This document shows, in pieces, positions 1 to 64,000 of a stretch of 64,000 nucleotides of DNA. Made by a program: the position numbers and the translations under genes. Under the pieces are notes generated by a model that had not been told where the DNA came from, did not search any database, and saw only the letters and a list, made by a program, of their open reading frames with translations. The DNA comes from Pseudomonas syringae (GTDB taxonomy: Bacteria > Pseudomonadota > Gammaproteobacteria > Pseudomonadales > Pseudomonadaceae), in NCBI RefSeq assembly GCF_023278085.1, contig NZ_CP066265.1:186001-250000 (forward strand), in the 5' to 3' direction. Each line of letters starts with the position of its first letter. Position 1 is the first letter of the stretch.

Positions 1-20
1 TTTCGCCGAAAGGATTACCG

Positions 21-956
21 ATGAAATCATTCACCTTTATCACCGCCATTCTGGCCTTCTGCGGTCTGCTCAACAGCGCCTCTGCCGAAGAACCCGACAG
101 CCTGCGCATCGGCTACCAGAAAGGTTCGATCACGCTGGTGCTGGCCAAGGAGCACGCGCTGCTGGAGAAGCGTTTTCCTGATACAAAGATCCAATGGATC
201 GAGTTCCCCGCCGGGCCGCAGATGCTTGAGGCGTTGAACATCGGCAGTCTGGATATTGCTTCAACCGGCGACATTCCGCCGATCTTTGCTCAGGTCGCAG
301 GTGCCGATCTGGTCTACATCGGCGCGGAGCCAGCCAAGCCACAGGCAGAAACCTTGCTGGTGCGCAATGAAAGCCCGCTGCACAGCGTCACTGACCTGAA
401 GGGCCGCAAGGTCGCACTTCAGAAAGGCTCCAGCTCCCACAACGTGGTGCTGCGCGTGCTGAACAAGGCAGGGCTGACCTTCAAGGATATTCAGCCGATC
501 TACCTGACCCCGGCCGATGCCCGCGCCGCGTTCGAGAACGGCAGCGTCGATACCTGGGCAATCTGGGACCCGTACTATTCCATCGCCATGAGCGAAGGCC
601 ACAGCCGCCTGCTGGCCAATGGTGAAGGGCTTGGACTGTCGGGGCCCTTCTATACGGCACGCCGGGAGTTCGCCGATAAAAACGGCGCGTTCGTGCAGCA
701 GATCCTTGACGAACTGACCGTTGCCGATGGCCTGTCGCGGACCCGGCGTGCCGAGAGCATTCAGATTCTGGCACGCAGCATGGGCTTGTCTGAGGCGGTC
801 ATCACTCAGTATCTTGACCATCGGCCTGCATCACCCAGCCTGCCGATCACACCCGATATCGTGCGTGCGCAGCAGGCGACCGCTGATCTGTTTTACGACA
901 ACCACTTGATACCCAAGCGGGTCGACATTCAGCAGGTTGTCTGGCAAAAGCCATGA
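21..956 (+). CDS. ABC transporter periplasmic binding protein, aliphatic-sulfonate (SsuA) type
   Basis: The 311-residue protein starts with a Sec signal peptide (cleavage near ASA-EE, residue 22) and has the SsuA/TauA-like fold signature: an N-terminal RIGYQKG strand, a GSLDIASTGD segment and a WAIWDPYY segment. Proteins of this family capture sulfonates, taurine or related organosulfur compounds in the periplasm and deliver them to an inner-membrane ABC permease. An AAAGGA ribosome-binding site lies just upstream of the ATG. No permease or ATPase follows, so partners must lie upstream of the window or elsewhere. The next gene, an aldo/keto reductase, follows after 81 bp in the same direction and may be co-transcribed. 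The exact substrate cannot be read from sequence. Confidence 0.82.
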   Translation: MKSFTFITAILAFCGLLNSASAEEPDSLRIGYQKGSITLVLAKEHALLEKRFPDTKIQWIEFPAGPQMLEALNIGSLDIASTGDIPPIFAQVAGADLVYIGAEPAKPQAETLLVRNESPLHSVTDLKGRKVALQKGSSSHNVVLRVLNKAGLTFKDIQPIYLTPADARAAFENGSVDTWAIWDPYYSIAMSEGHSRLLANGEGLGLSGPFYTARREFADKNGAFVQQILDELTVADGLSRTRRAESIQILARSMGLSEAVITQYLDHRPASPSLPITPDIVRAQQATADLFYDNHLIPKRVDIQQVVWQKP

Positions 957-1037
957 TTCCGGCGTTGCGAACAAGCGTCACCTGTTCGCAACCGCAATCA
1001 AGACGCCTCGAATATCCCCCAGACAAGAGAGGACTCA

Positions 1038-2075
1038 ATGACCTACATCGCTGCCGAAAATCGTTACGAAGACATGCCTTATCGCCGTACCGGCCGCAGC
1101 GGGCTGGTGCTTCCGGCACTGTCTTTGGGCTTGTGGCACAACTTCGGTGACAGCACGCCGATCGACACCCAGCGCGCCATGCTGCGCACGGCGTTCGATC
1201 TGGGCATCAACCATTTCGACCTGGCCAACAACTATGGCCCGCCGTACGGCAGCGCCGAGATCAACTTCGGTCGTTTGCTGCGCGAAGATTTCCAGCAGTA
1301 CCGCGATGAACTGATTATTTCCAGCAAGGCTGGCTGGGACATGTGGCCAGGGCCTTACGGGCAGGGCGGCGGCTCGCGCAAATACGTGCTTGCCAGCCTT
1401 GATCAGAGCCTGCAGCGCATGGGGCTCGATTACGTTGATATTTTCTATTCCCACCGCTTCGATCCGGACACCCCGCTGGAAGAAACCGCCAGCGCGCTTG
1501 CCACGGCGGTGCAGCAGGGCAAGGCGCTGTACATCGGTATCTCGTCGTATTCCGGGGCCAAGACCCGCGAAATCGCTGCGCTGCTGAAAGAGTGGAAAGT
1601 GCCGTTGCTGATTCACCAGCCGGCCTACAACCTGCTCAATCGCTGGGTCGAGAAAGACCTGCTGGAGGCTACCGAAGAGCTGGGTGCTGGCGTGATCGCC
1701 TTTACCGCATTGGCGCAGGGGCTGCTGTCTGACAAATACCTGAACGGCGTGCCCAAGGACGCGCGGGTCAATCGTCCGGGCGGTGGTTCGCTGCAGGCTT
1801 CGCACTTGTCCGAACAGAACATCGCCCACGTGCGCGCACTCAACGACATTGCCCAGCGTCGTGGTCAGAGCCTGGCGCAGATGGCCCTGGCCTGGACGTT
1901 GCGTGATCCACGCGTAACATCAGCGCTGATCGGCGCGAGCCGCCCGGAGCAAATCATCGAAAACGTCGGTGCGCTGAAGAACCTGGCGTTCAGCAGCGAA
2001 GAACTGGCCGAGATCGATAGCTTTGCCGTGGAAGGCGGCATCAATCTGTGGGAAAAACCGTCGCTGGCGGAGTAA
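1038..2075 (+). CDS. aldo/keto reductase, YghZ/AKR14-like
   Basis: The 345-residue protein is a soluble NADPH-dependent carbonyl reductase of the YghZ (L-glyceraldehyde-3-phosphate reductase) branch. The AKR catalytic tetrad is visible as Asp61 and Tyr66 (DLANNYG), Lys97 (SSKAGW) and His139 (YSHRFDP). The nucleotide-binding C-terminal segment is represented by ALIGASRPEQI. Length is normal for the family. An AGAGAGGA ribosome-binding site precedes the ATG. It lies directly after the sulfonate-type binding protein on the same strand, which may mean a shared transcript, but a role in sulfur metabolism is only inference. Confidence 0.88.
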   Translation: MTYIAAENRYEDMPYRRTGRSGLVLPALSLGLWHNFGDSTPIDTQRAMLRTAFDLGINHFDLANNYGPPYGSAEINFGRLLREDFQQYRDELIISSKAGWDMWPGPYGQGGGSRKYVLASLDQSLQRMGLDYVDIFYSHRFDPDTPLEETASALATAVQQGKALYIGISSYSGAKTREIAALLKEWKVPLLIHQPAYNLLNRWVEKDLLEATEELGAGVIAFTALAQGLLSDKYLNGVPKDARVNRPGGGSLQASHLSEQNIAHVRALNDIAQRRGQSLAQMALAWTLRDPRVTSALIGASRPEQIIENVGALKNLAFSSEELAEIDSFAVEGGINLWEKPSLAE

Positions 2076-2110
2076 GCACAGCCATGGCCGGGTAATAGGC
2101 CAGGCTCAGT

Positions 2111-2153
2111 GCAGGCCGCCATCGGACATTGAAAAATGCACCTGGCGGCCTGC
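2111..2153. repeat. inverted repeat between convergent genes
   Basis: A perfect 11-bp stem, GCAGGCCGCCA and its complement TGGCGGCCTGC, is separated by a 21-nt loop in the gap between the aldo/keto reductase and the convergent amidase gene. There is no adjacent T-run, so it may be a weak two-way transcription stop or just a palindromic repeat. Confidence 0.4.
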
Positions 2154-2222
2154 TAGCCTGCACGGGCAGCAGCGCCGAGTTGTTCAGGGGGCGCCACTCA
2201 ATGACGAAGAAATATCCCGGGG

Positions 2223-4016
2223 TCATGATGTTTTTCTCCTGCCCTCGGCAATGACCAGCGGATCCGCTGAGTACTGCGAAGGTATTTCGTCCAGTGCCCA
2301 GAGATGAAACGCCACAGGTGAGGCGAAGTCCGGGTCTGGCGGGACCTTGGTGTGATACTCGGGATAATGGGTCTGAAAGTCGATGGCGGCCTGCACCAGA
2401 AAAGGCTCGCTGAAGCGCCTTCCCCAAAAGGCCGCAGTAATGGGCAATTGCTGTGGAATGCCGGTCGCGCCATGGCCGATGGGCAGCGTCAGCATGGGCC
2501 AGGCCAGTGCGTTGGGCTGGGCGAAGTACCTGCGTTGCACCGGAAGCGACTTTGCCACCGGGCCTGCCCGTTCGCCGACATGTGCACCAAGCGGCAGCAC
2601 CATCATGAAGTCAATCTGATAGTCATTCAGTGCCTTTTCAAAATGCCCCTGTTCCTGGCGGCGTCTGTTCTCTGCTTCGAGTCTGATGCCCACTGGAATG
2701 AGTGAGGCAACCTGATCGTACAACTCCGGGTATCTTCGCAGCAGGTATTCCCGGTCGTCTTCATTCTCCAGCGAGCCTGCAAAATCACGCACGGCCGACC
2801 AGTGCCGGGTTTCCAGTTGATTGGCGTAACTGGTAACGGCCTGGGCGTTGACACTCATCAGAATGCTGCCATCACTGTTCAGCACGTCATGAATGGGTTC
2901 GGGCGCGGTGTAAGGGGTGTTTTCAGGAGCTCCGGCATCCAGCCACGGGAAGTCGACGACCTTTGCGCCCAGCGCTGCAAGCTGGTCCTTGAACCTGACG
3001 AAGGCTGCGCTGTAGTCCTCGTCGTAAGACTGCGCGGGAGGTTGTCCAGGCGAAGACATCCAGTCTGTCTGCGGAATGCCTATGGTCAGCCCTTCCAGAG
3101 GAAGAGAACCGGGGGTCGGGGTAATGGATAGCTGCTCGCCTATCGACGGGGCCGACAGGCTTTGCGGATCGTTTTCTCCATCAGGGCCGGCAATTATCGA
3201 CAGGATCAGCGATGCATCACGAATCGAACGGGCCATGGGGCCGACCACGTCCCAGCCGGTTCGCAGCGGCATCACGCCGGCGCCAGACACCAGCCCCAGC
3301 GACGGCTTTATCGCGCTGGCGCCATTGGCTGCCGCCGGGATGATAATCGAGCCCGCGGTTTCTTCGCCCAGCGCTGCGGCGCACAGACGCGCAACCGGGG
3401 CGACCCCCGAGCCCTGACTGGACCCACCCGGCGTGCGCGTCGGGTCCCACGCATTCCCGGCAAACTGGCCGACGGTATGGGTTGAGAGTTCGGAGCAGAT
3501 GGTATGACCGATAATCAATGCGCCCTGAGCCCTCAGCCGGGCGACGCATGTCGCATCACGTAATGCCAGGTTGCCGGAAAAGGCCTGAGTGCCGTTTTTG
3601 CTTTCAAGGCCCTTGATGGCGAAAGAGTCTTTTATGCCGAAGGGAATTCCGCATAACGGAGGGGCCGGGCCGCGTTCATCGTCCTGGCTGGTCAGCCATC
3701 TATCGGCAAGTCTCGCCTGCTCCAGGAGCGCCGAAAAATGCTCAAGACGCACGAAAGCATTGTACTTGCCGTTATCGCCATAGATTTCTTCCGGGCCGTT
3801 GAGCTGGGTGATGCGGCTCCAGTACTCGATGAACACCTGTTCGGCGGTCAGTCTTTGCGGGTTGTCTTCGCGCAGCAGTGCGGCGAGTTCGACGATATCG
3901 TAGTCAACAATCCGCTCGCGTCTTTCAATGCTGGCACCACACGGCAGTGCAGCAAGCAAACGTAAATTATTGGCGCGCTGTCGGGCGTCAGATTCATCGA
4001 ATAATGCACTTTCCAT
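2223..4016 (-). CDS. amidase-signature family amidohydrolase
   Basis: The 597-residue protein belongs to the amidase-signature family (Ser-cisSer-Lys hydrolases acting on amides). The catalytic Lys129 lies in GIPFGIKDS, the cis-Ser in GGSSQGSG (about residues 197-204), and the nucleophile Ser223 in EETAGSIIIPAA, where the usual TGGSI is changed to TAGSI. It is longer than typical members (about 460-510), mainly through a ~70-residue N-terminal extension and insertions. The ATG follows GGAG at a 9-nt spacing. It sits downstream of ntrC on the same strand, 105 bp away with a hairpin between. The substrate is unknown; some relatives are annotated as GatA-like or plant amide hydrolases, but GatB/GatC are absent here. 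Confidence 0.85.
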   Translation of the reverse strand: MESALFDESDARQRANNLRLLAALPCGASIERRERIVDYDIVELAALLREDNPQRLTAEQVFIEYWSRITQLNGPEEIYGDNGKYNAFVRLEHFSALLEQARLADRWLTSQDDERGPAPPLCGIPFGIKDSFAIKGLESKNGTQAFSGNLALRDATCVARLRAQGALIIGHTICSELSTHTVGQFAGNAWDPTRTPGGSSQGSGVAPVARLCAAALGEETAGSIIIPAAANGASAIKPSLGLVSGAGVMPLRTGWDVVGPMARSIRDASLILSIIAGPDGENDPQSLSAPSIGEQLSITPTPGSLPLEGLTIGIPQTDWMSSPGQPPAQSYDEDYSAAFVRFKDQLAALGAKVVDFPWLDAGAPENTPYTAPEPIHDVLNSDGSILMSVNAQAVTSYANQLETRHWSAVRDFAGSLENEDDREYLLRRYPELYDQVASLIPVGIRLEAENRRRQEQGHFEKALNDYQIDFMMVLPLGAHVGERAGPVAKSLPVQRRYFAQPNALAWPMLTLPIGHGATGIPQQLPITAAFWGRRFSEPFLVQAAIDFQTHYPEYHTKVPPDPDFASPVAFHLWALDEIPSQYSADPLVIAEGRRKTS

Positions 4017-4084
4017 ACTGATTAGCTCCTTATGCCCCTTGAGTGGGGTCAGAAGAAGCTAATCATTAAAGGACGTGGCGAGTA

Positions 4085-4102
4085 ACTGGCAGAAATGCCA
4101 GT
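4085..4102 (-). terminator. weak hairpin downstream of ntrC
   Basis: A perfect 7-bp stem-loop (ACTGGCA-GAAA-TGCCAGT) lies 20 bp beyond the ntrC stop codon. The trailing T-run is poor, so this is at best a weak terminator between ntrC and the amidase gene. Confidence 0.35.
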
Positions 4103-4121
4103 GTTCGGTCTTGAGGAAGGC

Positions 4122-5558
4122 TCAGCTTTCGTCTGCCTCGTCGTCGTCACCGCCGTCGATTTTCATGCCCAGTTCCTTGATCTTGCGGGTCAGGGTGTTG
4201 CGGCCCCAGCCCAGCAGCACGGCGGCGTCGCGGCGACGGCCGGCGGTGTGTTTGAGGGCGGTTTCGATCATGATTCGTTCGAAGGTCGGCACCGCGCTGT
4301 CCAGCAGGCTGGACTGACCGCGAGACAACGCCTGGTCGGCCCATTGACGCAGCGCCTGTTCCCAGTTGGTAACCGGCGCAGCGTCTTGCGGCAGGCTTAG
4401 CAGTTCCGGCGGCAGGTCGCTGATGTGCACTTCACGACCCGAAGCCATGACCGTGATCCAGCGGCAGGTGTTCTCCAGTTGACGAACGTTGCCTGGCCAC
4501 GGCAGATGCTTGAGGTATTCCTCGGTCTCGGCCTTGAGCAGTTTGGGCTCGACGGACAGCTCCTGCGCTGCGCGGCTCAGGAAGTGCTTGGCCAGCGTCG
4601 GAATGTCTTCGCGACGGTCCGACATGCGCGGAATGTGGATACGGATCACGTTCAGGCGGTGGAACAAGTCCTCACGGAACTTGCCGGCCTGCACGAGGAT
4701 TTCCAGATTCTGGTGCGTCGCGGCAATGATTCGCACGTCGACCTTGACCGGCGTATGACCGCCAACCCGATAGAACTCGCCGTCCGCCAGAACCCTCAGC
4801 AGCCGGGTTTGCGTGTCGGCCGGCATGTCGCCGATTTCATCGAGGAACAGCGTACCGCCGTCCGCCTGCTCGAAGCGGCCGCGACGCAGGTTGGCCGCGC
4901 CGGTGAAAGCGCCTTTCTCGTGGCCAAACAACTCCGATTCCATCAGGTCCTTGGGAATCGCCGCCATGTTCAGGGCGATGAACGGCGAAGCCGAACGCGG
5001 GCTGTGACGGTGCAGGGCGTGAGCGACCAGCTCTTTACCGGTCCCCGATTCGCCGTTGATCAGCACGGTGATGTTGGAATGACTCAGACGCCCGATGGCC
5101 CGAAACACTTCCTGCATCGCTGGCGCTTCGCCGATGATTTCAGGGGTGCGGGTCAGGGTCGGCGGCACGTCCAGGCCTTGCTGTTCCTGAGCGTGCTGGT
5201 TGGCGCGCTTGACCAGCGAGACGGCTTCGTCGACGTCGAACGGCTTGGGCAGGTACTCGAAAGCACCACCCTGATACGAGGCAACCGCGCTGTCCAGGTC
5301 CGAATGGGCCGTCATGATGATCACTGGCAAGCGCGGGTGCTGCTCGCGAATCCGCGCCAGCAGGTCCAGGCCACTGGCGCCGGGCATGCGAATGTCGGAG
5401 ATGATCACGTCCGGTTGCTGACGGGCCAGACGGCTCATCACCCCGTCGGCGCTGTCGAAGCTTTGCGTGGTCATGCCTTCCTGTTGCAAGGCTTTTTCCA
5501 GTACCCAGCGGATAGAACGATCGTCGTCTACGATCCAGACAGTTTCACTACGGCTCAT
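4122..5558 (-). CDS. glnG: nitrogen regulation response regulator NtrC
   Basis: The 478-residue protein is the sigma-54-dependent activator of nitrogen-limitation genes. The receiver domain (1-120) has Asp11/Asp12, phospho-acceptor Asp55 (ISDIRMPG) and Lys105. The AAA+ domain has Walker A GESGTGKE (169-176), the sigma-54-contacting loop GAFTGA (216-221) and Walker B LFLDEIGD. The C-terminal Fis-type helix-turn-helix is AGRRRDAAVLLGWGRNTLTRK, followed by an acidic tail GGDDDEADES. The start codon overlaps the end of ntrB by 4 bp, so the two are translationally coupled. All hallmark residues of a functional NtrC are present. Confidence 0.97.
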   Translation of the reverse strand: MSRSETVWIVDDDRSIRWVLEKALQQEGMTTQSFDSADGVMSRLARQQPDVIISDIRMPGASGLDLLARIREQHPRLPVIIMTAHSDLDSAVASYQGGAFEYLPKPFDVDEAVSLVKRANQHAQEQQGLDVPPTLTRTPEIIGEAPAMQEVFRAIGRLSHSNITVLINGESGTGKELVAHALHRHSPRSASPFIALNMAAIPKDLMESELFGHEKGAFTGAANLRRGRFEQADGGTLFLDEIGDMPADTQTRLLRVLADGEFYRVGGHTPVKVDVRIIAATHQNLEILVQAGKFREDLFHRLNVIRIHIPRMSDRREDIPTLAKHFLSRAAQELSVEPKLLKAETEEYLKHLPWPGNVRQLENTCRWITVMASGREVHISDLPPELLSLPQDAAPVTNWEQALRQWADQALSRGQSSLLDSAVPTFERIMIETALKHTAGRRRDAAVLLGWGRNTLTRKIKELGMKIDGGDDDEADES

Positions 5559-6640
5559 GTCGAAGCTGCTCCTTGTTCCAGCGGCAGGAAGATCGAGAAC
5601 GTGGTGTGGCCGGGATGGCTGTCACACTCGATCAGGCCCTGGTGCTGGCTGATGATGTTCTGGGTAATGGCAAGACCGAGCCCGGTACCATCCGGGCGGC
5701 CACTGACCATCGGGTAGAAAATGGTTTCCTGAAGCTCGGCCGGGATACCCGGACCGTTGTCGATGATTTCGATCTTGCTGACCAGCCGATGGCGCACATG
5801 GCCAATGGTGAACTGGCGCATGGCGCGGGTTCGCAGCGTGATCCGGCCGAGGCGCAACTCGTTCTGGCCGCTGATTGCCTGCATCGCATTGCGCACGATA
5901 TTGAGCACGGCCTGAATCATCTGTTCGCGGTCGATCAGTACATCGGGAATGCTTGGGTCATAGTCGCGCACCAACGTGATGCAACCCTGGCTTTCGGCTT
6001 CGACCAGGCTGCACACCCGCTCGAGCACTTCATGCACGTTGGTCATCGCCAGCGAAGGCAGCTTGTTGGAGCCCAGCATGCGGTCGACCAGATTACGCAG
6101 CCGGTCGGCCTCTTCGATGATGACGTTGGTGTAGTCCTTGAGGCTTTCTTCCGGCAGTTCGCGGGCCAGCAGTTGCGCGGCACCGCGAATCCCGCCCAGT
6201 GGATTCTTTATTTCATGGGCCAGACCGCGTACCAGCATCTTGGTGGTTTCCTGCTTGGACAGCTGCGCTTCTTCTTTGGTGATGCGCAGCAGACGGTCGC
6301 GCGGGTGTACTTCAAGCAGCAGCAGGGTTTCGCCTTTGCTGAGGATGGGCGTCACGGCGTAGTCGACCGTCAGGGTCTGGCCGGCAAGTGCGGTGAGCAT
6401 TGCTTCGCGCTTGGTGAACGGGTGTGCCTGCTCCACCGCCTGGCGCAGTGAACTCAGTGCTTCGGCCGACTCGGTGAACAGCTCGCTGATGAATTGCCCA
6501 TGGCTGCGCTGCCCGCTGATCGCCAGCAGCATTTCCGCTGCCGGGTTCATGTACTCAAGTCGCAGGTCGGAGTTGAGCAGAATGGTGGCAGTGGTCAGGT
6601 TATCCAGTAACAGTCTGTGCAGCGCGTCGCTGATAGTCAT
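5555..6640 (-). CDS. glnL: nitrogen regulation sensor kinase NtrB
   Basis: The 361-residue cytoplasmic histidine kinase/phosphatase controls NtrC phosphorylation in response to PII and glutamine status. It has an N-terminal PAS domain (about 15-120), the dimerisation/phospho-acceptor helix with His142 in RGLAHEIKNP, and a HATPase domain with an N-box (NIVRNAMQA), IDNGPGIP and GTGLGLA. The start at MTISDAL was chosen over a longer upstream frame because it matches the family N terminus and has AAGAGG about 11 nt upstream. It forms an operon with ntrC. An NtrC-like site and a sigma-54-like promoter lie upstream (6758-6918), suggesting nitrogen autoregulation. Confidence 0.96.
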   Translation of the reverse strand: MTISDALHRLLLDNLTTATILLNSDLRLEYMNPAAEMLLAISGQRSHGQFISELFTESAEALSSLRQAVEQAHPFTKREAMLTALAGQTLTVDYAVTPILSKGETLLLLEVHPRDRLLRITKEEAQLSKQETTKMLVRGLAHEIKNPLGGIRGAAQLLARELPEESLKDYTNVIIEEADRLRNLVDRMLGSNKLPSLAMTNVHEVLERVCSLVEAESQGCITLVRDYDPSIPDVLIDREQMIQAVLNIVRNAMQAISGQNELRLGRITLRTRAMRQFTIGHVRHRLVSKIEIIDNGPGIPAELQETIFYPMVSGRPDGTGLGLAITQNIISQHQGLIECDSHPGHTTFSIFLPLEQGAAST

Positions 6641-6757
6641 GAATCGTGTTGACCTCTTTTGGCACATTGCAGTCGTGCAATGCGGGTGCTGGGTGGTCTT
6701 CGCCAGCATGAGCAAAATCACCGATACGGTGCTTGATAGGTGCTGTGTCAGTGAAGT

Positions 6758-6773
6758 TGCAAAAACCAAACCA
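6758..6773 (-). promoter_or_regulatory. candidate sigma-54 promoter for ntrBC
   Basis: On the minus strand the sequence reads TGGTTTGGTTTTTGCA, which has the invariant GG-N10-GC of -24/-12 promoters and a perfect TTGCA -12 element. The -24 element TGGTTT departs from TGGCAC at three positions. It lies about 120 bp upstream of the ntrB start and about 130 bp from an NtrC-like palindrome. Confidence 0.5.
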
Positions 6774-6901
6774 AGGCTCCGAAAAGAAGCGCTTTATCTG
6801 CAAATTCGGGGCATTTTTTCAAAGTGTGCCCGCATACGGCGCTATCCGGGCCGCATTTCTGAACCAGTTTGGGCTGTATTGTTGCGCAGTCAGGCTGATG
6901 G

Positions 6902-6918
6902 CGCACCAAAAAGGTGCC
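6902..6918 (-). promoter_or_regulatory. NtrC-like binding site upstream of ntrB
   Basis: The palindrome CGCACCAAAAAGGTGCC matches the enteric NtrC consensus TGCACCAAAATGGTGCA at 14 of 17 positions. Its place about 130-145 bp upstream of the candidate -24/-12 promoter is the usual enhancer distance for NtrC. Confidence 0.6.
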
Positions 6919-6933
6919 TGGCTTGGGCGGGAG

Positions 6934-7566
6934 TCAGAAGAACGGCAGAATGCTGCTTTTTGGCTCTGGCTTGTCCTTGAGCGGGCATTCCGGACGAACG
7001 CCGTATTGCTCGTCCTTGCAGGGGTTGGTCATACGCTTCTGCGCCAGGGAAACGCGCTGCACGTGGAGCGGCTGATTCGGGGTCTTTTCCAGCACCCGGC
7101 CGAGCTCATCGAAAATTTCCACCGACAGCTGATGGGTACCGCGATCGATATTGCTCACCGGAAACACCGGGCTGCGTCCAGGCTGGCCGACAGCAACGCC
7201 GTCCAGCAACAACCGGTAGCTGTGGCCCGGCTGCAGGGCAGGGTCACTGGTCACGGTGACGATGAATTCGCCACTCGGATTGTTCAGCGTCGCATCCGGC
7301 TCCGGGACCAGAATTCTCAACAACTGGTAGTGAAACATCGGCGCCGGAGCTGCTGGCCTGGGGCTGGCTTTCAGGGTGCGGGTGGGCGGCGTGCCGGTCA
7401 TGTTGTTGCTGGGCGGGATGTCGACGCGCTTGGCGTTCTTGTGCGGTTGATCGGTAAATACCCGATTGCCCTGCGCGTCGATGTAGGTGTAGACGTCGGC
7501 CAGCGCAGGCAGCGCCGACAGCAACAGCACACCGATCAGCAGGCAGCGCATGCCGGGCCGGTTCAT
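6934..7566 (-). CDS. DUF4124-domain periplasmic protein (second of a pair)
   Basis: The 210-residue protein has a signal peptide ending near ALA-DVY and an N-terminal DUF4124 module (VYTYIDAQGNRVFTDQP), followed by a proline-rich linker and a beta-rich C-terminal half. It ends in a lysine/proline-rich tail with two cysteines (about 182-195). Function is unknown. Its ATG overlaps the stop of the preceding paralogue (ATGA), so the two are coupled. The C-terminal halves of both proteins share a PGHSYRLLLDG / ENHRLQLLLDG pattern and an IDRGTH/IDRGEH motif, which suggests tandem duplication. Position between glnA and ntrBC is conserved in Pseudomonas, but no nitrogen role can be inferred. Confidence 0.85.
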   Translation of the reverse strand: MNRPGMRCLLIGVLLLSALPALADVYTYIDAQGNRVFTDQPHKNAKRVDIPPSNNMTGTPPTRTLKASPRPAAPAPMFHYQLLRILVPEPDATLNNPSGEFIVTVTSDPALQPGHSYRLLLDGVAVGQPGRSPVFPVSNIDRGTHQLSVEIFDELGRVLEKTPNQPLHVQRVSLAQKRMTNPCKDEQYGVRPECPLKDKPEPKSSILPFF

Positions 7567-8105
7567 GGTTTGCCGAGATGGACGCGTTGCACCGTCAGCG
7601 TGATCGTCTCGCTCTGCTGAATGATCCGCTCGCCATCCTTCACCACCACGGCGAAGCTGTGTTCGCCACGGTCGATATTGACCACCTGAAAACGCGGCAG
7701 GTTGGACGGCTGTCCGTACAGATTACCGTCCAGCAGCAGTTGCAGGCGATGGTTCTCCTGCAGGCGCGGCTGGATCTTCACGCCAATGATGAACGTGCCG
7801 TTGTTGGCGCGTAAGGCCTCATCAGCTGGCAGGTCCGTGAGCTCCAGTACGTCGTAGGCATGTTGTGGCTGAGATTGAGCGGGCGCTTGTGCCGGGGCCG
7901 ATGGCGGGGCGCTGTTCACGGCAGGTCTGGACGGTGCCTGGGTGTCGATGCTGTTCAGCGGCGGCAATTCGACCACTTCGCTCCTGGTGCCATTGGGTGG
8001 CTGATTGCTGAACGCGGTATTGCCGTTCGCATCGGTGTACTTATAGATCTGCGCCATGGCAGGCAGGCTGATCAACAGCAGCAGGCAAATCAGGCTATGA
8101 CGCAT
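7563..8105 (-). CDS. DUF4124-domain periplasmic protein (first of a pair)
   Basis: The 180-residue protein starts at MRHSLICLLLL, which gives a clean signal peptide cleaved after AMA. A start eight codons upstream is possible but has no better ribosome-binding site. The mature protein begins with a DUF4124 module (IYKYTDANGNTAFSNQPPNG), then an Ala/Pro/Gln-rich linker (about 60-85) and a beta-sandwich-like C-terminal domain. The family occurs in the envelope of many gammaproteobacteria with no known biochemical role. It is translationally coupled to the downstream paralogue. Confidence 0.85.
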   Translation of the reverse strand: MRHSLICLLLLISLPAMAQIYKYTDANGNTAFSNQPPNGTRSEVVELPPLNSIDTQAPSRPAVNSAPPSAPAQAPAQSQPQHAYDVLELTDLPADEALRANNGTFIIGVKIQPRLQENHRLQLLLDGNLYGQPSNLPRFQVVNIDRGEHSFAVVVKDGERIIQQSETITLTVQRVHLGKP

Positions 8106-8184
8106 GAGGCTCTCGACAGCAAAGGGCATGAATGGCGCTCAGCATAGAACACATCGCCCTATGCTGCGCTATCCGCCTGCTGTG

Positions 8185-8742
8185 TCAGGGTTTTGCGGCA
8201 CACAGATCGGCAGTGGCCAGCACCAGCGCCTGGTCATGAATCGGGTCGCGCTGATAACGCTTGAGCGCCGCGTCGAGCTGGATCTTGCAGTCTTTTGTCT
8301 CGCGCAGCGGCTGGAAGTCGGCGTAGGCCTGCAGCAATTGGGTTTGCAGGCGGTCGAGTTTCGGACGGATGTCGTCCGCCAGGCTCAGTCTGACCGTATC
8401 AGGCGCCTTGCCCGCTGCGTGCCACTGGGCGAGAAGGGCGTTCTGCACCTGCTTATTGGCTTCGATCTGTGCGCGGAACAGCCGTTCAACGTCTTCGGGC
8501 TTCAGCTTGAACTCGGCAGCGCGGGCCTGCGCGGCGCTGATGACTTGCTGTTCGCGGGGCGGGTCCTCAACGGCCTTGCCGCTGTCCCATTTGCTCAGGG
8601 CGACCTGATCGGCGATGGTCAGACGTTCGCTGATTGCTTGCAGCAACGGTTCGATAACAGAAGGCTTTTGCCCGCCGGCGAAGGCGAAGCCTGAGGACAT
8701 GAAGGTCAGAGTCAGCAGGGAAGTGGCCAGAAGCAGGCGCAT
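8185..8742 (-). CDS. secreted chorismate mutase, AroQ-gamma type
   Basis: The 185-residue precursor has a signal peptide (residues 1-23, cleaved near AFA-GG) and an all-helical AroQ domain. Family-typical residues are visible in LLQAISERLTIADQVALSKW, in DPPREQQVI and in the long helix RLFRAQIEANKQVQ. Periplasmic AroQ enzymes convert chorismate to prephenate outside the cytoplasm; their physiological role is unsettled, and some pathogens' versions are linked to host interaction. The start at MRLLLATS was chosen for its signal peptide; an upstream in-frame extension lacks one. It lies 182 bp downstream of glnA on the same strand, beyond the glnA terminator. Confidence 0.87.
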   Translation of the reverse strand: MRLLLATSLLTLTFMSSGFAFAGGQKPSVIEPLLQAISERLTIADQVALSKWDSGKAVEDPPREQQVISAAQARAAEFKLKPEDVERLFRAQIEANKQVQNALLAQWHAAGKAPDTVRLSLADDIRPKLDRLQTQLLQAYADFQPLRETKDCKIQLDAALKRYQRDPIHDQALVLATADLCAAKP

Positions 8743-8865
8743 GGCGGTTCCATCTCGGATCAGTTGGGGAGACGCAGATTTAACTCCAGGTAACTGATCA
8801 GGGCCAGACCTGTGCAGTGAAGAAAACTTTACGTGGTGTACTGCAATCCGGCGTAGTGCGCCCAA

Positions 8866-8892
8866 ACGAAAAGACCTCCCGAAGGAGGTCTC
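8866..8892 (-). terminator. glnA Rho-independent terminator
   Basis: On the minus strand, AGACCTCC-TTCG-GGAGGTCT is an 8-bp stem with a stable UUCG-type loop, followed by TTTTCGTTT. It begins about 30 bp beyond the glnA stop codon. Confidence 0.85.
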
Positions 8893-8923
8893 TTGTTACG
8901 CCATCAATGCTGGCGCGGCTGGA

Positions 8924-10330
8924 TCAGCAGCTGTAGTACAGCTCGTATTCCAGTGGGTGTACGAAGGTGCGAACGCGGATTTCTTCTTCGCTTTTCAGCG
9001 CGATGTAGGCATCGATGAAGTCATCGCTGAATACGCCGCCTTTGGTCAGGAACGCACGGCCCTTGTCCAGTTCTTCCAGGGCTTCTTTCAGGCTGCCGCA
9101 AACTTGTGGGATCTCTTTGGCCTCTTCAGGCGGCAGGTCATACAGGTTTTTGTCAGCTGCATCGCCAGGGTGGATCTTGTTCTGGATGCCGTCCAGGCCA
9201 GCCATCAACAGGGCTGCGAAGGCCAGGTACGGGTTGGCTGACGGATCCGGGAAGCGTGCTTCGATACGACGGCCGCGCGGGCTGTTGACGTAAGGAATAC
9301 GGATCGATGCGGAACGGTTACGTGCCGAGTAGGCCAGCATGACCGGTGCTTCGAAACCTGGAACCAGACGCTTGTACGAGTTGGTCGAAGGGTTGGTAAA
9401 ACCGTTCAGTGCCTTGCCGTGCTTGATGATGCCGCCGATGAAGTACAGCGCGAGGTCGGACAGACCGGCATAGCCTTCACCTGCGAAGGTGTTCTTGCCA
9501 TCTTTGGCGATGGACATGTGCACGTGCATACCCGAACCGTTGTCACCGTACAGTGGCTTGGGCATGAAGGTAGCGGTACGGCCGTAAGCATCGGCAACGT
9601 TGTGTACGCAGTACTTCAGGGTCTGAACTTCGTCAGCCTTTTTAACCAGCGTGTTGAATTTCACGCCGATTTCGTTCTGGCCAGCGGTCGCCACTTCGTG
9701 GTGGTGAACTTCAACGGTCTGGCCCATTTCTTCCAGAGCGTTGCACATGGCAGTACGGATTTCGTGGTCGTGGTCAAACGGCGGAACCGGGAAATAACCA
9801 CCTTTGACGCCTGGACGGTGGCCTTTGTTGCCGCCTTCGACGTCCTGATCGGACATCCACGAACCTTGTTCAGAGTAGATCTTGAACATGGAGCCGGAGA
9901 TGTCGGATTTGAATTTCACTTCGTCGAAGATGAAGAATTCTGGCTCCGGGCCTGCGAATACCGTGTCACCAATACCGGTGGACTTCAGGTATTCCTCGGC
10001 GCGACGAGCGATGGCGCGTGGGTCGCGATCGTAACCTTGCATGGTCGAAGGTTCGATGATGTCGCACACCAGGATCAGGGTAGGCTCTTCGGTGAACGGA
10101 TCCAGGACCGCGGTTTCATCGTCCGGCAGCAGGATCATGTCGGAGGCTTCGATGCCTTTCCAGCCGGAAATGGAGGAACCGTCGAACATCTTGCCGACTT
10201 CGAAGAAGTCGTCTTCCAGCGCATCGCGAGCTGGCATGGTCACGTGGTGCTGCGTACCTTTTGTGTCCGTGAAGCGCAGATCAATCCACTTAACGTCATG
10301 ATCTTTGATGAGTTGAACCGACTTCGACAT
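8924..10330 (-). CDS. glnA: glutamine synthetase, type I
   Basis: The 468-residue enzyme makes glutamine from glutamate, ammonia and ATP as a dodecamer. It has the GSI-beta length, the [13 protein letters not shown] signature, metal ligands in FAGPEPEFF and [14 protein letters not shown], the flexible loop NRSASIRIP, and the adenylylation loop NLYDLPPEE whose Tyr is the modification site. A strong GGAGGA ribosome-binding site precedes the ATG. A near-consensus sigma-54 promoter and an NtrC-like site lie upstream, matching nitrogen-regulated expression, and ntrBC is encoded a few genes downstream. Confidence 0.98.
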
Positions 10331-10437
10331 GGTGTCCTCCGGGTGGCTAGAGACCTACTTGTTGGTAGAGTGTGGGTCCCTTGAATTTTGGTGATGCCGG
10401 CTCGAATATTCTGCCAAGGCAACCTGCCTCACAAGGG

Positions 10438-10453
10438 AGCAATTTGCATGCCA
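10438..10453 (-). promoter_or_regulatory. sigma-54 promoter of glnA
   Basis: On the minus strand TGGCATGCAAATTGCT matches the -24/-12 consensus TGGCAC-N5-TTGCW at all but one position, with correct GG-N10-GC spacing. It lies about 110 bp upstream of the glnA start codon. Confidence 0.85.
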
Positions 10454-10525
10454 GTGCCCTGTGTTGGGTTTTTTGCTTCAAATGAAGGCTTTCAGGGGCT
10501 GAAAGCGCTTGAGTCGGAGAAAACG

Positions 10526-10542
10526 CGCACCGTTATGGCGCT
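10526..10542 (-). promoter_or_regulatory. NtrC-like enhancer site(s) upstream of glnA
   Basis: CGCACCGTTATGGCGCT keeps the GCACC and TGG.GC core of the NtrC palindrome. Two further TTTGGTGCG half-sites follow at 10547-10555 and 10565-10573, 18 bp apart. The cluster lies about 75-135 bp upstream of the sigma-54 promoter, the usual enhancer range. Confidence 0.6.
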
Positions 10543-10669
10543 GCATTTTGGTGCGTCGACTCTTTTTGGTGCGCTGCTTATCTGCTGTACGATAACTGGT
10601 TAAACCTTGAGCAATTTCCGCTATAATCCGCGCCCCCCTTTTTTGGTCGGCACCTCACGCTCCGTTTCC

Positions 10670-12124
10670 ATGAAACTAATCGTTAAAGTTTTCCCAGAAA
10701 TCACCATTAAAAGCCCGCCGGTTCGCAAGAAATTCATCCGGCAGCTGGGCAAGAACATTCGTACCGTGCTCCGGGAACTGGACGCGGACATTGTCGTGGG
10801 TGGCGTATGGGACAACCTTGAGGTCGAAACCCGCCAGACCGACCCCAAAGTGCTGCAGGGCATCAGGGATCGGCTGAGTTGCATGCCGGGCATCGCCAAC
10901 TTTCTGCAAGTGGCCGAGTACCCGCTGGGCGATCTGGACGACATCGTTGCCAAGTGCAAACTGCACTATGCAGACCTGCTGCCGGGCACGATGTTTTCGG
11001 TGCGCTGCAAACGTGCCGGTCGTCACGATTTCAGCTCCATGGACGTCGAGAAATACGTCGGCAGCAAGCTGCGCATGCAATGTGGCGCCGCCGGAATCGA
11101 GCTGAAAAAGCCCGATCTGGTCGTGCGCATGGAAATTCGCGACCAACGGTTGTTTGTCGTGCATGACCAGCACAAAGGCCTGGGCGGCTACCCGCTCGGC
11201 GCGCTGGAGCAGACCCTGGTATTGATGTCCGGCGGTTTCGATTCGACCGTTGCGGCCTACCAGATCATGCGCCGCGGCTTGATGGCGCACTTCTGCTTCT
11301 TCAATCTGGGCGGACGTGCCCATGAACTGGGCGTGATGGAAGTCGCGCACTTCATCTGGAAGAAGTACGGCAGTTCGCAGCGCGTGCTGTTCGTCAGCGT
11401 GCCTTTCGAGGAAGTTCTCGGAGAAATTCTGCAGAAAGTCGATAACAGTCATATGGGTGTAGTTTTGAAGCGTATGATGTTACGCGCTGCATCCGCGGTG
11501 GCTGATCGTCTCGAAATCGATGTGCTGGTCACGGGCGAAGCGATTTCACAGGTTGCCAGCCAGACGCTGCCGAACCTGTCGCTGATCGACGCGGCGACCG
11601 ACAAGCTGGTCTTGCGCCCGCTTGTTGCAAGCCACAAGCAGGACATCGTGGACCTGGCGACTGAAATCGGCACCGCTGATTTTGCCCGGCACATGCCTGA
11701 GTATTGCGGGGTGATTTCGGTCAACCCCAAGACCAACGCCAAGCGTAACCGCGTTGAGTACGAAGAAAAGCAGTTCGACATGGCGATTCTCGAGCAAGCG
11801 CTCGAGCGCGCCAAGCTGGTTTCGATCGATCGGGTCATCGACGATCTGAGCCGCCATGTCGACATTGAAGAAGTCAGCCAGGCGCTGGCCGGCCAGGTCA
11901 TCATCGACATCCGTCACCCGGATGCCCAGGAAGACCAGCCGTTGCAAGTGCCCGGCGTGGAGATACAGACGTTGCCGTTCTACGCATTGAATAGCCGCTT
12001 CAAGGCACTGGATGACACGCGCCAGTACCTGCTGTATTGCGACAAAGGCGTCATGAGTCGCCTGCATGCTCACCATTTGCTCAGTGAGGGGCATGCCAAT
12101 GTGCGCGTTTATCGACCGAGCTAA
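10670..12124 (+). CDS. thiI: tRNA 4-thiouridine synthase / thiamine thiazole sulfur transferase ThiI
   Basis: The 484-residue protein transfers sulfur from IscS persulfide to tRNA uridine-8 and into thiazole synthesis. It has an N-terminal ferredoxin-like/THUMP region, a PP-loop SGGFDST (about residues 188-194), and a C-terminal rhodanese domain with the active-site loop YCDKGVMS, as in E. coli-type ThiI. The start at [10 protein letters not shown] is the family N terminus; an upstream extension of 21 codons is not conserved-looking. It is divergent from glnA, so the 339-bp gap between them holds both promoters. Confidence 0.96.
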
Positions 12125-12266
12125 GTGCCCGGGGCTGTTTGCCTGTGGCTTGCGTCACCGGCCCCCCGACACCAGTCGTCATGCCGTAACGGCTTTTGCC
12201 GACTCAAAATAGTAATCGCTGTCCTTAAACAGTCAGCAGACCGAATCCTCTGATCGAGATACACAA

Positions 12267-14087
12267 GTGATCGAAAATCTACGTAACATCGCCATCATTG
12301 CTCACGTTGACCATGGTAAGACCACCCTGGTAGACAAACTCCTGCGTCAATCCGGCACTCTGGAGCGCGGCGAGCTCAACGATGAGCGCGTGATGGACTC
12401 CAACGACCAGGAAAAAGAGCGCGGTATTACCATTCTCGCGAAGAACACCGCGATCAACTGGAATGGCTACCACATCAACATCGTGGACACCCCGGGCCAC
12501 GCTGACTTCGGTGGTGAAGTAGAGCGCGTGATGTCGATGGTCGACTCCGTACTGCTGCTGGTCGATGCCCAGGACGGCCCTATGCCGCAAACCCGTTTTG
12601 TGACCAAGAAGGCTTTCGAAGCCGGCCTGCGTCCAATCGTGGTCATCAACAAGGTTGACCGTCCAGGCGCGCGTCCGGACTGGGTTCTGGACCAGATCTT
12701 CGACCTGTTCGACAACCTCGGTGCTACCGAAGAACAGCTGGACTTCAAAGTCGTCTACGCCTCGGCCCTGAACGGCATTGCCGGTCTGGAACACACCGAC
12801 ATGGCTGAAGACATGACTCCGCTGTATCAGTCCATCGTCGATAACGTTCCGGCCCCTAAAGTCGACCGTGACGGTCCGTTCCAGATGCAAATCTCGGCAC
12901 TGGACTACAACAGCTTCCTGGGCATCATTGGTGTTGGCCGTATCGCTCGCGGCAAGGTCAAGCCAAACACTCAGGTTGTGGCTATCGATGCCAACGGCAA
13001 GCGCCGTAACGGTCGTATCCTGAAACTGATGGGTCACCACGGTCTGCACCGTATCGACGTCGACGAAGCGGCTGCCGGCGACATCGTCTGCATCAGCGGC
13101 TTCGAAGAGCTGTTCATCTCCGACACCCTGTGCGATCCACAGAACGTTGAAGCGATGAAGCCGCTGACCGTTGACGAACCTACCGTTTCCATGACTTTCC
13201 AGGTAAACGACTCGCCTTTCTGCGGTAAAGAAGGCAAGTTCGTCACCAGCCGTAACATCAAGGAACGTCTGGACAAAGAGCTGCTGTACAACGTTGCCCT
13301 GCGCGTTGAAGAAGGCGACACCGCCGACAAGTTCAAGGTCTCCGGCCGTGGTGAGCTGCACCTCTCGGTACTGATCGAAACCATGCGTCGCGAAGGCTTC
13401 GAAATGGGTGTCGGCCGTCCTGAAGTGATCATCCGCATGGTTGATGGCGTCAAGCACGAACCGTTCGAAAACGTCACCATCGACCTGCCGGAAGAATCCC
13501 AGGGTTCGATCATGGAGCAGATCGGTATCCGTAAGGGCGACCTGACCAACATGGTTCCGGATGGCAAGGGCCGTGTGCGCCTTGAGTACAACATCCCGGC
13601 ACGTGGCCTGATCGGTTTCCGTAACGAGTTCCTGACCCTGACTTCCGGCGCAGGCATCTTGACCAGCATCTTCGACCGTTACGACGTGATGAAGTCTGGC
13701 GACATGTCCGGCCGTCAGAACGGCGTTCTGGTTTCGGTTGCTACCGGCAAGGCGCTGACCTACTCCCTGGAAACACTGCAAGCCCGTGGCAAGCTGTTCC
13801 TGGGTCATGGCGAAGACGTGTACGAAGGTCAGATCGTCGGCATCAACAGCCGCGACAACGACCTGGGTGTCAACCCAACCAAAGGCAAGAAGCTCGACAA
13901 CATGCGTGCTTCCGGTAAAGACGAAACCATCGCTCTGGTTCCGCCTATCCGTTTCACTCTGGAACAAGCGCTGGAATTCGTACAAGAAGACGAACTCTGC
14001 GAAGTGACTCCAAAGTCGATCCGCCTGCGTAAGAAAATCCTTGGCGAAAGCGAGCGTACTCGCGCTGCCAAGAAGTCGGGCAACTGA
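12267..14087 (+). CDS. typA: ribosome-binding GTPase TypA/BipA
   Basis: The 606-residue translational GTPase has EF-G-like domains. G1 is AHVDHGKTT (about 12-20), followed by [21 protein letters not shown] and a SAL-type G5 region. The C-terminal BipA-specific part includes a [24 protein letters not shown] segment and the [10 protein letters not shown] region. It acts on the 70S ribosome in stress, cold growth and subunit assembly. The start codon is GTG, with only a weak Shine-Dalgarno sequence. A strong terminator follows the gene. Confidence 0.97.
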
Positions 14088-14112
14088 GTAATCAGTTAGT
14101 CGGCTAGACACA

Positions 14113-14142
14113 AAAAACCCGGTCGCGAGACCGGGTTTTTTT
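14113..14142. terminator. bidirectional terminator between typA and the DeoR gene
   Basis: AAAACCCGGTC-GCGA-GACCGGGTTTT is a strong hairpin flanked by an A-run on one side and a T-run on the other, so it can serve both converging genes. Confidence 0.9.
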
Positions 14143-14188
14143 ATGCCTGCCATTTGTGGCCTCTGGCATCCGCCAGCTCGGCAGCACG

Positions 14189-15013
14189 TTACTTGGAACG
14201 GCCGCCCACGGGCGCCAGCAGCAACTCGATGCGCTGCTTGCGGATACCGTCCGCAGCGGCTTCGGCCAGCGCTGCGTCGGTGATGATGGTGTCGAACTGC
14301 TCCAGCCCGGCCACCTTGTACATGCCGAAGGTGCCGTATTTGGAGCTGGTGGCGATCAATACGGTTTGCGAAGCGGACTGCATCGCCGCCTGCTTGACCT
14401 CGACCTTCAATGCCGAGGGTGTGGTGGTGCCGCGTTGCAGGTCCCACGAGCTGGTCGACATGAACGCCACGTCGGTGGCCAGCTGGCGCAACGTTGCGGC
14501 GGCAAGCCCGCCGACACTGGAGCGGTTCGGATGATCGAGCAGGCCGCCGGTGTGAATCACATCCACGTGCGCGGCGTCGGCCAGCGCATTGACCACGCCG
14601 AAATCATTGGTCACCACGGTCATGCCTGACAACGCAACGATATGCGGCACGATCTCCAGCGTGCTGGTGCCCGCGTCCAGATAGATCGTCATGTCCGGGT
14701 GCAGCAAACCCGCTGCCAGCCGCGCCATGCCCTGCTTGTGCGGCAGCTCGACGACGGCTTTCGATTGATGGCTGGGTTCGCTGTGTACCTGACTGGCGAT
14801 GCGCACGCCGCCAGTCACCGAGTAGGCCCGGCCTTCCTGTTCCAGCACGGCGATGTCGCGGCGGATGGTCATGTGCGAGCAGTCGAACATCTCCATCAAC
14901 TGATGAACGCTGAGTACCTGATGCTTGCGCAACTGACGCAGCATCAGCTCCCGGCGTTGATCGGGAATCATAGGTGTACCGCCGGCAATGGCGATCTCCT
15001 CTTCAGTGGACAT
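14189..15013 (-). CDS. DeoR/GlpR-family transcriptional regulator
   Basis: The 274-residue protein has an N-terminal DeoR winged helix-turn-helix (about 16-75: RRELMLRQLRKHQVLSV, then CSHMTIRRDIAVLEQEG) and a C-terminal sugar-phosphate-sensing DeoRC domain (YLDAGTSTLEIVPHI, IHTGGLLDHPNRSSVGG). Such proteins are usually repressors released by a phosphorylated sugar. A GGAG ribosome-binding site supports the ATG. It lies 131 bp downstream of the sorbitol-type dehydrogenase on the same strand, so a polyol or sugar-phosphate signal is likely, but the inducer is unknown. Confidence 0.88.
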   Translation of the reverse strand: MSTEEEIAIAGGTPMIPDQRRELMLRQLRKHQVLSVHQLMEMFDCSHMTIRRDIAVLEQEGRAYSVTGGVRIASQVHSEPSHQSKAVVELPHKQGMARLAAGLLHPDMTIYLDAGTSTLEIVPHIVALSGMTVVTNDFGVVNALADAAHVDVIHTGGLLDHPNRSSVGGLAAATLRQLATDVAFMSTSSWDLQRGTTTPSALKVEVKQAAMQSASQTVLIATSSKYGTFGMYKVAGLEQFDTIITDAALAEAAADGIRKQRIELLLAPVGGRSK

Positions 15014-15144
15014 GCGTGCTCCTGTGCATCAATGAGCCGCCCCAGGCAGCAGGCGGTCCGCGCATCTTAGCCAATCGCTTCGGCAATGGAAGCGTCGACC
15101 CGGCTTTTTTGCGCGGTGCGGCTCATCTGCGCACCGGTTGCCCC

Positions 15145-15918
15145 TCAGCTCATCCAGTTGCCGCCGTCGACGTTATAGGTCTGGGCCACCACGTATTGGC
15201 TGTCGCTGGAGGCGAGAAAGATCGCCATGCCGGTCAGGTCATCTGCCGTGCCCATGCGCCCATAGGGCACCTGCTCGCCCACCAGCCTTTTCTTCTCGCC
15301 CAGCGGCCGGTTTTCATAACGGGCGAACATCGCATCGACCCCGTCCCAGTGCTCGCCGTCGACCACGCCCGGAGCAATGGCATTCACATTGATGCCGTGC
15401 CTGATGAGGTCCAGACCGGCCGATTGCGTCAGGCTGATCACAGCAGCCTTGGTCGCGCAGTATACCGCCACCAGCGCTTCGCCTCGGCGACCGGCCTGGC
15501 TGGCCATGTTGATGATCTTGCCGCCGTGGCCCTGGGCAATCATCTGCCTTGCAGCCGCCTGCAAGGTGAACAGCGTGCCGGCGACGTTGATTGAAAACAG
15601 CCGCTCATAGCTTTCGCGGGTGATCTCGACAATCGGCGCCAGATCGAACAGCGCCGCGTTGTTGATGAGGATATCCAGCTTGCCGTTGTGCGCGACGACG
15701 GCGGCGATGGCCTGATCGATGGACGCCTGATCCGTTACGTCCATGCTGACCGCATAAGCGTTCGGCCCCAGTTCAGCCGCCGTGGCCTGTGCGCGCTGCA
15801 GATTGATGTCGGCAATGGCCACACTGGCCCCTTCGCGAATGTAGGCCTGCGCAAAAGACCGCCCAATACCTCGCGCCGATCCGGTGATCAGCGCACTTTT
15901 ACCGTCTAGTCGTTTCAT
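15145..15918 (-). CDS. SDR-family sorbitol (L-iditol 2-) dehydrogenase-like protein
   Basis: The 257-residue protein is a classical short-chain dehydrogenase. It has the NAD-binding TGSARGIG motif (13-20), an acidic ADIN segment favouring NAD over NADP, NNAALF, catalytic Tyr-Lys in YCATKAA, and IAPGVVDG. Its N terminus and overall pattern resemble Rhodobacter-type sorbitol dehydrogenase SmoS/PolS, which oxidises D-sorbitol to fructose or galactitol to tagatose. It follows the sugar-binding protein gene after 39 bp and is probably in the same transcript. Substrate assignment rests on family resemblance plus context. Confidence 0.8.
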   Translation of the reverse strand: MKRLDGKSALITGSARGIGRSFAQAYIREGASVAIADINLQRAQATAAELGPNAYAVSMDVTDQASIDQAIAAVVAHNGKLDILINNAALFDLAPIVEITRESYERLFSINVAGTLFTLQAAARQMIAQGHGGKIINMASQAGRRGEALVAVYCATKAAVISLTQSAGLDLIRHGINVNAIAPGVVDGEHWDGVDAMFARYENRPLGEKKRLVGEQVPYGRMGTADDLTGMAIFLASSDSQYVVAQTYNVDGGNWMS

Positions 15919-15957
15919 GGGTTTATCGTCCGTCCAATACAGTTGAGGGCTGCCGGG

Positions 15958-17274
15958 TTATTTCGGATAACCGGCGCGTTTCATCTCGCGTTCAGTGACG
16001 GCCTGCGCGGCGCTGAGTGCCTGCTCGGTGGTGGTCTGCCCGGTCACGGCAGCAGAGAACAACTTGCCGACCGAGGTGCCGATGGCCTGAAACTCGGGAA
16101 TGGTCACGTACTGGATGCCAACGTAAGGCACCGGCCTGGCCGAGGGTTGCGCAGGGTCGGCGTGTTGCATCATCTGCAACGTGACCTTGGCGAACGGCGC
16201 AGCCTTAAGATAAGCCTCACTGTAGGTGGACGTGCGGGTACCGGGCGGTACGTTGGAGATGCCATCCGTCTTGGCGACCAGCTGGATATAGTCTTTGGAC
16301 GTAGCCCAAGTGATGAAGGCCTTGGCTGCGTCTTTGTGCTTCGAGGTGGCCGGTATTGCCAGCGACCAGGCATACAGCCATGACGAGCCCTTGTCCGTCA
16401 CCTCAACCGGCGCAGGCGCAAAGCCGACGCTGTCGACCACCTTGCTCTGCTCCTTGTCGGTGGTGAAGGAACCGGCCACGCTGGCGTCTACCCACAGGGC
16501 GCATTTGCCGCTGTTGAACAGCGCAAGGGTTTCGTTGAAGCCGTTGCTCGACACACCCGGTGGGCCGTAATTCTTGAGGGTATTGACGTAGAAATTCGCA
16601 GCGTTGCTCCATTCCGGGCTGGTCAGCTCGGGTTTCCACTGCTCATCGAACCAGCGCGCGCCGAAGGCGTTGGCCATGGTGCTCAGCAGCGCGATGTTCT
16701 CACCCCAGCCGGCCTTGCCGCGCAGGCACATGCCGTAAATCCCCTTGTCGGGCTGATGTAGCTTTGCCGCAAATTCGCCCAACTGCGTCCAGGTCGGATG
16801 CTCTGGCATGCTCAAACCCGCCTGTTTGAACAGATCGGTGCGGTAATAGGTGATCGTGCTTTCGCCATAAAAGGGCAGGGCATACAGGGTGTTGTTGACT
16901 GACAAACCCTGACGTACCGAGGCAAAGATATCTTCCAGATCATATTCCGGGGCCAGGCCGGTAATCGGCTCCAGCCACTTTTTGGCACCCCACAGCGGCG
17001 TTTCATAAGTGCCGATGGTCAGCACGTCGAACTGGGCACCCTGCGTAGCGATGTCGGTGGTCAGGCGCTGGCGCAAGACGTTTTCTTCAAGCACCACCCA
17101 GTTGAGCTTGATCTCAGGATGCTGCTGCTCAAAGAGTTTCGACAGGCGCTGCATACGGATCATGTCGCCGTTGTTCACCGTGGCAATGGTCACGGTTTCG
17201 GCGGCCTGAGCGGCCAGGCTGAGGAAGGCGAACGAAACGCCTGCGGACAGGAAAAGCGCTTTCTGGATGTTCAT
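15958..17274 (-). CDS. polyol/sugar ABC transporter substrate-binding protein (SmoE/MtlE-like)
   Basis: The 438-residue precursor has a signal peptide (cleaved near AQA-AET) and the type-1 sugar-binding fold with LPFYGESTITYYRTDLF, GMCLRGKAGWGEN and SWLYAWSLAIPATSKH segments typical of sorbitol/mannitol binding proteins. The ATG at MNIQKAL was chosen because GGAGAG lies directly upstream; a GTG five codons earlier overlaps that ribosome-binding site. Normally this gene heads a permease/ATPase operon (mtlEFGK), but here the next gene is the dehydrogenase. It is therefore an orphan binding protein that needs a transporter encoded elsewhere. Confidence 0.87.
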   Translation of the reverse strand: MNIQKALFLSAGVSFAFLSLAAQAAETVTIATVNNGDMIRMQRLSKLFEQQHPEIKLNWVVLEENVLRQRLTTDIATQGAQFDVLTIGTYETPLWGAKKWLEPITGLAPEYDLEDIFASVRQGLSVNNTLYALPFYGESTITYYRTDLFKQAGLSMPEHPTWTQLGEFAAKLHQPDKGIYGMCLRGKAGWGENIALLSTMANAFGARWFDEQWKPELTSPEWSNAANFYVNTLKNYGPPGVSSNGFNETLALFNSGKCALWVDASVAGSFTTDKEQSKVVDSVGFAPAPVEVTDKGSSWLYAWSLAIPATSKHKDAAKAFITWATSKDYIQLVAKTDGISNVPPGTRTSTYSEAYLKAAPFAKVTLQMMQHADPAQPSARPVPYVGIQYVTIPEFQAIGTSVGKLFSAAVTGQTTTEQALSAAQAVTEREMKRAGYPK

Positions 17275-17558
17275 CGTAGTGCTCTCCACTCCGCGCCTTG
17301 CGGGCGGGAGCTATTGTTTTTGTTGTTGACCACGGCTGCACTGAACGGCCTGGTGGACGTCCCGATTACAGCAGCCTGTGCTGCGCTGAACAAACGCAGC
17401 AGAAACGCCTGACTGATACTTTTTTAACCGAGTGCCGCCCGGTGGTCAGAAAGCAAAAAAGTATCAGTGTCGATTTGAGCGCGAGCTAGCATTGGCCGGT
17501 CGGGAGGGCGTATGTTCAAGTGTCCATAGCGCATTCATAACGATAAAAGGGGCATCCA

Positions 17559-18458
17559 GTGCCTGACAGTCGAGCGGCCTTGTTCGAGCAGCGTCCCGCC
17601 GAGCTTGAAGTCATCCTCCCACAGCCAGACCATTGCTTTCGCTGGTATGAGCACGACTATCCTTACGCGTTGGCGCGCTGGAACCACCATCCGGAATTCG
17701 AAATCCATCTGATCCGCCAAGGCAGCGGCAAACTGGTGGCCGGCGATTACATCGGACAGTTCGGCGCCGGTCATGTGGCGCTGATCGGTCCGGATCTGCC
17801 CCATGACTGGATCGGCGATCTGGCCCCCGGTGAACACCTGGCCGGGCGGGATGTGGTGTTGCAGTTCGATGGTGCAGCGCTGCTGGCGCTACGCGGCACG
17901 TTGCCGGAAATGGGCGACTTGCAGCGCCTGTTCGAGCAGGCGCGTCGCGGGCTGGAGTTCACCGGGGCGACGGCTGTACAGGCTGCGCGCCTGCTGGAGC
18001 AGATCGGCCCGGCACAAGGTCTGGAGCGGCTGATTCTGTTCCTGCAACTGGTCAATACGCTGATGAAAGCGCCTGCGCAGGAGGTTCGCCTGCTGGCCAG
18101 CGCCTGGTATGCGCCGACCCTGGATGCGCGCAGCTCGGAGCGGATCAACAAGGCGTTCGATTATCTGCTCAAGGAATTGACCAGCGATATCCGGTTGTCA
18201 GTGATTGCCCGGCAACTGGACATGAGCGATCCGGGTTTCTCGCGCTTCTTCAAACGCACCACCGGCCACTGTTTCATCGATCTGATGCGCAAATTGCGGG
18301 TCCAGCGGGCTTGCCGGTTGCTGCTGCACAGCGAGATGTCGGTGTCGGACATCTGCTTCGAAGTCGGCTACGCCAACCTGTCCAACTTCAACCGGCACTT
18401 TCGCGTGGAAATGCAGCAGACGCCCAGTGAGTACCGGCGCGCCGCTGCAGCAACGTGA
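17559..18458 (+). CDS. AraC-family regulator, MtlR-like
   Basis: The 299-residue protein has an N-terminal cupin-like sensing domain (WYEHDYPYALARWNHHPEFE, then GHVALIGPDLPHDWIGD) and a C-terminal double helix-turn-helix (DIRLSVIARQLDMSDPGFSRFF, SVSDICFEVGYANLSNFNRHF). Length and the N-terminal pattern fit MtlR, the AraC-type activator of mannitol/sorbitol/arabitol operons in pseudomonads. The start codon is GTG with AAAAGGGG about 7 nt upstream. It is divergent from the binding-protein gene, sharing a 284-bp control region, which is the expected layout for its target. Confidence 0.85.
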   Translation: MPDSRAALFEQRPAELEVILPQPDHCFRWYEHDYPYALARWNHHPEFEIHLIRQGSGKLVAGDYIGQFGAGHVALIGPDLPHDWIGDLAPGEHLAGRDVVLQFDGAALLALRGTLPEMGDLQRLFEQARRGLEFTGATAVQAARLLEQIGPAQGLERLILFLQLVNTLMKAPAQEVRLLASAWYAPTLDARSSERINKAFDYLLKELTSDIRLSVIARQLDMSDPGFSRFFKRTTGHCFIDLMRKLRVQRACRLLLHSEMSVSDICFEVGYANLSNFNRHFRVEMQQTPSEYRRAAAAT

Positions 18459-18459
18459 A

Positions 18460-19716
18460 TCAGTGCGCGTCGTCTTTTGCCTGCGGGGCGCGGGTGACGG
18501 CCTTTACCAGCTTGCCGATGGTCAGGCCCTGCAAGAGGATCGACAACAACACCACGATGTAAGTGATGCTCAGCAGCAGGTCGCGTTCCGGCCCGGTGGG
18601 CAGGGCCAGCGCCAGCGCTACCGAAACGCCGCCGCGTAAGCCGCCCCAGGTCAGGATGCGAATCGTGCCGTGCGGCACTTTACGCCAGCGCCGCAGCAGC
18701 AGAATGGCCGGGGCCACGGTGACAAAGCGCGACAGCAGGATCGCCACAGCCAGCAGACTGGCGGCAATCAAATGCTGCCACGAGAACGGCAGCAGCAACA
18801 GCTCCATGCCGATCAGCGCGAACAGCAGCGCGTTGAGCATGTCATCCAGCAACTCCCAGAAACCGTCCATGTAACGACGGGTCATGTCGTTCATGGCCAG
18901 ATTGCGCCCCAGATTGCCGATGATCAGACCGGCCACGACCATCGCGATGGGGCCGGAGACATGCAGCTCGGAGGCCATGGCCGAACCGCCGATCACCAGC
19001 GCCAGGGTCAGCATGACTTCAATCTGATACTGCTCGATGCTCTTGATCATCAGGTACACGGCGTAACCGATGAGGCCGCCGAACAGCACTCCGCCGAGCG
19101 CTTCGTGGGCAAACAGCAACGCGGTTTCGCCGACCGTGGGCGTCTCGCCCAGTTGCGCAATGCCCAGCAATACGGTGAACACCACCACTGCCGTGCCGTC
19201 ATTGAACAGCGACTCACCGACGATGGTGGTCTTGAGCGGCTTGGACGCATTGGCGGTTCGCAGCACACCAAGCACCGCAATCGGGTCGGTAGGCGAAATC
19301 AGTGCGCCGAACAGCAGACAGTACAGCGGGCTCACATGCCAGCCGAACAGAGCAAAGATCCAGTAGGCCAGCGCACCGATAACGGTGGTGGCAATCAGCA
19401 CACCGAAGGTCGCCAACAGGCCGATGGGCCAGCGATAGTTCCTCAAGTCACCCAGGTTGACGTGCAAGGCCCCTGCGAACAGCAGAAAGGACAGCATCCA
19501 GTTCATCAACAGGTCGCCGAAGTCGATCTGGCCGATCAATTGCTGGACGCGGTCTTCCAGACCGGGGTAGCCCAGAAAGCTCAGGCCTTGCAGCAGTAAC
19601 GAGAACATCAGCGCTGTCACCATCACACCGATGGTGGGAGGCAGACCGATAAAACGATAGTTCACATAGGTCAGCAGCGCAGTGAGGCAGATAAAACCAG
19701 CAGCGAGTTCAAGCAT
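18460..19716 (-). CDS. CPA1-family Na+/H+ antiporter
   Basis: The 418-residue protein is an integral membrane cation/proton exchanger with about 11-12 hydrophobic helices. The core motifs are GALISPTDPIAVLG (unwound transport helix), ESLFNDGTAVVVF with the ion-binding Asp, and GLRGGVSVALAL near the C terminus. It resembles NhaP-type exchangers. It begins at a good ATG and ends one base from the convergent AraC gene, with essentially no gap. No regulatory C-terminal domain is present, so it is a short form. Confidence 0.92.
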   Translation of the reverse strand: MLELAAGFICLTALLTYVNYRFIGLPPTIGVMVTALMFSLLLQGLSFLGYPGLEDRVQQLIGQIDFGDLLMNWMLSFLLFAGALHVNLGDLRNYRWPIGLLATFGVLIATTVIGALAYWIFALFGWHVSPLYCLLFGALISPTDPIAVLGVLRTANASKPLKTTIVGESLFNDGTAVVVFTVLLGIAQLGETPTVGETALLFAHEALGGVLFGGLIGYAVYLMIKSIEQYQIEVMLTLALVIGGSAMASELHVSGPIAMVVAGLIIGNLGRNLAMNDMTRRYMDGFWELLDDMLNALLFALIGMELLLLPFSWQHLIAASLLAVAILLSRFVTVAPAILLLRRWRKVPHGTIRILTWGGLRGGVSVALALALPTGPERDLLLSITYIVVLLSILLQGLTIGKLVKAVTRAPQAKDDAH

Positions 19717-19918
19717 CGGTCATTCCAAATCCGTAGTTGCAGTTACTCGATCACCGTAACCGAGCCTGTGTTGGATGGACCGGACGGGCATCCAGGCACA
19801 TGGCGACAAGACACAGCAGGGTCTGCGTTGACCACGCAAAGCCGGTGATGTTGCAAGGAAGGTGGGAATAAGCGGTCAGGCGGCGGGCTGTAAACAGGGT
19901 TCAAGCGGGAGGGCAACG

Positions 19919-19953
19919 CAAAAAAATCAGCCCGGAGGATGGTCCGGGCTGAT
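19919..19953 (-). terminator. terminator of the DUF2790 gene
   Basis: On the minus strand ATCAGCCCGGA and TCCGGGCTGAT pair over 11 bp and are followed by a seven-T run. It starts about 40 bp beyond the stop codon of the DUF2790 gene. Confidence 0.85.
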
Positions 19954-19994
19954 GGGGGATGTAACGCTGGGTGGCCTCCCTGGCAGGTTCAGAA

Positions 19995-20324
19995 TCATTG
20001 GCTGTTTCTGCACCCGCTCAGGATCTGGTACTGCACGGTGTTCAGCTTGCCCTTGGAGTCTTCGTAGGTCATCAGCTTCGGCATCACGCTACAGGTCTGC
20101 AGATCCGGGGATTTGCGAATGACTTTGGCGACGTCCAGCTTCATTCCGTACTTGTACTCCTTGATCTCCGGCATCGGCTTGTTATGGATGGCGGCATACT
20201 TTTGCACGCTGGCCTGGTGTTCCTTGATGACCGTGGTGGCCTTGACTTCATCAGTCGTGTAAGCGAAAGCACTCATTGGCGAAAGGATAACCAGAGCAAG
20301 TAACAACGATTTGGCTGTGCGCAT
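19995..20324 (-). CDS. DUF2790-family small periplasmic protein
   Basis: The 109-residue precursor has a signal peptide (cleaved after AFA) and the short DUF2790 domain: a helix (VIKEHQASVQKYAAIHNKP), then a beta-rich half ending in two cysteines (TCSVMPKL, SGCRNSQ) likely to form a disulfide. The family is almost confined to Pseudomonas, often in several copies, with no established function. It is divergent from the 72-residue exported protein to its right. Confidence 0.85.
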   Translation of the reverse strand: MRTAKSLLLALVILSPMSAFAYTTDEVKATTVIKEHQASVQKYAAIHNKPMPEIKEYKYGMKLDVAKVIRKSPDLQTCSVMPKLMTYEDSKGKLNTVQYQILSGCRNSQ

Positions 20325-20539
20325 TTTCTTTTGTCTCCGTTTGAATGTGGCTCAACCTTAACAAGCAGGTGCTAACCAGAAAGTGGCTGAAACATTACAA
20401 ATCGGCAATCTTCAAGATGTCAGTTTTCTAACAGTATTGTCATTGTCTGCTCACCTTCCTGTTAGTTGTCCGGGCGTAAGCTTGTTTCATCCCTGACGAG
20501 CAACGCGCTTTTCAGGAACCACTTTCAACCCAAGAGGTA

Positions 20540-20758
20540 ATGATGATGAAGCTGATCAAGTCGATGGTTTTCGCAGTAGCTGCCCTGTCCGGTACTGCAG
20601 CATTTGCCGACGACGGCAACGAGTATGCAAGCACGGCCGCTGACAAGATGCGCCTGGCACAAGAGATGCGCTTCAAGGAGCAGAACAGCACCCCGGGCGA
20701 GCGGTACGTCAACTCAGACGACAAGAAGGCTGAGCAGCCAACCAAGTCTGAAGGCTGA
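20540..20758 (+). CDS. small exported protein of unknown function
   Basis: The frame encodes up to 72 residues: a signal peptide (KLIKSMVFAVAALSGTAAFA) followed by a very polar mature part of about 48 residues (DDGNEYASTAADKMRLAQEM, then a Lys/Glu/Ser-rich tail). Three ATG codons lie in a row; AAGAGG is best spaced for the second or third (20543 or 20546). A strong terminator follows. I do not recognise the family. Its real status is supported by the ribosome-binding site, the signal peptide and the terminator. Confidence 0.75.
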   Translation: MMMKLIKSMVFAVAALSGTAAFADDGNEYASTAADKMRLAQEMRFKEQNSTPGERYVNSDDKKAEQPTKSEG

Positions 20759-20834
20759 TGCCTTGATGCTCGACCCGCTGCACCCCCATTCGCCCTTTGG
20801 CAGCTCCCAGCTCCTTTGGTCCGGGCGAATCTTT

Positions 20835-20860
20835 AAGCGTCCTTCGGGGCGCTTTTTTTT
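20835..20860 (+). terminator. terminator of the small exported protein gene
   Basis: AAGCGTCC-TTCG-GGGCGCTT forms an 8-bp stem (one G-T pair) with a UUCG loop, followed by eight Ts. Confidence 0.9.
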
Positions 20861-20884
20861 ATTCCCGCAAAACGCCGATTCGGT

Positions 20885-20938
20885 ATCGCTCCGACGCTCC
20901 AGCGTGGGAGCGCAATTCTGGACGCTCCGCGTCCGCTA
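20885..20938. repeat. intergenic hairpin-repeat cluster (copy 1)
   Basis: Two short palindromic modules lie side by side: GACGCTCCAGCGTG and GGACGCTCCGCGTCC. They belong to the same family as the clusters at about 33.4, 42.7, 55.6 and 57.6 kb. The rest of the 387-bp gap holds the preceding gene's terminator and the likely porin promoter. Confidence 0.75.
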
Positions 20939-21145
20939 TTGAATATCTAGTCGCATCTGGCCAAAGCGTGTTTTGTTTTATCGAACTAACACACGCTGCA
21001 GTGCGCTTCCTTTCCTATTTGTAATCTTCCCGTCACCTTGGCGTTATCTTCGCCGCTTCAAGATTGTGCCCCACTGGCAGCGCTCGGTTTAATAAAAACA
21101 GCCAGGTCGACACTTAAAACAATCTGCCGATCAATCGGAGCGCAC

Positions 21146-22471
21146 ATGACTCAACTCAGAACACTCTCACTGGCCCTGTGTTCGACCTTCGCAGGTATAA
21201 CGCCTTTTGCGGCACTTGCGGAAGAGCAGAAAGAAGGCTTCATCGAAGGCAGTACGCTGACCGTACTCAACCGCAACTTCTACATGAACCGGGATCACCG
21301 CAACGGCGAGTCCAGCCCTACCGGCAACGGCTACTCCGAAGCCTGGGCGCAGGGCATCATCGGGCGCTTCCAGTCAGGCTTCACCCAGGGTACGTTCGGC
21401 GTCGGGGTCGATGCCTTTGCCATGATCGGCATCAAGCTCGACACCGGTGATGGACGCAATGGCGGGCGCAGCGCATTCGATGTGCTGCCGGTCGATGGGC
21501 AAGGCAATGCCCGCGACGAGTACAGCAAAGTCGGCGGCTCGCTGAAGGCCAGGGCCTTCGACACCGTCGTCAATGTGGGCGATGTTTTCCCCTCGACGCC
21601 GGTGGTTGCATTCGGTGATTCGCGCCTGCTGCCGGAAAGCTTTCGTGGCGTCACGGCGATCAACAACAGCATCAGCGGTCTGACCCTGCAAGGCGGTCGC
21701 TTGCACTCCATGAGCCAGCCGGTCTCCAGCAACATGCGCGACGGCTTCGTGACCTTCTACGGCGGCGCGGTCGACTCTCCCTGGGTTGCCTACTTCGGCG
21801 GTGATTACCAGGCCACCGACGCACTGAGCCTTGGCCTCTACACCAGCCGCCTGAAAGACGCCTGGGATCAGAAATACGCCTCGGCCTCCTACGTGCTGCC
21901 GCTCTCCGATGACCTGTCGCTGACCAGCAGCCTGAACTACTACAACGCTACCGATGAAGGCAAAAAGCTGCTCGGCGAATTCGACAACGACATCTGGAGT
22001 GCGAAAGTCGCCCTGCAATACGGCGCGCACACCCTGTCGCTGTCGCACCAGCGCAACGAAGGCGATGACGATTTCGACTACCTCAGGCAGTCCGATTCCA
22101 TTTACCTGGCCAACTCCATCCAGTACAGCGACTTCAACTCGCCCAAAGAGCGTTCATGGATGCTCACTTACAACCTCGACATGTCCACCTTCGGCGTCCC
22201 CGGCCTGTCGTTCATGACCCGCTACGGCAAAGGCACCGACGCCGACTACTCCAACGCCAACAGCACCTACATGCGCCGCGATGCACAAGGCAACCCGCTG
22301 ACCGATCAGAAACGCTGGGAGCGCAATATCGAAGCCAAATACATCGTGCAGACCGGCTCGCTGAAAGACCTGTCGTTGCGCGTGCGCCAGGCGACGACCC
22401 GGGCTACGGCGTTTGAATCGGACCTGGATGAAGTGCGGGTGATTGTGGAGTATCCGTTGAGCGTGCTTTGA
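21146..22471 (+). CDS. OprD-family outer-membrane porin
   Basis: The 441-residue precursor has a signal peptide (cleaved near ALA-EEQ) and the OprD pattern: GFIEGSTLTVLNRNFYMNRD at the N terminus, alternating beta-strands through the protein, and a terminal strand EVRVIVEYPLSVL. OprD channels let basic amino acids, carboxylates or other small solutes into the periplasm. The ATG at MTQLRTL was chosen because it gives the signal peptide and has a GGAG site 6 nt upstream. It converges on the czcCBA efflux operon, sharing a terminator. In P. aeruginosa CzcR represses oprD; whether that applies to this paralogue is unknown. Confidence 0.92.
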   Translation: MTQLRTLSLALCSTFAGITPFAALAEEQKEGFIEGSTLTVLNRNFYMNRDHRNGESSPTGNGYSEAWAQGIIGRFQSGFTQGTFGVGVDAFAMIGIKLDTGDGRNGGRSAFDVLPVDGQGNARDEYSKVGGSLKARAFDTVVNVGDVFPSTPVVAFGDSRLLPESFRGVTAINNSISGLTLQGGRLHSMSQPVSSNMRDGFVTFYGGAVDSPWVAYFGGDYQATDALSLGLYTSRLKDAWDQKYASASYVLPLSDDLSLTSSLNYYNATDEGKKLLGEFDNDIWSAKVALQYGAHTLSLSHQRNEGDDDFDYLRQSDSIYLANSIQYSDFNSPKERSWMLTYNLDMSTFGVPGLSFMTRYGKGTDADYSNANSTYMRRDAQGNPLTDQKRWERNIEAKYIVQTGSLKDLSLRVRQATTRATAFESDLDEVRVIVEYPLSVL

Positions 22472-22500
22472 CCTGACTTAAAGTGTTTTCGACATAAGCA

Positions 22501-22527
22501 AAAAGCGCCCCACTGGGCGCTTTTTTT
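22501..22527. terminator. bidirectional terminator between the porin and czcA
   Basis: AAAAGCGCCC-CACT-GGGCGCTTTTTTT is a compact hairpin with an A-run on one side and a T-run on the other, placed between the two converging genes. Confidence 0.88.
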
Positions 22528-22542
22528 CTACGGGTAGCCTGT

Positions 22543-25500
22543 TTACTCCTCTTCCTCCTCCCGCCGATGCGCCCACTGATACAGCGCTGGCAACACCAGC
22601 AATGTCAGTGCCGTCGAGGACAGAATCCCGCCAATCACCACGGTTGCCAGTGGCCGCTGCACTTCGGCGCCGGTCCCTGTAGCGAGGGCCATGGGGATGA
22701 AGCCCAGCGATGCGACCAGTGCAGTCATCAGTACCGGGCGCAGGCGGGTGATGGCGCCTTCGTTGATGGCGTCGTGCAACGAGCGGCCTTCTTCGCGCAG
22801 GCTGCGGATGAAAGCGATCATCACCAGGCCGTTCAGTACCGCAACACCCGACAGGGCGATGAAGCCTACGCCTGCGGAGATCGACAGGGGAATGTCGCGC
22901 AGCCACAGGGCCATGACGCCGCCGGTTAACGCGAACGGGATGCCGGTGAAGACCAGCAGGCCGTCTTTGAGGTTGTTGAACATCATGAACAGCAGCGCGA
23001 GGACCAGCAGCAATGCCACCGGCACCACGATCTGCAAGCGTTTCGCAGCGGATTGCAGTTGTTCGAACTGCCCGCCCCAACTGGTCCAATAGCCTGCCGG
23101 GATCTGCACACCGTTTTCGATGGTGGTGCCTGCTTCTTCGACAAACGAGCCAAGGTCGCGACCGCGCACATTGGCGCTGACGATCACCACGCGCTTGCCG
23201 TTCTCGCGACTGATCTGGTTCGGGCCCAGCACCAGATCGAGGCTGGCGACCTGCGACAGCGAGATGAAGCTGATCTGCTGGTTGCTGGCGCTCGCGGGTA
23301 CCGGAATGAGCAGGCTGGAAAGCCCGTCCACGTCAGTGCGCAGTTGCTCGGACAGGCGCACCACCATGTCGAAACGGCGATCCCCTTCATACAGCGTGCC
23401 CGCCTGACGCCCGCCCAGCGCAATGGCGATGGCGTCCTGCACGTCGGCGACATTGAGGCCGTAACGCGCGGCCTTGTCGCGATCGATATTGATGGTCAGC
23501 ACCGGCAGGCCGGTGGTCTGCTCGACTTTCACTTCTGATGCACCCGGCACCTTCTGAAGCGTGGCGGCGATTTTTGCTGCAGTCTGATTCAGGACGTTCA
23601 TGTCGTCGCCGAATACCTTCACCGCCACATCGCTGCGCACTCCCGAAACCAGTTCGTTGAAGCGCAACTGGATCGGCTGAGACAGTTCGTAGTTGCTGCC
23701 CGGCACCGTAGCGGCGGCCTTTTGCAGGTCGGCGATCAAGGCTTCTCGGGATTTGTCCGGATCAGGCCACTCGCTTTGCGGCTTGAGCATCACGTAGCTG
23801 TCGGAGATGTTGGGCGGCATCGGGTCGGCGGCGATTTCGGCGGTCCCGGTACGAGCGAACACACGCTGCACTTCCGGCACTTTTTCGATGATGGCTTTTT
23901 CCAGACGCTGTTGCATGTCCACCGACTGGGTCAGGCTGGTGCCAGGCACCCGCAGCGCCTGCAAGGCAAAGTCGCCTTCGCTCAGGCTCGGAATGAACTC
24001 GCTGCCCATGCGGCTGGCGGTGAACCCGGACAACACGATTACAACGAACGCCATGCTGAAGGCAATGGCACGATGCCCCAGTACCCAGCTCAGTATCGGT
24101 GCGTAGCGCTGGCGGGCGGTGCGCATCACCAAGCCTTCTTCTTCCTTGACCTTGCCGGTGACGAACATGGCGATGGCGGCGGGTACGAAGGTCACCGAAA
24201 GGATCATCGCGCCGAGCAGGGCGATCACCACGGTGAAAGCCATCGGGTGGAACATTTTGCCTTCCACGCCGGTGAGGGCGAAGATCGGCAGGTACACGAC
24301 CATGATGATCAACTGACCGAAAATCAGCGGTCGACGTGCTTCTCTGGCGGCGGCGAATACCTCGTGGAAACGCTCGGAGCGAGTCAGCATGCGGCCGTAT
24401 TTTTTCTGGGCATGCGCCAGCCTGCGAATGGCGTTTTCGACGATCACCACCGCGCCGTCGACGATGATGCCGAAGTCCAGCGCGCCCAGGCTCATCAGGT
24501 TGGCGCTGACCTTGTTGGTGAACATGCCGGTGAAGGTGAACAGCATGGCCAGCGGAATCACCATGGCGGTGATCAGCGCCGCGCGGATATTGCCCAGGAA
24601 CAGAAACAGAATCACGATAACCAGAATCGCGCCTTCGATCAGGTTCTTCTTGACCGTCGCGATGGCTTTTTCGACCAGCGTGGTGCGGTCGTAAACCGTT
24701 ACCGCTTCGACACCTTCGGGTAGCGTGCGATTGATGTCGGCGAGTTTCGCTGCGACGGCTTGCGAGACGGTGCGGCTGTTCTCGCCTATCAGCATGAACA
24801 CGGTGCCGAGCACCACTTCACGGCCATTTTCGGTGGCTGCGCCGGAACGCATTTCCTTGCCGATGCCGACCTCGGCCACGCTGCTGATCCTGATCGGTGT
24901 GCCCTGCACATTGGCGATGACGATGTTGGCGATATCGTCCACCGTACCAAGCTGGCCCGGTGCGCGGATCAGCAACTGCTCGCCGCCGCGTTCTATGTAG
25001 CCTGCGCCGACGTTGGCGTTGTTGCGCTCCAGCGCCGCCACCAGATCGTTCAGCGTCAGCTTGTAGGCGGCCAGTTTTTTCGGATCGGGGGCGATCTGAT
25101 ACTGCTTGGCAAACCCGCCGATGGTGTTGATCTCGGCCACGCCCGGCACGTTGCGCAACTGTGGCTTGATGATCCAGTCCTGAATCACCCGCAGGTCAGT
25201 CGACGTGTACGGCGTGCCGTCCTCTTTCAGCGCGCCATCCCGGGCTTCGACCGTCCACAGGAATATTTCGCCGAGGCCGGTGGAAATCGGCCCCATCATC
25301 GCGTCGACGCCTTCGGGCAATTGGTCCTTGGCGATCTGCAGGCGCTCGCCGACCAGTTGGCGTGCAAAGAACAGGTCAGTGCCGTCTTCGAAAATTACCG
25401 TGACCTGGGACAGGCCCGAACGCGACAGCGAACGCGTCTGTTGCAGGCCGGGCAGGCCCGCCATGTTGGTTTCGATGGCGAAGGTGATGCGCTGCTCGGT

Positions 25501-25680
25501 CTCCAGCGGCGAGAAACCGGGCGCAGACGTATTGATCTGCACCTGTACGTTGGTGATGTCGGGTACGGCATCGATGGGCAGTTTCTGGTAACTGGCGATG
25601 CCCAGCCCAGCCATGAGCAACACAGCGAGCATCACGACGATGCGCTGTTCAATCGCGAATTGAATCAACCGTTCAAACAT
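22543..25680 (-). CDS. czcA: CzcA-type heavy-metal RND efflux pump
   Basis: The 1045-residue inner-membrane proton/metal antiporter has the standard RND layout: helix 1 near residues 10-30, a large periplasmic loop, helices 2-6, a second loop and helices 7-12. The HME-1 signature DFGIIVDGAVVIVEN (402-416), with its charged Asp in helix 4, points to divalent ions (Co, Zn, Cd) rather than the Cu/Ag group. It is last in a czcC-czcB-czcA operon, 24 bp after czcB. It works with CzcB and CzcC as an envelope-spanning pump. A trailing EEEEE tail could bind metal. Confidence 0.94.
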   Translation of the reverse strand: MFERLIQFAIEQRIVVMLAVLLMAGLGIASYQKLPIDAVPDITNVQVQINTSAPGFSPLETEQRITFAIETNMAGLPGLQQTRSLSRSGLSQVTVIFEDGTDLFFARQLVGERLQIAKDQLPEGVDAMMGPISTGLGEIFLWTVEARDGALKEDGTPYTSTDLRVIQDWIIKPQLRNVPGVAEINTIGGFAKQYQIAPDPKKLAAYKLTLNDLVAALERNNANVGAGYIERGGEQLLIRAPGQLGTVDDIANIVIANVQGTPIRISSVAEVGIGKEMRSGAATENGREVVLGTVFMLIGENSRTVSQAVAAKLADINRTLPEGVEAVTVYDRTTLVEKAIATVKKNLIEGAILVIVILFLFLGNIRAALITAMVIPLAMLFTFTGMFTNKVSANLMSLGALDFGIIVDGAVVIVENAIRRLAHAQKKYGRMLTRSERFHEVFAAAREARRPLIFGQLIIMVVYLPIFALTGVEGKMFHPMAFTVVIALLGAMILSVTFVPAAIAMFVTGKVKEEEGLVMRTARQRYAPILSWVLGHRAIAFSMAFVVIVLSGFTASRMGSEFIPSLSEGDFALQALRVPGTSLTQSVDMQQRLEKAIIEKVPEVQRVFARTGTAEIAADPMPPNISDSYVMLKPQSEWPDPDKSREALIADLQKAAATVPGSNYELSQPIQLRFNELVSGVRSDVAVKVFGDDMNVLNQTAAKIAATLQKVPGASEVKVEQTTGLPVLTINIDRDKAARYGLNVADVQDAIAIALGGRQAGTLYEGDRRFDMVVRLSEQLRTDVDGLSSLLIPVPASASNQQISFISLSQVASLDLVLGPNQISRENGKRVVIVSANVRGRDLGSFVEEAGTTIENGVQIPAGYWTSWGGQFEQLQSAAKRLQIVVPVALLLVLALLFMMFNNLKDGLLVFTGIPFALTGGVMALWLRDIPLSISAGVGFIALSGVAVLNGLVMIAFIRSLREEGRSLHDAINEGAITRLRPVLMTALVASLGFIPMALATGTGAEVQRPLATVVIGGILSSTALTLLVLPALYQWAHRREEEEE

Positions 25681-25704
25681 GGAGGTGTACTCGTGTGACG
25701 CAGA

Positions 25705-26970
25705 TCAATGGGCGTGCTCGGCGGAGCCTTTGCCCAGCTCCGACTTGAGGATGAAGCTGCCAGCGGAGGCCACTTGCTTACCGGCGGCCAGGCCTTTGAC
25801 GATTTCCACATGACCGCCGTCGCGGCGGCCAAGCGTGACGGGCGTCAGCTGAAAACCTTCTTCGTTGCGCACGAAGACCGATGGCTTGTCTTCAATCGAC
25901 TGGATGGCGGACTCGGGCAGGCTGACCGCTACACCGGTCTGTTCGGCGGCGACCTCTACTGATACGAACAGGCCTGGACGCCAGGCGCCCTGCGGGTTGG
26001 CAAGCGTCACGCGCACAGCGGCGGCACGGGTCTGCTCGCCCAGCAGGCTGCCGACATAACCGATCTTGCCTTCGACGCTCGCGTTCAGATCAGGCGCACT
26101 GACAATCACCGGACGCCCGACGACCACCTTGTCCAGATCCCTTGGCGATACGCCAAACGTGGCCCAGACACGGGACAGATCCGACAGGGTGAACGCGTTG
26201 CTCGCTTCGTTGACCATCTCGCCGATGCCGAGGTGTTTTTCCACGACCATAGCGTCGAAGGGGGCGATCAGTTCGTAGCGATTGCCTGCGGAAGGGCTGA
26301 GACTGGCACCGATGGCGCTGATCTTCTGCCGGGCGTTGGCGAGGTTGATGTCGGCTTCCTGAAAGTCCTGGCGCGCTTGCAGGTAGTCCTGCTCGGCAGA
26401 AATCTTGTCTTCCCACAGCTTCTTCTCGCGTTGCAGGGTCAGGCGTGCCAGTTCCTGACGGCGCTGGGCGGCGTTCAGTTCGCTGCGTTGATCCGAGATC
26501 TGCTGGCTGGCAATCACCGCCAGCACCTGGCCTTTTTTCACCGCCTGACCCAGATCGACCTTGACCGATTCGACCACGCCGCTGACCCGAGGCACGACAT
26601 GCGCGGTGCGGTCCTCGTCGAAGCGGATTTCACCGGGGAAGGTCACGGTCGTGCTCATCTGCCGAGGCTCGGCGGTTGCCAGCTCGATACCAGCGGCCTT
26701 GATCTGCTCGGCAGTCAGCTCGATGTGTCCCTCTTCTTCTTCGTGGGCCGGCTCTGCGGCTGCAGCGCCCGGTTTTTTCGGCTCACTGTCATGGTTGTCT
26801 TCGCCGTGAGCCTCTTCCGGTTCATGGGCGTGCTCTTGGTCTGAATGCCCATCGCCCGATGAGCCGGTTTCAGCGGCGAAGGGCCGCATCTGCTGGTTCA
26901 CTGTCAGACTGCCCAGACCAATGATGACCACCACCGCCAACGCGATGGCAATGCTTCGTTTGTTATTCAT
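25705..26970 (-). CDS. czcB: CzcB-type membrane fusion protein
   Basis: The 421-residue periplasmic adaptor links the CzcA pump to the CzcC channel. It has an N-terminal membrane anchor (about 5-25), a His/Glu/Asp-rich stretch (about 38-85) suited to capturing metal ions, the beta-barrel/lipoyl/hairpin segments of the HlyD family (VVPRVSGVVESVKVDLGQAV, then a coiled coil around 170-220), and a metal-rich end (SAEHAH). An AGGAG-type ribosome-binding site precedes the ATG. It follows czcC after 67 bp. Confidence 0.93.
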   Translation of the reverse strand: MNNKRSIAIALAVVVIIGLGSLTVNQQMRPFAAETGSSGDGHSDQEHAHEPEEAHGEDNHDSEPKKPGAAAAEPAHEEEEGHIELTAEQIKAAGIELATAEPRQMSTTVTFPGEIRFDEDRTAHVVPRVSGVVESVKVDLGQAVKKGQVLAVIASQQISDQRSELNAAQRRQELARLTLQREKKLWEDKISAEQDYLQARQDFQEADINLANARQKISAIGASLSPSAGNRYELIAPFDAMVVEKHLGIGEMVNEASNAFTLSDLSRVWATFGVSPRDLDKVVVGRPVIVSAPDLNASVEGKIGYVGSLLGEQTRAAAVRVTLANPQGAWRPGLFVSVEVAAEQTGVAVSLPESAIQSIEDKPSVFVRNEEGFQLTPVTLGRRDGGHVEIVKGLAAGKQVASAGSFILKSELGKGSAEHAH

Positions 26971-27037
26971 GAAAGCTCCCGGCGATCAGGTACGTGCAGC
27001 ACCTCTGGATACGCTCGATGTAGGCGGAAAAAGACAG

Positions 27038-28264
27038 TCAGGGGTTGAAGCTGAACCGGTTGAGATCACCGTGAATTCGTTCGATGGCGACTCTCGCTTC
27101 GGTCGCTGTCGCCAGTGATTCCAGGTATTGGCTGCGCGCCGAAATCAGCGTTCGCTGTGCGTCCAGAACTTCGAGGAAGCCGAACTTGCCCATTTCGAAA
27201 CCACGGGTCGCCGTGTCGACGGCACGTTGCGCGGCGGGCAGAATGACTTGATTGAACGACTCGACTTCCTGCGCAGCGGTGCTCCACTGATCGAGGGCCG
27301 ACTGTGTCTGGGTGCGCAGTTTCAGTTCGACGGCATTGCGCAGGTCGCGGGACTGGTCGGCCCGGCGTGAGGCGGCGAGCACGTTGCCCTGATTTCGGTC
27401 AAACAGCGGGAGCGGCATCGACAGCCCGACCACGTTGACGCGTTCGCGCTCTTCGCGGCTGTACTGGCTGCCGACGCTGACGGTCAGGTCCGGAATACGC
27501 TTGGCGCGTTCCGATCCGAGTGCGGCTTCGCGCTGCTCGATCTGGGTCTGGGCGAGGCGCAGTTCGGCAGACTGGCTGAGGGCGGTCAGCATCTTTGCGG
27601 TCGGCGGCAATTTGCCGGGAGACAGATCGGTGTAATCCAGACGTTCGAAAGACGCGGTCGGCGAGCCGGTGGCGCGCGCCAGTTCACGGTTGCTGTTGAT
27701 TTTCAGGGTTTCGGCGCGGCGCACCAGCAAGTCGGTTTCTGCCAGCTGCACCTGTGCGCGGGTGGCCTCGACCGGCGAAACTTTGCCCGCTTGCACGCGA
27801 CCTTCGGCGACCCTCAGGCCGCGTTCGGCAAGCGCCCGGGATTGCCGTGCCAGTTCCAGACCGGCCTGCGCACGCGCTGCGGCATAGAAGGCCTGAACCA
27901 CTTCGGCGCGCAGTTCATTGCCGCGCCGTTCAAGTTCCAGTCGAGCCGCATCCTGCCCCTTGCCGGCCGCTTCGATACGCGCGCCGCGTTTGCCACCCAG
28001 CTCCAGCGCCTGGCTGAGCATCACGGTGGTGGTGCTGGTGTTGCGTCGCGTGTCCTCGACTTCCCACGACACGGTCGGGTTGGGGATTAGTCCCGCCTGC
28101 TGTCGATCGCCTTCGGCGACACCGATCTCCCATTGGGCTGCGGCCAGCTCCGGGTTGTGGGCAAAAGCGGCTTCCAGTGCCTGAGGCAGGCTGATGCCTT
28201 GAGCCGCTGCAACGCCGGGCGCAGCAAACGGCAACAACAACAGAAAAAACGCGCCGACTCTCAT
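27038..28264 (-). CDS. czcC: CzcC-type outer-membrane efflux channel
   Basis: The 408-residue precursor has a signal peptide (cleaved near AAA-QG) and the duplicated TolC/OEP fold, with long Ala/Gln/Arg-rich helices at about 90-175 and 320-395. It forms the exit duct of the Czc pump. It is first in the operon and divergent from czcR, sharing a 252-bp control region. A GGGGGC-type ribosome-binding site sits close to the ATG. Confidence 0.92.
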   Translation of the reverse strand: MRVGAFFLLLLPFAAPGVAAAQGISLPQALEAAFAHNPELAAAQWEIGVAEGDRQQAGLIPNPTVSWEVEDTRRNTSTTTVMLSQALELGGKRGARIEAAGKGQDAARLELERRGNELRAEVVQAFYAAARAQAGLELARQSRALAERGLRVAEGRVQAGKVSPVEATRAQVQLAETDLLVRRAETLKINSNRELARATGSPTASFERLDYTDLSPGKLPPTAKMLTALSQSAELRLAQTQIEQREAALGSERAKRIPDLTVSVGSQYSREERERVNVVGLSMPLPLFDRNQGNVLAASRRADQSRDLRNAVELKLRTQTQSALDQWSTAAQEVESFNQVILPAAQRAVDTATRGFEMGKFGFLEVLDAQRTLISARSQYLESLATATEARVAIERIHGDLNRFSFNP

Positions 28265-28516
28265 GCCGGGCCCCCTGCAAATCCAACTGTACGCCGAGTG
28301 CGTATGTTGTTCTCCAGTCCCATGAAATCACCCCATCAAAGCAAAAATACAAACAGGCACCGAGGCGCTGAAGTTGGCTGGGAGGACTTTATGCAATGGG
28401 AGTTATCACAGGGATTGCCGGAAAATTACGATTCTGTTATCCAGCGAGATAAGCGTTTCTTTTCAGTACACTGCACGGCATCGTCATCCTCCGTTCATCA
28501 AACAGGAAGCCAGGTT

Positions 28517-29191
28517 ATGCGAATCCTTGTCGTAGAGGACGAGCCGAAAACGGCCGAGTACATGCATCAAGGTCTGACCGAAAGTGGCTATGTCGTCGAT
28601 ATCGCCGCCACCGGGCTTGATGGGCTTTATCTCGCGCAGCATCAGGCTTACGACGTGGTGATTCTGGATGTGAACCTGCCGGAGATGGATGGCTGGGAAG
28701 TGTTGAGCCGGCTGAGGAAAACCGTCAACACGCGCATCATGATGGTCACGGCGCGGGGGCGGCTTGAGGAAAAAGTCAAAGGTCTGGAGATGGGCGCTGA
28801 TGACTATCTGGTCAAGCCGTTCGAGTTTCCGGAACTGCTGGCCAGGGTCCGCACCCTGATGCGTCGCAGTGAGCAGACCACCACTTCCAAGGTGTTGCAG
28901 GTCGGCGACCTGGAGCTCGATCAAGGCCGACACCGGGCATTTCGCGGCAAGCAGCGCATCGACCTGACCACCAAGGAGTTTGCGCTCCTGCACCTGTTGA
29001 TGCGCCACAGTGGTGAAGTCATGTCGCGTACCCAGATCATTTCGCTGGTCTGGGACATGAACTTTGATTGCGACACCAACGTGGTGGAAGTGTCGATCCG
29101 CCGCCTGCGAGCGAAGATCGATGATCCGTTCGAGACCAAGCTGATTCACACCCTGCGTGGCGTCGGTTACGTACTGGAAGTGCGTGAATGA
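28517..29191 (+). CDS. czcR: heavy-metal response regulator CzcR
   Basis: The 224-residue OmpR-type regulator has a receiver domain with Glu7/Asp8 (VVEDEPK), phospho-acceptor Asp51 (ILDVNLPEMDG) and the Lys of DDYLVKPF, then a winged-helix DNA-binding domain (LTTKEFALLHLLMRHSGEVM, NVVEVSIRRLRAKID). It is expected to activate czcCBA, which is divergently transcribed. The start at MRILVVEDE is the family N terminus, preceded by an AGGAAG site. Its stop overlaps the czcS start (ATGA). The name is by family and context. Confidence 0.92.
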   Translation: MRILVVEDEPKTAEYMHQGLTESGYVVDIAATGLDGLYLAQHQAYDVVILDVNLPEMDGWEVLSRLRKTVNTRIMMVTARGRLEEKVKGLEMGADDYLVKPFEFPELLARVRTLMRRSEQTTTSKVLQVGDLELDQGRHRAFRGKQRIDLTTKEFALLHLLMRHSGEVMSRTQIISLVWDMNFDCDTNVVEVSIRRLRAKIDDPFETKLIHTLRGVGYVLEVRE

Positions 29192-30579
29192 CGCCGACAC
29201 GCCTTTCGACGCGTCTCGGGTTGACGGTCGTTGCTCTGATTGCGTGCCTGGTGCTGATGATGGAAATGCTCGCCTACGCGGCGATTTCCCGTCAGCTCGA
29301 TATACGCGCCGAAGACGGATTGAGCGAGAAATTCAGGCAGATCGAACACAGCATGAGCGAGGGTTTTCTGGGGATCGAAGACATCGTTCAATACCCCCAC
29401 ACGCTGCGCGATCAGATCGTCGGGCATGACAGCTTCTCGCTGACCGTTCTCGACTCGGGTAATCCTCGGCAACAATTGATGAGCGTCGGTAACGAGGAGG
29501 GGCGCAATCTGCCGGTTCCCGATACCGCACAGATACCTCAAGACTTTCAGGAGCTGAAATCGGCGCAGGGTCACAAGATCCTGCTGGGTTACAAGACGAT
29601 ACGCCTCAAAACCGGTCAGGACATACTGGTCAGGCTGTCGATGGACAGGGAAAGCGACACTGAGCTGCTGCACGCTTATGTGAGATCGACGTGTATGGTC
29701 TTGCCCGTGATTCTGCTGCTGGTCGGCTTTTGCGTCTGGTGGGTGGTGCGCCGTGGCCTCAGGCCGTTGAGGGCGTTTCGCAAGGTGACTGCGCTGATCT
29801 CGGCTCGAGATCTGTCCCATCGCATGAAAGTGAATGGCCTGCCTGACGAATTGCGCGATCTCGCGCATGCAGTCAATTTCATGCTGCACAGGCTGGATGG
29901 CGACGTGCAGCAACTGGCGCAATTTTCTGACGATCTGGCGCATGAGTTGCGCTCGCCCATGAACAATCTGATGGGCAAGGCGCAGGTCACGCTCTCCAGA
30001 CCGCGTCCGCCCGAAGAGTACAAGCAGGCACTGGAGTCCTGCACCGAAGAGCTGGAGCGCATGTCGCGCATGATCAGCCAGATGCTGTTCCTGGCCAGCG
30101 TCAGCCAGCCGGCTGCGCCGCTGCCGGCTGACATTGTCGATCTGCGGGAAGAGGCAGAAAAAGTCGCCGAGCTGTTTTCATCCTCGGCCGAGGACCGCGA
30201 CATCACGCTACAGATCAATGGCACGGCGAAAGTATCGGGCGACAAGCTGATGATCCAGCGAGCGATCTCGAACCTGCTCTCCAACGCCATCCGCCACGGT
30301 CTGTCCGGCAGTGTGATTACCATCACCCTTGCCACGCAGGGTGATGAAGTCTCGCTGGCAGTGCGCAATGCGGGCGACGGTATTGACGCCGAACACCTGC
30401 CGCGACTGTTCGACCGTTTCTATCGGGTCCACGTCAGTCGCGCCCGGCAGCAGGGCGGTACGGGGCTGGGGCTGGCGATTGTGCGTTCCATCATGAGCCT
30501 GCATGAAGGGCAGGTGACGGTTCAGAGTGAGCCCGGACATTTCACCACGTTCAGCCTGATCTTCCCTAAACTGATGTAA
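29188..30579 (+). CDS. czcS: heavy-metal sensor histidine kinase CzcS
   Basis: The 463-residue membrane kinase has helix 1 (about 11-32), a periplasmic metal-sensing region (33-165), helix 2 (167-188), a HAMP linker, the phospho-acceptor His252 in DDLAHELRSPMNNL, and a HATPase domain (N-box NLLSNAIRHG, GTGLGLAIV). It phosphorylates CzcR when metal is in excess. Length and layout are normal for the CusS/CzcS family. It is translationally coupled to czcR. Confidence 0.92.
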   Translation: MTPTRLSTRLGLTVVALIACLVLMMEMLAYAAISRQLDIRAEDGLSEKFRQIEHSMSEGFLGIEDIVQYPHTLRDQIVGHDSFSLTVLDSGNPRQQLMSVGNEEGRNLPVPDTAQIPQDFQELKSAQGHKILLGYKTIRLKTGQDILVRLSMDRESDTELLHAYVRSTCMVLPVILLLVGFCVWWVVRRGLRPLRAFRKVTALISARDLSHRMKVNGLPDELRDLAHAVNFMLHRLDGDVQQLAQFSDDLAHELRSPMNNLMGKAQVTLSRPRPPEEYKQALESCTEELERMSRMISQMLFLASVSQPAAPLPADIVDLREEAEKVAELFSSSAEDRDITLQINGTAKVSGDKLMIQRAISNLLSNAIRHGLSGSVITITLATQGDEVSLAVRNAGDGIDAEHLPRLFDRFYRVHVSRARQQGGTGLGLAIVRSIMSLHEGQVTVQSEPGHFTTFSLIFPKLM

Positions 30580-30693
30580 TGCGTCAGGTTGATGGTCGTT
30601 CTTCAAGAACCTTTCGCTGACCTCCGGCTCATAGCTTGTGAGCGGGTAACGCCCGGATGCTTCCGATGAAGCTGAACCTATAAGGATGGACGT

Positions 30694-31095
30694 ATGACAG
30701 TTGCTTTCTGGTGCGTGCTGGTCGCGATATTGCTGCCGATAATCTGTGCCGGCATCGCCAAGTTCGGTAGCCGCAAATTCGGCAGCGGGCACAATCATGA
30801 CCCGCGTGCATTTCTCGACAAGCTGGAAGGTTTTCCACGACGTGCCCACGCGGCACAGCTCAACAGCTTTGAAGTGACCCCTGCGTTTGCAGCGGCGGTG
30901 ATCATTGCGCACATCGCGGGCAATGCGCAGTTGGTCACCATCGATGTACTGGCGGTGCTGTTTATCACCAGCCGCCTGCTGTACATCATTTTCTATCTGG
31001 CCGACCTGGCTGCGTTGCGTTCTGCGGTATGGCTGGTTGGCATGGGGCTGATCATTGCGCTGTTCGGTGTATCGGCTTTCCCGGCTGCTGCCTGA
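30694..31095 (+). CDS. MAPEG-family membrane protein
   Basis: The 133-residue protein has four hydrophobic helices and the MAPEG pattern (NHDPRAFLDKLEGFPRRAHAAQLNSFE near residues 35-60; ITSRLLYIIFYLADLAALRS near 88-108). The family includes glutathione-dependent transferases and homologues of unknown role in bacteria. An AAGGA ribosome-binding site precedes the ATG. It lies 114 bp after czcS on the same strand; a link with metal stress is not shown. Confidence 0.88.
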   Translation: MTVAFWCVLVAILLPIICAGIAKFGSRKFGSGHNHDPRAFLDKLEGFPRRAHAAQLNSFEVTPAFAAAVIIAHIAGNAQLVTIDVLAVLFITSRLLYIIFYLADLAALRSAVWLVGMGLIIALFGVSAFPAAA

Positions 31096-31149
31096 TGATG
31101 GCCTTGCGACGCTGTCTTTCATGGTCAGCGTCGCAACGTCCAATACCGA

Positions 31150-31560
31150 TCAATCGTCCGGCTGTACTTTCTCGAGTTCAGTCTGCGCATCCTGCAACTC
31201 CTTGCGCGACTCGGCCAGCTTGTCTTTGCGCTTGTTGATCCGTTCCGGGTCACCCTTGTCCATGGCTTTGTTCAGATCGGTCTGACGGCGGCTGACTTCG
31301 CGTTTGGCGTCCAGCACCTTTTGCTCGCGCTGTTTGAGCAAGGAAGTCTCCGTGCAATTGGCATTGACCTCGGCAAGGGCCTTTTCCAGCCCGGTCTGCT
31401 CGGCCTTGTTACCTTCGGTCTTGGCGTCCTGAATCTTGCTGCTGATCTCCTGACTTTTGATCAGGCACTCGGAAGGCGGTGTTGCCGGCTCGACGGCCAG
31501 CGATGTGCTCGCAATCAGCGTGCAACTGGTGAAAAGGATCAATGGTGATAAAAACCGCAT
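31150..31560 (-). CDS. DUF1090-family periplasmic protein (YqjC-like)
   Basis: The 136-residue precursor has a signal peptide (cleaved after SLA) and a long charged helical domain typical of DUF1090: CLIKSQEISSKIQDAKTEGN, then two cysteines (about 29 and 68) likely disulfide-bonded and a heptad-rich C terminus (KLAESRKELQDAQTELEK). The ATG was chosen over one eight codons upstream because GGAG lies 6 nt in front of it. Function in the envelope is unknown. Confidence 0.87.
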   Translation of the reverse strand: MRFLSPLILFTSCTLIASTSLAVEPATPPSECLIKSQEISSKIQDAKTEGNKAEQTGLEKALAEVNANCTETSLLKQREQKVLDAKREVSRRQTDLNKAMDKGDPERINKRKDKLAESRKELQDAQTELEKVQPDD

Positions 31561-31614
31561 GTGAACTCCGCTTGAAGATGACAATACCCGGACAGAAAAA
31601 TGAACGTCCGCTAC

Positions 31615-33312
<1,698 letters not shown>

Positions 33313-33413
33313 TTAGGGGTAGGCCCGATCAGAGTAGTTGCCGGTTCGCTTTGCACACGAGTGGCTTGGTTACCGGGTTTTTCCACCGCACTGCGCCGCA
33401 TGCCCAAGATCGG

Positions 33414-33580
33414 ACGCGGAGCGTCCAGAACGGCATTCCCACGCTGGAGCGTGCGGAACGAGACTGTGTCCTCTCGTGCCAATGCTCCGCGTTGGCATGC
33501 CTTTCGTGACGCTCTGCGTCACAAATCTGCGCCGCACTGCGTACTCAGAATTGGACGCAGAACGCCCATAGCGTCGTTAC
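33414..33580. repeat. intergenic hairpin-repeat cluster (copy 2)
   Basis: At least four modules of the same hairpin family are present: GGACGCGGAGCGTCC, CACGCTGGAGCGTG, CCAATGCTCCGCGTTGG and GTGACGCTCTGCGTCAC. They fill most of the 363-bp gap between ligB and metK. The remainder holds the metK terminator. Confidence 0.8.
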
Positions 33581-33608
33581 CATGCAGCGCAGGATCAATA
33601 ATCCAGAC

Positions 33609-33650
33609 GAAAAAAAGCCCCGAACGACCAGGTCGTCCGGGGCTTTTTTC
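33609..33650 (-). terminator. metK terminator
   Basis: AAAAGCCCCG and CGGGGCTTTT, extended by ACGACC/GGTCGT, form a long hairpin with a T-run on the minus strand, just beyond the metK stop. Confidence 0.9.
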
Positions 33651-33660
33651 GGGGCGGGTT

Positions 33661-34851
33661 TTACAGGCCGGCAGCTGCGCGCAGGGCGTCGGCGCGGTCG
33701 GTTTTTTCCCAGGTGAAGGCGGTGAAGGTGTCATCGCCAACGGTCATTTCGACCGGGGTACGACCGAAGTGGCCGTAGGCCGCAGTGGCCTGGTACATCG
33801 GGTGCAGCAGGTCGAGCATGGTGGTGATTGCGTAAGGACGCAGGTCGAAGTTGTCGCGGACCAGCTTGATGATCTTGTCATCGGACAGCTTGCCGGTGCC
33901 GAAAGTGTTCAACGAGATCGAGGTCGGTTGAGCGACGCCGATGGCGTAGGACACCTGAATTTCGCAACGCTCGGCCAGGCCGGCAGCCACGATGTTCTTG
34001 GCGACGTAACGACCGGCGTAGGCGGCCGAACGGTCAACCTTCGATGGGTCCTTGCCGGAGAAAGCACCGCCGCCGTGACGGGCCATGCCGCCGTAGGTGT
34101 CGACGATGATTTTGCGGCCGGTCAGACCACAGTCGCCTACCGGGCCACCGATGATGAAGTTGCCGGTCGGGTTGATGTGGAACTGGGTGTCTTTGTGCAG
34201 CAAGTGCGCAGGGATGACGTGCTTGACGATCAGCTCCATCACGCCTTCGCGCAGGTCTTTGTAAGACACGTCCGGGTTGTGCTGGGTCGACAGCACGATG
34301 GCGTCGACGCCGACCACTTTGCCATTTTCGTAACGGCAGGTGACCTGGGATTTTGCGTCCGGGCGCAACCACGGCAGCAGGCCGGATTTGCGGGCTTCGG
34401 CCTGACGCTGCACCAGTTGGTGCGAGAAGGTGATCGGCGCAGGCATCAGCACGTCGGTTTCATTGCTGGCGTAGCCGAACATCAGGCCCTGGTCGCCAGC
34501 GCCCTGATCTTCAGGCTTGCTGCGGTCAACGCCCTGAGCGATGTCCACCGACTGCTTGCCGATGATGTTCATCACGCCGCAGGTCGCGCCGTCGAAGCCG
34601 ACGTCGGAGCTGTTGTAGCCGATGTCGAGGATGACGTTACGCACGATGTCTTCCAGATCGACCCAGGCCGATGTCGACACTTCGCCAGCGATGATCGCCA
34701 CACCGGTCTTGACCAGTGTTTCGCACGCTACACGGGCGTATTTGTCTTCAGCGATGATAGCGTCCAGAACCGCGTCGGAAATCTGGTCGGCGATCTTGTC
34801 CGGATGCCCTTCGGACACGGACTCGGAGGTGAAAAGTGAGTATTCGCTCAT
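33661..34851 (-). CDS. metK: S-adenosylmethionine synthetase
   Basis: The 396-residue enzyme makes SAM from methionine and ATP. Signature segments include [18 protein letters not shown] (7-24), [12 protein letters not shown], the glycine-rich [19 protein letters not shown] loop and the C-terminal [11 protein letters not shown]. Length is normal. It is the second gene after a SahR-type regulator on the same strand (20-bp gap), so both probably form one transcript controlled by the palindrome at 35904-35937. Confidence 0.98.
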
Positions 34852-34871
34852 CTCTACGGGTTTCCTTCATT

Positions 34872-35867
34872 TTACCGATGGTGAGTGTCGCCAGCCGGTC
34901 GCTGAAAATGGCGAACCTGGATCTGGAAACCATTACGTAAGCCTACATAGAGGCTTTCCCCGGGAACTAGCCCCGCAGCGATGGCCCAACGGGCCAGGTC
35001 TTCCTGCTCGAAACCTAACCAGAGATCGCCACAGGCCTCCCTGGCCCAACTCTGGTCATGACTACACAATTCTGTTACCAGCAAGCTACCGCCGGGTGTT
35101 ACGTGCTCGGCCAGTTGCCTGAGCGCTTCGGCCGGTGCCGCGAAATGATGCAGCACCATGTTGAGGACGACGCAGTCGGCGCTGACTTTACTGTCGTTCA
35201 GTGCATCGGCCAGCCTCAGCTCAACGTTAGCCAGCGCCTTGCGTTCACAGACGCCGCGCGCCAGCTCCAGCATAGCCGGGCTGTTGTCCATGGCGACGAC
35301 CTGCCGGAAACGCCGCGCCAGTTCTGGCAGGAAGCCGCCGTCGCCGGGGCCTACTTCCAGAGCCGTGGCCTGCGCGCCGAAGCTCAGTTTGTCGAGCAGC
35401 GTCAGCAGACTCTCGCTGTATTGCGCCAGACCGGCGATCAGGTCCTGCTGAGCGCGAAACTTTTCTGCAGTGCGGGCAAAGAAATCCTGGCTGGCCATTG
35501 CCCGCTGCCGATGCACCAGGCCGATGCGGCCCTGAACATCGTCCGGCAAAGCCAGCGTATCGACCTCATCCAGCAGCGCCGCGTGCAGTCTGCCGCCCGG
35601 CAAGCTGGTGTGGGGCAGGGCGCGGCGGTAGAAAATCGCGTTGCCTTCACGGCGAGTCGCCACCAGGTCGGCCTGCGCCAGAACCTTCAGGTGATGGCTC
35701 ATGCCTGACTGACCAATGGCGAAGATCTGCGCCAGTTCAAGCACGCCGAACGAATCGTTGGTCAGTGCGCGCAATACATTCAGCCGTAGAGGATCGCCGC
35801 CGGCCTTGCACAATGCAGAAAGGTCGTCGCATGCGTCATGGCGAATTGCAGGCACGCGCAGGTTCAT
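34872..35867 (-). CDS. sahR: SahR-type regulator: ArsR HTH fused to a SAM-methyltransferase-like domain
   Basis: The 331-residue protein has an N-terminal ArsR winged helix (LNVLRALTNDSFGVLELAQI, then SGMSHHLKVLAQADLVATRR) and a C-terminal class-I methyltransferase fold with the SAM-binding ALEVGPGDGGFLPELARRF motif and CVVLNMVLHHFA. This is the architecture of SahR, known in proteobacteria as an S-adenosylhomocysteine-sensing regulator of methionine-cycle genes. Context fits: it directly precedes metK and has a perfect palindrome 36 bp before its ATG. The assignment is by architecture and context. Confidence 0.82.
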   Translation of the reverse strand: MNLRVPAIRHDACDDLSALCKAGGDPLRLNVLRALTNDSFGVLELAQIFAIGQSGMSHHLKVLAQADLVATRREGNAIFYRRALPHTSLPGGRLHAALLDEVDTLALPDDVQGRIGLVHRQRAMASQDFFARTAEKFRAQQDLIAGLAQYSESLLTLLDKLSFGAQATALEVGPGDGGFLPELARRFRQVVAMDNSPAMLELARGVCERKALANVELRLADALNDSKVSADCVVLNMVLHHFAAPAEALRQLAEHVTPGGSLLVTELCSHDQSWAREACGDLWLGFEQEDLARWAIAAGLVPGESLYVGLRNGFQIQVRHFQRPAGDTHHR

Positions 35868-35903
35868 AAGCTCCGCAGTCTAGAGAGCGATCCATGACGC
35901 CGC

Positions 35904-35937
35904 AAGGGCAATATCAAAAAGTTTTGATATTGCCCTT
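35904..35937. promoter_or_regulatory. perfect 16-bp palindrome, likely operator for sahR-metK
   Basis: AAGGGCAATATCAAAA and its exact complement TTTTGATATTGCCCTT are separated by 2 bp. The A+T-rich core ATATCAAAA..TTTTGATAT is of the ArsR-operator type, and it lies 36 bp upstream of the regulator's start codon. It could also form a terminator-like hairpin, but no gene ends here: tkt is divergent. Confidence 0.75.
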
Positions 35938-36126
35938 GGCCGGGTGCCGGTCAGGCGCTGTGAACTTGTCGTGTCGCCGTGTGTTCCAGTCTTCACAGGC
36001 TAAATAATGTCCGTAACGCAGGAAAAGAGCCTAAGGTCGACATCTGTCATTGCCCCCGGCCGGTCCGTGAGGGAAAATGAGCGTCTTTTTTCCGCCCCTA
36101 ATTTTTTCAATCCCAGGAGATCAGCG

Positions 36127-38124
36127 ATGCCAAGCCGTCGTGAGCGTGCCAATGCTATTCGTGCCCTAAGCATGGATGCCGTGCAAAAAGCCAACAGCGG
36201 CCATCCGGGTGCCCCGATGGGCATGGCGGATATCGCCGAGGTTCTGTGGCGTGATTATCTGAAACACAGCCCGAAGAATCCTTCGTTTGCCGACCGTGAC
36301 CGTTTCATCATGTCCAACGGCCATGGTTCGATGCTGGTTTACTCGCTGCTGCACCTGACCGGTTACGACCTGTCGATCGACGATCTGAAAAACTTCCGTC
36401 AACTGCACAGCCGTACGCCAGGTCACCCTGAATTCGGCTACACCCCGGGCGTTGAAACCACTACTGGCCCATTGGGTCAGGGTTTTGCCAACGCTGTCGG
36501 TTTTGCCGCTGCCGAGAAGACCCTCGCGGCACAGTTCAACCGTCCAGGCCACACCATCGTTGACCACAACACTTACGTGTTCATGGGCGATGGCTGCATG
36601 ATGGAAGGCATTTCCCACGAAGTCGCCTCGCTGGCCGGTACGCTGCAACTCGGCAAGCTGATCGCGTTCTACGACGACAACGGCATTTCCATCGATGGCG
36701 AAGTCGAAGGCTGGTTCACCGACGACACGCCGAAGCGTTTCGAAGCCTACGGCTGGCAGGTCATCCGCAATGTCGACGGCCATGACGCCGAAGAGATCAA
36801 GATCGCGATCGACACCGCCCGCAAGAGCGCTCAGCCAACCCTGATCTGCTGCAAGACCACCATCGGTTTCGGTTCGCCGAACAAGCAGGGCAAGGAAGAA
36901 TCCCACGGCGCGCCGCTGGGTGCTGACGAAATCGCCCTGACCCGTGCTGCGCTGAAGTGGAACTACGGCCCCTTCGAAATTCCGGCTGATATCTACGCCG
37001 AATGGGATGCCAAGGAAAAAGGCCTGGCGGTCGAAGCCGAGTGGGACCAGCGCTTTGCTGCCTACTCCGCTGCATTCCCCGAGTTGGCCAACGACTTTAT
37101 CCGTCGCATGAGCGGCGAGTTGCCTGCCGACTTTGCCGAGAAATCCGCAGCGTACGTGGCTGAAGTCAACGCCAAGGGCGAAACCATTGCCAGCCGCAAG
37201 GCCAGCCAGAACGCACTGAGCGCGCTGGGCCCGTTGCTGCCTGAAATCCTCGGCGGTTCGGCCGACCTGGCAGGTTCCAACCTGACCATCTGGAAAGGCT
37301 GCAAGAGCATCACCGGCGAAGACCCTAACGGCAATTACCTGCACTACGGCGTTCGCGAGTTCGGCATGGCCGCCATGATGAATGGTATCGCCCTGCACGG
37401 CGGCTTCGTGCCCTACGGCGCAACCTTCCTGATCTTCATGGAATACGCCCGCAACGCAGTGCGCATGGCGTCGCTGATGAAGAAGCGTGTGATCTACGTG
37501 TTCACTCACGACTCCATCGGTCTGGGCGAAGACGGCCCGACTCACCAGCCAATCGAGCAGTTGACCAGCCTGCGTACCACGCCGAACCTGGACACCTGGC
37601 GTCCGGCCGATGCCGTTGAATCGGCAGTGGCCTGGAAGCACGCCATCGAGCGTAACGACGGTCCATCGGCGTTGATCTTCTCGCGTCAGAACCTGACTCA
37701 CCAGGCGCGTGACGAGGCCCAACTGGCCAACATCGCTCGTGGTGGCTACGTGCTGCGCGACTGCGCTGGCGAGCCTGAACTGATTCTGATCGCGACCGGT
37801 TCGGAAGTGGGTCTGGCTGTTGAGGCCTACGACAAACTGATCGCTCAGGGCCGCAAGGCTCGCGTGGTTTCCATGCCGTGCACCAGCATCTTTGAAGCTC
37901 AGGATGCGCTGTACAAGCAGGAAGTCCTGCCACTTCAGGTCAGCGCACGTATCGCCATCGAAGCCGCGCACGCAGACTACTGGTACAAATACGTCGGTCT
38001 GGAAGGCCGCGTGATCGGCATGACCACCTTCGGTGAGTCGGCCCCTGCACCAGCGCTGTTCGAAGAGTTCGGGTTCACGCTGGAAAACGTCCTGAGCATT
38101 GCTGAAGAGCTGCTGGAGGACTGA
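36127..38124 (+). CDS. tkt: transketolase
   Basis: The 665-residue thiamine-diphosphate enzyme moves two-carbon units in the pentose phosphate pathway. Visible motifs are [12 protein letters not shown] (about 23-34), TGPLGQG, the TPP-binding [12 protein letters not shown] with downstream DDNGISIDG, and the pyrimidine-domain [16 protein letters not shown]. The start at MPSRRERA was chosen for its AGGAG site 8 nt upstream and because it matches the family N terminus. It heads the tkt-epd-pgk-fba carbon cluster. Confidence 0.97.
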
Positions 38125-38141
38125 TTGGCTATGTGAAGGTC

Positions 38142-38248
38142 TGTGTAGGAGCGGACTTGTCCGCGAATGGAGCAACTCGGTAAATCAGATACACCGAGTG
38201 TTCCTATTCGCGGACAAGCGAAGCGTTGCCCCGTCCGCTCCTACACAT
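38142..38248. repeat. REPIN-like inverted pair of REP sequences
   Basis: TGTAGGAGCGGACTTGTCCG and its inverted partner (ending GTCCGCTCCTACA) flank a short spacer that has its own small hairpin (ACTCGGT / ACCGAGT). This is the typical Pseudomonas REPIN layout. It occupies most of the 181-bp gap between tkt and epd. Confidence 0.85.
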
Positions 38249-38305
38249 GTATCACTACGCATATTGAGCTCTACGCAACCTGATCCATCCCCTGGCGAAA
38301 ATTTC

Positions 38306-39349
38306 ATGCCCCAGCCCCGCCCTTATAAAGTTGCTCTGAACGGCTACGGTCGTATCGGCCGTTGTGTCGTTCGTGCGCTGTGCGAGCGGGGGACGAAGGC
38401 CGGGTTTGAAGTGGTTGCCATCAATGATCTGGCCGATATGGCCAGTCTCGAATACCTCACGCGCTTTGATTCGACACATGGCCGGTTCCCCGGCGAAGTG
38501 CGGGTCGAAGGGCAATACCTGCATATCAACGATCACCGGATCAAGGTCCTGCGCAGTTCAACGCCCGAAGGCATTGACTGGGCCGGGCTGGAAGTCGATC
38601 TGGTGCTGGAGTGCTCGGGTGTCTACAACACCCGCGAAGACGGGCAGCGTTTTCTGGATGCCGGTGCGCCACGGGTCCTGTTTTCCCAGCCTATGGCCAG
38701 CGAGCGGGATGTCGATGCCACGGTGGTGTTCGGCATCAACCAGCAACGGCTGACCGGGCGCGAATTGCTGGTCTCGGCCGCGTCCTGTACCACCAACTGC
38801 AGCGTTCCGCTGCTGCGTTTGCTGGATCAGGCCATTGGTCTGGAATACATCACCATCACCACTATTCACTCGGCGATGAACGATCAGCCGGTAATCGACG
38901 CCTATCACCATGAGGATTTGCGTCGTACCCGCTCGGCTTTCCAGTCGATCATTCCGGTGTCCACCGGTCTGGCGCGAGGAATCGAGCGGCTGCTTCCGGA
39001 ACTTGCCGGTCGAATTCAGGCCAAAGCAGTTCGTGTACCGACCGTCAATGTGTCTTGTCTGGACATTACACTGCAGATGTCGCGGGACACCGATGCAGTG
39101 GAGGTCAACCGTATCCTGCGTGAGGCCGCCACCCGTGGCCCGCTCAAGGGGCTGCTGGCCTACACTGAGTTGCCGCATGCCAGCTGCGATTTCAACCATG
39201 ACCCGCATTCGGCCATTGTCGATGCGAGTCAGACCCGCGTTTCCGGACCCCGGCTGGTCAATCTGCTGGCCTGGTTCGATAACGAGTGGGGTTTTGCAAA
39301 CCGAATGCTCGACGTCGCCGATCACTTTTTGCGCGTCGCTGACCAATAA
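38306..39349 (+). CDS. epd: D-erythrose-4-phosphate dehydrogenase (GapB/Epd)
   Basis: The 347-residue NAD-dependent enzyme oxidises erythrose-4-phosphate in the pyridoxal-phosphate route and is related to GAPDH. It has [17 protein letters not shown] (Rossmann loop, 9-25), catalytic Cys161 in SAASCTTNC, the [19 protein letters not shown] segment that separates Epd from true GAPDH, and [12 protein letters not shown]. The start at MPQPRPYK is the family N terminus; its ribosome-binding site is weak. The tkt-epd-pgk-fba order supports the call. Confidence 0.93.
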
Positions 39350-39371
39350 CAGTAAAAAAACAGGAATGCTC

Positions 39372-40535
39372 ATGACCGTGTTGAAGATGACCGACCTCGA
39401 TCTGCAAGGCAAACGTGTACTGATCCGCGAAGACCTCAACGTCCCGGTCAAGGACGGCGTTGTCAGCAGTGACGCGCGTATCCTTGCTTCGCTGCCGACC
39501 ATCAGGCTGGCGCTGGAAAAAGGCGCGGCTGTCATGATCTGCTCGCACTTGGGTCGCCCGACCGAAGGCGAGTTTTCTGCCGAGAACAGCCTGAAGCCGG
39601 TTGCCGAGTACCTGAGCAAGGCGCTGGGCCGCGAGGTTCCTCTGGTCGCTGATTATCTGGACGGTGTCGACGTGAAGGCAGGCGATGTCGTCCTGTTCGA
39701 GAACGTTCGCTTCAACAAGGGCGAGAAAAAGAATGCCGACGAACTGGCGCAGAAGTACGCGGCCCTGTGCGACGTATTCGTGATGGACGCTTTCGGCACC
39801 GCTCACCGTGCAGAGGGTTCGACTCACGGCGTGGCCAAGTTTGCCAAGGTCGCTGCTGCGGGTCCGTTGCTGGCCGCCGAGCTGGAGGCGCTGGGCAAGG
39901 CGCTGGGCGCTCCGGCCCAGCCAATGACCGCCATCGTTGCCGGTTCCAAGGTGTCCACTAAACTGGACGTACTCAACAGCCTGAGCGGCATCTGCAATCA
40001 GTTGATCGTCGGCGGCGGCATTGCCAATACCTTCCTGGCCGCAGCCGGTCACAAGGTTGGCAAGTCGCTGTATGAACCTGATCTGCTCGACACGGCCCGT
40101 GCCATCGCTGCGAAAGTCAGCGTGCCATTGCCGACCGACGTCGTGGTTGCCAAGGCGTTTGCCGAGAGCGCCCCTGCAACCGTCAAACTGATCGCCGATG
40201 TAGCCGATGACGACATGATTCTGGACATTGGTCCGCAAACGGCAGCGCATTTCGCCGAATTGTTGAAATCTTCCGGGACTATCCTGTGGAACGGTCCGGT
40301 CGGCGTGTTTGAATTCGATCAGTTTGGCGAAGGCACCCGGACGCTGGCCAAGGCCATCGCCGAAAGCAGTGCATTCTCCATTGCTGGTGGCGGCGATACG
40401 CTGGCGGCGATCGACAAGTATGGCGTGGCAAAACAGATTTCCTATATCTCCACCGGCGGCGGTGCGTTCCTCGAATTCGTGGAAGGCAAGGTTCTGCCTG
40501 CGGTTGAAGTGCTCGAACAACGTGCCAAGGCCTGA
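39372..40535 (+). CDS. pgk: phosphoglycerate kinase
   Basis: The 387-residue two-domain glycolytic kinase has [15 protein letters not shown] (N-terminal substrate loop), [34 protein letters not shown] and the C-terminal nucleotide loop [13 protein letters not shown]. Length is typical for a bacterial PGK. It follows epd after 22 bp and is presumably co-transcribed. Confidence 0.97.
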
Positions 40536-40562
40536 ATGAAGGCCTTGGACAAGGAGTAGGCA

Positions 40563-40796
40563 ATGGTCAGGGCGTTACCGTGGGTGCTCATCGCAGGTTT
40601 GCTGGCCGGTTGCGCGAGCAAGCCCGAAGCTGAAGACGTCGAGGCAGACGCGCCGAACCAGCCGCTTCAGTTGAGCTGCTATCAGGCGGGCTGGCAGGCC
40701 GAAACGGTGCCGGTGATCTACAAGCGTGGCGGTCAGGAGGTGTGGGATCGGTACGAATTCATGCCCCGCAAGACAGGGAGTGTGGGTTGCCTGTAA
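40563..40796 (+). CDS. small lipoprotein of unknown function
   Basis: The 77-residue protein has a lipoprotein signal peptide with lipobox LAGC (Cys17) and a short mature domain containing two further cysteines (SCYQAGWQ and the terminal GCL). It follows pgk by 27 bp with a GGAG ribosome-binding site, so it is probably in the same transcript. No family is recognised. Confidence 0.75.
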   Translation: MVRALPWVLIAGLLAGCASKPEAEDVEADAPNQPLQLSCYQAGWQAETVPVIYKRGGQEVWDRYEFMPRKTGSVGCL

Positions 40797-40882
40797 TTCA
40801 GGCCTGAAACCCGTCTGGCAACATTGACGGGCTTCAGCGGTCTTTATTGAGTGGATATTTTTTCCGAGGAAGGAGTTTCGTC

Positions 40883-41080
40883 ATGAAGATCGCTGCCCTG
40901 GCTCTGCTCAGCTGTATTGCACTGGCTGGCTGTACCGGTTCTGGCTCGCACGCCAGGACGTGTCAACTATTCAGCCCGGCCCCGGTGAATGTGCCAACGA
41001 CCGAAAATACCCAACGGGTCGAGGCGCATGTCACGGGTGAACCGGCCGACGACAGTAAACAGGAACAGAACTGCCCCTGA
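40883..41080 (+). CDS. very small lipoprotein of unknown function
   Basis: The 65-residue protein has a signal peptide with lipobox LAGC (Cys16), a short polar mature part and a Cys near the C terminus (QNCP). The ATG at MKIAALA follows GAAGGAG at good spacing. It is one of three consecutive small lipoproteins between pgk and fba. Function unknown. Confidence 0.7.
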   Translation: MKIAALALLSCIALAGCTGSGSHARTCQLFSPAPVNVPTTENTQRVEAHVTGEPADDSKQEQNCP

Positions 41081-41110
41081 TACACCGGTTTGGCAGGGCA
41101 GGCAGGAGAA

Positions 41111-41440
41111 ATGATGAAAGGCTTGTTGGCCCTTGTGGCTTTGGCGGCGCTTGGCGGTTGTTCGAGCATGAGCACTCCGCAGCAGAACGACCCGTGGAAT
41201 CGCTGGGTTTGCGACAGCAACGCCGAGGTTCACTGGCGTTACATCGACTCGGCCCAAAAGGAAGTCGACGTGCGTTTGAATCAAAGCGATCAGGTGTTCA
41301 GGCTCAAGGCTGAACCTGGCGCTGCCAGTGGCACGCTGTACAGTAATAATGTGTTGGCATTCGTCAACAAGGGTAGCGAAGGCCTGATCTACTGGGACGC
41401 TACCAACGATCTGATTGGTCGCGGCTGCAAGGCCCGATAA
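41111..41440 (+). CDS. MliC-family lysozyme inhibitor lipoprotein
   Basis: The 109-residue precursor has a lipobox LGGC (about residue 17) and a compact beta-barrel domain with the MliC pattern: WVCDSNAEVHWRY, a SGTLYSNNVLAFVNKGSEGLIYW segment, and a closing Cys in GRGCKA that can pair with the first. MliC proteins inhibit C-type lysozyme from the envelope. AGGAG lies 4 nt before the first of two ATGs. An LprI-like protein (another lysozyme-inhibitor-type family) lies 2.3 kb away, beyond fba. Confidence 0.83.
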   Translation: MMKGLLALVALAALGGCSSMSTPQQNDPWNRWVCDSNAEVHWRYIDSAQKEVDVRLNQSDQVFRLKAEPGAASGTLYSNNVLAFVNKGSEGLIYWDATNDLIGRGCKAR

Positions 41441-41554
41441 ACCGGACCCATGGCACACACGCTTGGTCCTTGCGGCCAATGCTTATAACTTGAATAGCGG
41501 CCGCCACTACGGCAGGCTGCACGATCAACGACCCTACCGGGAGAGAGACAGACA

Positions 41555-42619
41555 ATGGCACTTATCAGCATGCGCCAGATGTTGGACCACGCAGCCGAAT
41601 TCGGCTATGGCGTTCCAGCTTTCAACGTAAACAACCTGGAACAGATGCGCGCCATTATGGAAGCGGCCGACAAGACCGACTCCCCGGTGATCGTTCAGGC
41701 TTCGGCCGGTGCCCGCAAATACGCCGGTGCTCCGTTTCTGCGTCACCTGATCCTTGCGGCCATCGAAGAATTCCCGCACATCCCGGTGGTCATGCACCAG
41801 GATCACGGCACCAGCCCCGACATCTGCCAGCGCTCGATCCAGTTGGGATTCAGTTCGGTCATGATGGACGGTTCGCTGCGTGAAGACGGCAAGTCCCCGG
41901 CCGATTACGACTACAACGTCGACGTCACCCGTCGTGTGGTGTCCTTCGCTCACGCCTGCGGCGTTTCCGTGGAAGGCGAGCTGGGCGTGCTGGGTTCGCT
42001 GGAAACCGGCATGGCCGGTGAAGAAGACGGCGTGGGCGCTGAAGGCGTTCTGGATCACAGCCAGATGCTGACTGACCCGGAAGAAGCCGCTGACTTCGTC
42101 AAACGCACTCAGGTCGATGCCCTGGCCATCGCCATCGGTACCAGCCACGGCGCTTACAAGTTCACCAAGCCGCCTACCGGCGACATCCTGGCGATCGAGC
42201 GCATCAAAGAGATTCACAAGCGTATCCCGAACACTCACCTGGTGATGCACGGTTCTTCGTCGGTCCCTCAGGAATGGCTGAAGATCATCAACGAGTTCGG
42301 CGGCGACATCAAAGAAACCTACGGCGTGCCGGTCGAAGAAATCGTTGAAGGTATCAAGCACGGCGTGCGCAAGGTCAACATCGACACCGACCTGCGTCTG
42401 GCGTCCACCGGTGCCATCCGCGAGTTCATGGCCAAGCACCCGAGCGAGTTCGACCCGCGCAAGTATCTGGCAAAAACGGTCTCGGCCATGCGTGATGTGT
42501 GTATCGCCCGTTACGAAGCCTTCGGCACCGCTGGCAACGCCTCGAAGATCAAACCGATCTCCCTGGACGCCATGTTCGAACGCTACGCCCGTGGCGAGCT
42601 GGATGCCAAGGTCAACTGA
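41555..42619 (+). CDS. fba: fructose-1,6-bisphosphate aldolase, class II
   Basis: The 354-residue zinc-dependent aldolase has [11 protein letters not shown], the metal/catalytic HQDHG motif (about 81-85), [29 protein letters not shown] and HGSSSVP. It belongs to the class-IIB branch usual in Pseudomonas. GGGAGAGAG precedes the ATG. It closes the carbon cluster and is followed by a clear terminator. Confidence 0.97.
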
Positions 42620-42634
42620 GTTGACTGAGCACTG

Positions 42635-42663
42635 AAAAAACCCGCAGAAATGCGGGTTTTTTT
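42635..42663 (+). terminator. fba terminator
   Basis: AAAACCCGCA-GAAA-TGCGGGTTTT with a following T-run forms a strong hairpin 16 bp after the fba stop. Confidence 0.9.
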
Positions 42664-42698
42664 ATGTCGGTTCAAAAGTAGCTGCGCGGTGAATGGAG

Positions 42699-43260
42699 GT
42701 GACGCGGAGCGTCACGAACGGCATTCCCACGCTGGAGCGTGAGGAACGATGCCCAACTATCGCGCCCATGCTCCGCGTGGGCATGCCGTTCTGGACGCTC
42801 TTGAGTTGACTATCGTGCCCATGCTCCGCGTTGGTACGCAGTTGGTGACGCTCCGCGTCACAAATCTTCAGTCTGGCGAGACAGTTGGCGTAACCGAAGC
42901 TCAGGCCTGAACCTCGTACGGCCTGAATCAGGCGTCAAGGCTCCAGTATGTGACGCAGAGCGTCACGAAATGCATTCCCACGCTGGAGCGTGAGGAACGA
43001 TAATGCGCAACTATCGTGCCCATGCTCCGCGTGGGCATGCCGTTCTGGACGCTCTTGAGTTGACTATCGTGCCAATGCTCCGCGTTGGTACGCAGTTGGT
43101 GACGCTCTGCGTCACAAATCTTAAGTCTGGCGAGACAGTTCGCGTAACCGAAGCTCAGGCCTGAACCTCGTACGGCCTGAATCAGGCGTCAAGGCTCCAG
43201 TATGTGACGCAGAGCGTCACGAAATGCATTCCTGCGGGGAGCGTAGGAACGATCATGTTA
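42699..43260. repeat. tandem duplication of a ~252-bp block of hairpin repeats
   Basis: Two nearly identical units (42699-42949, 251 bp; 42950-43203, 254 bp) are followed by the start of a third (43204 to about 43260). Each carries GTGACGC-type, CACGCTGGAGCGTG-type and CCCATGCTCCGCGTGGG-type hairpins plus a non-palindromic segment containing GGCCTGAATCAGGC. No reading frame is kept. With the fba terminator this accounts for the 670-bp gap. Confidence 0.92.
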
Positions 43261-43289
43261 CCCGTGCTCTGCGTACGCCCTTGAAGTGC

Positions 43290-43709
43290 TTAGGCGCTTT
43301 TCATCAACCCGGCACACGCTGCCTTGTAAGCTTCGTGTTGGTACTTGTTCAGCGTGCCTGGCAGGGCGAAGTTGTGTTTCTTGTTCTGCGCATTGACGGT
43401 CTGTGGTGAGATCAGGAGTACTTCGCAATCTGACATCAGCTGGAAGATGGTTTCGATCTTGAAGGTGGTCGGGCCGCCAGCGAACTCGCCTTTTTTGCTG
43501 CGCTTCTTGATGACCACATGGCTGATGCCGTTTTCACGCACGAAACCGGCGAGTTGCGTGGCGAAGGCTTTGACGTTGACGGCCTCGTCATCGTCCTCCA
43601 GCGCCAGTTTCTTCGTGGCGAGCGGCAGGTGCTCAATGTCGCCGTTACGTCGAGTGGCGAGGGCAAAAATGGCCTCACTGCCTTTGATTTCTACACCGCA
43701 AATAATCAT
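43290..43709 (-). CDS. DUF3010-family protein
   Basis: The 139-residue soluble protein is a DUF3010 member (MIICGVEIKGSEAIFAL, KKRSKKGEFAGGPTTFKIE, LISPQTVNAQNKKH, KYQHEAYKAA). The alternating strands and the GVEIKGSEAI start resemble an RNase-H-like core (inference from the pattern), but function is not established. Codon use is normal for the genome. It reads toward the repeat array. Confidence 0.83.
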   Translation of the reverse strand: MIICGVEIKGSEAIFALATRRNGDIEHLPLATKKLALEDDDEAVNVKAFATQLAGFVRENGISHVVIKKRSKKGEFAGGPTTFKIETIFQLMSDCEVLLISPQTVNAQNKKHNFALPGTLNKYQHEAYKAACAGLMKSA

Positions 43710-43764
43710 GAGAAAACCTGATGAGCTCGTTCATATAAAGAAGCAGGTTATCCCATCGTAGACG

Positions 43765-44175
43765 TTATTCCTGTGCAATCGACTCCAGGTACTCCGAGCG
43801 TTCGTCACTCATGCGCGCAATGCAGTCGTTTTCGCTGATGGTGAAGGCCTTGCTGCCTGCTGCAGAAGGGAAGACTTCAACCGCGCAGTCGGCGTCACGC
43901 AGCTTCTCCCACGCCTGCTGGGCAGTTTTGAGTTTGCTCGTAAAATCGTTGAATTGCGTCTTGTTGGCGACGAACTGGGATTGAACACGCTTGAGCAGGT
44001 TGTCGAAATTTTCCTTGAGCAATTGTTCAGCGGTGGTCCGGCTGTAAACCGAGCACTCCAGCGTCTGCTTGTCGTCTTCGACACCGTCGCACGGCGTGGC
44101 ATCCGGGTTCTGAGCAGCCTGCACGCCTGTCACAGCCGTTGCCATCAGGGCCAGGGTCAGCAAAAACGTTTTCAT
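43765..44175 (-). CDS. LprI-like (DUF1311) periplasmic protein
   Basis: The 136-residue precursor has a signal peptide (cleaved near VQA-AQ) and the LprI N-terminal-type domain: conserved cysteines (TPCDGVEDDKQTLECS, DADCAVE, NDCIARM) and the helix QAWEKLRDADC. LprI of Mycobacterium inhibits lysozyme; most DUF1311 proteins are untested. The ATG was chosen because GGAGCGA lies 6 nt upstream. It is divergent from the dipeptidase-like gene. Confidence 0.82.
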   Translation of the reverse strand: MKTFLLTLALMATAVTGVQAAQNPDATPCDGVEDDKQTLECSVYSRTTAEQLLKENFDNLLKRVQSQFVANKTQFNDFTSKLKTAQQAWEKLRDADCAVEVFPSAAGSKAFTISENDCIARMSDERSEYLESIAQE

Positions 44176-44403
44176 CGAGTCGCTCCGATCCATTGATACG
44201 CCTGATTCTGTCTCAAGCGCGAGACAATGAACAGGTTTACGACACCGCCCGGCGAAGTGCTGTCGCCCTTTGTCGCATCTTGACGCTTTCGGCAAACCCC
44301 CTGTCGTTTTTGCACCCGGCTCGCCCAACCCTCCGGCATATGCTGACCCTATTAGCGCCGACAGCCGATTCGGTGCGCCGCAAGCAAAAAAGGGGACAGC
44401 CTG

Positions 44404-45381
44404 ATGAGCCCAGCCGAACTGCACGCCGACAGCATCGTTATTGACGGGCTGATCATCGCCAAGTGGAACCGCGAGCTGTTTGAAGACATGCGCAAGGGTG
44501 GCCTGACCATGGCCAATTGCACCGTGTCGGTATGGGAAGGCTTCCAGGCCACCATCAACAGCATCTGCACCAGCCAGAAACTGATGCGCGAAAACAGCGA
44601 CCTGGTCATGCCGGTGCATACTACCGCCGACATCCGCAAGGCTAAGGAGCTGGGCAAGACCGGCATCCTGTTCGGCTTCCAGAATGCGCACGCCTACGAA
44701 GACCAGATCGGCTATGTCGAGATCTTCAAGAAGCTCGGCGTCGGCATCGTGCAGCTGTGCTACAACACCCAGAATCTGGTCGGCACCGGCTGCTACGAGC
44801 GCGACGGCGGGCTTTCGGGTTTCGGGCGTGAAATTGTCACCGAAATGAACCGTGTCGGCGTCATGTGCGACCTGTCCCACGTCGGCTCGAAAACCTCCGA
44901 AGAAGTCATTCTCGAATCGAAGAAACCGGTCTGCTACTCCCATTGCCTGCCGTCCGGCCTCAAGGAACATCCGCGCAACAAGTCCGACGCCGAACTGAAG
45001 TTCATTGCCGACCACGGCGGCTTTGTCGGCGTGACCATGTTCGCGCCCTTCCTGGCCAAGGGCATTGAGTCGACCATCGACGATTACGCCGAAGCCATCG
45101 AGTACGTGATGAACATCGTGGGCGAGGACGCCATCGGTATCGGCACCGATTTCACTCAGGGCCACGGTCAGGACTTTTTCGAATACCTGACCCACGACAA
45201 AGGCTACGCCCGCCGCCTGACCAGCTTCGGCAAGATCATCAACCCGCTGGGTATCCGCACCGTGGGCGAGTTTCCCAATCTGACGGAAACCCTGCTCAAG
45301 CGCGGCCACCCCGAGCGCGTGGTGCGCAAGATCATGGGCGAGAACTGGGTCAACGTGCTGACCGACGTCTGGGGCGAGTAA
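44404..45381 (+). CDS. M19 (renal dipeptidase)-like protein of the glycine-betaine cluster
   Basis: The 325-residue TIM-barrel protein resembles membrane dipeptidases (peptidase M19). Retained residues include His159 (DLSHVG), His180 (YSHC) and the Asp of GIGTDF. The usual first-metal motif DGHND reads DGLII (residues 14-18) and the bridging Glu is Gln93 (FGFQNA). This suggests an altered or mononuclear metal site and perhaps a different substrate. P. aeruginosa has an orthologous gene at the same place before dgcA. Its biochemical role in betaine catabolism is unknown. GGGGA precedes the ATG. Confidence 0.85.
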   Translation: MSPAELHADSIVIDGLIIAKWNRELFEDMRKGGLTMANCTVSVWEGFQATINSICTSQKLMRENSDLVMPVHTTADIRKAKELGKTGILFGFQNAHAYEDQIGYVEIFKKLGVGIVQLCYNTQNLVGTGCYERDGGLSGFGREIVTEMNRVGVMCDLSHVGSKTSEEVILESKKPVCYSHCLPSGLKEHPRNKSDAELKFIADHGGFVGVTMFAPFLAKGIESTIDDYAEAIEYVMNIVGEDAIGIGTDFTQGHGQDFFEYLTHDKGYARRLTSFGKIINPLGIRTVGEFPNLTETLLKRGHPERVVRKIMGENWVNVLTDVWGE

Positions 45382-45464
45382 CCCGCCAGCCATACCTAAT
45401 CGAATTGAGCCCCCATGGCCTTAACGGCGGTGGGTGTAACCCGAATCATCTGGAGTTTGACCCC

Positions 45465-45995
45465 ATGGCTAAAATCGCCCCGCAACTGCCCATCGAAGTC
45501 GACAGCGAAACCGGCGTCTGGACCTCCGATGCATTGCCGATGCTCTACGTGCCACGGCACTTTTTCGTCAACAATCACATGGGCATCGAAGAAGTACTGG
45601 GCGCCGATGCCTACGCCGACATTCTCTACAAGGCGGGTTACAAATCCGCCTGGCACTGGTGTGAAAAAGAAGCCGAGTGCCATGGTCTGGAAGGCGTCGC
45701 GGTGTTCGAACACTACATGAAGCGCCTGTCGCAACGCGGCTGGGGGCTGTTCAGGATTCAGGACATCGACATCGAGAAAGGCACCGCCAGCGTGAAGCTT
45801 GAGCACTCCTGCTTTGTGTACGTCTACGGCAAGGTCGGGCGCAAGGTCGATTACATGTTCACCGGCTGGTTCGCCGGGGCGATGGACCAGATTCTCGCGG
45901 CCAGCGGCAGCTCGATTCGTACCGTCGCCGAGCAGGTTTACGGGGGTTCCGAAGAAGGCCACGACGACGGTCTGTTTGTCGTCAAGCCGCTGTAA
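45465..45995 (+). CDS. conserved protein of the dimethylglycine cluster (DUF5943-type)
   Basis: The 176-residue soluble protein (MAKIAPQLPIEVDSETGVWT) lies between the dipeptidase-like gene and dgcA, 15 bp before the latter, as in P. aeruginosa. It has a Trp/His/Cys-rich centre (SAWHWCEKEAECHG) and a V4R-like C-terminal half (HSCFVYVYGKVGRKVDYMFTGWFAG). The start was set at the ATG with a TGGAG site 9 nt upstream. Constant linkage to dgcA suggests an accessory or maturation role, which is inference. Confidence 0.8.
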   Translation: MAKIAPQLPIEVDSETGVWTSDALPMLYVPRHFFVNNHMGIEEVLGADAYADILYKAGYKSAWHWCEKEAECHGLEGVAVFEHYMKRLSQRGWGLFRIQDIDIEKGTASVKLEHSCFVYVYGKVGRKVDYMFTGWFAGAMDQILAASGSSIRTVAEQVYGGSEEGHDDGLFVVKPL

Positions 45996-46010
45996 ATCGA
46001 GGATCGGGTT

Positions 46011-48071
46011 ATGGCTTTCGAAGCGATGTTCCAGCCGATCCAGATCGGCAAACTGACGATCCGCAATCGCGTGCTGAGTACCGCGCACGCCGAGGTTTAT
46101 GCCACTGACGGCGGCATGACCACGGACCGTTACGTGAAGTATTACGAAGAGAAGGCCAAGGGCGGTATCGGTCTGGCCATCTGCGGCGGCTCTTCAAGCG
46201 TGGCCATCGACAGCCCGCAAGGCTGGTGGAAATCGGTCAATCTGGCGACTGACAGGATCATCCCGCACTTTCAGAACCTCGCCGATGCCATGCACAAGCA
46301 CGGCGCCAAGATCATGATCCAGATTACCCACATGGGCCGTCGTTCACGCTGGGATGGCGATCACTGGCCGACCCTGCTGTCGCCGTCGGGCATTCGTGAG
46401 CCGGTGCACCGCGCAACCTGCAAAACCATCGAGCCGGAAGAGATCTGGCGGGTGATCGGCAACTACGCCAGTGCAGCCGCTCGCGCCAAGGCCGGTGGTC
46501 TGGATGGCGTCGAGCTGTCGGCCGTGCATCAGCACATGATCGACCAGTTCTGGAGCCCGCGCGTCAACAAGCGCACCGATGAGTGGGGCGGTAGCTTCGA
46601 GAATCGCATGCGCTTCGGCCTCGAAGTCATCAAAGCGGTGCGCAAGGAAGTCGGCCCTGATTTCTGCGTCGGTTTGCGCATCTGCGGCGACGAGTTTCAC
46701 CCTGATGGCCTGAGCCACGAGGACATGAAGCAGATCGCCAAATATTACGACGACACCGGCATGATCGATTTCCTCGGCGTGGTGGGTTCGGGGTGCGACA
46801 CCCACAACACCCTGGCCAACGTCATCCCGAACATGAGTTATCCACCGGAGCCGTTCCTGCACCTGGCGGCCGGCATCAAGGCAGTGGTCAAGGCGCCGGT
46901 GCTGCACGCGCAGAACATCAAGGACCCGAATCAGGCGACGCGGATTCTGGAAGGCGGCTACGTCGACATGGTCGGTATGACCCGCGCGCACATCGCTGAT
47001 CCGCACCTGATCGCCAAGATCAAGATGGGGCAGATCGATCAGATCAAACAGTGCGTCGGCGCCAACTACTGCATCGATCGTCAATATCAGGGGCTGGATG
47101 TGCTGTGCATCCAGAACGCCGCCACGTCCCGCGAATACATGGGCGTGCCGCACATCATCGAAAAATCTGCCGGGCCGAAGCGCAAGGTGGTCGTGGTCGG
47201 TGCCGGGCCGGCGGGCATGGAAGCGGCGCGGGTCTCTGCCGAGCGCGGTCACGATGTGACGCTGTTCGAAAAGAAGGCGTTTATCGGCGGCCAGATCACG
47301 ACTGCATCGAAGGCACCACAGCGCGACCAGATTGCGGGCATCACGCGCTGGTTCCAGCTGGAACTGGCGCGCCTGAAGGTCGACCTGCGGCTCGGGACTG
47401 CGGCCGATGCGGCGACCATTCTGGACCTGCGCCCGGACATCGTGGTGCTGGCCGTGGGCGGTCATCCGTTTCTGGAGCAGAACGAACACTGGGGCGCGGC
47501 AGAAGGGCTGGTGGTCAGCAGCTGGGACGTGCTGGACGGCAAGGTCGCGCCGGGCAAGAACGTGCTGGTCTACGACACCATCTGCGAGTTCACCGGCATG
47601 TCGGTGGCTGACTTTCTGGCCGACAAGGGTTGCCAGGTCGAAATCGTTACCGATGACATCAAACCGGGTGTCGCGATTGGCGGCACCTCATTCCCGACCT
47701 ACTACCGCAGCATGTACCCCAAGGAAGTGATCATGACCGGCGACATGATGCTGGAAAAGGTCTATCGCGAGGGCGACAAGCTGGTGGCGGTGCTGGAAAA
47801 CGAATACACCGGCGCCAAGGAAGAGCGCGTTGTCGATCAGGTGGTAGTGGAAAACGGTGTGCGTCCGGACGAAGCGATCTACTACGCGCTCAAGGAAGGC
47901 TCGCGCAACAAGGGCCAGATCGACATCGACGCGCTGTTCGCCATTCAGCCGCAGCCTTCATTGAGCCAGCCGGGTGACGGTTACCTGCTGTTTCGTATCG
48001 GCGACTGCGTGGCGCAACGCAACACCCATGCAGCGATCTACGACGGCTTGCGGCTGTGTAAGGATTTCTGA
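46011..48071 (+). CDS. dgcA: dimethylglycine demethylase subunit DgcA
   Basis: The 686-residue flavoprotein is of the trimethylamine/dimethylamine dehydrogenase type. It has an N-terminal FMN-binding TIM barrel (FQPIQIGKLTIRNRVLSTAH; AAARAKAGGLDGVELSAVH), a [4Fe-4S] cysteine cluster in the middle (about 350-375: CVGANYCIDRQ, DVLCIQNA), and a C-terminal FAD/NAD-like Rossmann domain (VVVVGAGPAGMEAARVSAE). With DgcB it converts dimethylglycine to sarcosine in glycine-betaine catabolism. A GAGGAT-type ribosome-binding site precedes it. Confidence 0.93.
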   Translation: MAFEAMFQPIQIGKLTIRNRVLSTAHAEVYATDGGMTTDRYVKYYEEKAKGGIGLAICGGSSSVAIDSPQGWWKSVNLATDRIIPHFQNLADAMHKHGAKIMIQITHMGRRSRWDGDHWPTLLSPSGIREPVHRATCKTIEPEEIWRVIGNYASAAARAKAGGLDGVELSAVHQHMIDQFWSPRVNKRTDEWGGSFENRMRFGLEVIKAVRKEVGPDFCVGLRICGDEFHPDGLSHEDMKQIAKYYDDTGMIDFLGVVGSGCDTHNTLANVIPNMSYPPEPFLHLAAGIKAVVKAPVLHAQNIKDPNQATRILEGGYVDMVGMTRAHIADPHLIAKIKMGQIDQIKQCVGANYCIDRQYQGLDVLCIQNAATSREYMGVPHIIEKSAGPKRKVVVVGAGPAGMEAARVSAERGHDVTLFEKKAFIGGQITTASKAPQRDQIAGITRWFQLELARLKVDLRLGTAADAATILDLRPDIVVLAVGGHPFLEQNEHWGAAEGLVVSSWDVLDGKVAPGKNVLVYDTICEFTGMSVADFLADKGCQVEIVTDDIKPGVAIGGTSFPTYYRSMYPKEVIMTGDMMLEKVYREGDKLVAVLENEYTGAKEERVVDQVVVENGVRPDEAIYYALKEGSRNKGQIDIDALFAIQPQPSLSQPGDGYLLFRIGDCVAQRNTHAAIYDGLRLCKDF

Positions 48072-48074
48072 CGG

Positions 48075-48172
48075 CAGTTACAAGCTTTTAGCTTGAAGCG
48101 GCAAGTAAAAGCCTTCGCTCAGAGCTTTTTCTTGCAGCTTGTCGCTTGAAGCTTGCAGCTCGCGTCTTGAGG
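48075..48172. repeat. AGCTTG-rich palindromic repeat between dgcA and dgcB
   Basis: The 109-bp gap holds mirrored copies of GCTTGAAGC/GCAAGCTTGCAGC-like words (ACAAGCTTTTAGCTTGAAGC and GCTTGTCGCTTGAAGCTTGC), a common Pseudomonas intergenic palindrome family. It interrupts an otherwise tight operon and may form an mRNA hairpin. Confidence 0.7.
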
Positions 48173-48180
48173 GCAACGTG

Positions 48181-50142
48181 ATGCTAGACACTCTTCTTCC
48201 CATCCTGCTGTTCAGCGCTCTGGCCCTTGCGGCACTGGGTGCTTTGCGGCGGATGAACCTGTGGCGCGCTGGTCGGCCTTCCAAAGTCGATTTGCTCGGC
48301 GGGCTGTTGGCCATGCCCAAGCGCTACATGATCGATCTGCACCACGTAGTCGCGCGGGACAAATACATCGCCAACACCCACGTGGCCACAGCGGGCGGTG
48401 CGGTGGCCTCGATTATGCTGGCGATTCTGGTGCACGGTTTCGGCCTGCATAATCGCCTGCTTGGCTATGCGCTGCTGTTAATGACGGCGGTGATGTTTGT
48501 CGGGGCAGTGTTTGTCTATTGGCGTCGCCTCAATCCGCCTGCGCGCCTGTCGAAAGGCCCATGGATGCGGCTGCCGAAAAGCCTGATGGCGTTTTCCGCG
48601 AGCTTTTTTCTGGTCACGTTGCCAGTGGCGGGGATTCTTCCCGAGCACTTCGGCGGCTGGGTGCTGGTCGTCATTCTTGGGTTGGGCGTGTTGTGGGGCG
48701 TGAGCGAGCTGTTTTTCGGCATGACCTGGGGCGGGCCGATGAAGCACGCTTTCGCCGGTGCCCTGCACCTTGCCTGGCACCGGCGTGCCGAGCGTTTTGG
48801 CGGCGGGCGTTCCACCGGCCTGAAACCGCTTGATCTGAACGATCGATCCGCGCCGCTGGGCGTCGAGAAACCTGAAGACTTCACCTGGAATCAACTGCTG
48901 GGTTTCGACGCCTGCGTACAGTGCGGCAAATGTGAGGCGGCGTGCCCGGCCTTTGCGGCAGGCCAGCCACTGAACCCCAAAAAGCTGATTCAGGACATGG
49001 TCGTCGGTCTGGCGGGCGGTACCGATGCGAAGTTCGCCGGCAGTCCTTATCCCTCGCTGGATGGCCAAGGCAAGCCACTTGGCGAACACGGCGGCAATCC
49101 GCATCAGCCCATCGTCAACGGGCTGGTGGATGCCGAAACGCTGTGGTCCTGCACCACGTGCCGCGCCTGCGTCGAAGAGTGCCCGATGATGATCGAGCAC
49201 GTCGATGCCATCGTCGACATGCGCCGTTACCTGACCCTCGAAAAGGGCGCTACGCCGAACAAGGGCGCTGAAGTGCTGGACAACCTGATCGCCACCGACA
49301 ACCCCGGCGGGTTTGCGCCGGGCGGGCGAATGAACTGGGCGGCAGATCTGAACCTGGCACTGCTCAGCGAGAAAAAAACGGTGGATGTGCTGTTCTGGGT
49401 CGGCGATGGCGCGTTCGACATGCGCAATCAACGGACCCTGCGCGCTTTCGTCAAAGTCCTCAAAGCGGCCAGGGTCGATTTCGCCGTGCTGGGGCTGGAG
49501 GAGCGAGACAGTGGCGATGTGGCGCGGCGGCTGGGTGATGAAGCGACCTTCCAGACGCTCGCCCGACGCAACATTCAGACCCTGTCCCATTACAGTTTCA
49601 AACGCATCGTGACCTGCGACCCGCACAGCTTTCATGTGCTGAAAAACGAATACGGTGCGTTTGGTGGCGACTATCAGGTGCAGCACCACAGCACCTTCAT
49701 GGCGGAACTGGTCAAGCGCGGCGCCCTGAACCTGGGGCAGCACAAAGGTGCCAGCGTGACCTATCACGACCCGTGTTACCTGGGCCGTTACAACGGCGAA
49801 TACGAGGCGCCGCGTGAAGTGCTGCGTGCGCTGGGGATCGAGATCAGGGAAATGCAGCGCTCGGGCTTCCGTTCCCGCTGCTGCGGTGGCGGTGGTGGCG
49901 CGCCCATCACAGACATTCCCGGCAGACAGCGGATTCCCGATATGCGCATGGACGACATTCGTGAAACGGCGGCCGAGGTCGTGGCGGTGGGTTGTCCACA
50001 ATGCACGGCGATGCTCGAAGGTGTGGTCGAGCCCCGGCCGCTGATCAAGGACATTGCCGAACTGGTGGCCGACGCGCTGGTGGAAGAAGTTATCCCCAGC
50101 CCATCCGTTGCTGCCAAACGTGAACCTGCGGAGGTGCACTGA
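48181..50142 (+). CDS. dgcB: dimethylglycine demethylase subunit DgcB (Fe-S membrane protein)
   Basis: The 653-residue protein has several N-terminal membrane helices (about residues 1-200), two ferredoxin-type [4Fe-4S] motifs (CVQCGKCEAACP, CTTCRACVEECP) and a C-terminal CCG/heterodisulfide-reductase-like part (DPCYLGRYN; CCGGGGGAP; CPQCTAM). It passes electrons from DgcA toward the respiratory chain, probably with the ETF-like pair that follows. The stop overlaps the next start (TGATG). A TTATCCCCA DnaA-box-like word lies at 50090-50098 inside it. Confidence 0.92.
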   Translation: MLDTLLPILLFSALALAALGALRRMNLWRAGRPSKVDLLGGLLAMPKRYMIDLHHVVARDKYIANTHVATAGGAVASIMLAILVHGFGLHNRLLGYALLLMTAVMFVGAVFVYWRRLNPPARLSKGPWMRLPKSLMAFSASFFLVTLPVAGILPEHFGGWVLVVILGLGVLWGVSELFFGMTWGGPMKHAFAGALHLAWHRRAERFGGGRSTGLKPLDLNDRSAPLGVEKPEDFTWNQLLGFDACVQCGKCEAACPAFAAGQPLNPKKLIQDMVVGLAGGTDAKFAGSPYPSLDGQGKPLGEHGGNPHQPIVNGLVDAETLWSCTTCRACVEECPMMIEHVDAIVDMRRYLTLEKGATPNKGAEVLDNLIATDNPGGFAPGGRMNWAADLNLALLSEKKTVDVLFWVGDGAFDMRNQRTLRAFVKVLKAARVDFAVLGLEERDSGDVARRLGDEATFQTLARRNIQTLSHYSFKRIVTCDPHSFHVLKNEYGAFGGDYQVQHHSTFMAELVKRGALNLGQHKGASVTYHDPCYLGRYNGEYEAPREVLRALGIEIREMQRSGFRSRCCGGGGGAPITDIPGRQRIPDMRMDDIRETAAEVVAVGCPQCTAMLEGVVEPRPLIKDIAELVADALVEEVIPSPSVAAKREPAEVH

Positions 50143-51362
50143 TGAGCGACATTATCCGCCGCGATCCTCGTGCCGAGTGGATCGCCCGTAACCGGTTACA
50201 TCCGCTGCATGCGGCCATGCAACCTGCGCAGAGCAGCTGGATGGGACCGAACGGTCTGATGCGCAAGAACGTGCATGGCCTCGGTTTTATCGGCCCCAAT
50301 GGCATCAAGCGGATTGACCGCAGTGGCGCGCAGCAGGGCGGTACGACCAGGCGCTTGACGGCATCCGCAGTCCAGCTGCCACTGCATGTAATTGCCGCGC
50401 CAGCGTTTTACATCAATGTCGTGCCCGACATGGTTGGCGGGCGCCTGAGCAGTCATGACCGTGATCTGTTGGGCCTGGCGCGGCAATTGGCGGGTACCGA
50501 AGGGGCAGTGCTTGCCGTCGTTTTCGGCGAGCATAAAGAGACCGCCTTCGACACGGCGGGCGTGGACCGTTTGTTGCTGCTCGACGGTACTGAATTCAGC
50601 GGTTACTCACCCGAACAGCGCGTCCAGGGACTTCGTGCTGTGGATAACCAGTTCAGCCCCCGTCACTGGCTGCTACCGGACAGCCGTACGGGGGGTGGCG
50701 AGCTGGGACGGCGCTTTGCGGCCAGCCTCGGCGAGCGACCTGCAACGCGGGTCTGGCAGGTCAAGGATGAACAGTGCATAAGCCGCGCCGGGGCAGGGCG
50801 TGAGGATCTGGCTCGCCCATTGGCGCGTTTGATTCTGGCCGCTGCCGAGTGTGCCGAACCCGAGAGTGAAACCCGTCATGAGGTATTGCCGGTCGAGTTA
50901 TCCACAGCTGTGGCGCGCAGCCTGTCGCGCATCGAGGACCTTGGCGCGGTGGCTGTCGATCCTGCAGTTATCCCCATGGCTGAAGCAGAATTCATCTTGT
51001 CGGGTGGCAACGGCGTCAAGGACTGGGACCTCTTCCACCGTGCCGCCTCGGCCCTCGGTGCAACCGAAGGCGCTTCGCGGGTAGCGGTGGACGATGGCTT
51101 CATGGGTCGTGAGCGTCAGGTGGGTGCCAGTGGTACATGGGTCACCGCAAGGGTTTACATGGCTGTCGGTATCTCCGGGGCCATCCAGCACCTGCAAGGT
51201 ATCGGTGCTTGCGACAAGGTCATTGCAATCAATCTGGATGCGGGCTGCGACATGATCAAGCGCGCAGACTTGTCCGTGATCGGCGAAAGCTCGGACATTC
51301 TCAGGGCGCTGATTGCAGCGGTTGAAGCCCGCTCTGATGGAGAGAGACGTGATGCAGCCTGA
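50142..51362 (+). CDS. electron transfer flavoprotein alpha-like subunit
   Basis: The 406-residue protein has the ETF-alpha C-terminal FAD domain (GAVAVDPAVIPMAEAEFILSGG, GATEGASRVAVDDGFMGRERQVG, YMAVGISGAIQHLQGI, INLDAGCDMIKRADLSVIGE). Its N-terminal ~100-residue extension is longer than in standard ETF-alpha. It is coupled to dgcB and overlaps the beta subunit gene by 11 bp, matching the ETF pair that follows dgcB in P. aeruginosa. Two perfect DnaA boxes (50639, 50898) lie inside, one using the rare Leu codon TTA. Confidence 0.9.
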   Translation: MSDIIRRDPRAEWIARNRLHPLHAAMQPAQSSWMGPNGLMRKNVHGLGFIGPNGIKRIDRSGAQQGGTTRRLTASAVQLPLHVIAAPAFYINVVPDMVGGRLSSHDRDLLGLARQLAGTEGAVLAVVFGEHKETAFDTAGVDRLLLLDGTEFSGYSPEQRVQGLRAVDNQFSPRHWLLPDSRTGGGELGRRFAASLGERPATRVWQVKDEQCISRAGAGREDLARPLARLILAAAECAEPESETRHEVLPVELSTAVARSLSRIEDLGAVAVDPAVIPMAEAEFILSGGNGVKDWDLFHRAASALGATEGASRVAVDDGFMGRERQVGASGTWVTARVYMAVGISGAIQHLQGIGACDKVIAINLDAGCDMIKRADLSVIGESSDILRALIAAVEARSDGERRDAA

Positions 51363-52603
51363 CTCCGCTGTGGATAAGTATGGGGTGCAGATCATCAGCC
51401 TGGTGTCCATCGGCGCGCATCCGACTTCAGGACGTGCGCGCCGCGCCGAACAGGATGCCCGAGCTGTCGAGCTCGGCCTGCAACTGGCTGGGGATAACTT
51501 GCAGGTGCTGCACGCTGGCGACGCTGGCGAGCCTGCGCTGCGCGCCTATCTGGGAATGGGTTTGAGCGAGTTGCACATTCTGGAACAGCCGCCAGGTGCC
51601 GATGTACTGGCGGCCTTGGGCGAGCATATTCGCGATTCGTCGGCACAGATTGTACTGACCGGTAGCCAGGCTGAAACCGGTGAGGGCTCGGGCATGTTGC
51701 CGTTCCTGCTGGCCGAGACGCTTGGCTGGCCATTGGTGACCGGTCTGGCTGAAGTCGAGTCCCTGGAAAACGGTACGGCGCTGGTGTTACAGGCGTTGCC
51801 TCGTGGCCAGCGGCGGCGTCTCAAGGTCCGTCTGCCGTTTCTGGCCACTGTGGATAACGCGGCGCCAACAGCCCGACAAAGTGCATTCGGCCCTGCGCAG
51901 CGCGGGGCACTGACTATCGATGAAGTTGAAGTGGTGGTCGATGATGTGCTGACAGCTTCTTCCCTGCAACCCGCCAAACCTCGGCCCAAGCGCCTGAAAG
52001 TCATCAAGGCCAAGAGCGGCGCAGACCGTATGAAAGCCGCCACCGCCAAGGCCAGTGGCGGTGGCGGGCAGGTGCTCAAAGGGTTGAGCCCGGATGAGGC
52101 TGCGGCAGCGATACTGAAAGTGCTGGTCGAGGAAGGCGTTGTCAGGTGAGGTATTCCAGCCTGACGCAGCATTCATGAACGTGGTGTCATTGTTCGGCAG
52201 CTAGTTACACACAATCCCTGTGCGTGTGCCTGTGGATAATATGTTTGCGGATGGCTGAAGCGCACGTGAGACGGGGCTTGCAGAGGGATGTTCGAAAATT
52301 GATCAGCATAACCTTCGGTTTTCATTGAGGATTTTCAGTGAATAACGCGCTTGCTCACGGCTTTCGGTGACTGATTTGCTCACAATCTCTGTTGGCGTAT
52401 CTGTGGATAAGTTGTTCGTGATCAGCTGCAAGCCTTTTAAACAGGGGGTCTCAAGGTTTTGTACAAAAAACGATCAATTGCGAGAGGCCGAGCACGAAGG
52501 GGGTCTGTATTTCGTCCCTCAAGCGTATTTTAAAAGTTTTCCACAGCAAGGTGCGCGATCGGGCAAAGTTGTACCCAAAGTCTGTTGGCGCTTCTGTGGA
52601 TAA
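50639..52603. other. cluster of seven perfect DnaA boxes (TTATCCACAG)
   Basis: Perfect 9-bp DnaA boxes start at 50639, 50898, 51369, 51849, 52231, 52402 and 52595. All extend to the 10-mer TTATCCACAG; only the one at 50898 is on the plus strand. One-mismatch relatives are TTATCCCCA at 50090, 50968 and 51489, TTGTCCACA at 49992 and TTTTCCACA at 52537. Four perfect boxes lie in the ETF-like genes and three in the following gap. None was seen elsewhere in the window. Function as a DnaA-binding locus is inference. Confidence 0.8.
51352..52149 (+). CDS. electron transfer flavoprotein beta-like subunit
   Basis: The 265-residue protein is an ETF-beta homologue (IISLVSIGAHPTSGRARRAEQDARAVELGLQ; LGMGLSELHILEQPPGADVL; TGSQAETGEGSGMLPFLLAETLGWPLVTG) with a Lys/Ala-rich C terminus. 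It starts inside the end of the alpha-subunit gene with GGAGAGAG upstream. The pair is expected to carry electrons from dimethylglycine or sarcosine oxidation. Perfect DnaA boxes at 51369 and 51849 encode AVDK and TVDN; a TGGGGATAA at 51489 encodes GDN. Confidence 0.88.
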   Translation: MQPDSAVDKYGVQIISLVSIGAHPTSGRARRAEQDARAVELGLQLAGDNLQVLHAGDAGEPALRAYLGMGLSELHILEQPPGADVLAALGEHIRDSSAQIVLTGSQAETGEGSGMLPFLLAETLGWPLVTGLAEVESLENGTALVLQALPRGQRRRLKVRLPFLATVDNAAPTARQSAFGPAQRGALTIDEVEVVVDDVLTASSLQPAKPRPKRLKVIKAKSGADRMKAATAKASGGGGQVLKGLSPDEAAAAILKVLVEEGVVR

Positions 52604-52640
52604 GATGTTCGCGATCTGCTGTAAGCGTTATGGTGTAAGG
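52205..52640. repeat. three imperfect ~50-bp direct repeats carrying DnaA boxes
   Basis: Units at about 52210-52254, 52380-52430 and 52573-52622 share CTGT-N-G-rich lead sequence, then CTGTGGATAA, then a TGTT.G.GAT..GCTG tail. Spacings between boxes are 171 and 193 bp. They lie in the 686-bp gap between the ETF-beta gene and gbcA, which has no convincing reading frame and is A+T-richer than its surroundings. Confidence 0.75.
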
Positions 52641-52835
52641 GTTTCCGGCTTCTGGTTAAAAAACATACAGGCTCTACGCTCGGGCAAGCATATGAAAGGA
52701 CTGCCTTTTTTCAACAGGGGCCTGATAGGGCAGCGCCTATCGCTTGCCAGATGACTGGCAGGATCGCAAGCCAGCCTGTTCCAGAGAGGATTGAGCTGGC
52801 TCGACGCTGAAGGGTATGCCCGGAGAGGAACCCTC

Positions 52836-54134
52836 TTACTCGTGATTCACCGCCACACCTTTCAGATAGGGAGCAGGCTCTGCACCCAGGTTCTCCAGCA
52901 TCCGCGAGCTGTACCAGTCGATGAAGTTGACCACGCCGAACTCATAGGTCTTCGAGTAAGGGCCTGGCTGGTAAGCGGAGGAGTTGATGCCGCGCTGGTT
53001 CTCTTCGGCCAGACGGCGGTCCTGGTCGTTGGTAGCGTCCCAGACCTGACGCATACGTTGCACGTCATAGTCCACGCCTTCCACTGCGTCCTTGTGGACG
53101 ATCCACTTGGTGCTGACCATGGTCTCCTGGGCGCTGATCGGCCACACGGTGAACACAATGATGTGATCGCCCATGCAGTGGTTCCAGGAGTGTGGCAGGT
53201 GCAGGATGCGCATGGAGCCCAGTTCAGGGTTCTGGATGCGGCCCATCAGTTTCTTGCAGCCGACCTTGCCATCCATGGTCATCGAGACTGTGCCTTTGAG
53301 CAGCGGCATGCGTACGATGCGGTTACGCAGGCCGAAGCTGGCATGGGCGTAAGGAATTTTCTCGGCATCCCAGGCCGCGGCGGATGCGGCCACATGATCC
53401 TTGAAGGCCTGATCGGCGCGCGGGTCGGTAACGTCGTCCCATTCCAGCAGGGTTTTGAGCAGCTCCGGGTGCGAGCCGCTGCAGTGGTAGCACTCGCGGT
53501 TGTTCTCCAGCACCAGCTTCCAGTTGGCTTTTTCCATCAAGGTGGTCTGCACCGCCACCTTGGTGTTTTCCATGTCGTAGGGCTCCATGTAGTGGCGGAG
53601 CGTCGACAGGAATTCGTCAATGGCCGGAGGGTTCTCCGCCAGACTGATGAAGATGTAACCGCCCGCGGTCTTGACGTGTACCGGCTTGAGGCCGAACTGC
53701 TTCATGTCGAAGTCGTCGCCCATTTCGGTGCCTGCGTACAGCAGGCGCCCGTCCAGTTCGTAGGTCCACTGGTGATAATGGCAAACCAGCTTGGCGACCT
53801 TGCCTTTCTCGGCGGTGCACAGCCGTGAGCCGCGGTGGCGACACACGTTATGAAACGCGTTGACCGCCCCGTCCGGGCCACGCACGACCAGGATCGGGTT
53901 CTTGCCGATCTGCAGCGTCAGGTAGTTGCCCTTGGTCGGGATTTCGCAGGTCATCCCGGCAATCAGCCATTCTTTATGAAAGATTTCCTGCATGTCGATT
54001 TCAAACAGCCGTTCATCACTGTAGAAGGGCTGCGGCAGCGAGTAAGTGCGCTCGCGGCTCTGCAGCATTTCTGCAGTGGCCTTGCGTGCAGGTTCCAGCG
54101 GATCGCCCAGGCTCAAGGTTGCGGTGACGTCCAT
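52836..54134 (-). CDS. gbcA: glycine betaine monooxygenase oxygenase subunit GbcA
   Basis: The 432-residue Rieske non-haem iron oxygenase has the [2Fe-2S] ligands Cys-X-His in CRHRGSRLC and Cys-X2-His in CHYHQW, and mononuclear-iron histidines in NNRECYHCSGSH. It demethylates glycine betaine to dimethylglycine with electrons from GbcB, feeding DgcAB encoded just upstream. A GAGGGA ribosome-binding site precedes the ATG. It is divergent from gbcB, sharing a 309-bp control region. Confidence 0.95.
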   Translation of the reverse strand: MDVTATLSLGDPLEPARKATAEMLQSRERTYSLPQPFYSDERLFEIDMQEIFHKEWLIAGMTCEIPTKGNYLTLQIGKNPILVVRGPDGAVNAFHNVCRHRGSRLCTAEKGKVAKLVCHYHQWTYELDGRLLYAGTEMGDDFDMKQFGLKPVHVKTAGGYIFISLAENPPAIDEFLSTLRHYMEPYDMENTKVAVQTTLMEKANWKLVLENNRECYHCSGSHPELLKTLLEWDDVTDPRADQAFKDHVAASAAAWDAEKIPYAHASFGLRNRIVRMPLLKGTVSMTMDGKVGCKKLMGRIQNPELGSMRILHLPHSWNHCMGDHIIVFTVWPISAQETMVSTKWIVHKDAVEGVDYDVQRMRQVWDATNDQDRRLAEENQRGINSSAYQPGPYSKTYEFGVVNFIDWYSSRMLENLGAEPAPYLKGVAVNHE

Positions 54135-54443
54135 CGTTAAAATCCCTCATGACCGCATCATGGGCGGCCTGCGAATGTGGCTGATACGGTTGTTGTCGCG
54201 TTGCACGCAAGACGATAGATCAGTCGTTCATGCTCGATTCCTTTGATGCCGAGTGTGGAGCCGGGCGCATGGCGAACCTTGTCTATGGGCGACATGGCCG
54301 CATCCGTTCCCGACGCGGAAGGCCTTGTTCCCGGGGGCTGGTCGCGGTAAGTACGTGAATGTCGTTGATAGGTAAATGGTCGCCTCGCGCGTTACGCAGA
54401 ATCCGCAGCATGAGAGGCCGACAGTCGGCCGTGGAGATCGAGT
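54135..54443. promoter_or_regulatory. divergent gbcA/gbcB control region
   Basis: The 309-bp gap must hold both promoters. In P. aeruginosa these genes are activated by the AraC-family protein GbdR, whose gene is not in this window. I see TGTCG and GGTCG half-sites about 17 bp apart near 54360-54382, compatible with an AraC-type direct repeat, but cannot assign the operator. Confidence 0.35.
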
Positions 54444-55544
54444 ATGTCCCAAAGTTTCCTGAGCCCGGTCACGACCCAGACATGGGCCAACGGGCGTCAC
54501 CTGGTACGTGTCGTCAAAGTCATCCAGGAAACCTGGGACGTGCGCACGTTCTGCTTCATGGCCGACCAGCCGATCATGTTCTTCTTCAAGCCAGGCCAGT
54601 TCGTGACCCTGGAGCTGGAGATCGACGGCCTGCCGATCATGCGCTCTTACACCATCTCCAGCTCGCCATCGGTGCCGTACAGTTTTTCGATCACCGTCAA
54701 GCGTGTGCCGGGTGGCAAGGTTTCCAATTACCTGCATGACACGCTGATTGAAGGGCAGGAGCTGGCGGTGCACGGGCCGGTCGGGCTGTTCAACGCCATT
54801 GATTTCCCGAACCCGAAAATTCTCTACCTCAGCGGCGGTGTCGGTATCACGCCGGTGATGTCCATGGCGCGCTGGTTCTACGACACCAACGCCAACGTCG
54901 ACATGGTCTTCGTGCACAGTGCGCGTTCACCGAAAGACATCATCTATCACCGCGAGCTGGAGCACATGGCGTCGCGGATCGACAACTTCAGCCTGCATCT
55001 GGTCTGCGAAAAACATGGGCTGGGCGAGCCGTGGGCCGGTTATCGTGGCTACCTGAACCAGAAAATGCTTGAGCTGATGGCGCCGGACTTCATGGACCGC
55101 GAGGTGTTCTGCTGCGGGCCGACGCCTTACATGACTGCGGTCAAGCGTCTGTTGCAGGAAAACGGCTTCAACATGGCGCAATACCATGAAGAGTCATTTG
55201 GTGCGACACCGCCCGAGGCCAGGGCTGATGCCGTCGAACAGGCCGAAATCGCTGCCGACGCGCCCGACGTCGATATCGCCGACCTGCATCAGGTGGAATT
55301 CACCGACACCGGCAAGAGCATCCGTGTGGGACCGGGCGAAACCGTGCATGCCGCTGCCGCCAAACTCGGTTTGATGATTCCCAAAGCCTGCGGCATGGGC
55401 ATTTGCGGAACGTGCAAGGTCATGAAGCTGAGTGGCGAAGTGGAAATGGAACACAACGGCGGCATCACCGACGAAGACGTGGCTGAGGGCTATATTCTGT
55501 CCTGCTGCAGCGTGCCGAGGGGGGATGTGCGGATTGAGTATTGA
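54444..55544 (+). CDS. gbcB: glycine betaine monooxygenase reductase subunit GbcB
   Basis: The 366-residue ferredoxin reductase has an FAD-binding barrel (IMRSYTISSSPSV), an NAD-binding domain (LYLSGGVGITPVMSMARWF; FCCGPTPYMTAVKRLL) and a C-terminal plant-type [2Fe-2S] domain (PKACGMGICGTCKV and a later SCC). It supplies electrons from NADH to GbcA. GGAG lies 8 nt before the ATG. Confidence 0.95.
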   Translation: MSQSFLSPVTTQTWANGRHLVRVVKVIQETWDVRTFCFMADQPIMFFFKPGQFVTLELEIDGLPIMRSYTISSSPSVPYSFSITVKRVPGGKVSNYLHDTLIEGQELAVHGPVGLFNAIDFPNPKILYLSGGVGITPVMSMARWFYDTNANVDMVFVHSARSPKDIIYHRELEHMASRIDNFSLHLVCEKHGLGEPWAGYRGYLNQKMLELMAPDFMDREVFCCGPTPYMTAVKRLLQENGFNMAQYHEESFGATPPEARADAVEQAEIAADAPDVDIADLHQVEFTDTGKSIRVGPGETVHAAAAKLGLMIPKACGMGICGTCKVMKLSGEVEMEHNGGITDEDVAEGYILSCCSVPRGDVRIEY

Positions 55545-55558
55545 GCACGCCTGAACCC

Positions 55559-55745
55559 TGTGACGCAGAGCGTCACGAACGGCATGACGACGCGGAGCGT
55601 CGCACGATGGTTGGGATATCGTTCCTCACGCTCCAGCGTGGGAATGCCGTGGGTGACGCTCCGCGTCACAAATCTGCGCCGCGCAGCAGGTTCAAGGCAG
55701 GACGCAGAGCGTCCGGAACGGCATACCCACGCGAAGCATGGGTAA
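55559..55745. repeat. intergenic hairpin-repeat cluster (copy 4)
   Basis: Modules include GTGACGCAGAGCGTCAC, GACGCGGAGCGTC, CACGCTCCAGCGTG, GTGACGCTCCGCGTCAC and GGACGCAGAGCGTCC. They occupy the space between gbcB and the leftward small gene. Confidence 0.85.
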
Positions 55746-55768
55746 GATAGGCGTTCTTCACCTATCGG

Positions 55769-56035
55769 TCATGATCCACTGTGACTCTGCTTATAAGCCG
55801 CCAGCGCGGGCAGCAGTTGCTGGTCGATAGCCTGGCGGACGGCGGGGAGGAGGGTGGCGCTGCCGGTGAGGAGCTTTTCCACCATGCGGCGCAAGGCTGT
55901 GGCACGCTCTGCGTTAAGGGCGCAGACCGCGTGTGCGCAGGCCTGTTCGGCTGTTGCGCCGCCGGGTGTTTCGAATCCCAAGGCTCTGAGCTGGCTGAGC
56001 AGGTCTTCCTGGTCAATCAAGTCCGCGTGCATCAT
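55769..56035 (-). CDS. small helical protein of unknown function
   Basis: The frame encodes 88 residues with no signal peptide (MMHADLIDQEDLLSQLRALG), rich in Ala and Leu and predicted to be helical by its heptad-like pattern. The start was set at the first of two ATGs, with AGGAA about 8 nt upstream. It lies 122 bp downstream of the DUF6124-type gene on the same strand. No family is recognised; it could be a conserved Pseudomonas hypothetical. Confidence 0.6.
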   Translation of the reverse strand: MMHADLIDQEDLLSQLRALGFETPGGATAEQACAHAVCALNAERATALRRMVEKLLTGSATLLPAVRQAIDQQLLPALAAYKQSHSGS

Positions 56036-56157
56036 GGCGTCTATTCCTGTGATCGGGCTTTTTCCGATTCTGGTAGGACAGCCGACTGCGGGCAAGCCCT
56101 GCATGTCGCGCATGGCTGGATTGGCTACAAGTACGTCGTTTTCAGTTCATGACGCGC

Positions 56158-56388
56158 TCATTCGGTCCCGGATTTGTCTATCGTCCAGTCGAGCATCACT
56201 TTTGCCATCTCCATCAGGTGCATGATCGAGAGCGTCATGTCCCGTTGGTTGCCAGTCATGCTGTCGCTGAATTCTGCGGCGCTGGTCATGGCGCAGCGCA
56301 GCAGGTCGCTGGCGTGCATGAGTGCGTCTTCATGGCTGATGTTCGGGTTGGCGGTGAAGAGGGGCGGGTCGGGGACGATTTTTAGCAT
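56158..56388 (-). CDS. DUF6124/DUF3077-type small protein
   Basis: The 76-residue protein (MLKIVPDPPLFTANPNISHE, then DALMHASDLLRCAMTSAAEF) matches the small Pseudomonas family annotated as DUF3077/DUF6124, often present in many copies per genome. AGGAG lies 7 nt before the ATG. It is preceded by a long structured leader (56441-56515). Function is unknown. Confidence 0.82.
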   Translation of the reverse strand: MLKIVPDPPLFTANPNISHEDALMHASDLLRCAMTSAAEFSDSMTGNQRDMTLSIMHLMEMAKVMLDWTIDKSGTE

Positions 56389-56429
56389 GTGAGACTCCTA
56401 ATCAATAACTGGAAGGTCGTCACTTCGGC

Positions 56430-56592
56430 TACTAATCGAAGGTGGCGGCCGCGCGCAGGTAGTAGCCCGGTGATTAGGAACCGGTGCATCCGAAGACGCC
56501 CTACGCACGGCCACCATAAAGATGCAGGCCGTATAAAAGCGCCTTGCACAAGGTGGCGCATTGCGCCTAATCACATCGAGGGCTACTAATCC
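56430..56592 (-). promoter_or_regulatory. structured leader upstream of the DUF6124-type gene
   Basis: GGTGGCGGCCGCGCGC (56441-56456) pairs with ACGCACGGCCACC (56503-56515), enclosing further stems. The pair GGTAGTAGCCCGGTGATTAGG (from 56459) / CCTAATCAC..GGGCTACTAATCC (near 56570-56592) is an inverted duplication. It looks like a leader RNA or regulatory repeat; no known riboswitch is recognised. The rest of the 379-bp gap (56593-56767) holds the rlmJ promoter region, with no clear motif. Confidence 0.5.
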
Positions 56593-56767
56593 TCATCGCT
56601 GAATATGCAGCGACCGGCGCAGAGTAGAGATCGAAATCGGCAGGCACAATAGGCCGGGAGTTTCTCGGAAACTTCCTTCAAACGAAAGAGACAAGTCCTG
56701 CAAATTCGTTACAAATTCTTGTTCATTGCTCAGGTTTGCTAAACTGCGCAGCTTGCCAGGAGCTGCC

Positions 56768-57604
56768 ATGAATTACCGCCACGCCTACCATGCCGGCAAC
56801 CACGCCGATGTGTTCAAACACCTCACGTTGACTCGCTTGATTGCCCTTATGGCACGCAAGGAGCAGCCGTTTGCCTATCTCGACACCCACGCCGGTCTCG
56901 GGCTGTATGACCTCAAGGGCGACCAGGCCACTCGCACGGGCGAATGGCTAGAGGGCATCGGGCGTTTGTGGAATACCGCAGACCTGCCTGCGCTGGCTGC
57001 CGATTACCTGCAAGTGCTGCACGACATGAACCCCGATGGCGAGCTGCGCTATTACCCCGGTTCGCCTGAACTGGCCCGCCGCCTGACCCGCGAGCGCGAA
57101 CGTGTGCTGCTCAACGAGAAGCACCCGGAAGACGGGCGTCTGCTCAAGGAAAACATGAAGGGCGACCGCCGCGTGGCGGTCCATTTGGGTGAAGGCTGGC
57201 ATGTGCCACGCGCCTTGCTGCCAGTCGCTGAAAAGCGCGCCGTCATGCTCATTGATCCGCCCTTCGAGCAGCTCGACGAAATGAAACGTTGCGCCGTGGC
57301 GCTGAAGGAAACCATCGGGCGCATGCGTCAGACAGTGGCCGCGATCTGGTACCCGATCAAGGACCCGCGTCTGTTGCGGCGTTTCTATCAGGATCTGGCA
57401 GAAACCGGCGCACCCAAGCTGCTACGCGTCGAACTGTACGTTCATCCGCTGGACACCCCGGCGAGCCTCAACGGCTCAGGCCTGGCCATCGCCAACCCGC
57501 CATGGGGCCTGGAAGAAGAACTGCGTGAGCTGATGCCGTATCTGGCTGAAAAACTTGGCCAGACCCAGGGCGGCTGGAAGATGGACTGGTTGATTGCCGA
57601 GTAA
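56768..57604 (+). CDS. rlmJ: 23S rRNA m6A2030 methyltransferase RlmJ
   Basis: The 278-residue protein has the RlmJ start MNYRHAYHAGNHADVFKHL, a SAM-binding fold (FAYLDTHAGLGLYDL) and the N6-adenine methyltransferase catalytic DPPFEQ motif (about 163-168). It modifies A2030 of 23S rRNA. The start at MNYRHAYH is the invariant family N terminus; a frame extending 14 codons upstream is not conserved-looking. Confidence 0.95.
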   Translation: MNYRHAYHAGNHADVFKHLTLTRLIALMARKEQPFAYLDTHAGLGLYDLKGDQATRTGEWLEGIGRLWNTADLPALAADYLQVLHDMNPDGELRYYPGSPELARRLTRERERVLLNEKHPEDGRLLKENMKGDRRVAVHLGEGWHVPRALLPVAEKRAVMLIDPPFEQLDEMKRCAVALKETIGRMRQTVAAIWYPIKDPRLLRRFYQDLAETGAPKLLRVELYVHPLDTPASLNGSGLAIANPPWGLEEELRELMPYLAEKLGQTQGGWKMDWLIAE

Positions 57605-57638
57605 GCGTGTTCACAGCCAGGCCGGGTTGCGCTGCCTA

Positions 57639-57675
57639 GCGGACGCAGAGCGTCCAGAACTGCATTCCGACGCGG
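57639..57675. repeat. intergenic hairpin-repeat (copy 5, partial)
   Basis: GGACGCAGAGCGTCC followed by a decayed GACGCGGAGCTC module; a short member of the family seen at 20.9, 33.4, 42.7 and 55.6 kb. Confidence 0.65.
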
Positions 57676-57721
57676 AGCTCAGCGTTATACATAAGCCCGC
57701 TTTTGATTCTGACCGTAGGTG

Positions 57722-57811
57722 GTAGGAGCGAACTTGTTCGCGAAAGGGCCAGTATATTCGACGAAAATGCGTCACCTGAACTACTATCTTCGCGAACAAG
57801 TTCGCTCCTAC
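57722..57811. repeat. REPIN: inverted pair of REP sequences
   Basis: GTAGGAGCGAACTTGTTCGC and its exact inverted copy (GCGAACAAGTTCGCTCCTAC) flank a 44-nt spacer between the convergent genes rlmJ and msrA. The REP core differs from the one at 38142 by GAA/GGA and TTCG/TCCG changes, so the two belong to different subfamilies. Confidence 0.88.
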
Positions 57812-57863
57812 GCCCTGCGGGCAGAAGCCTGAAAAACGCTGTTTTCGGGCCGCCAGGCTCGAA

Positions 57864-58511
57864 TCAGGCCGGCATGCACACACCCGTGCCGCCCAGACCG
57901 CAGTAGCCCTGAGGATTCTTGGCCAGGTATTGCTGGTGGTAGGCTTCGGCAAAGTAAACCGTCGGTGCCTGCTCGATTTCAGTAGTGATGCTGCCCTTAC
58001 CGGCCTTGCTCAGTTCAGCCTGGAACGTTTCGGCACTGGCTTTGGCGGCGTCGAGCTGTTCGGGAGTCGTGCAGTAGATTACCGAACGGTATTGAGTGCC
58101 GATGTCGTTGCCCTGACGCATGCCTTGAGTCGGGTTGTGCACTTCCCAGAACACCTTGAGCAGCGCTTCGTAGCTGATTTTTGCCGGCTCGTAGACCACC
58201 AGCACCACTTCGGTGTGGCCGGTCAGCCCGGAGCAGACTTCCTCGTAGGTCGGGTTCGGGGTAAATCCGCCTGCGTAGCCGGCGACAGTGCTCACCACAC
58301 CTTCCTGTTGCCACAGGCGACGTTCTGCGCCCCAGAAGCAACCCATGCCGAAGATGGCGAATTCGACGTTATTCGAGAACGGCCCCAGCAGCGGGTTACC
58401 GTTGACGAAGTGAGTTTCCGGCAGCGCCATAGGTGTTTCACGACCCGGCAGTGCTTGTTCGGCGGTAGGCAGTACGTTTTTGTTCACTAGAATTTCCGAG
58501 CGCAGAGTCAT
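57864..58511 (-). CDS. msrA: peptide methionine sulfoxide reductase MsrA
   Basis: The 215-residue enzyme repairs methionine-S-sulfoxide. The catalytic Cys lies in [12 protein letters not shown] (about 56), followed by [20 protein letters not shown] and GHTEVV. Resolving Cys residues are in the C-terminal [14 protein letters not shown]. Its N-terminal extension is usual for the Pseudomonas form. AGAGGA precedes the ATG. It lies next to dipA, as in P. aeruginosa. Confidence 0.95.
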
Positions 58512-58656
58512 GAACCGTATCCTCTCAATTAGAGACAGGCAGCAGGCCAGGACGGATGAATAGCATTACATAGGTCCCGTTACACGTAGAAACAAGTGCT
58601 GCCGTGTAAAAACAGACCAACAGTGTGCCCAAGTAAGCGGGGTACAGGGAAGGTGG

Positions 58657-61350
58657 TCAGGCGGATGGCAGACGGGGGTAACGTTGCAGTTTTTCGATCA
58701 ACTCTTCGCCAGGAATCGGCTTGTCGAACAGATAACCCTGGCCGACATCGCACCGATGACGGCGCAGAAACGCCAGCTGGGCGGCGGTCTCGATGCCTTC
58801 GGCAACCACTTTGAGCTTGAGGTTGTGGGCCATGGCGATCACCGCAGACGTGATTTCCATGTCGTCTTCATCATCCGGAATATCGCGAATGAAGCTGCGA
58901 TCGATCTTGATCACATCGATGGGGAATTTCTTCAGGTAACTGAACGACGAGTAGCCGGTGCCGAAGTCATCCATGGCCAGCGACAGGCCAAGTTTTTTCA
59001 GCGAGTCGAGTTGCTGGCGGGTGTCTTCGGTTGCTTCCAGCAGCAAGCCTTCGGTCAGCTCCAGCTCCAGCAGCGAGGGATCAAGCGCTTCCTCTTTGAG
59101 GATCGAGGCAATCGACGACACCAGTTCCGGGTCGGAAAACTGTTTGGGCGACACGTTGATCGCCACCTGCAGATGGCCGAAGCCCGCGGCGGTCAGGTCC
59201 TTGCTCATGCGGCAGGATTGCCGGGCGACCCATTTGCCGATAGGAATGATCAGCCCGGTTTCTTCCGCCACGCTGATGAACTGATCCGGTCGGATCATGC
59301 CTTTTTCGGGATGATTCCAGCGCAGCAGCGCTTCCATGCCCAGCAGACGACCGGTCAGCAGGCACAGTTTTGGCTGATAGAACACTTCCAGCTCGTTCTG
59401 GGTCAGGGCGCGACGCAGGTTGTTTTCGACGAACAGCTTGTAGCTGGCCTCGGCATTCAGCGCTTCGGTGAACACTTGCACCTGATGCTTGCCGTTGGCT
59501 TTGGCCTTGTGCAGCGCCAGACCGGCGTTTTTCATCAGGGTCTGCGGGTCGCGGCCGTGCAGCGGAGCGCAGGCCAGCCCCACCGAGCCGGTGACGCTGA
59601 TCAACTGGTTGTCGACGAACATCGGCTTGTCCAGCGTGGCCAGCACCTGGCTGGCAGTCGTCTGTCCGGCTTCCTGGCCGGTGTTGTCCAGCAGGACGGC
59701 AAATTCGTTACTGGCGAAGCGCGCCAGCACGTCGGTGGGGCTCAGCGTGTTGCGCAGGCGCCGCGCCAGGCTGATCAGCAGCTTGTCACCGGTCTGGTGG
59801 CCAAGGCTGTCGTTGATGCGCTTGAAGTTGTCGATGTCGACCAGCAACAGGCTCATCGGCGTGTCGGTGTCGCGGGCAAAGCGTTCGTCCAGATTGCGGA
59901 TGAACGCCGGGCGGTTGCCCAGATTGGTCAGGTTATCGGTGTAGGCCAGGCGCTCGATGCGCTGCTGGGCCAGCTTGCTCTGAGTGATGTCCTCGTAAAT
60001 ACCGATGTAGTGCGTCAGTTCACGTGTATCGCTGTAGACCTTGGAAATCGACAGCTGGCCCCAGTACGGTTCGAGGTTCTTGCGGCGGCTTTTGAATTCG
60101 CCCTGCCAGCTGTTGCTGTTGGTCAGGCTGGAATTGGCTTCCAGCAGCAGCTGATTGAGGTTTTCCAGCGCCGGCAATTCCGAGAGTTTGCGCCCGGAAA
60201 CCTCATCGGAGCTGTATTGAGTGATCGCCGTAAAGCTGGGGTTGACGTATTCCACCACGCCGTCGCAGTTGACCAGCAGAAACGCGTTGGCGCTCTGCTC
60301 GACCGCGCGCTGGAACAGATGCAGCGCGTTGGTTGCGGCGCGACGGTTATGGTTGTTGATCACCTGAGCGAACTGATCGGCCAGCTCGCCGGCGAAGGCT
60401 ATTTCGTCGGACTGCCATTCGCGTGTCGAAGCGGACTGCTCCAGGCAAAGCACGCCCACCACCTGCCCGTCGATGCGAATGCTGGCGTCCAGCACTGCGC
60501 GGTTTTCCATGGGGGTCAGGCTTTCGGCCATTTCCCGGGTACGCGGGTCAGTCTGGATATTGCTCGCATCAATGGCTCTGCTGGTATGCAGGGCCTGGAG
60601 ATACGAGGGATAAGGGCTGATGTCGATCGGCGTGCGAGCCCGATAATCACCACTTTCCCGGTCATAGTCAGTGATCGGCTCGAGGCGCTTGTCGTTCAGA
60701 TTCCAGATGCTGACATGGTCGACGTCGTAGATATCGCAGGCGCTTCGGGTGATCAGCTCTGCCGCCTCCAGCAGGGTGTTGGCGGTGGTATAGCGGTGGC
60801 GGGTCAGGCGCAGGATCAGGTCCTGCTGAGCGCGCACACGCTCAAGGTGGGCGAACTGGTCTCGCTGGGCTCGCTGATTGAGCTCCAGAGCGATCTGCAA
60901 GCGGGAGTTGCGGGTTTCCAGATCGGAGTCGACAGGTTGTTCGCTCTCCGCGACCAGCTCGTCGACGATCATGAAGTAGCCGCGCAGCAAATGACGATTG
61001 TGCTGCTTGTAGGCCTCGCCTATTTCCAGCAGCCCAAGCGGACCTTTGGGTGTATGCAGGGTATAGCGGATCAAGTAATTCGGAGATGAGGACAGTTGCA
61101 GTTGAACGTCGTCATGCAGCTGATAGCGTACTTCCGGTTCCATGAGACTGGCATAAGGGGATCCAATCAAGGCACAAAGGTCGACGGCAGGCAGGCCAAG
61201 CTGCTTTTCGCAATTTGGATCGAGAAACAATAGCGCCCAATTGGCTTCATTCAGCCTCTCGAAACGCAGCATTCCCAAGCGCGATGGCACTGGCAATTGC
61301 GTCACTACCTCGGCTGCGGTTCTACCGGCAGCATCGGTTTGGCTTTTCAT
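58657..61350 (-). CDS. dipA: cyclic-di-GMP phosphodiesterase DipA (GAF-PAS-GGDEF-EAL)
   Basis: The 897-residue protein has an N-terminal sensory region, a GAF domain (about 200-365), a PAS domain (about 375-490), a degenerate GGDEF domain whose active-site motif reads ASNEF, and an intact EAL domain (MEALLRWNHP; NVSPKQFSD; ELELTEGLLLE; DDFGTGYSSFSYL; KIDRSFI; AEGIET). It should hydrolyse c-di-GMP and not make it; the GGDEF part may bind GTP as a regulator. Length and the msrA neighbour match P. aeruginosa DipA, required for biofilm dispersal. The start was set at MKSQTDAAG rather than a 33-codon longer frame. Confidence 0.9.
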   Translation of the reverse strand: MKSQTDAAGRTAAEVVTQLPVPSRLGMLRFERLNEANWALLFLDPNCEKQLGLPAVDLCALIGSPYASLMEPEVRYQLHDDVQLQLSSSPNYLIRYTLHTPKGPLGLLEIGEAYKQHNRHLLRGYFMIVDELVAESEQPVDSDLETRNSRLQIALELNQRAQRDQFAHLERVRAQQDLILRLTRHRYTTANTLLEAAELITRSACDIYDVDHVSIWNLNDKRLEPITDYDRESGDYRARTPIDISPYPSYLQALHTSRAIDASNIQTDPRTREMAESLTPMENRAVLDASIRIDGQVVGVLCLEQSASTREWQSDEIAFAGELADQFAQVINNHNRRAATNALHLFQRAVEQSANAFLLVNCDGVVEYVNPSFTAITQYSSDEVSGRKLSELPALENLNQLLLEANSSLTNSNSWQGEFKSRRKNLEPYWGQLSISKVYSDTRELTHYIGIYEDITQSKLAQQRIERLAYTDNLTNLGNRPAFIRNLDERFARDTDTPMSLLLVDIDNFKRINDSLGHQTGDKLLISLARRLRNTLSPTDVLARFASNEFAVLLDNTGQEAGQTTASQVLATLDKPMFVDNQLISVTGSVGLACAPLHGRDPQTLMKNAGLALHKAKANGKHQVQVFTEALNAEASYKLFVENNLRRALTQNELEVFYQPKLCLLTGRLLGMEALLRWNHPEKGMIRPDQFISVAEETGLIIPIGKWVARQSCRMSKDLTAAGFGHLQVAINVSPKQFSDPELVSSIASILKEEALDPSLLELELTEGLLLEATEDTRQQLDSLKKLGLSLAMDDFGTGYSSFSYLKKFPIDVIKIDRSFIRDIPDDEDDMEITSAVIAMAHNLKLKVVAEGIETAAQLAFLRRHRCDVGQGYLFDKPIPGEELIEKLQRYPRLPSA

Positions 61351-61603
61351 GAACAAACTCGCTTCCGGAATACTAGTCGCGACGGGCGTGAAACCTCTTT
61401 TCGCGTACGGCAAGGTTGCATGATGCAGGCCGTGCTTACAAGAGACCACGATGGCTTAGTGCTATAAAAGTGTCGGCCAGTTGTCGCACTTCTTCAATGT
61501 ATCTGGTCGGTTACCTAAAGCGCAGTGTTTTCGGGGGCTAAAACCGTTTTTTTCAGTCGACAATGATTAAAAACTCTTCACTGGCGGTTCATGGCATCAC
61601 GCT

Positions 61604-63016
61604 TCAGGACTTGGTCGTATTGCCCTCTTTCGCAGGCAGTTGCAAGAAAATACCTGCGGCAAACATCGCAAGCACACCCACACTCAGGAACGTCAGCTGG
61701 AATGCCCCCAGCACGCTACTGACTTCGCCGGTGGTCACTTCTTCGCTGAAGCCACCCAGCAAAGCGGCAGCGCTTGCCACGCCAAGGCTCAAAGAAAGCT
61801 GAGCGACCACTGACAGCAGGCTGTTGCCACTGGCGGCGCTGGCGTCATCGAGGTCGATCAGGGTCACGGTATTCATCGCGGTGAACTGCAGCGAGTTCAC
61901 CGCCCCGAGCAGCCCCAGTTGCACCAGCAAGACCCAGTAAGGTGTCTGCATATCGACCAGCGCCAGGCTTGCCAGCAGGATACCCAGCAGCAGCGTATTG
62001 CCGGTGAGAATCAGGCGATACCCCAGGTGTTCGATCAGCCAGCGTGCCACGGTCTTGGCGAACATGCCGGCTGCCGCCAGCGGCAACATGCTCATACCGG
62101 CCTGAGACGGTGAATAACCCAGCGCCACTTGCAGCAGCAACGGCACCAGAAACGGCAGTGCACCGCTGCCCAGGCGGGCGAACAGGTTGCCCATGATGCC
62201 GACCGCGAACGTGCGGGTGCGAAACAGCGACGGGGCGAACAGCGGTGACTCGATATGACCGGCGCGCAGCCAGTAGGCTGCCAGGCAACCCATCCCGGCG
62301 AACAACAGCAGCACCACCCGCATGTGCGGCAGGTGCAGTTCACCCAGGCCTTCCAGCGCGATGGTGATCAGCACCATCGCCGCGCCAAACAGGATGAAGC
62401 CGACACCGTCAAAGCGCGTCCGGCCGCCACCGGGGAGATCGGGGATGTAATGTTTGACGGCGTAGCAGCCCAGAATCCCGACCGGGATGTTGATCAGAAA
62501 GATCCAGTGCCAGCTCAGGTATTCGACCATCCAGCCGCCCAGCGTCGGCCCCAGCAACGGGCCAAGCAGGCCGGGCACGGTGATGAAACCCATGATCCGC
62601 ACCAGCTCCGAGCGCGGATAGGCGCGCAACACAATCAGCCGCCCGATGGGCAGCATCAGTGCACCGCCCAGCCCTTGAATCACCCTGGCCGCCACCAGCA
62701 CGTTGAGTGACCAGGACAGCGCGCACAGCAGCGACCCGAAGCTGAACAGCAGGATGGCGCTGAAGAAAATCCGCTTGATGCCGAAGCGGTCGGCAATCCA
62801 GCCCGAAGCCGGAATCAGCAGGGCGATGGTCAGCATGTAGGCAATGACCACCGACTGCATGCGCAGCGGGTCTTCTGCCAGCGAACCGGCCATGGACGGC
62901 AGGGCCGTGTTGAGGATCGTGCCGTCCAGGCTTTGCATGAAGAAGGCGATGGCGATGACCCAGGGCATCCACCGCAGGGTCTTTTCGTCCATGATCGGCG
63001 CTGCTGAGTTCGACAT
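61604..63016 (-). CDS. MFS drug exporter, DHA2 family (MdtD-like)
   Basis: The 470-residue protein has about 14 hydrophobic helices and the MFS motifs D/motif A (GWIADRFGIKRIFF), the early LDGTILNTALPSMAGSLA segment typical of DHA2 transporters, and motif C (GPLLGPTLGGWMVEYLSWHW). The general pattern is closest to MdtD. It is a proton-driven exporter of unknown substrate. The 253-bp gap to dipA has no recognised feature. It starts 9 bp after the stop of the TldD/PmbA-family gene, suggesting one operon. Confidence 0.9.
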   Translation of the reverse strand: MSNSAAPIMDEKTLRWMPWVIAIAFFMQSLDGTILNTALPSMAGSLAEDPLRMQSVVIAYMLTIALLIPASGWIADRFGIKRIFFSAILLFSFGSLLCALSWSLNVLVAARVIQGLGGALMLPIGRLIVLRAYPRSELVRIMGFITVPGLLGPLLGPTLGGWMVEYLSWHWIFLINIPVGILGCYAVKHYIPDLPGGGRTRFDGVGFILFGAAMVLITIALEGLGELHLPHMRVVLLLFAGMGCLAAYWLRAGHIESPLFAPSLFRTRTFAVGIMGNLFARLGSGALPFLVPLLLQVALGYSPSQAGMSMLPLAAAGMFAKTVARWLIEHLGYRLILTGNTLLLGILLASLALVDMQTPYWVLLVQLGLLGAVNSLQFTAMNTVTLIDLDDASAASGNSLLSVVAQLSLSLGVASAAALLGGFSEEVTTGEVSSVLGAFQLTFLSVGVLAMFAAGIFLQLPAKEGNTTKS

Positions 63017-63025
63017 AGGCTCCTG

Positions 63026-64000
63026 CTATAGCGTGAAGGTGATTCGACTGACCAGCGCACCCGGCAATTGCGTAGAACCGGTCTGGCGCTGACTGTAGGT
63101 GCTTGATTGCAGGATCAGTTCCCGTTCGCGGGTCAGGTCCTCCAGCGCACTGCCGAGCAGGCTGTAGGCGCTGTCATCGAAGCGCATGGTGCTGACCGGC
63201 GCGACGATCCGGCCATTTTCGACCCAGAAAGTTGCAAAGCGTGTCATGCCGGTCAGACGTGCGGCGGCGCGGTCCGAGAAGTTCAGGTACCACAGGTTGC
63301 TGATGTAAAGGCCGGTGCCGAGCTTTTCAAGGATCTGATCCAGCTCCAGCGAACCGCCTGCCATGCTCAGCGCGCTGGGCCCTTCGCCGTAGTCCGCGCC
63401 ATTGGCGGGCAGGTCATATTCGGCTGCGCTGCTGGAATCCACAAGGCGCTCGCGGGCTTGTCCGTTGGCGATCAGCGGCAGGTCCTTGCGCGGGTAACCT
63501 TCGCGCGAGAACGCAGGCGAGAGCGAGCCAGTGACGTGCTCGTCAATGCTGACGCCCGGGTTGAAACGGGCATCGCCGTCATACAGCCGTTGCAGCGGGC
63601 TGCGCTTGCTCGCCAGGGCCTGAGCGGAGAACCCGCCCCAGGTGAGCATGCCGATCACTTCGTCCAAGGCCGCTGGCGCCAGGTAAGCACGGTATTGCCC
63701 AGGTTCCAGGATGTGCAGCGGGCGTCCGAGAAACGCCAGTTGTTCCCGCGCCTGCTCGAAACGGCGCACAAATGCCTCGCTGTTCCAGTCATGACCGGCG
63801 TAGTTGGCTTTCACCGCCTGGCCGTTTTCATGGAACAGGCTCCAGTCGAAATTGAAGCTGTTGGCCTGATGCCAGCCGAGCGCGCCCCACGAGCTGGCAA
63901 AGCCGCGATACAACGGGCCAGCGGCATAAAAGCCGACCAGATCCAGCCCCTGAGACAGCGCGCTGATCTGCTCCACGACCTGTGCGCTGTCCGGCAGCGG
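63026..64000 (-). CDS. TldD/PmbA-family protein, 5' end cut by window edge
   Basis: The visible 324 codons encode the C-terminal part of a TldD/PmbA (TldE-like) protein: RGFASSWGALGWHQANSFNF, SGFSAQ-like LTWGGFSAQALASKRSPLQ, PLIANGQARERLVDSSS, GTGLYISNLWYLNFSDRAAARLTG and FWVENGRIVAPVSTMRFDDS. No HExxH zinc motif is seen in this part, as expected for the non-catalytic TldE-type partner. The reading frame runs open through the window end, so the start lies beyond 64000. Confidence 0.85.
   Translation of the reverse strand, partial: PLPDSAQVVEQISALSQGLDLVGFYAAGPLYRGFASSWGALGWHQANSFNFDWSLFHENGQAVKANYAGHDWNSEAFVRRFEQAREQLAFLGRPLHILEPGQYRAYLAPAALDEVIGMLTWGGFSAQALASKRSPLQRLYDGDARFNPGVSIDEHVTGSLSPAFSREGYPRKDLPLIANGQARERLVDSSSAAEYDLPANGADYGEGPSALSMAGGSLELDQILEKLGTGLYISNLWYLNFSDRAAARLTGMTRFATFWVENGRIVAPVSTMRFDDSAYSLLGSALEDLTRERELILQSSTYSQRQTGSTQLPGALVSRITFTL

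Follow-up and report, generated by a model that had tools for sequence, protein, structure and literature searches.

What might a dense cluster of DnaA boxes do when it lies over and behind two genes of a Pseudomonas chromosome, outside oriC? In E. coli, the reactivation of ADP-DnaA has been studied in detail. To our knowledge, Pseudomonas lacks Dam and SeqA, and little is known there of initiation timing. The cluster described here was found in a window of 64 kb, the whole stretch of DNA that was analysed, from a source genome of 5.60 Mb in two contigs. An earlier sequence-only reading of the window had proposed a DnaA-titration or replication-control locus, with a box density likened to that of E. 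coli datA or of Bacillus DnaA-box clusters.

A dense cluster of perfect DnaA boxes near oriC

Each of the seven perfect TTATCCACA boxes that had been claimed within 1.97 kb was found at its position, and all of them (7/7) extend to TTATCCACAG. The 64-kb window holds no further perfect TTATCCACA box, with 0.17 expected from dinucleotide shuffling. The five one-mismatch boxes reported with them are also present (49992, 50090, 50968, 51489 and 52537); the nearest one besides those five lies at 46838, and not at 4634 as had been read. Four of the perfect boxes are hosted by two ORFs, as follows.

50142..51362, + strand: ORF, presumably etfB-like, host of two boxes
50639..50647, - strand: perfect box in etfB, codons GTG GAT AAC
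50898..50906, + strand: perfect box in etfB, codons TTA TCC ACA
51313..52149, + strand: ORF, presumably etfA-like, host of two boxes, stops just ahead of the array
51369..51377, - strand: perfect box at the etfA start, with a counterpart at 51369-51393 in many close relatives and none in most others
51849..51857, - strand: perfect box in etfA, GTG GAT AAC; found at 51842-51873 in many relatives, not all
52836..54134, - strand: ORF, presumably gbcA-like, convergent, its 3' end toward the array

The names of these ORFs are our assumptions, taken from the sequence-only reading and general knowledge for etfB and etfA, and from general knowledge for gbcA. The other three perfect boxes are intergenic (52150-52835, between the etfA and gbcA ORFs), in a stretch that is richer in A+T (44-53% GC vs about 60%); the 3' limit of the locus is at about 52670. 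The cluster and oriC are 347 kb apart (6.3% of the chromosome). DnaA boxes near an origin are common in general.

A genome-wide count, which had been proposed as a check, returned 105 perfect TTATCCACA boxes vs 21 copies of the reversed 9-mer. Among the matches listed (100; 105 in all), the cluster is the densest 2 kb, with 7 perfect boxes, and the oriC region comes next with 5. Furthermore, 85 of the 100 perfect boxes among the matches listed lie within 1 Mb of oriC, where 36% are expected and where 7/21 of the reversed 9-mers are found, an enrichment that would suit an ordinary origin-proximal excess of DnaA boxes with no special function. However, the density of the cluster exceeds even the local rate. 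Over the genome, stretches of 2 kb with at least 7 boxes have a Poisson expectation of 6e-11 if the global rate is used; with the local rate, taken within 0.5 Mb of oriC, the value is 9e-8. The cluster is therefore not due to chance.

The number of boxes and the A+T-richer intergenic stretch would also be compatible with a second or latent replication origin, and a second autonomously replicating element is described for P. aeruginosa (PMC4403523). However, GC skew shows no sign change across the cluster (overlapping 8-kb windows, 44 to 60 kb), the genome has an oriC with four perfect boxes adjoining dnaA (C1:5431615-5431879), and no perfect box lies within 12 kb of etfB in G319, the one genome taken from a neighbouring genus. 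A second origin was rejected on the constant sign of the skew, and we regard it as highly improbable.

The intergenic boxes belong to a composite, helically phased unit

Each of the three intergenic perfect boxes forms box III of a unit of about 93 bp, in which a forward box (box I) is followed 14 bp on by a reverse box (box II), 12 bp further by the perfect reverse box and then by a dyad. Relative to box III, the boxes start at -26(+), -12(-) and 0(-), giving a spacing of 9-5-9-3-9. In the following list, R2 is an extended Infernal model and the profile is a weight matrix, both built without E. coli sequence, the latter from the 60 Pseudomonas units of alignment A4 (40 satellite units hand-picked among the matches of model R1, 16 array units and 4 of L147, with positions set by the best-scoring place). 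The high R2 and profile scores of units 1 to 3 are so by construction, as all three are rows of A4.

52203..52292, + strand: DARS1-like unit 1 (R2 64.6 bits, E 4.3e-19; profile score 86.1); box I 52205-52213, forward; box II 52219-52227, reverse, weak; box III 52231-52239, reverse, perfect; dyad about 52255-52284
52288..52305, + strand: A-tract and TGATCA element (TGTTCGAAAATTGATCAG) behind unit 1, its position kept behind the units of relatives in an A or a T form
52374..52463, + strand: DARS1-like unit 2 (R2 62.1 bits, E 2.5e-18); box I 52376-52384; box II 52390-52398; box III 52402-52410; dyad behind
52459..52480, + strand: A-tract and GATCA element behind unit 2
52537..52545, + strand: one-mismatch box TTTTCCACA, between units 2 and 3
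52566..52656, + strand: DARS1-like unit 3 (R2 57.5 bits, E 6.9e-17); box I 52569-52577; box II 52583-52591; box III 52595-52603; dyad behind
52652..52670, + strand: A-tract element behind unit 3

A TTTTCCACAG motif is conserved ahead of unit 3 (consensus of 53 loci with at least 4 boxes; alignment of 12). Among relatives, the composite layout is common to 236 of 257 intergenic boxes. These 236 units were picked by a perfect or near-perfect box together with a weak-box score of at least 7, so that the box columns, such as TTRYCCMCA 26 bp before the box, are conserved by choice. CTGT at -13 to -10 (98-99%) and TGTT at +11 to +14 (99-100%) were unselected among the 236, and were selected in the stricter set used for spacings. 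One row (L150) of a further alignment, A3, is misaligned.

Units occur as tandem arrays of 2-4. Of the spacings below 240 bp, 193/202 equal 129, 149-150, 160-161, 171-172, 181-183 or 192-193 bp, with about 10.6 bp per step (p 1e-4 when the 20 distinct values are tested by permutation). This spacing by helical turns suggests that the units all look to the same side of the helix.

The dyad pairs in 68.7% of cells, compared with 30-45% when slid, as might be expected if boxes and dyads acted on nearby genes or formed hairpins in a transcript. However, pairing and covariation did not exceed those of shuffles, and no Rfam match was found up to E 1 in 49000-54500. Furthermore, the array lies between two 3' ends in the window with no excess of promoters or terminators, and its neighbours vary between species. 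An RNA element and a promoter or terminator were rejected on these grounds, and a role in transcriptional regulation or as structured RNA appears extremely improbable.

The etfB boxes and the array are conserved among close relatives

We examined 80 Pseudomonas loci with an etfB relative (the best 80 of 271); the related species behind this and the other statistics are not independent. The sequence-only reading had named the loss of boxes with the genes retained as an outcome that would speak against it. Among these best 80 of 271, the box at 50639 is perfect in 78/80 loci and that at 50898 in 75/80. Of the 76 loci that could be tested for the array, 69 carry it no more than 14 kb from etfA, and for the other 7 it is found at another place of the genome. 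The proposal thus held in close relatives for the etfB boxes, and for the array in all but those seven loci, which retain at least two coding boxes. For this place it did not hold in more distant species, as 8 of 20 complete genomes (taken from 21 with an etfB match) retain the genes and have no perfect box here. Ten of the 20 have the array and both etfB boxes, L133 is intermediate, and L139 lacks coding boxes but has two intergenic ones. Relatedness is a confound in this comparison because the eight box-less genomes are also the more distant ones; in each of them R1 matched at other places (E up to 0.02).

Behind etfA, at least 2 units were found in the flank of 64/80 loci, at least 3 in 61/80 and at least 4 in 50/80 (best 80 of 271). 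No boxes follow etfA in 16 of these 80 loci, 4 of which end at contig ends and 12 of which have a full flank; arrays were found in the genomes of all 12. The array lies 6-13 kb past etfA in five of them (L043, L044, L051, L062 and L093), in inverted orientation about 32 and 45 kb away along the same contig in two (L050 and L046), and on another contig in five (L040, L042, L045, L047 and L092). gbcA is absent from the flank in many loci; where found, it lies about 100-380 bp or 0.9-2.8 kb beyond the last unit, a distance blurred in L090 by a lone box past gbcA.

The two etfB boxes are conserved at the DNA level. Their top codons reach 95-100% among 81 near species vs a median of 74% for the 309 eligible codons, and each codon of the 50639 box is identical in at least 98.7% of the 81 species, above 96% of the 309 eligible codons. 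At the 50898 box, Leu is encoded by TTA in 77/81 species and by TTG in 4. TTA accounts for 99 of 2759 etfB Leu codons, and 77 of these 99 are at the 50898 box. This conservation already contradicts the reading as an ordinary excess of boxes near the origin, since the TTA codon is kept in 77 of 81 species and the composite phased units are kept though up to 13 kb may separate them from etfA; we consider that reading very unlikely.

Model R1 matched 196 of 199 genomes of the genus (E up to 1e-3). In a 145-genome sample of the order, 4 genomes matched at E up to 1e-4, namely the source genome and 3 of another genus. In G319, three units were found at L204 and a further one at L205, and a weaker DARS1-like match (L206, 12.2) was seen in one genome of another family. 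The unit probably predates the array, an inference from few genomes, as G319 has units and no etfB-side box, and as the weaker match lies in a different family.

Arrays and satellite units lie mostly on the origin side of the chromosome

In 22 complete genomes and the source genome, 131 of 139 R1 matches lie within 0.2 chromosome lengths of oriC, where 40% are expected. With matches accepted up to E 0.02, some of them could have arisen by chance, and genome lengths for the oriC distances were rounded to 0.1 Mb, except for the source genome. In 13 complete genomes, the array next to the etf genes is separated from oriC by 5.7-9.2% of the chromosome and may occupy either arm (-490 to -647 kb in 7 genomes, +327 to +395 kb in 6). 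Its direction relative to the fork is identical in 13/13, as expected if inversions around oriC had exchanged the arms. A fourteenth genome, G164, has two units at etfB, at +307 kb and in the opposite direction.

Satellite matches lie mostly about 470-990 kb from oriC. In the source genome, R2 detected ten units, with the next match at E 0.07. Besides the three units of the array, these are the following.

C1:405289 and 405401: R2 units
C1:700332 and 700497: R2 units
C1:4769607 and 4769970: R2 units
C1:3100356: R2 unit, weaker, on the terminus side

The unit shares its core geometry and dyad position with E. coli DARS1

An equal spacing of three boxes, with box I opposite to II and III, defines the common DARS core in PMC5742627, and the same core, with a DARS1 regulatory region of about 50 bp, appears in PMC5742627, PMC4585315 and PMC10380432. 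The E. coli control sites, taken from MG1655, have their boxes at 1308(+), 1322(-) and 1334(-) in DARS1 (L159) and at 1636(+), 1650(-) and 1662(-) in DARS2 (L160), both +14 and +12. Spacing and orientations of both cores are those of the Pseudomonas unit, in which three boxes have one fixed spacing, with box II weak in the array units, and in which boxes I and II stand head to head as far as geometry goes.

Furthermore, the likeness to DARS1 extends beyond the core. The DARS1 dyad, GCAAGC-N13-GCTTGC, lies within its regulatory region and starts 26 bp from box III; that of Pseudomonas, CTGCARGCC-N11-GGCYTGCAG, has the same offset. Columns 57-83 of the Pseudomonas-only profile scored 16.8 bits on DARS1 in exact register; this dyad block was negative at 30 other registers (-15 to +15), and 0 of 4,000,000 random sequences scored as high, so that a DARS1-type regulatory region of about 50 bp, with the dyad block in register, is found behind the core. 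In about 110 kb of E. coli DNA (not the whole genome), the whole profile gave +23.1 for DARS1 and -21.0 for the DARS2 core, which came second, the rest being at -28.7 or less; two simulated 4.64-Mb genomes gave at most -5.0. R2 found DARS1 at 14.2 bits (E 0.0022 in 89 kb), spanning positions 3-85 of 93 without gaps, by a small margin, as the oriC of the source genome reached 11.5 bits (E 0.016, via its boxes) and a non-core DARS2 box 11.0. The reading as a copy of oriC was rejected since, despite that oriC match, no unit was found in L111 or L112. The spacer ATTCC of DARS1 resembles ATYCC in several Pseudomonas units; the 17 bp between core and dyad are unlike DARS1 (p 0.19), and so is the tail (p 0.18).

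Box II is the main source of doubt on the DARS reading, because E. coli DARS depends for its function on the head-to-head pair I/II (PMC10380432), and box II of the array units is degenerate (TGTTGGCG), with a mean of 4.46 of 9 matches over 236 units (background 2.3, sd 1.0). An unselected offset, +56, is more box-like (4.78 vs 4.46 of 9), so that likeness to a box does not by itself establish box II. The satellite units have a better box II, mostly with TGTGG there.

A datA-like site for titration or DDAH, at which DnaA would be sequestered or hydrolysis of ATP-DnaA promoted so that initiation is restrained, would account for the seven perfect boxes in the densest 2 kb among the matches listed and for an oriC distance (5.7-9.2%) nearer to that of datA (10%) than to those of DARS1 and DARS2. 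Origin-near box density has also been proposed to serve titration in E. coli (PMC12371093). However, the unit resembles DARS1 in both core and flank, datA lacks this layout, and an IHF site placed among essential boxes as in datA is not a regular feature here. Sites within 1 mismatch of the IHF consensus WATCAANNNNTTR number one in 50600-52800, are absent from 36 of 71 arrays and total 57 seen vs 40 expected; a requirement for an IHF site was rejected because the site is inconstant. Of the original proposal, the replication-control locus is upheld by anatomy and conservation, whereas datA-like titration is not supported as the main reading, given the DARS geometry, the DARS1 dyad, the missing layout in datA and the inconstant IHF site. 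We consider a datA-like role unlikely.

A proposed role in DnaA reactivation

Judged by its anatomy, the locus is a real, conserved replication-control locus, and judged by its sequence it is of DARS1 type. It is probably a tandem array of three DARS1-type DnaA-reactivating elements, accompanied by DnaA boxes in etfB and etfA, and the best reading of its function is that the array would promote initiation, rather than titrate DnaA as datA does. DnaA would bind the units and, as on DARS1, ADP-DnaA would be converted to ATP-DnaA there, the tandem phased copies possibly raising output or cooperativity. As the array lies so near oriC (347 kb), it would be copied soon after initiation, so that its dose would double at an early stage of the cycle. 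The seven strong boxes may also titrate some DnaA as a side effect.

We put forward a broader model only tentatively. A phased row of DARS1 units and a ring of satellites within about 1 Mb of oriC might together time Pseudomonas replication; each dyad with its A-tract might be the site of a further factor or a DNA-shape signal, belonging to an ancient DARS1 machinery common with E. coli, and the etfB and etfA boxes might be part of the same system. The model is rendered slightly less probable by the close relatives that keep the etfB boxes where the array is elsewhere.

Comparison with known DnaA-regulating sites

Several strong boxes away from oriC also characterize the DnaA-box clusters of Bacillus and the cluster of Streptomyces, a likeness that we draw from their general description and not from their sequence. 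E. coli datA is likewise a cluster of DnaA boxes, its relative distance from oriC (10% in MG1655) is similar, and it lacks a DARS-type unit; the oriC of the source genome lacks the DARS box layout too. DARS2 has no counterpart of the dyad (p 0.14) and uses IHF and Fis (PMC5742627), whereas the arrays have no constant IHF consensus site.

DARS1, a 101-bp element between bioD and uvrB, is similar to the unit in total length, and both are intergenic. In contrast to DARS1, Pseudomonas has two to four tandem, helically phased copies and satellites; box III is perfect in Pseudomonas, whereas in DARS1 it is box II; and the Pseudomonas units are followed by an A- or T-tract, often with TGATCA. The Pseudomonas array is also nearer to oriC, with extra boxes in neighbouring genes. 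A DARS so near the origin is unexpected, because in E. coli the distance from oriC amounts to 33% of the chromosome for DARS1 and 21% for DARS2, and because moving DARS2 near oriC moderately inhibited timely initiation (PMC5742627). The arrays, at 5.7-9.2%, do not share this far position, and we regard an arm position far from oriC as a habit of E. coli relatives and not as a defining DARS feature here.

DARS-like sequences occur in many proteobacteria, according to PMC10380432. Among the titles and abstract openings listed by the literature searches, there was no report of DARS elements in Pseudomonas, and as far as this literature goes the tandem form of a DARS1-type element is new. In PMC5742627, the DARS1 regulatory region enhances ADP release in vitro, and its role in vivo is left undetermined. 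The dyad common to the Pseudomonas units and DARS1 offers a concrete motif for this region and, if the array works as a DARS, the genus would use in several copies an element that E. coli has only once.

Perfect DnaA boxes and DARS1-like units around oriC

The frequency of perfect DnaA boxes on C1, a contig of the genome carrying the window, drops strongly as distance from oriC grows. Among the 100 boxes listed with positions (105 in the whole genome), 85 are located on C1 at most 1 Mb from oriC, and none of those listed is on this contig more than 2 Mb away.

A search of the same genome with R2, the covariance-type model of the extended Pseudomonas unit, revealed three further pairs of DARS1-like units that surround oriC:

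C1:405289-405489 (L208), pair of units, about +515 kb from oriC
C1:700332-700586 (L151), pair of units, about +810 kb from oriC
C1:4769607-4770059 (L150), pair of units, about -662 kb from oriC

The terminus side carries a single weaker unit (L209, C1:3100356-3100435), which reached an R2 E-value of 1.2e-5 yet a profile score of just -1.4.

Behind each unit, an A run or a T run occupies the same position (for example, 52459-52480 in the window), and this tract, often accompanied by TGATCA, was not matched to any known site.

Variation among relatives

An extra perfect box is present close to where the dgcA-like gene ends, at 47995-48032 on the window scale, in 15 of the 80 best loci among 271 etfB relatives in Pseudomonas (L055, L056, L058, L061, L064, L065, L073, L077, L079, L081, L086, L088, L094, L096 and L108). 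Unlike these loci, the window has no perfect box near this gene end. In the close relatives L040, L042, L045, L046, L047, L050 and L092, the array is separated from the etf genes, which retain coding boxes. One complete genome carries four satellite units in tandem (L147, 2531-3024), spaced by 133-134 bp and located 914 kb from oriC.

Units outside Pseudomonas

DARS1-like units were also observed away from the etf genes in a genome of another genus of the same family (L204 and L205, genome G319). Furthermore, a genome from another family of the order (G269) contains a DARS1-like match (L206, 210-302) that includes a dyad-like stretch and two reverse boxes, both of them perfect. In box II, this match resembles E. 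coli DARS1 more closely than the units of the Pseudomonas array do.
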